From NCBI GenBank assembly GCA_949290445.1, contig CASERW010000033.1, forward strand, positions 1 through 32,877: a stretch of 32,877 nucleotides of DNA, written 5' to 3'. The position numbers and the translations under genes were made by a program. The notes beneath the pieces were generated by a model that was not told the origin of the DNA, searched no databases, and saw nothing but the letters and a program-made list of their open reading frames with translations. Position 1 is the first letter of the stretch. Each line of letters opens with the position of its first letter. The DNA is from Aeriscardovia aeriphila. Its GTDB lineage: Bacteria; Actinomycetota; Actinomycetes; Actinomycetales; Bifidobacteriaceae. Shown here one piece after another: positions 1-32,877 of the stretch.

Positions 1-1379
1 TCCTTGAACACAGGGTGAAGCTCCAGCTTCTTTGCCAGCGCCCTGGCGCTCGCCACGCGGTTCAGAATCCAGAACGTATGCTTCAGCTCGTCGCGGAGCT
101 CGGGAGTGGAGAACGGGAACCTCTCCTGCGTTGTCAGTGCGTCAAGGAACTTGTCCACATCCGCGTCATGGACGAACTTGCCGGACTCGTCCGTCTTAAA
201 GAACTCATTCAGGTCAAATGCATACTCCTCGACATCGTTGTCCGCGAGCTCGATGCCTTCCCTGACTTTGTCTCGGATGATATCGGACATCTGGTAGGTG
301 AACAAAGACAGGCGAGGAAGGTTCTCGTAAGGATTCTCGATCTCGCTGGAATTGTCCCAGTCGCGCTTCTTTTTCTGCTCGTCGGCATAGGTCCAGTTAT
401 AGATGGCGTCATCCGCGAACTTGTCGTTGGCCAATGCCTTGAACGGCGTACCGGAGAGATGCAGTGTGTACTTTCGATTGATATGGTTAAAGGCCGTATC
501 GGTCTTGTAGGTATCCACGCCTTCGTGCGCTTCGTCGATAATGAGGATGTCCCAGGTCAGGCCCTTCTCCGCACTGATTTCAGACAGCTTTTCATATCTT
601 CCGCCGAAGTATATGGATCCTTTCAGATCCTGCAGGCTGACGAACTCAATGCATCCTTTGATCTGACCCGTATCCTCCCCTACGAGTTTGTCCAGAAAAT
701 CCTGACGACTGAGGACGTATTTCCTGTCCTTGATGCCATCCACACCGCTGACGAAAAGATAACCGGATTGTGGCCCGAAGAAGGTCTCATAATCCTGATA
801 CCACGAGTTTGCGATGGCGGGACGATTCGTGACAATCAGCACGTTCTTTGCGCCAAGCCGCATGCACAGGTCATACGCCGAGAGCGTCTTACCAAAACGC
901 GGCTTGCAATTCCAGAGATATTCTCCCTTCTGATGAGTCGTGAAATAGTCGTAGGCACTGCTCACGGCTTGATTCTGCTCATCGCGTAGTTTATACGGAA
1001 TCACGGCATCGGAATCGTCCTCTTGGACAATCCCGTGGTTCTGTGTGAAATCAATGAAATCGCCGCGGGCGGTATTCGGATCTATCTGGAACCACTCTTT
1101 TCCTTCTTTGCGGGGGATACCGAGTTTCTTCAAATAAGCATGGAAGTCCTTGTCTGTGAACGTTCCATACGGTTCCGTCATATAGGAAGCCTGAAAATGC
1201 CACCAGGTCTTGTGCTTCACTCCGGCGGTATGCGTTTGCTCAGCGATGCGGGTCTCCACATCGCGTTCTGTAAAACCGATCTTGGTCCACCCATCCAGAT
1301 CCGGGTAGCCCGGAAGCGTGTATGCATAGCATTGTGGAGTGACTTTTGTGGCTGTATTGATCTTTATTCCTGCCATCAT
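1..1379 (-). CDS. T5orf172/GIY-YIG-like domain fused to SF2 helicase (partial, C-terminus off window)
   Basis: Reading the minus strand from an ATG at 1379 gives an open frame of 459 residues that runs off the left edge. Residues about 15-105 look like a T5orf172/MUG113-type GIY-YIG domain: YAY near 18-20, then WTKIGFT at 31-37 followed by an RIAEQ stretch. A superfamily 2 helicase core follows: Walker A-like KPRFGKT at 159-165, DEAH at 282-285, SGTP at 309-312. The start overlaps the upstream methyltransferase stop as ATGA, so the two are translationally coupled. By family knowledge such proteins act as the restriction or translocation arm of restriction-modification systems; cleavage by the T5orf172 domain is inference. 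The catalytic residues of that domain and the helicase C-terminus cannot be checked here. Annotation as a plain type III or type I R subunit is the main alternative. Confidence 0.8.
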   Translation of the reverse strand, partial: MMAGIKINTATKVTPQCYAYTLPGYPDLDGWTKIGFTERDVETRIAEQTHTAGVKHKTWWHFQASYMTEPYGTFTDKDFHAYLKKLGIPRKEGKEWFQIDPNTARGDFIDFTQNHGIVQEDDSDAVIPYKLRDEQNQAVSSAYDYFTTHQKGEYLWNCKPRFGKTLSAYDLCMRLGAKNVLIVTNRPAIANSWYQDYETFFGPQSGYLFVSGVDGIKDRKYVLSRQDFLDKLVGEDTGQIKGCIEFVSLQDLKGSIYFGGRYEKLSEISAEKGLTWDILIIDEAHEGVDTYKTDTAFNHINRKYTLHLSGTPFKALANDKFADDAIYNWTYADEQKKKRDWDNSSEIENPYENLPRLSLFTYQMSDIIRDKVREGIELADNDVEEYAFDLNEFFKTDESGKFVHDADVDKFLDALTTQERFPFSTPELRDELKHTFWILNRVASARALAKKLELHPVFK

Positions 1380-2425
1380 GCCATCTCCTTTACATGCGTC
1401 TCAATGAAATTAATCTCGTTCTCATCCAGCCCGTATTTGCGATACAGCTGAAGATCGATTTCATGGACAGATTTAGACCAATCAATATCCGAAGAAGACG
1501 CGAAATTTTGAAGAGGAATCAGTCTCCACACGCCTCGATCATTATCTTGTGTCACTTTTAACACATCTAGAAGAGCCCGAGCAAACTTGGATTTCACGTA
1601 TTTCATTACAGCTTCTGCTTCAAATTTGGTATTAAACGAGCCTATTCCTATAAATGTCTGTGTGTATCCAATGCCCGGTTCGGCTATTACCAGTGGGCTT
1701 AGTGCTTCACCGAAAGTCCCGGCGCCGTTTGCTCTTGGGCATAGTGTTTTCCAAGAGCCCAAATTTTCATGAGACATATCCACATACTTTTCAGGGATAT
1801 ATCTCCACGTACGGCGGTTCTTCAGAACTCCCAACACCTTTATGTCATTATCGTTAATACAATTTTCAGAAAATAACGCTATCTTTGCGAAGGCGTTATT
1901 TCTAAACCTACGATCTTTCCCATTAGAGCCTATGATGTCACGATATTCAGGGTGATCTGCATACACTTGTTCCAAGTCAAATCGTACCTGTGTGTAAATT
2001 ATTGACGATATACTATGTTGTTCATCAGAAGCTCTACTTTTCCTAACTATTTCATTAAGCTCCGGGAATGCCGTAAACGTGCCGATAGGACCATAGTTTT
2101 CAGACGTATTACGATAAGAAACAGCTATTCCGCCTTTTATATCAGTGTTAGAAAAGACTTTAGAGCTATCCGATTCATATGCAAGAATTTTAAAGTGCGG
2201 GTCATTTAACATTTTCTCGTTCCATGCTTTCGGAGTGCTTCCAGCATTGAAAAGAAAACGGGCTGGATGGATTAATTCCACTCTTTCCCCTACGCCATCA
2301 ACGGCGTCCATGAATTGGTTGTATACAGGTTTGGCAAAATTCCCATTATCACCGGAATTCTCAAAGTCTTCGTTGTACGGCGGGTTTCCAATCACATAAT
2401 CAAAAAGTTTCTTCTCGCTCATCAT
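1376..2425 (-). CDS. Eco57I-type adenine DNA methyltransferase, catalytic and target-recognition half
   Basis: This is a 349-residue protein. The N6-adenine methyltransferase catalytic motif IV appears as NPPY at residues 14-17, right at the N-terminus. The SAM-binding motifs that normally precede it are not in this chain; a plausible degenerate version lies in the gene upstream. The rest resembles the C-terminal part of Eco57I/type IIG methylases and probably holds target recognition (inference). The start is ATG at 2425, sharing one base with the upstream TAA stop, and the TGA stop overlaps the downstream helicase start. The gene is noticeably AT-richer than the housekeeping genes, which suggests transfer. 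It most likely protects host DNA as one half of a two-chain methylase. Confidence 0.8.
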   Translation of the reverse strand: MMSEKKLFDYVIGNPPYNEDFENSGDNGNFAKPVYNQFMDAVDGVGERVELIHPARFLFNAGSTPKAWNEKMLNDPHFKILAYESDSSKVFSNTDIKGGIAVSYRNTSENYGPIGTFTAFPELNEIVRKSRASDEQHSISSIIYTQVRFDLEQVYADHPEYRDIIGSNGKDRRFRNNAFAKIALFSENCINDNDIKVLGVLKNRRTWRYIPEKYVDMSHENLGSWKTLCPRANGAGTFGEALSPLVIAEPGIGYTQTFIGIGSFNTKFEAEAVMKYVKSKFARALLDVLKVTQDNDRGVWRLIPLQNFASSSDIDWSKSVHEIDLQLYRKYGLDENEINFIETHVKEMA

Positions 2426-3360
2426 TAATTCTCCTTCAAACTCCTGAACAGAAGCGAGTTACCCCGTCTCCAGTTATTTATCCTGCACGGTACCGATTCC
2501 GGTTCCTGCTCCTCCTCTGACATCCCCGGAAACATGTCAAACAGGGACATCTGGTGAAATTCCTCATAAGGTTTCCCAAGCGGAACGGTATCCTTAAGGC
2601 CATCCATCTGCCAGATATTCCATACGATCCTGTTTGCAACCCCGCGTAGCAATTTCACGTCCGGATCGTCTTCCCAACGCTCTCTAAAGTAATCAATGAA
2701 GGTTAACAGAAGATTGACCCTTGCTATCAAGAGATTATCCCCCTGATACTCGTATCCGTATGTTGCTTCAAACGCCCGGATGGTCCACTTGAGCCATTCG
2801 TCGTAATCGGACGTGTTCTCATTGACGACGCGGAGTTTCCTATCCAACTGACCAATTCGACGTTTTGGCGGGACGATCAGCTCACCGGTCGAGACATCGT
2901 ACCTGGATACGAGGTACGGTGCCTCACCGCAAGTGATCTCCAGTCTCCGCGAGTCCACGTAACGCTTCCATGTCTTCCGCTCCGGGAACGCGATCGGATC
3001 CTCGTTAACGGTCCATGTGTGGTCCTCGGTCATAACGTTGAAAACATCCTTGCGGCCGAACCAATCCTCATCACAGTAATTGTTCATGAGATTGCAGAGC
3101 CATACCGGAGTGAAGACCTCGGCTTTCTTACGGGTTCGGGCGGCTTGCTCCTCCTGCGATTTCTGGATTCTAGGCTTGATGATGTCGGCGTGCCGCAAGA
3201 GCAGCTTTTCGTCGATCTGATCCTTGTCCGCGAAACCGCGGCCAAGTTCCTCGTAGGTATCCGTCGCCCATATAATGTTCCTTTTCGTCGACTTATCGGC
3301 GAGTAGCAGATCCAGAAGGGATGCCACGGGATCGCTTCCTATGTCTATTAGCTTTTCCAC
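2425..3360 (-). CDS. Restriction-modification methylase N-terminal subunit (M subunit half)
   Basis: This is a 311-residue protein starting at GTG 3360. A strong ribosome binding site (AAAGGAGGGG, about 10 nt upstream) supports that start. It has a helical N-terminus, then EVFTP at about 81-85, resembling the motif X entry of Eco57I/N6_Mtase enzymes. LEITCGEAPYL at 140-150 may be a degenerate SAM-binding motif I. It lacks NPPY, which begins the next gene. I infer that the two chains together make one functional methyltransferase. It is first in a three-gene overlapping operon with the NPPY subunit and the T5orf172-helicase. The alternative, an ancestral single gene recently split by mutation, is less likely because the junction is a clean stop/start overlap with no recoverable frameshift. 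Confidence 0.75.
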   Translation of the reverse strand: MEKLIDIGSDPVASLLDLLLADKSTKRNIIWATDTYEELGRGFADKDQIDEKLLLRHADIIKPRIQKSQEEQAARTRKKAEVFTPVWLCNLMNNYCDEDWFGRKDVFNVMTEDHTWTVNEDPIAFPERKTWKRYVDSRRLEITCGEAPYLVSRYDVSTGELIVPPKRRIGQLDRKLRVVNENTSDYDEWLKWTIRAFEATYGYEYQGDNLLIARVNLLLTFIDYFRERWEDDPDVKLLRGVANRIVWNIWQMDGLKDTVPLGKPYEEFHQMSLFDMFPGMSEEEQEPESVPCRINNWRRGNSLLFRSLKEN

Positions 3361-3555
3361 TTGAGAGGCGCCCCTCCTTTGCTTTCCATATACATATTCA
3401 TATCATGGCTTTTGCCGAAAGAGAAAAAATACCTGGTATCCCAAAAACGGCTTGAAATCAAGGCGTTTCCCACATGGCCCTCAGATCTGCGACATCAATG
3501 CTACTGTCTCGACGTGCATCGTTGCCCTCAATTGTTCTGACGAAGGTTCATGAGG

Positions 3556-3565
3556 AGATTATCAG
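3556..3565 (-). promoter_or_regulatory. CTGATAATCT motif, R-M/hydrolase gap
   Basis: An exact copy of the 10-base word recurrent in this window, on the minus strand, in the 253-bp gap (3361-3613) between the restriction operon start and the hydrolase stop. The word contains GATAAT, a 5-of-6 match to a -10 box. Apart from this, the operon's ribosome binding site and the hairpin at 3595-3616, I see no gene in the gap. Confidence 0.4.
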
Positions 3566-3594
3566 ATATTCTGTAACGCTAGAAATAGAGAGTT

Positions 3595-3616
3595 TAACAG
3601 GTGTCTACTCCTGTTA
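3595..3616 (-). terminator. Possible terminator hairpin of the hydrolase gene
   Basis: TAACAGG (3595-3601) pairs perfectly with CCTGTTA (3610-3616) across an 8-nt loop and overlaps the hydrolase stop codon. There is no clear T tract, so an intrinsic terminator is uncertain. Confidence 0.3.
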
Positions 3617-4882
3617 TCTTCTCTCTTTCTTCCCCTCTTGCACCTCTTTGTTGCCATGCGTAGCTTGCCAGTAGAACTGCACCACGAGATTCATATATCT
3701 CTCCACAATGGGGTCAATATCGTAGAACAGTTCGTGGCGAGCACCAGGGAAGAAGAACGCTTTAAACGCAAGGCCAAGCTCGTGAGCTTTCTGCGCTACC
3801 TTTTTCTGCGCGGGAACATCCACATAAGCATCCTTGCCTGCCGTCATCAGCAGAACAGGGATTTTCACCTTGGCAAGCTCCTGTGTGCTGGTAATCTGGG
3901 CGTCCATGGTGAGAGCTTGGTCCACCCAACCCCATGTTGGGTTCAGGGTATGCTCCGCCAGCTTGATCTTGCGCACCTCGCGAAAACTGTGCTGTCGAGC
4001 AGGAGAGCGCGAACCCTTGTCCTTACCCTGCGCAGAATTCTTCTCCTCTGAAGCCATAGCAGAGTCGAACTCACGCTTGCCCAGTGCCGGCTCTTCAGCC
4101 TTACCAGCCAGAACATAACGGTGAGAAAGCCAATGCGTAAAGGCCGTAGGAACTCCAGTGCGTGGCAGGTACATCGGCGAGGAGAAAACTGCGGCAGTAA
4201 ACATATCCGGGTATTTCTCCACTGCCCCCGTAGCGATTGCCGCGCCCATCGAGTGGCCCCACACGCACAGTGGCGCGCGCAGGTGGTGCATTTCATACGC
4301 ATGCAAGCAACTTTGGGCAAAGTCAGAAATGTAGTTGTGCCAATCTTTCATATGCACCGAGGTCAGGTTTTCTGTTTCGCGTAGCGAGTAGCCGTGGCCG
4401 CGGTGTTCAACAACGATCACGTCAATGCCGGCACTGAGCATATACCACGCAAATTCAGGGTATTTATCGGCGCAAGAGGTAAAGCCTGGGGAAATGGCCA
4501 GCGTTGCCCAAGCCGGACCATGCCACACTTTCTGGTCGCCAAGAGCCTGGCGAATCTGGTCGGCTTCGTCACCCTCTTTTGCGGCTCGCTTGGTAAGAGT
4601 TTGGAAGTCTTCGGCGAGGTAAGTCACCGTGTGAATGCTGGTCGTGCTGGGTAGCTCATCGTTGAGTGGCACATGATTATCAGGCTCGTCGCCCTGCTCG
4701 AGGCCAGGCTGCGCTCCAGGCGTGACGCGAGTCCAGTCATGGTGAGCGATACTCGCCATGAGAGAGCGAATACGGGGGAGGCGGTCAGGTACCTGAGCCT
4801 CCGTAAGAGGAATAATCCGTGGAATTTCAGTGCTACCCATAGTTCGATTCTGGCACAATCTGGCCGCTTGCGCCGTGCGCAT
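3614..4882 (-). CDS. Alpha/beta hydrolase (monoacylglycerol lipase/lysophospholipase-like, serine aminopeptidase S33 fold)
   Basis: A 422-residue alpha/beta hydrolase. Visible features are a strand turning into VVEHRGHGYS (158-167), the nucleophile elbow GHSMG with Ser211, a likely catalytic Asp in TAGKDAYVD, and a likely catalytic His in GARHELF near the C-terminus. These match the Hydrolase_4/lysophospholipase family, which cleaves acyl esters of glycerolipids. The true substrate cannot be read from sequence. No signal peptide is visible, so it is probably cytoplasmic. A charged linker at about 265-300 (Lys/Glu/Ser-rich) is less typical. The ATG at 4882 has GGAG only 3 nt upstream; ATG at 4840 (protein beginning MGSTEI) is an alternative start without a clear binding site. 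The gene is transcribed divergently from xseA. Confidence 0.8.
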   Translation of the reverse strand: MRTAQAARLCQNRTMGSTEIPRIIPLTEAQVPDRLPRIRSLMASIAHHDWTRVTPGAQPGLEQGDEPDNHVPLNDELPSTTSIHTVTYLAEDFQTLTKRAAKEGDEADQIRQALGDQKVWHGPAWATLAISPGFTSCADKYPEFAWYMLSAGIDVIVVEHRGHGYSLRETENLTSVHMKDWHNYISDFAQSCLHAYEMHHLRAPLCVWGHSMGAAIATGAVEKYPDMFTAAVFSSPMYLPRTGVPTAFTHWLSHRYVLAGKAEEPALGKREFDSAMASEEKNSAQGKDKGSRSPARQHSFREVRKIKLAEHTLNPTWGWVDQALTMDAQITSTQELAKVKIPVLLMTAGKDAYVDVPAQKKVAQKAHELGLAFKAFFFPGARHELFYDIDPIVERYMNLVVQFYWQATHGNKEVQEGKKERR

Positions 4883-4980
4883 TTTCTCCGCGTTTCTCGC
4901 CTACCGAAAAATGGCGTAACTGTATCAGGACCCACAAAATTGCGTAGGAATTTTATTTTTTTTCCATGGTTTTCTTGGGG

Positions 4981-4990
4981 CTGATAATCT
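4981..4990 (+). promoter_or_regulatory. CTGATAATCT motif in the hydrolase/xseA divergent gap
   Basis: An exact copy on the plus strand, 83 bp upstream of the xseA start, in the gap shared by the divergent hydrolase and xseA. It may be a -10-like element (GATAAT) of xseA. No convincing -35 box is seen at 17 bp. Confidence 0.4.
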
Positions 4991-5072
4991 CAGTAATTGC
5001 AACGAAAAGAAACTTATCCACAATTTTTCTGAGCCTCTTGATTCTGTCGACTCTCACCGCCAAGCTGGAAAC

Positions 5073-6362
5073 ATGATGAACATGACCTCTGAAGAGCCAC
5101 CTTTGCAGCCCGACCCCAGTAGCTCGGTCGCTCGCCAAATCGTGCCTCGCGCGGCAATGACGAGCCCGGAGCACCCATGGCCTGTCACCATGGCGTCCTG
5201 GACGTTCTCTCAAGCAATCAGCACTTGGCCAAGTTTTTGGCTGGAAGGCCAGATTCAAGAGATCAACGCCCGTCGTGCTGGCTCCACCTACATCACTTTG
5301 GCCGACTCCCAAGTGTCCAACACCACTTTGGAAGTCGTGGCTTTTGGTGCTACCTCCGCTCAGGCAGCCCAGTTCCATCAAGGTGATCGCGTGCTCATTC
5401 ACGGCAAGCCCAACCTCTATCAGCGCTTCACTAAGCTGAGCTTCCTCGCCCAGGAAATTCGCCGTATTGGTCAGGGTGACTTGAAGCAGCAGATCGAAGA
5501 GTTGAGGAAAAAGCTCAAGGGTGAAGGCCTTTTCGACGCTGAGCGTAAGCTTGCTTTGCCTGAGTTTCCTCACCATATTGGCCTGATTTGCGCTCCTCAA
5601 GCTCGCGCTGAGGGTGACGTGAAGCGCAATGCGATGCTTCGCTGGCCGACGATCCAGATTACTTCAGAATATGTTCATGTTCAGGGTGAATCCTGCCCTC
5701 CTGATGTGATCGCAGCCGTCAAGAAGCTCGACGCTGACCCCGATATTGACGTGATTATCATCGCCCGTGGCGGCGGCGCTTTTGCTGACCTCGTTGGTTT
5801 CTCCGATGAGGGTGTTGTTCGCGCGGTAAGCGAATGCTCTACCCCTGTGGTCTCAGCTATTGGCCATGAGGATGATTGGACGCTGCTCGACCTCGTTGCC
5901 GATTTACGCGCTTCTACCCCAACTGATGCGGCGAAGCGTGTTGTTCCTGATGTTCATGAGCAGCTTGAGTTAATTGACCAGTTGCGTTTTACTTTGCAGT
6001 CTGACTTGCAGTCTTTGGTAACGAGCCAGTTGCAGTTGATGCATGGTTATTTGACGAACCCGCATCTGACGCATCCGATGAGCATGTTGGAGCCTTACTC
6101 TCAGCAGCTTGAAAGATTGACAGAACGGTTGAATGTCTCCCTGCATCAATATGTCGATAGCGAGACGAATGCTATTACGCGCTCTCAGGCGACGCTGACT
6201 GCACTGTCTCCACAGAAGACGCTGGACCGTGGCTATTCCATCATTCGTGATGAGGATGGCCATGTGCTCAGTGATGCTTCACAGCTCAGTTCTGGTCAGT
6301 TGCTCGCGCTGCTTTTGCGTCACGGTAGTGCAACAGCGCGGGTGGAAAACATCCAAGATTAA
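5073..6362 (+). CDS. xseA: Exodeoxyribonuclease VII large subunit
   Basis: A 429-residue protein matching XseA. An N-terminal OB-fold (about 40-130, with WPSFWLEGQIQEI and YITLAD) precedes the catalytic domain containing the conserved GGGAFADLVGFSDEGVVRAV block and the ISAIGHEDD-like segment (SAIGHEDDWTLLD). A coiled region follows, then the conserved C-terminal P-KTLDRGYSII element. Exonuclease VII degrades single-stranded DNA to oligonucleotides in repair, with XseB binding the large subunit's coiled region. The first ATG (5073) is followed by in-frame Mets at 5076 and 5082; a GGAAA just upstream fits 5073 or 5076. xseB follows after 62 bp, so the two are probably one operon. Length is normal. 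Confidence 0.96.
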   Translation: MMNMTSEEPPLQPDPSSSVARQIVPRAAMTSPEHPWPVTMASWTFSQAISTWPSFWLEGQIQEINARRAGSTYITLADSQVSNTTLEVVAFGATSAQAAQFHQGDRVLIHGKPNLYQRFTKLSFLAQEIRRIGQGDLKQQIEELRKKLKGEGLFDAERKLALPEFPHHIGLICAPQARAEGDVKRNAMLRWPTIQITSEYVHVQGESCPPDVIAAVKKLDADPDIDVIIIARGGGAFADLVGFSDEGVVRAVSECSTPVVSAIGHEDDWTLLDLVADLRASTPTDAAKRVVPDVHEQLELIDQLRFTLQSDLQSLVTSQLQLMHGYLTNPHLTHPMSMLEPYSQQLERLTERLNVSLHQYVDSETNAITRSQATLTALSPQKTLDRGYSIIRDEDGHVLSDASQLSSGQLLALLLRHGSATARVENIQD

Positions 6363-6424
6363 CACGGTGACCGAGTTGGTTTGCGGTTGAATTTGTAAAG
6401 ATTGTTGTGATTAAGGAGAACACC

Positions 6425-6724
6425 ATGGCAGATGAGAATAAGAAGAACAGCATGCTCGACGGTTTGAGCGAGGAGCAGAAGGCTGAGATTGAGAACATGA
6501 GCTATGAAGAGGCTCGTGACAAGCTCGCCCAAATCGTGCAAAGCCTCGACCAAGGTGGTCAAACTTTGGAGAGCTCGACCAAGGCGTGGCAGTATGGTGT
6601 CGCTTTGGCTCAGCATGCGCAGGCCTTGCTGCAAAAGGTTGCTGAGCAGTTGGCCGCAGTGGAGGAATCTCAGCGCGCTGCAGGTGAGTCTGCTGGTACG
6701 CAGGATAATCTGGCTAACTTCTGA
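6425..6724 (+). CDS. xseB: Exodeoxyribonuclease VII small subunit
   Basis: A 99-residue acidic helical protein with the XseB signature: MSYEEARDKLAQIVQSLDQGG, then LESSTKAWQYGVALAQHAQALL. The start at ATG 6425 is set by AAGGAGA with a 6-7 nt spacer; an in-frame GTG at 6407 sits upstream of that site and is not needed. The small subunit stabilises XseA and is needed for exonuclease VII activity. The N-terminal 20 residues are a variable Glu/Lys/Asn-rich extension. It lies directly downstream of xseA. Confidence 0.93.
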   Translation: MADENKKNSMLDGLSEEQKAEIENMSYEEARDKLAQIVQSLDQGGQTLESSTKAWQYGVALAQHAQALLQKVAEQLAAVEESQRAAGESAGTQDNLANF

Positions 6725-6813
6725 GTTTTCTGTACTGGACGCTTAGTTGAGTTCTGCTGTACTCTGCGCTCAACTGAACTGTGGCACACTGTTCGCGCAA
6801 CTGAGTTCTGCGC

Positions 6814-7262
6814 TTACATGAGCGTAGCCTGCTTGGCCATGGCGAGGAACCCATCCACACTCGCATGCAGAGAATACTTCTCTCGTGCCACCCGAACGAG
6901 CGCGCAGAATACTCAGCGCGCTCGTTCGGGTGCTCGTACTACCAGTCGATCTTCTGGGCAAGCTGCTGTGCATTCCCCGCAGCAAACAGTAAACGCTGAT
7001 GCAGGGAGAACTGAGATGCAGCAGAAAGTTCAGAGTCAGACTTCCCTTTCGCTCTATCAGGAGCCTGAACTTCAGTGAAGCGAGGGTTCGCACCGTTAGA
7101 AAATATTTGCTGCTCGCGCACCGAAAATTCCGGCGCACCAATACCCACGAGGCGAACCTCAAACCCGCGTCGCTGCAACTCTTCAGCAAACTGGCGAGCA
7201 GAATTCGAGGTTCCATTGCCATGGTCGTTCACATCGTCACACACGAGAACGATGGTTTTCAC
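6814..7262 (-). pseudogene. Remnant of a family 4-type glycosyltransferase (N- and C-terminal ends joined, middle lost)
   Basis: From GTG 7262 the minus strand reads VKTIVLVCDDVNDHGNGTS then ARQFAEELQRRGFEVRLVG, the usual first strand and helix of GT4-type glycosyltransferases. After about 70 residues it jumps to what looks like the enzyme's C-terminal end (SAASQFSLHQRLLFAAGNA, QQLAQKIDW). The frame then hits TAG exactly where a second Trp of a KIDWW motif would be expected, continues YEHPNERAEYSAR, and needs a one-base shift to read VAREKYSLHASVDGFLAM and end at 6814. So there is a large internal deletion, one nonsense change and one frameshift. It cannot make a working enzyme. The join of the two ends is inferred from family knowledge, without an alignment. 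No intact partner gene is adjacent. Confidence 0.7.
6889..6932. repeat. Perfect 17-bp inverted repeat within the glycosyltransferase remnant
   Basis: CACCCGAACGAGCGCGC at 6889-6905 is an exact reverse complement of 6916-6932, with a 10-nt loop. No T tract follows on either strand, so it is not an obvious terminator. It lies at the point where the remnant's reading frame shifts. Confidence 0.85.
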
Positions 7263-7618
7263 CCGATCACACTCTCGTTTTTCTCCTCTTTTCCTCCTCC
7301 ACTGTACCCGCGAGATGCCTCTTACACGCAATCTGAGCCCATGAGAAATCGGAGCCGGTACATCAAAACAGCGATTTTTCATGAACCGCTACAGTTATTG
7401 GAGTTATTGACAAACGTAAGCGCGAAACGCCCAAAGAATAGCCTGTTTTCACCACTTTACTGAATTTTCAGAATAATATCGGCGAAAACCATACGAACCC
7501 CGCTTCTCGGGTATATTCTAAAATCGCATTCACCGACGAATCAGACGTAAACCACAGTGCATCAGAACTGAATCACATGAGAATAAATCTGATCAGAACC
7601 AGCAGATAGGGGAACACC

Positions 7619-9595
7619 ATGGTTGTGAGCTTTACCTACCCTCTCGGTAAACGAGTCGACTACTCGCGCAAACTCGTTGCCGCAACGCTCTTCTCCGACC
7701 ACATGGTGTTGCAACGAAACACAGAGATTCGCGTCTTCGGCTGGGCCAATGACGGCTGGGATGTTGAAGCAAGCCTCTCAGGTGAAGGCATCGATGTTAC
7801 CGCTCACGCCATCGTCGACCCGCGCGGTAAGTTCACCGTCACCCTTCCCCCGCTCGACGCCTGCGGACCGCTTACTCTCACTCTCAGCAGCGAACAGTGC
7901 GAGGAAAAGTACGAGTTTCACGATGTGTGGGTCGGTGAAGTCTGGGTTGCAGCCGGCCAGTCGAATATGGAGTTCCGCCTCAAGGACAGTACGGGTGGAA
8001 AAGAACTGTGTGATAATCCTGAGCCAGACTGGGAGAATATTCGCTACTTCGCAACTCCAGAAATTGGATGGTTCGACCCGCAGTTTGCTCAACGGGAGAA
8101 GAATAACGCCTGGCAGCCGGTGAACAAGGAGAGTATCAGCGGCGACCTTTCGGCAGTCGGCTTCCATATGGCTCGCGTTTTGCACGAAAAGCTTGGTATC
8201 GCGGTCGGTTTGCTGGAATGCTATGTGGGCGGCTCGTCGGCAAGCAGCTGGATTAGCACAGCGCGGCTCAAGGACGACCCTCGCGGTCAGCGCTACATTG
8301 ACGAGTACGCTGAGCAGATGATCGGCGTTACCGGCGAAAGCTGGATCGAGAAGACTGCCGAATGGCAGAAGGTTTTCGACCAGTGGAATGCGGATGTTGC
8401 CCAGCTCAAGGAGCAAGAGCCAGACGTGTCCATGGAGCGCATCACCGAGAAGTTTGGCCCATGCCCGTGGCCTCCTCCTGCTGGCCCATACTCCAAGTAT
8501 CGACCTGGCGGAACGGTGGAGAGCATGCTCGAGCGTATCGCCGGCTACTCTGCCCGTGGCGTGTTGTGGTACCAGGGTTCTGCTGATGAGAACCGTTCTG
8601 AGGATTACCGTTGGCTACTCACCGAGCTCATCACCTCCTGGCGCGAGCTGTGGCAGAGCAATGATATGGCGTGGATTATCGGCCAGCTTCCTCGCTTCGT
8701 TGACATTGACGAATGGCGTAAGCCTCGCAACCCGAGCACGTGGAGTCGCTTGCGCGCAGCCCAGATGAATATTGGTCAGGATTTCGACTTCACCGAGTCT
8801 GACCTGTCCGGCGAACTGACCAATAATCTATCCGGCGAACTGACAAGTAATCTATCCGGCGAACTGACCAGTAATCTATCCGGCGAACTGACCGGTAACC
8901 TTTCCAACGACCTGTCGGGAAACCTCTCCGATGAGCCGCAGTCGCGCTTCGCCGCGCTTTACTCGGAGCATGAGGAAAAGCCAGCTGTTCACCTGAGCAA
9001 CGTTTACTGCTCAGTCAATCTCGACCAGGGCGAGTTCAACAATTTGCACCCTCTCGACAAGCGTCCTGTGGGCGAGCGCATGGCTGGTGTTGCGCTCACT
9101 CGCGTGTATGGCATGCCTCAATTCTCCTCGTACGGTCCGCGCGTGGTGAGTGTTATCTCGGGTCAATCCGCTCAGATTGGTGCAAACCCGGAGTTGTTGG
9201 CAATGGCACGCTCGCAAACCTCTGACCTTGCCTCTTCGCTGATCGTTGTGTTCTCGCAGCCGGTTCATTTCGACCACTATTATGACGAGAATGCTTTCAA
9301 ACCTCAGTCTGTGCTCGAGGATGCTCCGAAGCTCGCGAACACGGAGATGACGCGTAAACCGTCGGCTTCTGGTTTTGAAGTCGCTGGTGAGGATGGCATT
9401 TTCTACCCGGCACAAGCTGAGATTTTCACTGCCGACCACAACCTTTCTGTTGCCGTGCGTTCTGCTCTGTGTGCTCGGCCCGTAGCTATTCGCTACGGTT
9501 TCCGTAACTGGGGTCCAGCACCTCTGTTTGATGAGAAGCTCTCACCGGCAGCTCCGTTCTCGACTCTGCTCGATGCACGTTTTCGCGTGTTGTAA
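7619..9595 (+). CDS. Sialate O-acetylesterase-type SGNH hydrolase
   Basis: A 658-residue protein of the sialate O-acetylesterase (SASA) type. Blocks in order: LFSDHMVLQRN near the N-terminus, the nucleophile motif GQSNM at 113-117 (Ser115), WYQG at 317-320, and the catalytic His477 in HPLDKRPVGERM. The family removes O-acetyl groups from sialic acids or acetylated glycans, which bifidobacteria use when growing on mucin or milk sugars; the actual substrate here is inference. No signal peptide is visible, suggesting cytoplasmic action on imported sugars. The start at ATG 7619 has AGGGGA 5 nt upstream. A Leu-Ser-Gly-Glu-Leu-Thr octapeptide repeat (residues about 396-435) sits between the WYQG and His blocks and is not part of the usual fold. 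No nan or transporter genes are adjacent. Confidence 0.88.
   Translation: MVVSFTYPLGKRVDYSRKLVAATLFSDHMVLQRNTEIRVFGWANDGWDVEASLSGEGIDVTAHAIVDPRGKFTVTLPPLDACGPLTLTLSSEQCEEKYEFHDVWVGEVWVAAGQSNMEFRLKDSTGGKELCDNPEPDWENIRYFATPEIGWFDPQFAQREKNNAWQPVNKESISGDLSAVGFHMARVLHEKLGIAVGLLECYVGGSSASSWISTARLKDDPRGQRYIDEYAEQMIGVTGESWIEKTAEWQKVFDQWNADVAQLKEQEPDVSMERITEKFGPCPWPPPAGPYSKYRPGGTVESMLERIAGYSARGVLWYQGSADENRSEDYRWLLTELITSWRELWQSNDMAWIIGQLPRFVDIDEWRKPRNPSTWSRLRAAQMNIGQDFDFTESDLSGELTNNLSGELTSNLSGELTSNLSGELTGNLSNDLSGNLSDEPQSRFAALYSEHEEKPAVHLSNVYCSVNLDQGEFNNLHPLDKRPVGERMAGVALTRVYGMPQFSSYGPRVVSVISGQSAQIGANPELLAMARSQTSDLASSLIVVFSQPVHFDHYYDENAFKPQSVLEDAPKLANTEMTRKPSASGFEVAGEDGIFYPAQAEIFTADHNLSVAVRSALCARPVAIRYGFRNWGPAPLFDEKLSPAAPFSTLLDARFRVL
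8804..8923 (+). repeat. 24-bp tandem repeat inside the esterase gene
   Basis: Four near-identical 24-bp units (8804-8899) are followed by a degenerate fifth (8900-8923). They encode LSGELTNN, LSGELTSN, LSGELTSN, LSGELTGN, then LSNDLSGN. The period keeps the frame, so changes in copy number would lengthen or shorten a linker without killing the gene. Confidence 0.95.
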
Positions 9596-9712
9596 TCAGT
9601 CTTGCTAGTTGTGAGGAGAGGGAACTGTTCTGCGCTCTGTTCAGTGGCTGTCCTGGGCTTCTGACCGGAGAGTAGATGGTTTGTTCTCCTTGCTGCTAGC
9701 GAAGTGATGAAT

Positions 9713-9748
9713 GAGGATGCGAGAAACTCGCACATTCCTCGCGTCCTC
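9713..9748 (+). terminator. Stem-loop between the esterase gene and tRNA-Arg
   Basis: GAGGATGCGAG (9713-9723) pairs with CTCGCGTCCTC (9738-9748) with one G-U pair and a 14-nt loop. Only a short ATTT follows, so termination strength is uncertain. It would separate the esterase gene from the tRNA. Confidence 0.4.
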
Positions 9749-9772
9749 ATTTGCGCTACACTAAGTGAGTGC

Positions 9773-9845
9773 GCCCCGGTAGCTCAGTGGATAGAGCAGT
9801 GGACTTCTAATCCTCGTGTCGGGAGTTCGATTCTCCCTCGGGGCA
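9773..9845 (+). tRNA. tRNA-Arg (anticodon UCU)
   Basis: A 73-nt cloverleaf can be drawn: acceptor GCCCCGG pairs with TCGGGGC (last pair G-U), discriminator A. The D arm is GCTC-AGTGGATA-GAGC. The anticodon loop CTTCTAA gives anticodon TCT, which reads AGA/AGG Arg codons. The T arm is GGGAG-TTCGATT-CTCCC. CCA is not encoded. A TACACT hexamer at 9757-9762 is a candidate -10 box. No duplicate of the tRNA 3' end is seen in the window, so there is no visible attachment-site pair. Confidence 0.96.
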
Positions 9846-9860
9846 CGTAAAAACGTTGGA

Positions 9861-10166
9861 ATGACAACGATCTACGGTTCTTGTATCATTCTTGTTTGGC
9901 TTGTTTCGCATACGATTGCATACGATTGCCGTTTCAACATCTATCTGATTAATCCCATTCCTGTGACTTTCGACGGCGATGATCCCCGGGTGCGGGTTTT
10001 CTCGTCCAAAAAAGCGAGAGACGACTATGTGAAAGGGCCGTCTGGAGCCTGTGCACTCCCAGCGCGGATAGCCCACACATGGGTAAATGCCTATACTTGG
10101 GAGTACTCGCACACGGTGGACGATTATCTGCACCGATACCCGCAAAACGATCTACGCTGCCTGTGA
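9861..10166 (+). CDS. Hypothetical small protein downstream of tRNA-Arg
   Basis: An open frame of 101 residues from ATG 9861, with a weak TTGGA as binding site. It has a hydrophobic N-terminus (IILVWLVSHTIA) and then a soluble, aromatic-rich tail with KARDDYV and NAYTWEYSHTVDDYLHRYP. I do not recognise a family. A 10-bp perfect tandem duplication at 9908-9927 lies in codons about 16-23, and with one copy removed this frame would stop within a few codons. The N-terminal part may therefore be an accident of the duplication, and the real gene may start elsewhere or be broken. It could be a remnant of an element integrated next to the tRNA (inference). Confidence 0.35.
   Translation: MTTIYGSCIILVWLVSHTIAYDCRFNIYLINPIPVTFDGDDPRVRVFSSKKARDDYVKGPSGACALPARIAHTWVNAYTWEYSHTVDDYLHRYPQNDLRCL
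9908..9929 (+). repeat. 10-bp tandem duplication (unit GCATACGATT)
   Basis: GCATACGATT occurs at 9908-9917 and again at 9918-9927, followed by GC, giving 2.2 copies. It falls in the hypothetical ORF downstream of tRNA-Arg. Confidence 0.9.
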
Positions 10167-10286
10167 TTTTCGTCGCATAGTGCCCGGCCATTGGTGGAGC
10201 ACCATGTTGCAGAAACATCTCGCAACTGTTAAAACCGTAATAAGCAAAAGAGCACACAATTATGACGTGTATGAGGGGTGATCTTT

Positions 10287-10505
10287 ATGGGCTATTGGAT
10301 TGCTGCCGGGGGTTTGGTTTATCTCATGATGACGGCCGACCAGTGGGGCGGCCCTCACTGGCTGGTTGGTCTCGGTAATGGTATTTGTTCCTTGGCGGTC
10401 CCGACGGCGATCATCGCCCTCATCTGGTCTGCCTGTTATAACATGAGGACGAAGCCAACACATTCGGAGCCGTCCCACGATGACCAGCAGAAGAAAAATA
10501 AGTGA
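10287..10505 (+). CDS. Hypothetical small membrane protein
   Basis: A 72-residue protein starting at ATG 10287, supported by AGGGG 8 nt upstream. It has two hydrophobic stretches (about 2-18 and 33-50, the latter with SLAVPTAIIALIW) and a basic, hydrophilic tail ending QQKKNK, so it is probably a two-pass inner-membrane protein with its tail in the cytoplasm. I do not recognise a family. It is convergent with dnaG, only 43 bp away, and may belong with the preceding orphan ORF to a small accessory island between tRNA-Arg and dnaG. Confidence 0.55.
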   Translation: MGYWIAAGGLVYLMMTADQWGGPHWLVGLGNGICSLAVPTAIIALIWSACYNMRTKPTHSEPSHDDQQKKNK

Positions 10506-10548
10506 AGACAGTTCTGGCAGTTCTCTGCTGTTTCACCACACAAACTTC

Positions 10549-13197
10549 TTAGAATGCGGCGATATCCTCTTCATCCCCGTCTTGGTCGAAGGTAGGCGGA
10601 AGCATATTCGGATCAATCGGCTGCACAGTCACTTCGCTGGACTGGACGCTATCGCTTTGTTGACCGCCATCGCTTGGCTGAGCCACGCCACTAGTAACCG
10701 GGGAATTCTCGCTCTGCTGAACAGGAGCAGCTAGCTGCGGGGCTTCGACCACGCGTGCCGCGCCCGCAGTAGTACGAGGAGCTGAACCGGCTGAAACAGC
10801 AGAAGGCACAACCTGGCTTTGCTGAACGGAAGCAATGCTGCTTTCCACCTGATGCAGCCAGCCGAGCTTGGGGTCAAACTTTTGCGGCTCAATATGCATC
10901 TGCTTCAAAGCAGCATTCATTTGAATACGCGCCGTCTCCAACGTGTTCACTTTTTGCAGCAATTGCAGCTGTTCCTCGGAGCTTGCTGCTCGCATTCTAT
11001 TCTTCAAACGCGCAATGCGCCCAGCATAGCCCGTGACAATCAAAGCCACAATCTGCTCGGTAATCCAGAACTGTTGTTCCGGGCTCACCTCGGGGAAGGT
11101 TTGTTCATGGCGCAGCTTGCTAATCTGCTCTTGCGAAGGAGCAGAAGCACCGGCAGCTCCAGCAGAAGAAGCGCCCGGCCCGCCGGCAGGTACAGCAGGC
11201 CCAGGCGCACCCGGCCCAGCAACGCCGGAACCACCGCGGCCACCAGCCGCGCCAGCGCCACCGCGCCCGCCAGGCCCACCACCAACACGAGCGCCGGGAA
11301 GCACACCGCGCTCGGACGAAGAATCAAAATCAAGCGGCAAACGCAGAACAATCAGCGCATTCACCACCGGTTCGAGAGCAGGGCCCACAGCCTTCCTTAC
11401 TGCGTGCTGCCAATCTGGAATCGGCATACCAACAGAAGGCAAAGCCCCCAACGACTTGAGGCGAGTGAAAAGTTCAGCGAAAACCGTGTGAGGGAAAAGG
11501 TCAGCCGCCATATAGTTTTCCCACAGATCAGCGTTCACTGCCTGAGGCATCTGCAGCAAACCGGCCAGAACCCACTGCTCATTCTCCGCCAGCGCATCAT
11601 GAACCAAGAAGCCGGACGCATTCGACCATGGCATCGCCACCTGCTGCACCGAAGAAAGTAGACGAGTGAAATACTCCCTATTCGACATCGACACATACGC
11701 CGGATTCGACGCATCCTCCAACGCCTTCTGCCACGGGCTCACTCGCGAGCTCGCATTCGAACGCCTCGGCCACTGGTAGTTTGACGAGTTGGCTGACGTT
11801 CCCGCAATCGAATGGTAAATGCGCATCACCGAATCACGGTCCATACCCGTAATCTTCGAAATGGTGAGAAGCATGCCCTCACGCGCCACGCTCGAACGCA
11901 CCGAGAGAATAATGCGCACTCCCCTATCCACCGCAGCACGCTGCTGCAGCTGATTGGAAAAATCGTAACCCGTCAACTGCTTGCGCAACACATACTCATG
12001 CAACGGCACAGGCTTGCTCGTATTCTGCGTGGAGAAGAGAGCACGCACCGCCTCATCTCCCCTTTGCAAACGCAGATCGCACGGGTCAAGGTTATCGGGG
12101 GCAACCACCACATAACTTTGCGTGAGCAGCTCCGAGTCAAACTGGTAGGTGCGCAACGCCGCCTTCTGCCCGGCTGCATCACCGTCGAAGGTAAAGTAGA
12201 TTCGCGCCGCAGGAGAGATCGCCCCTTCATGCGAATCCTCACTCATTCCTGCTAATCCGGAGAGGGAATCGTCGAGAACCAAACGGCGGATGATCTTTTG
12301 ATGGTTCATACCAAAAGCCGTACCGCAGGTCGCCACCGCCGTCTTAATACCGGCGAAATACATGGCCATCACATCGGTATAGCCCTCAACCACCACCACA
12401 TGGCGCGTTTTGAGAATGCTCTCCCTCGCCTTGTCGATACCAAAGAGAATTTGATCCTTGTGGTACAGCTGCGTGTCCGGCGTGTTGATGTACTTGGCTT
12501 CAATCTTGTCCTCGTCGTACAGCTTGCGCGCACCGAAACCCAGCGTCCTGCCAGTAATATCGCGAATCGGCCAGGTCAGACGTCCGCGGAAATAGTCGTA
12601 CACGCCGTTATTGCCTTGGCGAGCGACACCAGCATCCACCATTTCCTTGTAGGTAAAGCCCTTGGAAGCCAAGTAGCGCACCAAATTGTCCCAGCCGAGC
12701 GGCGCATAACCGCAGCCAAACTCCTCACCTTGAGCCTTGGTAAAGTTGCGTCCGGCGAGCAGCTGGCGGGCTGGCAGGGCTTCGTCGCTGAAAAGATTAC
12801 CAGCAAAGAATTTTTGGGTCTCCTCGCACACTTGCAACAGGCGCGAACGTGGCGAGCCTAACCTCTGCGGATTGGCAGAGTTACCGCGCGGGGTTTCGTA
12901 ATGCAAAGTGATGCCGTATTTATCGGCGAGAATCTCCACCGCATCGGCGAAACCGACAGAATCGCGTTCTTCGATATAGCCGAAAACGTCACCGCCTTTA
13001 CCGCAGCCGAAGCAGTGCCAGGTTCCCATACTCGGGCGCACAGCGAAGGATGGTGTTTTTTCGTCATGGAAGGGACAGAGGCCCATGTATTCGCCCGCCC
13101 CAGATCGGCGTAATTGCACGGTTTCACTGACGATCTCGTTGAGGTCAGCACGCTGGCGTACCAGCTCGATATCTTCTTGCTTGATTCGTCCTGTCAT
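10549..13197 (-). CDS. dnaG: DNA primase
   Basis: An 882-residue primase that makes RNA primers at the replication fork. The CHC2 zinc finger uses Cys41, His44, Cys62 and Cys65. The RNA-polymerase core follows, with the TOPRIM motif EGYTDVMAMY (Glu271) and the metal-binding FDGD (Asp338, Asp340). The chain is much longer than the roughly 600 residues common in the family. About 20 extra residues (SLSGLAGMSEDSHEGA) sit inside TOPRIM, a Gly/Pro/Ala-rich collagen-like linker lies at about 632-685, and a Gln/Ser/Val-rich tail precedes the acidic C-terminus. The start is ATG 13197, 2 bp after the dgt stop, so the two genes are co-transcribed; AAGGAC inside the dgt end is the likely binding site. 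Confidence 0.96.
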   Translation of the reverse strand: MTGRIKQEDIELVRQRADLNEIVSETVQLRRSGAGEYMGLCPFHDEKTPSFAVRPSMGTWHCFGCGKGGDVFGYIEERDSVGFADAVEILADKYGITLHYETPRGNSANPQRLGSPRSRLLQVCEETQKFFAGNLFSDEALPARQLLAGRNFTKAQGEEFGCGYAPLGWDNLVRYLASKGFTYKEMVDAGVARQGNNGVYDYFRGRLTWPIRDITGRTLGFGARKLYDEDKIEAKYINTPDTQLYHKDQILFGIDKARESILKTRHVVVVEGYTDVMAMYFAGIKTAVATCGTAFGMNHQKIIRRLVLDDSLSGLAGMSEDSHEGAISPAARIYFTFDGDAAGQKAALRTYQFDSELLTQSYVVVAPDNLDPCDLRLQRGDEAVRALFSTQNTSKPVPLHEYVLRKQLTGYDFSNQLQQRAAVDRGVRIILSVRSSVAREGMLLTISKITGMDRDSVMRIYHSIAGTSANSSNYQWPRRSNASSRVSPWQKALEDASNPAYVSMSNREYFTRLLSSVQQVAMPWSNASGFLVHDALAENEQWVLAGLLQMPQAVNADLWENYMAADLFPHTVFAELFTRLKSLGALPSVGMPIPDWQHAVRKAVGPALEPVVNALIVLRLPLDFDSSSERGVLPGARVGGGPGGRGGAGAAGGRGGSGVAGPGAPGPAVPAGGPGASSAGAAGASAPSQEQISKLRHEQTFPEVSPEQQFWITEQIVALIVTGYAGRIARLKNRMRAASSEEQLQLLQKVNTLETARIQMNAALKQMHIEPQKFDPKLGWLHQVESSIASVQQSQVVPSAVSAGSAPRTTAGAARVVEAPQLAAPVQQSENSPVTSGVAQPSDGGQQSDSVQSSEVTVQPIDPNMLPPTFDQDGDEEDIAAF

Positions 13198-13199
13198 AT

Positions 13200-14555
13200 T
13201 TACTGTGCGTCCTTACCCACATACCGAGCTGACTGCTGTTCCATAAACGTCGACGTTTCAAAAACATCATGATGCAAGCGCAAAGCTGAATTATCCGTCA
13301 AACTTGCCACCTGATCGATTGCCACGCGCAACCGCTCCCCATCGTTGTTTGCCTGCGCCCAGTCTGCCGCAAACTCGGGCTCCAGGAAGGGCGACGGCTT
13401 CTCCCCTTTTTCCATGAGAAGCGAGACGAGGTCTTGAATGACTTGCAGCTGGTAGCGATGGTAGTAGAGCTCTTCGCGCGGCTGCATGACGTAGTGCACG
13501 GCAATGCCTTTCATCGCAATAATCTCGTACTCCGTCTCTTCAGGGATGACAAGGCTCGCCGAATAGCGCGTCAGGGGGTCGTTACCGTAGGTGTCGCGCG
13601 TCGCCTGCTCCACACTCGAGCAGAACCGGCCGATCAAGCTGCTGGTCAAGTTTTTGAGCGCGGCCAGAGAGCGCCTGGTCGCCCGATAATCCAGCCCGTC
13701 TTTCCACGCTTCGAGGCGTGCTAATCTCAGGTAAGCCTGCGTGAGCTTTTCGGCTTTCCACTTTTTGCCGTACCAGTTTTGAGTGTCCTCAATGATGCGC
13801 TCCAGATTATCAACCTGGACCACGTCTGCCAGCGAGCACAAGTTCATCACCACTGCATCCTCTACGTCATGCACGCTGTAGGCGATGTCGTCGGCCAGAT
13901 CCATGACTTGGCCTTCCATCGGCTTGATCACATGCCCAGGTATGCTTGCCGGCGCATCACGCCTGAGCCAGCGGAAAGCTTCTTCGTCATCAGGATAGAT
14001 GCAGAATTTGAGCGAGCGAGCATCGGTAGAAAACTCAGGAGCTTGAGCATACGTCCACGGGTATTTCACCGTCGCGTCGAGGGCTGCTCGTGTGAGGTTC
14101 ACTCCGGCTGGCTTGCCGTCAGGGAAGAAAACTTTGGGCTCGAGGCGCGTGACGATGCGGAAGGTTTGAGCATTGCCTTCGAAACCACCAATGGCGGTGG
14201 CAATCTGGGCGAGGGCCTTCTCTCCGTTGTGGCCGAACGGTGGATGGCCCAGGTCGTGAGCTAAGCAGGCGCAGTCCACTACGTCCGGGTCGAGGCCAAG
14301 GGCTTCGCCAATTTGACGGCCGATTTGTGCCACTTCCAGCGAGTGAGTGAGGCGGGTGCGTACGAAGTCGTCCGTGCCGGCAGTTTGAATCTGGGTTTTC
14401 GCGCCGAGCCTGCGCAGTGCGGAGGAGTGGATGAGGCGTGCGCGGTCGCGTTCGAACTCGGTTCGCTCTTGCGATTTCGCCGATTCGGGCGCCCAACGCT
14501 GCTCGTCCGCGTCAGAGTACCCCTCTAAACGGATTCGGTCAGCTGCTGTTGGCAT
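13200..14555 (-). CDS. dgt: Deoxyguanosinetriphosphate triphosphohydrolase-like dNTPase
   Basis: A 451-residue HD-domain enzyme that hydrolyses dNTPs to nucleoside and triphosphate, tuning nucleotide pools. Motifs: ERDRARLIHSSALRRLGAKTQ, the HD ligands in RTRLTHSLEVAQ and LAHDLGHPPFGHNGE, then DDIAYSVHDVEDA. The start is taken as ATG 14555 because AAAGGAGG lies 4 nt upstream; an in-frame GTG at 14570 overlaps that site and is rejected. It is paired with dnaG downstream (2-bp gap), an arrangement common in actinobacteria. The 14556-14731 stretch upstream carries its promoter region, but no box stands out. Confidence 0.93.
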   Translation of the reverse strand: MPTAADRIRLEGYSDADEQRWAPESAKSQERTEFERDRARLIHSSALRRLGAKTQIQTAGTDDFVRTRLTHSLEVAQIGRQIGEALGLDPDVVDCACLAHDLGHPPFGHNGEKALAQIATAIGGFEGNAQTFRIVTRLEPKVFFPDGKPAGVNLTRAALDATVKYPWTYAQAPEFSTDARSLKFCIYPDDEEAFRWLRRDAPASIPGHVIKPMEGQVMDLADDIAYSVHDVEDAVVMNLCSLADVVQVDNLERIIEDTQNWYGKKWKAEKLTQAYLRLARLEAWKDGLDYRATRRSLAALKNLTSSLIGRFCSSVEQATRDTYGNDPLTRYSASLVIPEETEYEIIAMKGIAVHYVMQPREELYYHRYQLQVIQDLVSLLMEKGEKPSPFLEPEFAADWAQANNDGERLRVAIDQVASLTDNSALRLHHDVFETSTFMEQQSARYVGKDAQ

Positions 14556-14731
14556 AGCTCCTCCTTTCACGCTGTGGGGCGCTCGCGCGGTTGAACACCT
14601 GCCCCTCCCCTCTACCTAAAAACGAGGCGGGCGCGTGTTGCGCATATACGTCATGCTCGAGTGAGCCCCTCTTCTATTCTCTCGCAAAAAATCGATTCGA
14701 ACAGATTTTCTGTTGCGTTGTGGAAAAGCAG

Positions 14732-14751
14732 AGTAAACCCTACTGTTTACT
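14732..14751 (-). terminator. Hairpin just past the alr stop
   Basis: AGTAAAC (14732-14738) pairs perfectly with GTTTACT (14745-14751) across 6 nt. On the minus strand it is followed after a few bases by TTTT. This fits a weak intrinsic terminator for alr. Confidence 0.4.
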
Positions 14752-14759
14752 GCGTTTCG

Positions 14760-16286
14760 TCATTTGCCCAGAGCGATACCGGCGTGTTCGAGCATCATAA
14801 GATCAGCCTCGCTCAACACCTCACGCGCATTCTCGTAGATGCGTGGGAAGCGGGAGCCCAAGCGTGTCAAAATCTCATAGGTGATGGTGTTCGCACTTGC
14901 TGCCCATTCCTCGAGGTTGGGTTCACCATACTCGCTGCCGCGGCCAGGGCCAAAGAGCAGGACGGTCGAGCCTTCGCGAATCTGGGAAAGGAGGGACTGA
15001 TAATCTGAAGCGCTTAATTCAACTAGATTGCCAGAATGATCGCGAATTTCCACCGTTTCCGCAGACAAGGCGAGCATAAATTGGTCCATGCACACCCTAC
15101 CGGCAACATGAGCGATGACACTGGCCGCACTACCATCAGCAAGGCGTACAGTTCCCAGCAAAACCGGGCCACCTTGATGCTCGGTGTGCTGCCAGCCTTG
15201 CTCGTTGAAGCCAGAGGCGGAACGGGGAATGCCGTCGGAGTAGCCTACCGGGACGATGGCCAATAATGACTCATGCTGTGTGATATAAGTACGCCCGTAG
15301 CCAATCGCATGGTTGGCCGGAAGAGTGCGGACCGTCGCCAGCTGAGCTTGCAGGCGAAGAGCGGGCTTCAAGCCATAAGCCAAGCCCAACCCCATTGCAG
15401 GGTCGGCACTGTAACCATAAATTCCAATGCCGGGGCGAACCATGTCCAAGCTGATTTCGGGGCGGGTCAAACTGGCCGCAGTATTGGCCAAGTGACGCAC
15501 GGAAGGGGTAAGGCCAGCTTGATCCAGCTGCTCGCTGAACCACTGGTAAGTGTTAATCTGCTCATCAGTCGAGGCGACGGAGAGCGGGTCATCTGGCACA
15601 TCGGCGACGGCAAGGTGGCTAAATTGGCCGACCAGCAGCAACGGCTTGTCAGCAACCTCATCAGCAGGGTCGTTGGACGCGAGCTTTTTCAACAGGTCAA
15701 GCGCTTCAGGCAAGGCTTGTGGGGTGAACCCATTGCGCCCAAAGCCGGTGTCGCATGCCACGTGAATGCGCACGCGCTGGCCAATCTCATGAGCAAGCTC
15801 AGCAAGCTGGCGAATCTGAGAGAGCGTACTCACCGAAAAATCAATGTCGGCGCGGGCAATAGTGGCGAGGTCTTCCGTAGCCGTCCACATCCAGGTGATC
15901 ATATGCGCGCGGTCAGCGCCGATACCAGCCTCACGCAAAATAAGGAGATCATGCGGCTGAGCAGCTCCAAACCAGGTCGAGCCACCGGCAAGAGCGGCAA
16001 GAGCGGTAGGCAGGAAGCCGTGGCCGTAACCGTTGGCTTTGATCACTGTGAGAACTTGCGCATTATTGTTGCGCTCGCGCAGGCTGCGCACGTTGTCGCG
16101 AATGGCAGCAAGGTCAACAATGATCTGAGCTGGGTAGCGAGTGGTGGCCTGCGGGTAAGAGTTGTCAACAGGGATGAAATCGAGTGCGCGCTCACCATGG
16201 GAGGTGTGAGAAAGATTATCAGAGTGCATTTCCTCGTGCATGAAACTATCCGTGTCGCCCGAGTCCTGAGCTTGCTGTGTACGCAT
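14760..16286 (-). CDS. alr: Alanine racemase
   Basis: A PLP-dependent racemase making D-alanine for peptidoglycan. The conserved core starts with YPAQIIVDLAAIRDNV. The PLP lysine lies in VIKANGYGHG, where the more usual motif is KADAYGHG. The RHLANTAAS, DMVRPGIGIYGY, AIGYGRTY, VPVGYSDG and GRVCMDQFM blocks follow, including the second-domain catalytic Tyr. ATG 16286 gives 508 residues. The first 50 or so are hydrophilic and His/Ser/Asp-rich, not part of the usual fold, and an upstream GTG at 16355 would add 23 more. No start has a good binding site, so the N-terminus is uncertain. The gene is divergent from the gluconokinase-CoaX fusion. One CTGATAATCT word lies near each end of the gene (14997 and 16213). 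Confidence 0.93.
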   Translation of the reverse strand: MRTQQAQDSGDTDSFMHEEMHSDNLSHTSHGERALDFIPVDNSYPQATTRYPAQIIVDLAAIRDNVRSLRERNNNAQVLTVIKANGYGHGFLPTALAALAGGSTWFGAAQPHDLLILREAGIGADRAHMITWMWTATEDLATIARADIDFSVSTLSQIRQLAELAHEIGQRVRIHVACDTGFGRNGFTPQALPEALDLLKKLASNDPADEVADKPLLLVGQFSHLAVADVPDDPLSVASTDEQINTYQWFSEQLDQAGLTPSVRHLANTAASLTRPEISLDMVRPGIGIYGYSADPAMGLGLAYGLKPALRLQAQLATVRTLPANHAIGYGRTYITQHESLLAIVPVGYSDGIPRSASGFNEQGWQHTEHQGGPVLLGTVRLADGSAASVIAHVAGRVCMDQFMLALSAETVEIRDHSGNLVELSASDYQSLLSQIREGSTVLLFGPGRGSEYGEPNLEEWAASANTITYEILTRLGSRFPRIYENAREVLSEADLMMLEHAGIALGK

Positions 16287-16409
16287 GCCTTCTATTGTGC
16301 CTCGAGGTGAGGTTGTGCCACGCGAAACAGCAGACTCGCCCGCGCTGGCCTTCACATTTTATTCAGCTTTGGGCAAGCGTTATCAGTTTTCCACCACAAA
16401 CGCTCATTA

Positions 16410-16443
16410 ATACGCATACCACTGTTATACGCATACCACTGTT
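16410..16443 (+). repeat. 17-bp perfect tandem duplication upstream of the fusion gene
   Basis: ATACGCATACCACTGTT is at 16410-16426 and again at 16427-16443, in the 208-bp divergent gap between alr and the fusion gene. The junction creates TTATAC (16425-16430), a possible -10 box absent from a single copy. Confidence 0.93.
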
Positions 16444-16494
16444 TTTCGGCTACGATCGAGGAAGATAACGAATCGCAGCCTCGGGAGGTTGAGT

Positions 16495-18129
16495 ATGACC
16501 ACGCGCACCGAACAGCGCACCGCCTCGGAACAGCGCAGCTCAGAACGCAACAACTCTGAGCACACTAACTCCAGTCACCGTAACACCCACCACGCCACCG
16601 AGCGCTACGCTGAGCACTATTCTCCCTCTCGTCCGCACCGCCGCCCGCGTATGAAGCGCGCACCCCACCGCATTCTGCGGGCTTGGGAACATGAACCTCT
16701 CCAAATCGTCGTCATGGGAGTTTCTGGCTCAGGCAAATCTCACACTGCGCGCAACTTGGCCGAACAGTTGGGTTTTGAGTTCGTCGAAGGCGATGAGCTG
16801 CACCCTCAAGCCAATATTGAGAAAATGGCGTCTGGCACTCCCCTCACTGACGAGGACCGGTGGCCGTGGCTTGACTCAATTAACCACATCATGCAAGAAA
16901 ACGCAGAGAAGGGTGTAGGAACTGTCATCTCCTGCTCGGCGCTGAAGAAGGCCTATCGTCGTCGCCTGGAAAACAATATGTTTGATGGCGAGGTCGTTTT
17001 CATCCAGCTTGCCGCCCCGCGCGAAGTTGTGGCTTACCGCATGTCTCGCCGTCACGGTCACTTCATGCCTGCTGAGCTTCTCGATTCTCAGTACGACACT
17101 CTCGAGCCCCTTGAAGCCCAAGAGAACGGTTTCGCCGTTCAAGTCACTCTGCCTCCTCGTCGTGTGCAAGAGTCGATTCGCACGCGCTTGGAGTTGGGTG
17201 TTGATTCCGATGGTTTCGCCGATTACACGCTAGATGAGCAAGATTGCGCATTCCTCACCCTCGACATTGGCAACACTACAGTGGAAGCCTCGCTGGTGCG
17301 CGATGGCGATGTTTTCTATCGCGACCGCTTAGATACTGCTGACCTTCTGGCAGCCGAGGAGAATCACACGTCAATTCGCGAGTTGAGCGCCTTCATGAAA
17401 GACGTGGTCGCCGGTACTCCGATTTATGCGACGGTGATTTCCTCGGTCGTTCCTCGCTTGAGCTTGTCTGCTCTGCGCGCGAGCCAGTATATTCCCGCTC
17501 ATTTGGCCACGCCCGTCGTTGTGGACCCTGAGCTTTCCCGCGTATATGGCTTGAGCATTCCTGTCGACCCGCGTCCAATCGGCCATGACCTTCTCGCCGA
17601 TTGTGTTGCTGCTGTACCGCAGTCGAAGAAGCAGCCAGTGATCATTGTCGACATGGGAACAGCGACGAAGTTTTTGGTGCTCGTCGACGGCGTTTTCGTC
17701 GGTGCGAGTATCGCTCCTGGCATGCGCATGATGGCCGACTCGCTGACTGCCGGCACAGCGCAGCTCCCCCAGATTTCCTTGGACGAGCCTTCTGCTGCTA
17801 TCAGTTATGACACGGAAAGTTGCATGCGCTCTGGCGTCTATTTTGGCGCTGTTGGTGCGATTCGCGAGACGGTTGCTCGCATTAGCGACGAGCTGGCGAG
17901 CCCCGAGTTTGCGCGCACCTTTATGGAGCAATTCCCCGAAGTGCCCCTCAACTCAGAAGTCCTGGCCAAGGCTCCACTCGTGGTGGGTTGCGGCGGCTAC
18001 CACCATCGAGTGGAGAACTTTGAGCTTTTCGACACCACCACCTCAACTCTGGTTCACCAGGGCCTCGAGACTATCGGCGTGTCAACACTCACTTGGCTGT
18101 ACTGCTCAACGCCCTCTGAAAATCACTAA
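16495..18129 (+). CDS. Fusion of gluconokinase (GntK) and type III pantothenate kinase (CoaX)
   Basis: One uninterrupted frame of 544 residues. Residues 1-65 are a disordered Glu/Arg/Ser/His-rich leader. Residues about 68-240 are a gluconokinase: P-loop GVSGSGKS (75-82), HPQANIEKMASGTPLTDEDR and then WPWL, SCSALKKAYRR, GHFMPAELLDSQ. It would make 6-phosphogluconate from gluconate. Residues about 253-544 are a type III pantothenate kinase: LDIGNTT (Asp257), the PRPIGHDLLAD segment, DMGTATKF and GASIAPGMRMM, catalysing the first step of CoA synthesis. GGGAGG 6 nt before ATG 16495 fixes the start; a TTG at 16489 overlaps that site. The two enzymes share no known pathway step, so the fusion is unexpected. 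The family's usual DR pair reads DLLAD here, which may matter for activity. The 3' end overlaps the convergent znuA end by 41 bp. Confidence 0.93.
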   Translation: MTTRTEQRTASEQRSSERNNSEHTNSSHRNTHHATERYAEHYSPSRPHRRPRMKRAPHRILRAWEHEPLQIVVMGVSGSGKSHTARNLAEQLGFEFVEGDELHPQANIEKMASGTPLTDEDRWPWLDSINHIMQENAEKGVGTVISCSALKKAYRRRLENNMFDGEVVFIQLAAPREVVAYRMSRRHGHFMPAELLDSQYDTLEPLEAQENGFAVQVTLPPRRVQESIRTRLELGVDSDGFADYTLDEQDCAFLTLDIGNTTVEASLVRDGDVFYRDRLDTADLLAAEENHTSIRELSAFMKDVVAGTPIYATVISSVVPRLSLSALRASQYIPAHLATPVVVDPELSRVYGLSIPVDPRPIGHDLLADCVAAVPQSKKQPVIIVDMGTATKFLVLVDGVFVGASIAPGMRMMADSLTAGTAQLPQISLDEPSAAISYDTESCMRSGVYFGAVGAIRETVARISDELASPEFARTFMEQFPEVPLNSEVLAKAPLVVGCGGYHHRVENFELFDTTTSTLVHQGLETIGVSTLTWLYCSTPSENH

Positions 18130-19067
18130 CCAGAGCGCTCATCCACTCCAAGGTCGTGGCGTACTTTTCTGGCCTGGTTTCGGTCAATTCCACAGTAGGA
18201 ACGCCCGCCTTCTTCGCTGCTGCGAGCACTTGCTTGGCTGTCGAGTCTAGCTCTTGCTTGTTCACGACGAGAACGTCCGCCTTTTTGGTGTTCAGGAGCG
18301 TTTCAAAGGTGTGTAAATCTGAAGGTGCCGGCTCGGACTCATTTTGAACGGCTTGCGCGTACCCTCGAGGCGTGCGATCCGTCAAGCCCAAGTCGTGCGC
18401 CAAATAGTCGGCAACTGACTCGGTGGCCGCATACGTTAACATACGTTAAACCCTCGGATGTCGTCGAGTTTTTCTCGAGATTATCACGAATAGCAGTAAT
18501 CTCCTCTTCGACTTTCTTCTCCTTCTTCAACCATGCGTTGTAGCGAGAGGAGTAGTCAGCCTTGTGCTTGCCGTCGAGCTTGACCAGCTGCTCGTAAACA
18601 CCCTTGGCGAGGGCGCGGCGAGCTTGGGCAGAGAACCACAAATGAGGATTATCACCGTCTTGAGTGCCGTTTTCTTGCGCTGCGGAGACCTGCTTGGCGT
18701 TACCAGTTTGAGCGGCGTTACTCGCCCACGTGTCGTAACCGGCACCGTTGAGAACGACGAGTTGAGCCGAAGAGATGCGAGCAACATCTTGGGCTTGAGG
18801 CTCAAAATCATGCGCGTCAACAGAGGGGCTGGAGAGAATAGTTTGAACGTCAGCGTTATCTCCTGCAATCGCTTTTACCACAGAGGACCACTGGTTGACG
18901 CTCACCACCACGGAGAGCTTGCCCTCACTCGAGGAGGGTGCGAGCGGGCTTGAGCAGCCGACCATGCTCAGCACTGCGGCGAGAACGAATGCGAGCAGCG
19001 CGACCACGCGCGCACGGTTGTGAGTTGCTTGCTTGAGCGTTTCTTTCATCGATTCGTTGCGAGTCAT
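18089..19067 (-). pseudogene. ZnuA-like metal ABC transporter substrate-binding lipoprotein, broken by a 10-bp duplication
   Basis: From ATG 19067 (AAGG 8 nt upstream) the protein opens with a lipoprotein signal peptide (hydrophobic ALLAFVLAAVLSMVGC, lipobox Cys), then the zinc/manganese-binding family A-1 fold. Candidate metal ligands are His in DAHDFEPQ and in DNPHLW. The frame breaks at 18430-18449 after SEGLTY, where a 10-bp unit is duplicated. The other frame continues LTYAATESVADYLAHDLG and runs to a TGA at 18089. Removing one copy gives a single frame of 322 residues, normal for the family. The ATPase and permease partners are not in the window. If the break is real, the shifted product would lack the C-terminal lobe. 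No clear Zur box is visible upstream in 19068-19269, where I see no gene. Confidence 0.85.
18430..18449 (-). repeat. 10-bp tandem duplication in the ZnuA-like gene
   Basis: CATACGTTAA is at 18430-18439 and again at 18440-18449. The 10-bp insertion shifts the reading frame. Flanking bases show no extra shared homology. Confidence 0.95.
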
Positions 19068-19269
19068 TACATACCTTCCGGTTTACTTTCCCGTACCAAA
19101 ACGTTGTCCTGATCGTAAAACTGTTGCTACCGCTGGTGTACTGAGCTGTACTCGTCGATCAACGGTTGCAAATAGTTATTCTCACCTGCGCGCTGAAGAG
19201 AACAGATCAGATTAACGAAGTTCGATGATCTCGCGCAAGAGGTAACCCTCCACAAGCCCGAGTTTTCGC

Positions 19270-20226
19270 TCACAGCTCAATTTGGCTGTGGAACACTCTC
19301 TCCTCCCCTGTCAGCGGATCGGTAAAACGCATGCGTCTGGCCACAAGAGCGAGCGGTGAAGAGAAATCGTCGTAGGCGCGGTCAATCACCGTGGGGTACA
19401 GATCATCGCCGAGCATCGGGCAGTTCAGTGCATTCATGTGCACGCGCAACTGATGAGTTTTACCCGTGCGCGGCCAGAGTTGGTAAATCGCCATATGCGG
19501 ATTACTCGCGAGCGTCTGCTTCTCGTGTTCACTCAACTGTTCCTGTGGTTTGACAGCGATCAACGTTGTCGCATTGACAGAGTGCGCGCTCACAGAATTG
19601 GCACCGTCAGCGACATCAGAACCACCAACAGCGTCGGCATTCACCGCACCATCAGCACCGTCAGCATTGCCTTCATCCCCCAGCTCGAGTTCCGCAGCTT
19701 GGAAGATTCCCACTGTTTTCTCAATATGCGAGCTGATCTGTAAACCCCATCTGCTGGCATGACTGGCTCCCTCACCCTCGTTCACCGCCACCAGCTGGGC
19801 GCGATGCACACCGTCTTCGCTCAACCGCTGAACTAACTGCTCTCGCAGGCGAGGTTCAGCAAGAGCGCACGCCAACTCATCAGACGCCACGCACTCATAC
19901 ATTTTGTGCACGGCCCGGCTTTCAAACAGCTTCTGGTAGGCTCCCCGCACGCTCTTGTGCGTGGTCATGACGAGAACTCCCGCAGTCGCCCTATCGAGGC
20001 GATGGGCAAGGCTGAGCTCCTCATTTCCCGTTTTCTCGCGCATCTGGATTAGCGCAGTCTGGCGGTACCACATTCCCCTCGGCATGCTGGCCAGAAAATG
20101 CGGCTTGTCGACGACCATCAGATTGTCATCGCAATACAGCTGCTCGCAAGAAAAAGGAATCTGCGGTTCATTGACCACCCAGCGATGCTGTTTGAGTGTG
20201 CCATTGCCGATCGTTTTATCGCTCAT
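19270..20226 (-). CDS. RluA-family pseudouridine synthase
   Basis: A 318-residue RNA-modifying enzyme of the RluA family, converting uridine to pseudouridine in rRNA or tRNA; the exact target is not readable. Features are the LYCDDNLMVVDKP strand, the catalytic motif HRLDRATAGVL with its Asp, RAVHKMYECV, and the C-terminal LWPRTGKTHQLRVHMN and CPMLGDDLYP. Between SSHIEKTVGIF and TTLIAVKP lies an Asp/Gly/Ala-rich insertion of about 35 residues encoded by degenerate GCACCGTCAGC-like repeats. It has no counterpart that I know in the family. The start is ATG 20226; an in-frame GTG sits at 20232. The gap 20227-20299 holds only CACTCA-type simple repeats. Confidence 0.88.
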   Translation of the reverse strand: MSDKTIGNGTLKQHRWVVNEPQIPFSCEQLYCDDNLMVVDKPHFLASMPRGMWYRQTALIQMREKTGNEELSLAHRLDRATAGVLVMTTHKSVRGAYQKLFESRAVHKMYECVASDELACALAEPRLREQLVQRLSEDGVHRAQLVAVNEGEGASHASRWGLQISSHIEKTVGIFQAAELELGDEGNADGADGAVNADAVGGSDVADGANSVSAHSVNATTLIAVKPQEQLSEHEKQTLASNPHMAIYQLWPRTGKTHQLRVHMNALNCPMLGDDLYPTVIDRAYDDFSSPLALVARRMRFTDPLTGEERVFHSQIEL

Positions 20227-20299
20227 ATTCACTCAAACTCGTCGAAGCTCGCCCGCACTCACTCATACTCACTCAACCCGGTCACTCTCCCGCCCATTT

Positions 20300-21373
20300 T
20301 CATTCTTGCCCGCTCACACTCTCGTGCGCTTGCAAAAGAACACCGTAGGCTTGCGCGATATGGTCCACCACCGTGCTTGCTGTCAGCGGTTGGCCCAGCT
20401 GTGCGACATCGTCAAGCTCAACGTCACCTCGCAGCAGCTGCACCGCAGACTCTGGTGTGATCACCTTACTGGCCAAAGCACCGGCAACACTGTGCAGCAG
20501 CACTCCTGTTGCGCACACGGTGGCGAAGCTTACCTTATTGTCGCGCAATTTCGCACTATTTTGCGCAATCAGAGCGCCCAGAATCCCGGCCAGAATGTCA
20601 CCCGTCCCCGCACTGGCCAGCCAGGTCGTTGGCGAGCTCAGCTCGTACTGTTCCTCAGGCGCAACAACATACGTCGTATTGCCTTTTAGTACGACGACGC
20701 ACCCCAGATTATCAGCAACATACTTCGCGCAGTGTCGAGGTTGTTCTTCCACCCGCTGATGAGTCCAGCGCTTAGAGGTGAGCGCTGTCATCACCCGCGC
20801 CATCTCCCCCGTATGCGGAGTAATAACACAGCGCGGAGCCGAATCTTCAGCAGAAGCGCCAGTCTTTCCCACCTTCCTCGCGCCAACGAAAGCTAACAGC
20901 GCACCCGCATCAACCACAACGTACGAAGACGCAGGAGAAGTTGCGGCCGCAGACGTAGAACCAGAATTAGCGGCGCGAAGCGCGCCAAGCTCAACATAAG
21001 GATTAGATGAAGCGGACTGATAATCTTGAGCGAAAAGCTGGGAAATAAGGGGAAAGCGAGGCTCAGAAGCATCAAGGCCAGCGAAACCTGAGCCTACAAC
21101 CCAGCAAGAAACGCGAGATAACGCGGAAGTGAGGCTCTCCTCATCGTCAAAAACAAGTTCGGGATGAGCGAGCAACAGGGAGGCTTTCGCCAAGCTTGGC
21201 CCCCAGAAACGGCAGTAACCAGCGCCAGCCGAACACGCAGCTGACGCTGAGAGAACGCCTGCGCCAGGGTAGCGCTCAGAACCAGTCAGGAGAGCCACTA
21301 CCCCGCGTGAATATTTCGAATCTGTGCGCAAGGGTACGCTTACACACGCCTCACGAACAGAGAAAACGGTCAT
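20300..21373 (-). CDS. nnrD: ADP-dependent NAD(P)H-hydrate dehydratase
   Basis: A 357-residue ribokinase-fold enzyme (YjeF C-terminal type) that repairs damaged NAD(P)H hydrates using ADP. Motifs: SERYPGAGVLSASAACSAGA, PHTGEMARV, VVLKGNTTYV and TWLASAGTGDILAGILGAL, the nucleotide-binding signature with its catalytic Asp. The NnrE epimerase domain that is often fused to it is absent. The ATG at 21373 overlaps the glmS TGA stop (ATGA), so translation is coupled to glmS. An Ala/Ser-rich loop (NSGSTSAAATSPASS) at about 135-150 is a local insertion. Two CTGATAATCT words lie inside the gene (20706, 21017). Confidence 0.85.
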   Translation of the reverse strand: MTVFSVREACVSVPLRTDSKYSRGVVALLTGSERYPGAGVLSASAACSAGAGYCRFWGPSLAKASLLLAHPELVFDDEESLTSALSRVSCWVVGSGFAGLDASEPRFPLISQLFAQDYQSASSNPYVELGALRAANSGSTSAAATSPASSYVVVDAGALLAFVGARKVGKTGASAEDSAPRCVITPHTGEMARVMTALTSKRWTHQRVEEQPRHCAKYVADNLGCVVVLKGNTTYVVAPEEQYELSSPTTWLASAGTGDILAGILGALIAQNSAKLRDNKVSFATVCATGVLLHSVAGALASKVITPESAVQLLRGDVELDDVAQLGQPLTASTVVDHIAQAYGVLLQAHESVSGQE

Positions 21374-23256
21374 TCCACCGTCACCGACTTTGCCAAGTTA
21401 CGAGGCTTATCAACGTCGTTACCCTTTGCCTCAGCCATGTACATGGAGAAGAGCTGCAACGGAACAACGTCGACCAGCGGGCTCATCAAAGTCGGGCACG
21501 CAGGCCTGTAGAAAACAGTATCCGCATACTTTTCAGCATCCGGATCGCCTTCCTCAGCAACGGCAATCGTGTACGCGCCACGAGCCTTCACCTCTTCAAT
21601 ATTGCTGATCACCTTCGAATGCAGCACATTGCGGTTACGAGCACTCGGCACAATCACCACCACCGGGGTGCCTTCATCCACCAAAGCGATCGGGCCATGC
21701 TTGAGCTCGCCGGCTGCGAAACCTTCCGTAAAGGTGTAGGCAATCTCCTTGAGCTTCAGCGCACCTTCCAAGGCCACCGGGTAGCCCACATGCCGGCCAA
21801 GGAAGAGGAAAGCCTTCGAATCGACGAGCTTGTGAGCTGTCTTCTTCACCACATCTACGTCGTTGTCGAGAACCCACTGGATCTTCTGCGGCATCTGGCG
21901 AAGAGAGCGCAGAACCTCCTGGATTTCATCAGCAAACATGACGTTCTTGACCTGAGCCAAATACAAGCCCACCAGGTAGGCGGCAGTAATCTGGGCGACG
22001 AAAGCCTTCGTCGAAGCAACAGCAACCTCAGGGCCAGCATGCGTATACAGCACAGCATCCGACTCGCGAGGAATGGACGAACCCTGCGTGTTGCACAGCG
22101 CGAGAACCTTGCTGCCTTGCTCGCGAGCGTGACGAATAGCCATGAGCGTATCCATGGTTTCGCCCGACTGGGAAATAGCAATTACCAGCGTGCGCGGCGT
22201 CAAAATCGGGTCGCGATAACGGAACTCGTGAGCGAGCTCCACTTCCACAGGAATGCGCACCCAATGCTCGATGGCGTACTTGGCCACTAAACCAGCATAG
22301 GAAGCAGTACCGCAGGCAACGACGATGATCTTGTCGACACTCTTGAGCTCCTCCACCGAAACGTGCAGCTCGTCAAGAGTGATGTGGCCTTGCAGGTCGA
22401 AGCGACCCATCAGGGTTTCGGCAACAGCCTGAGGGTCCTCATGGATTTCCTTATCCATGAAGCTTGGCCAGCCACCCTTTTGAGCAGCAGAAGCATCCCA
22501 ATCAATAGTGAAACGGTGAGGCTCAACGCTATTACCGTCAAAATCGGTAATCTGAATGTCGCCACCTTCAATGCGCACGACTTCATCCTGACCCACCTCG
22601 ATAGCCTTATTCGTATAAGCCACGAAAGCAGCCACATCAGAGCCCAGGAAGCTTTCGCCATCGCCTTCACCCACGACGAGTGGGGAATCGTGACGAGCAC
22701 CAACAACAACCTGAGGTTCGCGCACATCAACAGCGAGAAGAGTGAAAGTACCTTCCAACATCTTGGCGGTACGGCGCATAGCCTCCATCAGATTGGGCTT
22801 GCCGGTTTCCTTTTCCACCTCGTTGGCGATGTCACCCAGAAGCTTGGCAGCAACCTCAGTATCAGTATCCGAGACGAAGTTCATGCCTTTTGCTTGCAGG
22901 TCAAACTTGAGTTTGTTGGCGTTTTCGATGATGCCGTTGTGGATCACTGCCACACGGTTATCGGCGCTCAGATGAGGGTGGGCGTTCACATCGCTTGGCT
23001 CACCGTTGGTAGCCCAGCGTGTGTGGCCAATGCCCACAGTTGCTTCTGGCAGTGGGTGGCGTTCGAGTTCCTTCTCCAAGTTGGAGAGGCGGCCAGCCTT
23101 CTTCTCGTAGGCGACATGGTGCATACCAGGAGCAACTAATGCGACACCAGCAGAGTCATAACCGCGATATTCGAGCCTTTCTAGGCCTTGAAGGCAGACT
23201 TCCAGCGGTTTGGTTGAAGCGGTCAGTGGACCAGAAAAACCAATAATTCCACACAT
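21370..23256 (-). CDS. glmS: Glutamine--fructose-6-phosphate aminotransferase
   Basis: A 628-residue GlmS making glucosamine-6-phosphate for peptidoglycan. The N-terminal Cys nucleophile is in MCGIIGFSG, with VGIGHTRWATNGEP and VIHNGIIENANKLK in the glutaminase domain. Two SIS isomerase domains follow (VACGTASYAGLVAKY, ISQSGETMDTL, EVAVASTKAF, EGALKLKEIAY), and the conserved C-terminus NLAKSVTVE closes it. Length is normal. Start ATG 23256; no strong binding site is visible, and translation may be leaderless or weakly initiated. A CTGATAATT near-match lies about 43 bp upstream at 23299. nnrD is coupled downstream by ATGA overlap. Confidence 0.97.
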   Translation of the reverse strand: MCGIIGFSGPLTASTKPLEVCLQGLERLEYRGYDSAGVALVAPGMHHVAYEKKAGRLSNLEKELERHPLPEATVGIGHTRWATNGEPSDVNAHPHLSADNRVAVIHNGIIENANKLKFDLQAKGMNFVSDTDTEVAAKLLGDIANEVEKETGKPNLMEAMRRTAKMLEGTFTLLAVDVREPQVVVGARHDSPLVVGEGDGESFLGSDVAAFVAYTNKAIEVGQDEVVRIEGGDIQITDFDGNSVEPHRFTIDWDASAAQKGGWPSFMDKEIHEDPQAVAETLMGRFDLQGHITLDELHVSVEELKSVDKIIVVACGTASYAGLVAKYAIEHWVRIPVEVELAHEFRYRDPILTPRTLVIAISQSGETMDTLMAIRHAREQGSKVLALCNTQGSSIPRESDAVLYTHAGPEVAVASTKAFVAQITAAYLVGLYLAQVKNVMFADEIQEVLRSLRQMPQKIQWVLDNDVDVVKKTAHKLVDSKAFLFLGRHVGYPVALEGALKLKEIAYTFTEGFAAGELKHGPIALVDEGTPVVVIVPSARNRNVLHSKVISNIEEVKARGAYTIAVAEEGDPDAEKYADTVFYRPACPTLMSPLVDVVPLQLFSMYMAEAKGNDVDKPRNLAKSVTVE

Positions 23257-23389
23257 GGGCTCTAGTCTATCGGTAGGTCATGGCTTTTGCGTGAATTCAG
23301 CTGATAATTGAGCTCGTGACATACTGGCGGCTAGTGCGCGTCGCACTCCATCAAACCGCACTCCACCAAGTTCGCACCAAGCCGCAGTT

Positions 23390-23884
23390 TTACCTTCTAC
23401 CCGACCAGTCTCGCATATTGCGCAGCCTCAAAGCCCTCTGCATGGCTCGCTTATCTTCCGCTTCCTTAAGTGCGGCTCGCTTGTCGTATTCCTTCTTACC
23501 GCGCGCCAGAGCCACTTCCACTTTGACACGCCCGTCTTCGTTGAAATAAAGGCTCAGTGGCACCAAAGCCTCGCCCTTGGCTTCCACCGCGCGTCCCCAC
23601 TTGACCATTTGGCGCTTGTGGAGCAACAGCTTCCTTTTACGCCTGGGCGCATGGTTGGTCCATGTTCCGTCCAAATACTCGGGAATATTGGCGTTTTCCA
23701 GCCACATTTCCCCGCGCTTGTCGACGGAGACGAAAGCTTGTGCGAGAGAGGCTCGCCCTTCTCTCAGGCTTTTCACCTCGGTGCCGGTCAGTGCAACGCC
23801 AGCTTCCAGCGTCTCTTCGATTTCGTAGTCGTGTCGCGCACGCTTGTTGGTGGCGATAGTCTTCTGGTTATCTTGTTTCTTCAT
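23390..23884 (-). CDS. smpB: SsrA-binding protein
   Basis: A 164-residue SmpB, partner of tmRNA in rescue of stalled ribosomes. Typical order: [36 protein letters not shown], then [56 protein letters not shown] and the basic C-terminal tail. ATG 23884 is preferred because AGGGGAA precedes it; a longer in-frame start at 24013 would run through the terminator of the upstream gene and is rejected. It therefore has its own promoter region between 23885 and 23971. The tmRNA gene is not in the window. Confidence 0.95.
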
Positions 23885-23924
23885 TTCCCCTGGTCGATCT
23901 TTCCTGAGGAGTTTGTATTTCTTG

Positions 23925-23934
23925 AGATTATCAG
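23925..23934 (-). promoter_or_regulatory. CTGATAATCT motif upstream of smpB (possible -10)
   Basis: An exact copy on the minus strand, 41 bp before the smpB start and after the CHAP-gene terminator. Because the terminator isolates smpB, a promoter must lie here, and GATAAT within the word is the best -10 candidate. Confidence 0.45.
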
Positions 23935-23971
23935 TTCTGTTACTCGCTACTGTTGCTATTCTAGCGCATGC

Positions 23972-24003
23972 AAAAAGGCTAAGCTTATTTCCCAAGCTTA
24001 GCC
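23972..24003 (-). terminator. Rho-independent terminator of the CHAP hydrolase gene
   Basis: A perfect 10-bp stem, GGCTAAGCTT with AAGCTTAGCC, with a 7-nt loop (23977-24003). On the minus strand it is followed by TTTTT (23972-23976). It is placed 30 bp after the CHAP gene stop. Confidence 0.9.
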
Positions 24004-24033
24004 TTCTGCGCAAGAGTTGTGTGATAGCTACTC

Positions 24034-25491
24034 TCAGTGGATGAACCAGTGCCCTGGAGCGTACAGGGTGCGGTTGGAGATCACACCCAAGCCACGAGCG
24101 TTAGATTCCGAGATGAGAATACGGTTGCCATACACTGCTTCGACGATGGCAACATGGCCGTACACCGGATCGGCACCATCCTGGCCAGGAGCGAAGACGA
24201 TCACTGCACCAACAGAGGGACTTTGATCCACACGGTAACCGTAGGCGCGAGCGGAGTTTGCCCACTGTGCACCGTTGCCAAAGTAGGAGCCTACTGGCAG
24301 GCCGAGCTGGTGACGACGAACATAAGCCCACCATGTGCACTGGCCCCATGGGTAAGCATTGCCGGAATCGCCAGAGCGGAAGCCAGGGTTACTCGAGCTC
24401 GAACCACCAGAATTACCAGAGTTGGACTGTACTGGCGGATTTGCAGGAGCATGGTAGGAACCTTGGCTTTGCGACGCCTGCTGGGCAGCTCGTGCTGCAG
24501 CAGCCGCACGCTCTGCCTGGTATTGGTTCTGTGTAGCGTTCAACTGCGACTGGAGAGCAACAGCTTGAGCCGCCTGGCGAGCCGAAGCGGTAGTCAACTG
24601 TGACTGCTGAGCTTCTAGGTCGGCGCGCTCTTGAGTCGACTTTGCCACCAGAGCGTCGAGAGCCTGCTTCTTGCTTTGAGCATCCGCCTGTGCCTGCTGA
24701 GCGCGAGCATTCTCAGCATCAGCTTCTGCCTTCAATTGGGCAATACGATCGGCGATAGCTTGCAGCCTCTCCTCGCGGTTTTGCGAAAGGGAGAGATCCT
24801 CAGCAGAGGAGTTAGCAGCGTTAGCTTCTGCGCGGTCAACAGCGGCCTTCGACTGCATGGAGCTGACGAACTGGTTCGTGGACTTTGCCTGCGTTACCAC
24901 CGCAACAGTGGTCGAAGCTGCGGAACCATGCATGGCCGAGCGGGCAGACTGGGCGAGTGCTGCGCGAGCATCATCATAGTTCTTACCCGTCTGAGCGATC
25001 TTGGCTTTGAGGTCAGCCTCGTCCTTCTGAGCAGCTTCCATTCTCTGCTTGGCTGCATCGGCGGCAGCTTGAGCTGTTTGAGCAGCTTGGGTTGCCTGGT
25101 CCAAAGCATCCTGTGCGGCAGGGATTTGGTTGTTGTTCAAGTCGTCGAGGGCGACGATCTTGTCGCGCAAAGCAGCGCTCACACCAGCGAGTTGGTTGCG
25201 CAGTTCATTGCTGCGTGCGCGGGCTGCATCTGCTCGAGCGCGGGCAGATTGCAACTGCGAGTAGGTCACTGCACGAGCGTTCGGAACATTGCTCTGCGTA
25301 GCCACCAGCGCAGTGCCCAGCGAAGCCATGGCGACGACAGCAACGAAAGCTGCCTGAAGCTTGCGGCTCACTGCTGAGCGCTTAACTAGCACAGTTGCAC
25401 TCTTATAGGAGCGTGAATCGAGAGAATTCCAGCGCACTTCATAAGGGCTGTTATCGCAATTCTGAGGTTCCTGCTGTGAGGTTCGTCTCAT
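24034..25491 (-). CDS. Secreted coiled-coil CHAP-domain peptidoglycan hydrolase (PcsB-like)
   Basis: A 485-residue exported protein. A long positively charged N-terminus precedes a hydrophobic core (about 46-65) with a likely cleavage after ARA (72-74). A long Ala/Gln/Glu-rich coiled coil runs from about 76 to 320, then a Ser/Gly/Asn linker, then a CHAP domain with catalytic Cys385 in WGQCTWWAY and His446 in [12 protein letters not shown] enzymes cut peptidoglycan as amidases or endopeptidases. The architecture and its place directly downstream of ftsE-ftsX match PcsB-type hydrolases activated by FtsEX at division; that partnership is inference. Start ATG 25491 with AAGGAC about 6 nt upstream. 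A perfect palindrome sits in its leader. Confidence 0.9.
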
Positions 25492-25539
25492 ACTGCGGTC
25501 CTTCTTTCCGTACTGTCCGTGGAATACGTTCTTCGGTGT

Positions 25540-25557
25540 AGCCCATTGTAATGGGCT
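25540..25557. promoter_or_regulatory. Palindrome in the CHAP-gene leader
   Basis: AGCCCATT-GT-AATGGGCT is an 8-bp perfect inverted repeat around 2 nt, 49 bp upstream of the CHAP start. No T tract follows on the minus strand, so an operator or RNA stem is more likely than a terminator. Confidence 0.4.
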
Positions 25558-25622
25558 TTGCTGGGAAAATTTATGCAGTTGGCAGATTTTCCCCTACCTC
25601 TTTTTAATAATGCGTTCAAAAC

Positions 25623-25669
25623 TCTCACCAGCACTGATAATCTGGGAAAACTCTCAGAAACTGGTGAGA
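25623..25669 (-). terminator. Probable ftsX terminator hairpin enclosing a CTGATAATCT word
   Basis: TCTCACCAG (25623-25631) pairs with CTGGTGAGA (25661-25669), a 9-bp stem with a 29-nt loop. On the minus strand it is followed by GTTTT. It lies just past the ftsX stop. The exact word CTGATAATCT is inside the loop at 25634-25643 (plus strand). Confidence 0.5.
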
Positions 25670-25679
25670 AAAAGCTGGC

Positions 25680-26597
25680 TTAAACCTTGAGGTAACGGCG
25701 CAGGGAAATAGCCGAGGCACTTGCCGAGATTGCCACTGCCAAAATAATCAGCACCGGAGAGATCAAAGCCACGTTCCTCAAATCAATGAAGTTCAACCAC
25801 ATTACATTCTGAGCAAGCCAGTCGGTGACGAACACCTTGACCAGCGTCGCCAAAGCAGCACACGCCAACAGCGAGCCCAACAGTGCAGCAAAGCCCGACT
25901 CAAAGATGAATGGCAGGCGAATCGTCGAGTTGCTGGCACCGACCAGCCTCTCGATTTGAGTTTGCTCACGACGGTTGGCAGCCGAAAGGCGAATCGTCGT
26001 ACCGGTCAGCAAGATTGCCACGACGACCATCACCACAGCCAGAACAACGGTAACCACCGTGGCAGAGTCGAGCACAGCGAAGACCGGCTCGAAAATCTGG
26101 CGCTGATCGACAACTTCTTCCACGCCATCGCGGCCAGAGAGAACCTGCGCAACTTCTTGGTACTTCGAGGCATCCTTGAGCTTGATGCGCAAGCTATCCT
26201 GCATGTCGTTCGCAGTCAGTGTACGGCCTTGGTACACGCCGCCAGGGTACTGCTTGACGAAAGTCTGCTTGAAGAACTGTTCGCGGGAGACGTAGGTAAC
26301 CTTTTGAACGCTCTTCGCCAGCTGGTTGTGAATCGTGGTGATAATCTGGGCGGTTTCCTCTTGAGTAGGAGCCTTACCCGAGGAGCAGGTAGGAGCCGTC
26401 GACGTGCCGTCTGGGCAGAGGTAAACGACGACCTCAACGCGGTCATACCATTGGGCTTGAGCCTTGTTGACTTGCACCTGCAGCAGGGCCGAGGCGCCGA
26501 TGAAGACGAAGGAAATGAAAGTCACCAACGTCACCGAAATGAGCATCGAAAGGTTTCGCTTGATGGAGGTGAATGTTTCCGAGAGGATGAATCGCAT
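25680..26597 (-). CDS. ftsX: Cell division protein FtsX
   Basis: A 305-residue permease-like subunit of the FtsEX complex. It has an N-terminal amphipathic segment and TM1 (ISVTLVTFISFVFIG), an extracellular domain of about 140 residues with KVTYVSREQFFKQ, then three C-terminal membrane segments (VVTVVLAVVMVVVAILL, a Phe/Leu/Ala-rich one, and VALISPVLIILAVAISA), the usual FtsX topology. The extracellular loop is where peptidoglycan hydrolases dock in other bacteria. It includes two cysteines (CPDGTS and PTCSS) that might form a disulfide. Start ATG 26597 overlaps the ftsE stop by one base, indicating translational coupling. Confidence 0.96.
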   Translation of the reverse strand: MRFILSETFTSIKRNLSMLISVTLVTFISFVFIGASALLQVQVNKAQAQWYDRVEVVVYLCPDGTSTAPTCSSGKAPTQEETAQIITTIHNQLAKSVQKVTYVSREQFFKQTFVKQYPGGVYQGRTLTANDMQDSLRIKLKDASKYQEVAQVLSGRDGVEEVVDQRQIFEPVFAVLDSATVVTVVLAVVMVVVAILLTGTTIRLSAANRREQTQIERLVGASNSTIRLPFIFESGFAALLGSLLACAALATLVKVFVTDWLAQNVMWLNFIDLRNVALISPVLIILAVAISASASAISLRRYLKV

Positions 26598-27913
26598 TAC
26601 TTGTCCTCCTTATCGTCCGAGCCATCGTTCACGCCATCGTTCAAGCCCATTCCCCAGGTCATGGTGTCCTCGGCAGACTGGAACACTTCGCCATAGCGAC
26701 CGGTGTGGCCAGACCTCAAGTTGCGCGCAAGCTCAGTGATAGTGTCGGGAGCTGCGGGTGGGTTGAGTGGCTTCGATGCTTCAGCTTGATTGGCTTGCTG
26801 AGAGGCATCCTGAGAAGTTGCCTTTGAAGTTTGCTCAGAGGCCTCCTCAGAAGCTTGTTCAGTCTTGGCCTGAGCTTGAGCTTGTTCAACCTGAGCTTGA
26901 GCTTGTTCGCCGGAGGCTACATCTTGCTCGCCCGTAGCTGGAGTCTCAGCGCCCGTAGCTGCAGCGTGCACCACGGCCTGCTCCCCTGTCGGGTTAGAGA
27001 CTTGAGAGGCTTGAGAGCCTTGAGCGTTCTGAGAGTCAGCCTCAGACAAGCTCGGTGGCTCGCTCTCGCTGGTAACTGCAGGCTTGGTGAGGGAAGCTTG
27101 CACGTTGCGCACAAGATTATCAGCGCCGCGACTCACGCTTACACTGCCACTGACACTCGCACCGCGACTCACACCAGCACCTCGGCGCACACCCACGTTG
27201 TGGTGGTCCGGGTTGTACAGCGAGGAATCGTAGCGGCCATGCTCCTCATCGCGCACGATCTTGCCCAAATGAACTTCCACCACGCGCTTGCGCATGGAGT
27301 TGACGATCTCCTCATTATGGGTAGCCATCACAATCGTCGTGTTCGACGTACGGTTGATGGTATCCAAAACCTGCATAATTCCCACCGAAGTGGACGGGTC
27401 TAGGTTACCCGTAGGCTCGTCGGCCAGAAGAATCTGAGGGTGGTTCACATAGGCGCGGGCGATAGCCACACGCTGCGCCTCACCACCGGAAAGCTCGTGA
27501 GGAAGACGATCTTCCATTCCTGTTAATCCGACCATTTCGAGTGCCTGCGGCACCAAAGAGCGGATTACTGAGCGGCGAGCGCCAATAACTTGGAGGGCGA
27601 AGGCGACATTTTCCCACACCGTCTTGCCTGCCAGAAGCTTGTAATCTTGGAAAACAAAGCCCAAGTTACGTCGGTACTTAGGCACTAGGCGGTTCGGAAT
27701 GCGCCTGAGGTCAGTACCGGCCACATGAATTTCGCCTTCATTCGCTTCTTGTTCATGCAGCAACAGTTGGAGAAGAGTCGTCTTTCCGGAGCCGGAAGCT
27801 CCCACCAGAAAGACGAACTCTCCTCTTTCGATTGTCAAATTCACATGGCTCAACGCCGGACGCGCACCAGCTTGGTACACTTTCGTGACGTCGTGCAAGG
27901 AAATCATCGCCAT
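26597..27913 (-). CDS. ftsE: Cell division ATP-binding protein FtsE with long C-terminal tail
   Basis: A 438-residue protein, against about 230 for typical FtsE. The ABC ATPase part (1-225) is complete: Walker A GASGSGKT, Q-loop FVFQDYK, signature LSGGEAQR, Walker B ILLADEPTG, H-loop ATHNEE. The rest is low complexity: a Ser/Gly/Arg-Val stretch, then a Gln/Ala/Glu-rich part containing a 7-residue repeat (EQAQAQ), and an acidic end with a duplicated NDG. A conserved-looking short segment, TITELARNLRSGHTGRYGE, lies near the end. FtsE energises FtsX to control cell-wall hydrolysis at division. Start ATG 27913, with GAGGA about 12 nt upstream. It lies downstream of prfB with a 117-bp gap. Confidence 0.95.
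   Translation of the reverse strand: MAMISLHDVTKVYQAGARPALSHVNLTIERGEFVFLVGASGSGKTTLLQLLLHEQEANEGEIHVAGTDLRRIPNRLVPKYRRNLGFVFQDYKLLAGKTVWENVAFALQVIGARRSVIRSLVPQALEMVGLTGMEDRLPHELSGGEAQRVAIARAYVNHPQILLADEPTGNLDPSTSVGIMQVLDTINRTSNTTIVMATHNEEIVNSMRKRVVEVHLGKIVRDEEHGRYDSSLYNPDHHNVGVRRGAGVSRGASVSGSVSVSRGADNLVRNVQASLTKPAVTSESEPPSLSEADSQNAQGSQASQVSNPTGEQAVVHAAATGAETPATGEQDVASGEQAQAQVEQAQAQAKTEQASEEASEQTSKATSQDASQQANQAEASKPLNPPAAPDTITELARNLRSGHTGRYGEVFQSAEDTMTWGMGLNDGVNDGSDDKEDK
26621..26643 (-). repeat. 12-bp-period in-frame duplication near the ftsE 3' end
   Basis: GCCATCGTTCA occurs at 26621-26631 and 26633-26643. It encodes the tandem NDGV/NDGS in the acidic tail of FtsE. The period is a multiple of three, so the frame is kept. 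Confidence 0.8.
26869..26908 (-). repeat. 21-bp in-frame tandem repeat in the ftsE tail
   Basis: A 19-bp identical core recurs with a 21-bp period (26869-26887 and 26890-26908). It encodes EQAQAQ twice in the Gln/Ala-rich tail. Confidence 0.85.
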
Positions 27914-28030
27914 TTGCTTCTCATTCCTCTTGGCTTACTCGTACCAGTGCTAGCACACGTTTCTGGAAACGAGACCGTAAAATCCCGTTTCTCAGCTAGT
28001 GGCGTGCGAATTGAGTGCGTCGTGAGCAGT

Positions 28031-29208
28031 TCACTCCTGCTCTTGTGCTTCTTCCTTCATCTTTTCTTGATGCCTCCAACGGATGCCCGCGTCAATAAAG
28101 GCATCGATATCTCCGTCGAAAACGGCAGCAGTGTTGGAAGTTTCATAACCGGTGCGCAAGTCCTTCACCATCTGGTAAGGGTGCAGAACGTAAGAGCGCA
28201 TCTGGTCACCCCCACCATCTGGTAAGGGTGCAGAACGTAAGAGCGCATCTGGTCACCCCAGCTGGCCTTAATGTCGCCAGCGAGCTCCTTACGCTGCTTG
28301 CGCTCCTCTTCACGCTTGAGCACGAGAAGGCGCGACTCCAGAATCTGCATTGCTGCAGCACGGTTCTGAATCTGAGAGCGCTCATCCTGCATGCTCACCA
28401 CGATGCCGGTTGGCAAGTGGGTGATGCGCACTGCAGAATAGGTCGTGTTCACACCCTGACCACCAGGGCCGGATGCCTGGAAGGTGTCGACACGAATATC
28501 CTTATCCGGAATCTCAATATGGTCGGTTGCTGCAACTAGAGGGATCACCTCAACAGCTGCGAATGAGGTTTGGCGGCGACCCTGATTATCAAACGGGCTG
28601 ATGCGCACCAAACGATGCGTTCCGCCTTCTACCGACAGCTTTCCGTAAGCATACGGCTCGTTGACTTGGAAGGTGCACGACTTAATGCCGCCCTCTTCGG
28701 AGTAGGAGGTGTCGAGAACCTTCGTCTTCACACCGTGGCGCTCAGCCCAGCGCAGGTACATACGCTCGAGCATTTGCGCGAAATCGGTAGCATCCACACC
28801 GCCAGCACCCGAGCGAATCGTCACCACAGCTTGGCGCTCATCATATTCACCATCGAGCAGGGTGTTAATCTCCATCTCTGCCAAATCTTGACGAATTTGT
28901 GCAAGATCTTCGCTGGCTTGCTTCACCGAATCCGGGTCGTCCAAGTCATGGCCAAGCTGGTCGAGGGTTTCCACGTCGTCGAGGCGCTGGGCCATTTCGG
29001 TGACGCGGCGCAATTGAGCTTGTGCGGCAGAAAGCTGAGAGGTCACCTCTTGCGCATGGTCCTGATCGTTCCACAGGTCAGGCGCTGCAGCCTGCTGGGA
29101 GAGCTCAGCTACGCGAGCCTTAAGCTTTTCTGGGTTCAGCGCGTCAGAAATCGTTTGGAAAGTTTGGCGTGCTGCTGCCAGTTCGGTGGCGAAATCGAAT
29201 TCTGCCAC
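28031..29208 (-). CDS. prfB: Peptide chain release factor 2, C-terminus frameshifted by a 47-bp duplication
   Basis: Starts at GTG 29208 with AAAGGA about 8 nt upstream. RF2 markers are the stop-codon recognition tripeptide SPF ([10 protein letters not shown]) and the catalytic GGQ in [10 protein letters not shown]. After HPYQMV the frame leaves the normal sequence and ends at a TGA (28165) because a 47-bp segment is present twice (28166-28212, 28213-28259). Removing one copy gives one frame of 376 residues with the expected RF2 ending ([20 protein letters not shown] and on to a TGA at 28031). As written the protein lacks about the last 60 residues and ends in 16 aberrant ones. RF2 is essential for UGA termination, so an assembly error or a mixed population is likely. 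No programmed frameshift site is seen near codon 26. Confidence 0.92.
28166..28259 (-). repeat. 47-bp perfect tandem duplication in prfB
   Basis: Bases 28166-28212 are repeated exactly at 28213-28259. The unit begins CACCATCTGG and ends TGGTCACCCC. 47 is not a multiple of three, so it breaks the frame. Confidence 0.98.
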
Positions 29209-29313
29209 GTCTCATCCTTTCGCTGGTGTCACTTCACAATTTCTCAAGATTGTCAGTAACGTCTATTCTTCGTCTCTATACTTCTCAACTTCTCGCAGCG
29301 CAGGCAAGCGCAA

Positions 29314-30090
29314 TCAGTCGCGTGCGGTGAGAATAATTGGCTCGCCCTCCGTAATGGCAATGGTGTGCTCGCTATGAGCACCGTTGGAACCATCCAGCGA
29401 GCGGATCGTCCAACCGTCGCTCTCATCCTGGTAAATTTCGTCCGTACCCTTCATCAGCCATGGCTCAATGGCGATCACCAGGCCTGGGCGCAGGCGGAAA
29501 CCGCGGCCCTCACGCCCGTTGTTAGCAACAAATGGATCACCATGCATCACATGGCCCACACCGTGACCGCCAAACTCCATATTCACCAGATAGCCGTAGG
29601 AGTGTGCAACCTCACCGATGGCGTGAGAGATATCGCCAATGTGGTTGCCCGAATGTGCTTGAGCAATACCAGCTTGGAGAGCTTCCTCCGTCGCCTTGAT
29701 CAAGCGCAAGTCCTCCGGGTCAGCATCCTTACCCACCACGAAGCTGATTGCGGAGTCACCCACCCAGCCGTCAACACTCAAAGCCAAGTCAAGGCTGAGC
29801 AAATCGCCATCCTTGAGCTTGTAATCGTAAGGCTTTCCGTGCAAAACAGCGTCGTTGACGGAGGTGCAAATATAGTGGCCGAACGGGCCGGTACCGAAGT
29901 CAGGAGCATAGTTGACGTAGGGGCTGGCCGCATTTTCGCGGCTTTCCACCTGCTGATGCACATATTCATCAATGTCGAGCAGGTTGGTTCCTGGCTTCAC
30001 TGTTTCACGCAAATGCTTGAGGATCTGGCCAACGAGCTTTCCTGCTGGTCGCATTTCCTTCACTTCTTGAGCACTCTTAATCTCGATCAT
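29314..30090 (-). CDS. map: Methionine aminopeptidase, type I
   Basis: A 258-residue metallopeptidase that removes the initiator methionine. Visible ligands and pocket: GHYICTSVNDAVLHG, the Asp pair in LSLDLALSVDGWVGDSA, His in GGHGVGHVMHGDP, Glu in AIEPWLM, and HSEHTIAITEGEP at the end. ATG 30090 is preferred, with AAAGGA about 6 nt upstream; an in-frame upstream start at 30105 overlaps that site. It lies just behind the tRNA-Ser terminator, so it has its own promoter, perhaps the CTGATAATCT word at 30156-30165. An Asn-Gly-Arg-Glu-rich loop (FVANNGREGRG) is normal for the actinobacterial form. Confidence 0.95.
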   Translation of the reverse strand: MIEIKSAQEVKEMRPAGKLVGQILKHLRETVKPGTNLLDIDEYVHQQVESRENAASPYVNYAPDFGTGPFGHYICTSVNDAVLHGKPYDYKLKDGDLLSLDLALSVDGWVGDSAISFVVGKDADPEDLRLIKATEEALQAGIAQAHSGNHIGDISHAIGEVAHSYGYLVNMEFGGHGVGHVMHGDPFVANNGREGRGFRLRPGLVIAIEPWLMKGTDEIYQDESDGWTIRSLDGSNGAHSEHTIAITEGEPIILTARD

Positions 30091-30155
30091 GGCAGTCCTT
30101 TCCACATGCTATTGAACCAGCTCAAGCAGACACTTAGCCCAATTTCAGCTCGCCA

Positions 30156-30165
30156 AGATTATCAG
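30156..30165 (-). promoter_or_regulatory. CTGATAATCT motif upstream of map
   Basis: An exact copy on the minus strand, 66 bp before the map start and only 5 bp past the tRNA-Ser terminator's T tract. GATAAT is a -10 candidate, though a -35 would fall inside the terminator stem and none is recognisable. Confidence 0.4.
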
Positions 30166-30170
30166 AAACG

Positions 30171-30198
30171 AAAAAAGGCACAGCGCGAACGCTGTGCC
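30171..30198 (-). terminator. Rho-independent terminator of tRNA-Ser
   Basis: GGCACAGCG-TTCG-CGCTGTGCC is a 9-bp perfect stem with a TTCG tetraloop, followed by six T on the minus strand. It is 24 nt past the tRNA 3' end. A short GCTAGC-type stem at 30201-30216 lies between. Confidence 0.95.
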
Positions 30199-30221
30199 TT
30201 CGCTAGCAAAGCTAGCTTCTG

Positions 30222-30304
30222 CGGGCAGGGCGGGATTCGAACCCGCGGACCCGAAAGTCAGCAGTTTTCAAGACTGTCTCCTTCGACCGCTCGGACACCT
30301 GCCC
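30222..30304 (-). tRNA. tRNA-Ser (anticodon UGA)
   Basis: An 83-nt tRNA with a long variable arm. Acceptor GGGCAGG pairs with CCTGCCC, discriminator G. The anticodon loop CTTGAAA gives anticodon TGA. The T arm is GCGGG-TTCGAAT-CCCGC. CCA is not encoded. It is downstream of serS on the same strand, so seryl-tRNA synthetase and its substrate are neighbours. Confidence 0.97.
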
Positions 30305-30325
30305 AAGTGCTTAAGCACCGCTAAC

Positions 30326-30331
30326 AGTATA
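30326..30331 (-). promoter_or_regulatory. Candidate -10 box of tRNA-Ser
   Basis: TATACT on the minus strand, 21 bp before the tRNA 5' end, with a GTGCTTAAGCAC palindrome (30307-30318) between. No good -35 box is seen. A GTGATAATCT near-copy of the recurrent word lies further upstream at 30355-30364 (plus orientation). Confidence 0.4.
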
Positions 30332-30399
30332 CAAGCATGCACGATTAACACGCAGTGATAATCTCAAGCAATACTGAAGGCGCCTAAGCAAGCGCAAAC

Positions 30400-31692
30400 T
30401 CAGGCAGTGAGCTTACGAGTAGAAGGCTTGATAACCTCCTGCCCACCCATGTACGGGCGCATCGCCTCAGGAATGACGATGGAGCCATCAGCCTGCTGGT
30501 GGTTCTCCAAAATGGCGACCAGCCAGCGAGTCGTAGCCAAAGTGCCATTCAAAGTAGCGCACGAAGCAGTGCTACCATCCTCAGTACGGTAACGAATGTT
30601 CAAACGACGAGCCTGGTACTCCGCGCAATTCGAAGTCGACGTGAGCTCACGGTAACGGCCCTGAGTAGGAACCCAAGCCTCGTTATCGAACTTACGGGCA
30701 GCAGAAGCACCCAAATCACCAGCAGCAGTATCGATGGTGCGGAATGGAACTTCCATCTTATTGAGCATGTCCCATTCCATGTGCAGCAGCTGCTGATGCA
30801 TGTCGCGAGCCTCTTCAGGCTTGCAGTAGACGAACATCTCCACCTTGTTGAACTGGTGGACGCGGATGATGCCGTGGGTATCCTTACCAGCAGCACCAGC
30901 CTCGCGACGGTAGCAGGAAGACCAGCCACAGTACTTGATTGGGCCGTCAGCCAGGTTGAGAATCTCGTTCTCATGCATACCAGCCAAAGCAACCTCAGAG
31001 GTGCCCACCAGGTACTGGTCATCAGGCTCGCGCAGGCGGTAAATCTCGTCCGCATGAGCATTCAAGAAGCCAGTTCCTCCCATCACTTCTGGACGAACCA
31101 GCGTCGGAGTGATGACGTTTTGGAAGCCATGTTCGCGAGCGAGGTCGAATGCCATGGTGAGCATGGCGATCTCCATGCGGGCAACGTCATTCTTCAAGAA
31201 GTAGAAGCGAGAACCACCTACCTTGGCGCCACGCTGCACGTCGATGCCGTCGACGAGCTCGCCCAGCTCCAAGTGGTCCTTTGGCTCGAAGCCTTCAGCC
31301 TTGAAGTCACGAATAGTGCCCGTCTTCTGCACGACGACGTAATCGTCCTCGCCGCCTTCAGGAGCTTCTGGCTCAACAATATTCGAGAGCTTCCAAGCTG
31401 CAGCGTGGTAATCTGCATAAGCCTTGTCAGAATCAGCCTTAAGCTTCTCCACCTTGTCGGAGAAAGCCTTGACTTCGGCCAGAACTTCAGCCTTCTTGTC
31501 CTTCGGGGCAGCAGCAACCTTCTTGCCCATGCTCTTCTGCTCAGCGCGAGCGTCTTCGAACTTCTTCAAAGACTCACGGCGCAAAGTATCGAGAGCCAAC
31601 ACCTCATCAACGAGCTCAACGGACTCGCCACGCTTACGCTGAGATTCGCGGACAACATCCGGATTCTCACGAATAAAGTTAATGTCAAGCAT
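30400..31692 (-). CDS. serS: Serine--tRNA ligase
   Basis: A 430-residue class II synthetase. It starts MLDINFIRENPDVVRES at ATG 31692 and has a coiled-coil tRNA-binding arm at about 30-110. The core has TSEVALAGMHENE, motif 2 SSCYRREAGAAGKDTHGIIR, TSTSNCAEYQARRLNIRYR and motif 3 LNGTLATTRW. It charges tRNA-Ser with serine. The longer open frame upstream to 31857 overlaps the divergent lipid kinase gene and carries no family sequence, so it is rejected. No strong binding site precedes the ATG. tRNA-Ser(UGA) follows 95 bp downstream. Confidence 0.96.
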   Translation of the reverse strand: MLDINFIRENPDVVRESQRKRGESVELVDEVLALDTLRRESLKKFEDARAEQKSMGKKVAAAPKDKKAEVLAEVKAFSDKVEKLKADSDKAYADYHAAAWKLSNIVEPEAPEGGEDDYVVVQKTGTIRDFKAEGFEPKDHLELGELVDGIDVQRGAKVGGSRFYFLKNDVARMEIAMLTMAFDLAREHGFQNVITPTLVRPEVMGGTGFLNAHADEIYRLREPDDQYLVGTSEVALAGMHENEILNLADGPIKYCGWSSCYRREAGAAGKDTHGIIRVHQFNKVEMFVYCKPEEARDMHQQLLHMEWDMLNKMEVPFRTIDTAAGDLGASAARKFDNEAWVPTQGRYRELTSTSNCAEYQARRLNIRYRTEDGSTASCATLNGTLATTRWLVAILENHQQADGSIVIPEAMRPYMGGQEVIKPSTRKLTA

Positions 31693-31771
31693 GGCTCTAG
31701 AGTAACGCTCAAAGCTGACAGGACAACACGGCAAGCTGTGTAAATTCACGCCTTTCGCCATACTTGTGTAT

Positions 31772-32877
31772 ATGAACTTCTCCGATGGCATTTCCGGGCT
31801 GGAATGGCTGGCTATCATCGCGCTGGTGCTCGCGTTCATCGTGCTGTGGCGCCTCATTTTGCGTGCCCTCGCCCATGCCCGCCATCGTCAAGAAGAAATC
31901 TCGGCTATCAACTCGAGGCGCAATGACCCTGCTGAATATGCTTTCATTGTGAACCCCTCCAAGCCGGGTGCTCAGCAAATTACGGAGCATATTCTCGCGT
32001 TTTGCCGCGCTCAAGGCGTTCCTGAGCCGCTCATCATCGAAACTCAGCTCGACAAAGATGGTGAGGCGTGCGCTCAGGAGGCTATTGCTCGGGGTGCGCA
32101 GGTGATTGTTGCTGTGGGCGGTGATGGAACGGTGCGAACCGTTGCAGCCGGTGTCGAAGGCACGAACCATCCCCTCGCTGTCATCCCTATTGGTACTGCT
32201 AATCTTTTTGCCAGGAACCTCGGTATTCCGCTCAAACTGGACGATGCCTTGAGGGTTGCGCTTTCCCATGGCTCTCGTCGCGTCGACATGGGTTGCATGA
32301 CGCTTCCAGATTCTCACCGCGCCAAAGACAGGCGTGGGCATGGCTTCCTGCTGATTTCCGGCATTGGCTTTGACGCCACCATGATGGCCACGACTGACCC
32401 GCGTTTGAAAGGCAGGATGGGCTGGCTCGCGTATGGCGTCGCCGGTATGAAGCACCTTTTTGACCGCAAACAGATTGGCACTATTGCCATTACCGACCGC
32501 GATGGCGATATTCACACCTTCCGTGACGTGCAATTCCGCACTTTCTTGGTGGGCAACTGCGGTGCTATGTGGGCAACTGCGGTGCTATCCCGATGGTGAG
32601 CTTGATGCCAGAGGCCGATTATTCTGACGGTTTGCTCGACTTTGAGTTGCTCGACACGGACGGTGGAATTATTGGCTGGGCGAACCTTGCCCAAGACCTT
32701 TTCTACCAGACAATTTGGGGGCGTTCGGGCAAGAGGCTGGGTTCAGTGGGTTCCACTGTGGACCATATGCAGGGGACGCATGCGGAAATCTGGCTGAACC
32801 ATTCGGCGTATGCGGAGGTTGATGGTGACCTTCTGTCGCAGACGAAGCATGTGAGCATTGATGTGCATCATCGCTCG
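31772..32877 (+). CDS. Diacylglycerol/lipid kinase (DagK/YegS-like), frame broken by a 20-bp duplication, partial at window end
   Basis: Starts near ATG 31772 with a membrane segment (LAIIALVLAFIVLWRLIL), then the DAGK catalytic domain: FIVNPSKPGA, AVGGDGTVRTVAAG (the GGDGT nucleotide site), IPIGTANLFARNLGIP, SGIGFDATMMA. After FLVGNCGA the frame runs into a TGA at 32597-32599 because a 20-bp unit is doubled at 32549-32588. With one copy removed the frame continues IPMVSLMPEADYSDGLLDFE, as expected for the family, and stays open to the window end. The family phosphorylates diacylglycerol or related lipids at the membrane. No binding site is seen before the ATG; a CATACT about 7 nt upstream would fit a leaderless transcript. 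Confidence 0.88.
32549..32588 (+). repeat. 20-bp perfect tandem duplication in the lipid kinase gene
   Basis: The unit GTGGGCAACTGCGGTGCTAT is at 32549-32568 and again at 32569-32588. It shifts the frame of the kinase gene. Confidence 0.97.

Follow-up and report, generated by a model that had tools for sequence, protein, structure and literature searches.

A gluconokinase gene fused in frame to a type III pantothenate kinase gene in Aeriscardovia aeriphila

Aeriscardovia is a gut relative of the bifidobacteria. In a stretch of 32,877 nucleotides of A. aeriphila DNA, here called the window, one unbroken reading frame ends in a TAA codon and encodes two enzymes in succession, a gluconokinase (GntK) and a type III pantothenate kinase (CoaX), which acts as the first kinase in the synthesis of coenzyme A. 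Fusions of CoaX with BirA are known; they share CoaX with the present case, but the partner enzyme is different from GntK. The locus thus raises the question of whether such a single chain is real, how it came into being and what its two halves do. We consider it likely that the product is a bifunctional two-domain enzyme which originated by in-frame fusion of neighbouring genes; that pantetheine is the substrate of its CoaX half is less certain.

Two kinase domains in one reading frame

The architecture of the frame is given in Table 1. A TTG codon at 16489 directly adjoins the Shine-Dalgarno sequence and presents an alternative in-frame upstream codon, from which the residue numbers of the domain matches below are counted.

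Table 1. Features of the gntK::coaX locus (positions in the window)
Feature	Position	Strand	Remark
Shine-Dalgarno GGAGG	16484..16488	+	6 nt before ATG 16495; from sequence
gntK::coaX fusion gene, 544 aa	16495..18129	+	same frame present in A. aeriphila LMG 21773
His/Ser/Arg-rich leader, about 66 aa	16495..16692	+	not in unfused GntK of the congener G003
Gluconokinase domain, TIGR01313	16705..17178	+	P-loop GVSGSGKS 16717-16740
Linker, about 23 aa	17182..17250	+	coincides with the ATGA gene overlap site of G003
Type III pantothenate kinase domain, complete fold	17251..18126	+	motifs and structure model
CoaX-half motifs	DIGNT 17263-17277; GHDL 17581-17592; DMGTAT 17650-17667; TAQLP 17755-17769	+	

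The N-terminal half matches the model of GntK-type gluconokinases (TIGR01313) from residue 73 to 230, over model positions 1-158 of 164 and with 181.9 bits at a curated cut-off of 113.75, in agreement with the original prediction of a complete GntK. Its solved relatives are the gluconokinases 4EUN, 3T61 and 1KNQ, with 4EUN at the top (E 4e-44). The P-loop and the HPxANIxKM and GHFMP blocks are shared with known GntK/IdnK-type enzymes. These, however, stand alone, are about 175 aa long and are encoded in gntK-gntP-gnd operons, whereas the fused enzyme begins with the leader, which to judge from its composition probably has no fixed structure, and runs into CoaX.

The C-terminal half matches PF03309 from residue 255 to 464, over all 205 model positions and with 141 bits (cut-off 24.7), and contains the DxGNT, GxD and DxGTAT motifs of type III pantothenate kinases. 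Its structure was modelled for the CoaX half alone, from an alignment of 21 sequences; in an alignment of the whole fusion with single-domain proteins the CoaX N-termini were misplaced. Over a length of 239-249 residues, the model (pLDDT 81, pTM 0.83) can be aligned with its solved relatives, which are type III enzymes, at best Z scores of 24.8-26.6. Because this alignment extends along its length, the CoaX half is to be regarded as complete, and not as near-complete, as first described. It shares fold and invariant motifs, bar one residue, with the solved proteins 2H3G, 3DJC and 2GTD/3BEX. All motifs named at the outset (GVSGSGKS, HPQANIEKMASG, LDIGNTT, DMGTATKF and GHDLL) are present.

The same 546-codon frame, 96-97% identical, occurs in the isolate A. 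aeriphila LMG 21773 (G001, contig NZ_MWWU01000002.1). The two fusion genes are of equal length (1641 nt) and differ by 98 substitutions, 78 of them in third positions, and by no indel, at a dS of about 0.23. With both domains above their cut-offs in one frame, and the same frame in the isolate, the proposed single-chain fusion is real. Comparison of the two genes gives a dN/dS of 0.013 for the GntK half and 0.074 for the CoaX half, by which both are under purifying selection. The ratio is about 0.12 for the linker, an estimate from 22 codons with only three substitutions. The leader, an open frame in either genome, gives about 0.3-0.6 over its few sites, and the final 75 codons give about 0.5; leader and C-terminal tail are loosely constrained.

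The residue after the catalytic aspartate

In the aligned solved type III pantothenate kinases, the conserved aspartate is followed by arginine (GADR), which may bind the carboxylate of pantothenate. The fused CoaX lacks this arginine and has leucine in its place (GHDL); all other invariant residues are retained. From this exchange, loss of pantothenate kinase activity had been considered possible. The CoaX half could then be catalytically dead and retained as a stabilising or regulatory domain, after the precedent of Mycobacterium tuberculosis CoaX, a non-kinase regulator of PanB depupylation (PMC12288473, PMC7770189). Weak constraint on the C-terminal stretch would fit such a role. However, the solved M. 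tuberculosis protein shows the reverse pattern, having GADR and an altered GTAT motif.

Moreover, among 148 CoaX from 145 Bifidobacteriaceae genomes, the residue in question is cysteine in 103, isoleucine in 20, leucine in six, methionine in six and arginine in 13. The arginine is thus replaced in 135 of them, genomes with full coaBC included. Since its replacement is the rule in Bifidobacteriaceae, GHDL is not to be read as a sign of decay, and within this family the GADR arginine is not a defining feature of CoaX.

Nor has another enzyme been found that would relieve the CoaX half of its task. A second CoaX was found neither in LMG 21773 nor in the window's genome, which is 84% complete by markers, and no type I pantothenate kinase was found in the genus Aeriscardovia, fusion genomes included; absence of the type II enzyme is unproven, as the search control was itself silent. 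In view of the dN/dS, the kept motifs and the lack of a second CoaX, decay is not the leading reading, and we hold a dead CoaX half to be unlikely. A change of substrate appears likelier than loss of activity.

The most probable reading is instead that both heads are active, as their sequences predict, the CoaX head perhaps on pantetheine. Motifs, fold and purifying selection suggest that the N-terminal half would convert gluconate to 6-phosphogluconate, usable by the 6-phosphogluconate dehydrogenase (6PGD) of the same genome, and that the C-terminal half would make the first phosphorylated intermediate of CoA synthesis.

Distribution and origin of the fusion

When the whole protein was searched against 30 family genomes, matches across both halves were obtained from the window's genome and A. 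aeriphila LMG 21773 only, and the same search among 396 genomes of the phylum revealed no further protein spanning GntK and CoaX. A GTDB scan, which reaches close relatives only, likewise placed the fusion in A. aeriphila alone. As originally supposed, no description of a GntK-CoaX fusion was found in our literature search; the two enzymes are known, whereas their fusion is new and, within the scope searched, the first of its kind. Some other CoaX of bifidobacteria likewise sit within long open frames, of up to 1203 codons, but long stop-free frames are frequent in such G+C-rich genomes, and we claim no fusion at these loci.

Stand-alone copies of the two genes, sought elsewhere in the fusion genomes, turned up in one case only. 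The window's genome has a second gntK in a hexuronate-type cluster (L080:8859-13882), while in LMG 21773 no GntK other than the fused one was found. Genes in the same cluster, named by reading, resemble those for mannonate dehydratase, fructuronate reductase and uronate isomerase, the last apparently split into two overlapping frames.

The search for the fusion in relatives, successful in LMG 21773, yielded two separate genes in another Aeriscardovia genome, G003. Here gntK (177 aa) and coaX (295 aa) overlap by ATGA and are flanked by dgt on the upstream and znuA on the downstream side, each on the opposite strand; the order around the fusion is dgt, alr, fusion, znuA. In G002, also of this genus, coaX lies between dgt and znuA and gntK is missing at the site. 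Its gntK is located elsewhere; in the tree it groups not with the fused gntK but with the additional, unfused one of the window's genome. In a genome of another genus, G164, gntK heads a gntK-gntP-gnd operon and coaX follows at a distance of about 11 kb, ahead of a Fur-like gene and znuA. The interval holds sulfur amino acid and peptide-transporter genes (genes of this region were named by reading translations). A second 6PGD paralogue, elsewhere a marker of the gluconate operon, is absent from all four Aeriscardovia genomes; the main 6PGD is kept.

That the genes are separate in all other genera examined marks the fusion as the derived state. It appears to descend from a coupled gene pair, although long branches make the deep placement of fused GntK and of Aeriscardovia CoaX in the trees unsure. 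The simplest course that we infer from gene order begins with loss of the intervening genes in Aeriscardovia, by which gntK came to adjoin coaX; genome contraction would account for the two becoming neighbours. The overlapping state of G003, in which the pair is probably translationally coupled, would follow. As the two reading frames differ in the ATGA overlap, an indel is needed for an in-frame fusion, and in the A. aeriphila lineage such an indel would have removed the gntK stop and the coaX start, leaving one frame.

Whether the fusion was selected for its own sake is a separate question. It might match gluconate and pentose-phosphate flux to CoA supply, or permit regulation between the heads, and its maintenance free of indels in two genomes at the observed dS, together with the low dN/dS of the linker, could be taken as a trace of such coupling. 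But the linker estimate depends on three substitutions, the fusion is present in only two closely related genomes, gntK and coaX are separate in congeners and other genera, and the gluconate and CoA pathways, as established, share no metabolite. Because the pair overlaps in G003 and lies 11 kb apart in G164, neighbourhood alone explains the fusion; a connection of gluconate entry with CoA supply, as first proposed, finds no support, and we regard selection for coupling as improbable. The covalent link is probably near-neutral. It would keep both enzymes at equal amounts, and nothing points to substrate channelling.

An assembly or sequencing error that deleted a stop between two genes, for which one could cite the indels nearby, such as a frame-breaking duplication in the adjacent znuA-like gene, is ruled out by the independently assembled isolate, whose frame has identical length in spite of the many, mostly third-position, substitutions.

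In the window, a 10-bp tandem duplication (TTAACGTATG twice) interrupts the znuA-like gene, which codes for a metal-binding lipoprotein (window 18089-19067, minus strand); in A. aeriphila LMG 21773 this gene is intact. Upstream of the fusion, at 16410-16443 of the window, a 17-bp tandem duplication, ATACGCATACCACTGTT, is single in the isolate.

Absence of CoaB and the pantetheine question

Type III pantothenate kinases are reported as pantothenate-selective. Without CoaB, phosphopantothenate is a dead end, and the useful product is phosphopantetheine, made from pantetheine. The models of CoaBC (PF04127) and strep-type CoaB (TIGR02114) are silent in both fusion genomes and in G002, with matches in 14 of 14 control genomes. 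The fusion genomes thus combine a pantothenate kinase with no detectable CoaB, one part of the pattern of the pantetheine shunt; in this setting, as well as in its position behind GntK and in GHDL, their CoaX differs from the solved type III enzymes. Because no CoaB was found in the fusion genomes, pantetheine would be the more useful substrate, and the CoaX half probably uses it, as bifidobacteria that require pantethine have to do, a step of our scheme less certain than the preceding ones.

The pantethine requirement of bifidobacteria has long been known. Bifidobacterium animalis BB-12 and B. longum BB-46, which are without PPCS/PPCDC, depend on pantethine and are unable to use pantothenate (PMC8660834), and for such genomes a pantetheine shunt via pantothenate kinase has been proposed (PMC6593275). 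On the other side, B. subtilis CoaX gave no support of pantetheine use (PMC11487621), and PanK-III of P. aeruginosa is without affinity for pantethine (PMC12570885).

The CoaX of CoaBC-less bifidobacteria resemble the fused one in that the arginine is replaced in 104 of 104; they differ in standing alone and in having mostly cysteine or isoleucine, where the fusion has leucine. Arginine is thus found in none of the 104 CoaX from CoaB-less genomes, versus 13 of 44 from CoaB-bearing ones. A significant association between loss of arginine and loss of CoaB was not shown: the tree holds only about two changes of arginine, and the test of independent pairs gives p = 1. Moreover, G003 has a strep-type CoaB alongside a GTDL CoaX, and 26 CoaBC-bearing genomes have only the cysteine type, so that arginine loss alone does not equal pantetheine use. 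In three genomes that belong to a single genus (G063, G124 and G021; L014, L022 and L111), a GADC and a GADR copy of coaX lie next to each other near coaBC. The strep-type CoaB of G003 (L096:1321-2391) is divergent, with a long insert, and none is detectable in its three congeners. Most of the small genomes of the family (genera g10, g12 and g13; 0.6-1.4 Mb) have no CoaX match; two of these, G174 and G182, are also without PF04127 and type I pantothenate kinase.

On this evidence, Bifidobacteriaceae CoaX may have shifted in specificity, which we present as a lead and not as a result. The chances are about even that the CoaX of CoaBC-less bifidobacteria, the fused one included, is a pantetheine kinase that has loss of the arginine as its mark.

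The survival of the unfused, overlapping state in a congener makes gntK::coaX a clear case of coupled neighbours turning into one protein, and also a warning that gene fusions of this kind need not mean a common pathway. As characterised CoaX reject pantetheine (PMC11487621, PMC12570885), yet these organisms need pantethine (PMC8660834), the locus also provides a testable lead as to which enzyme phosphorylates pantetheine in CoaX-only bifidobacteria. If the CoaX of CoaBC-less bifidobacteria in general does so, the kinase so far missing from the explanation of their pantethine requirement would be found in it.
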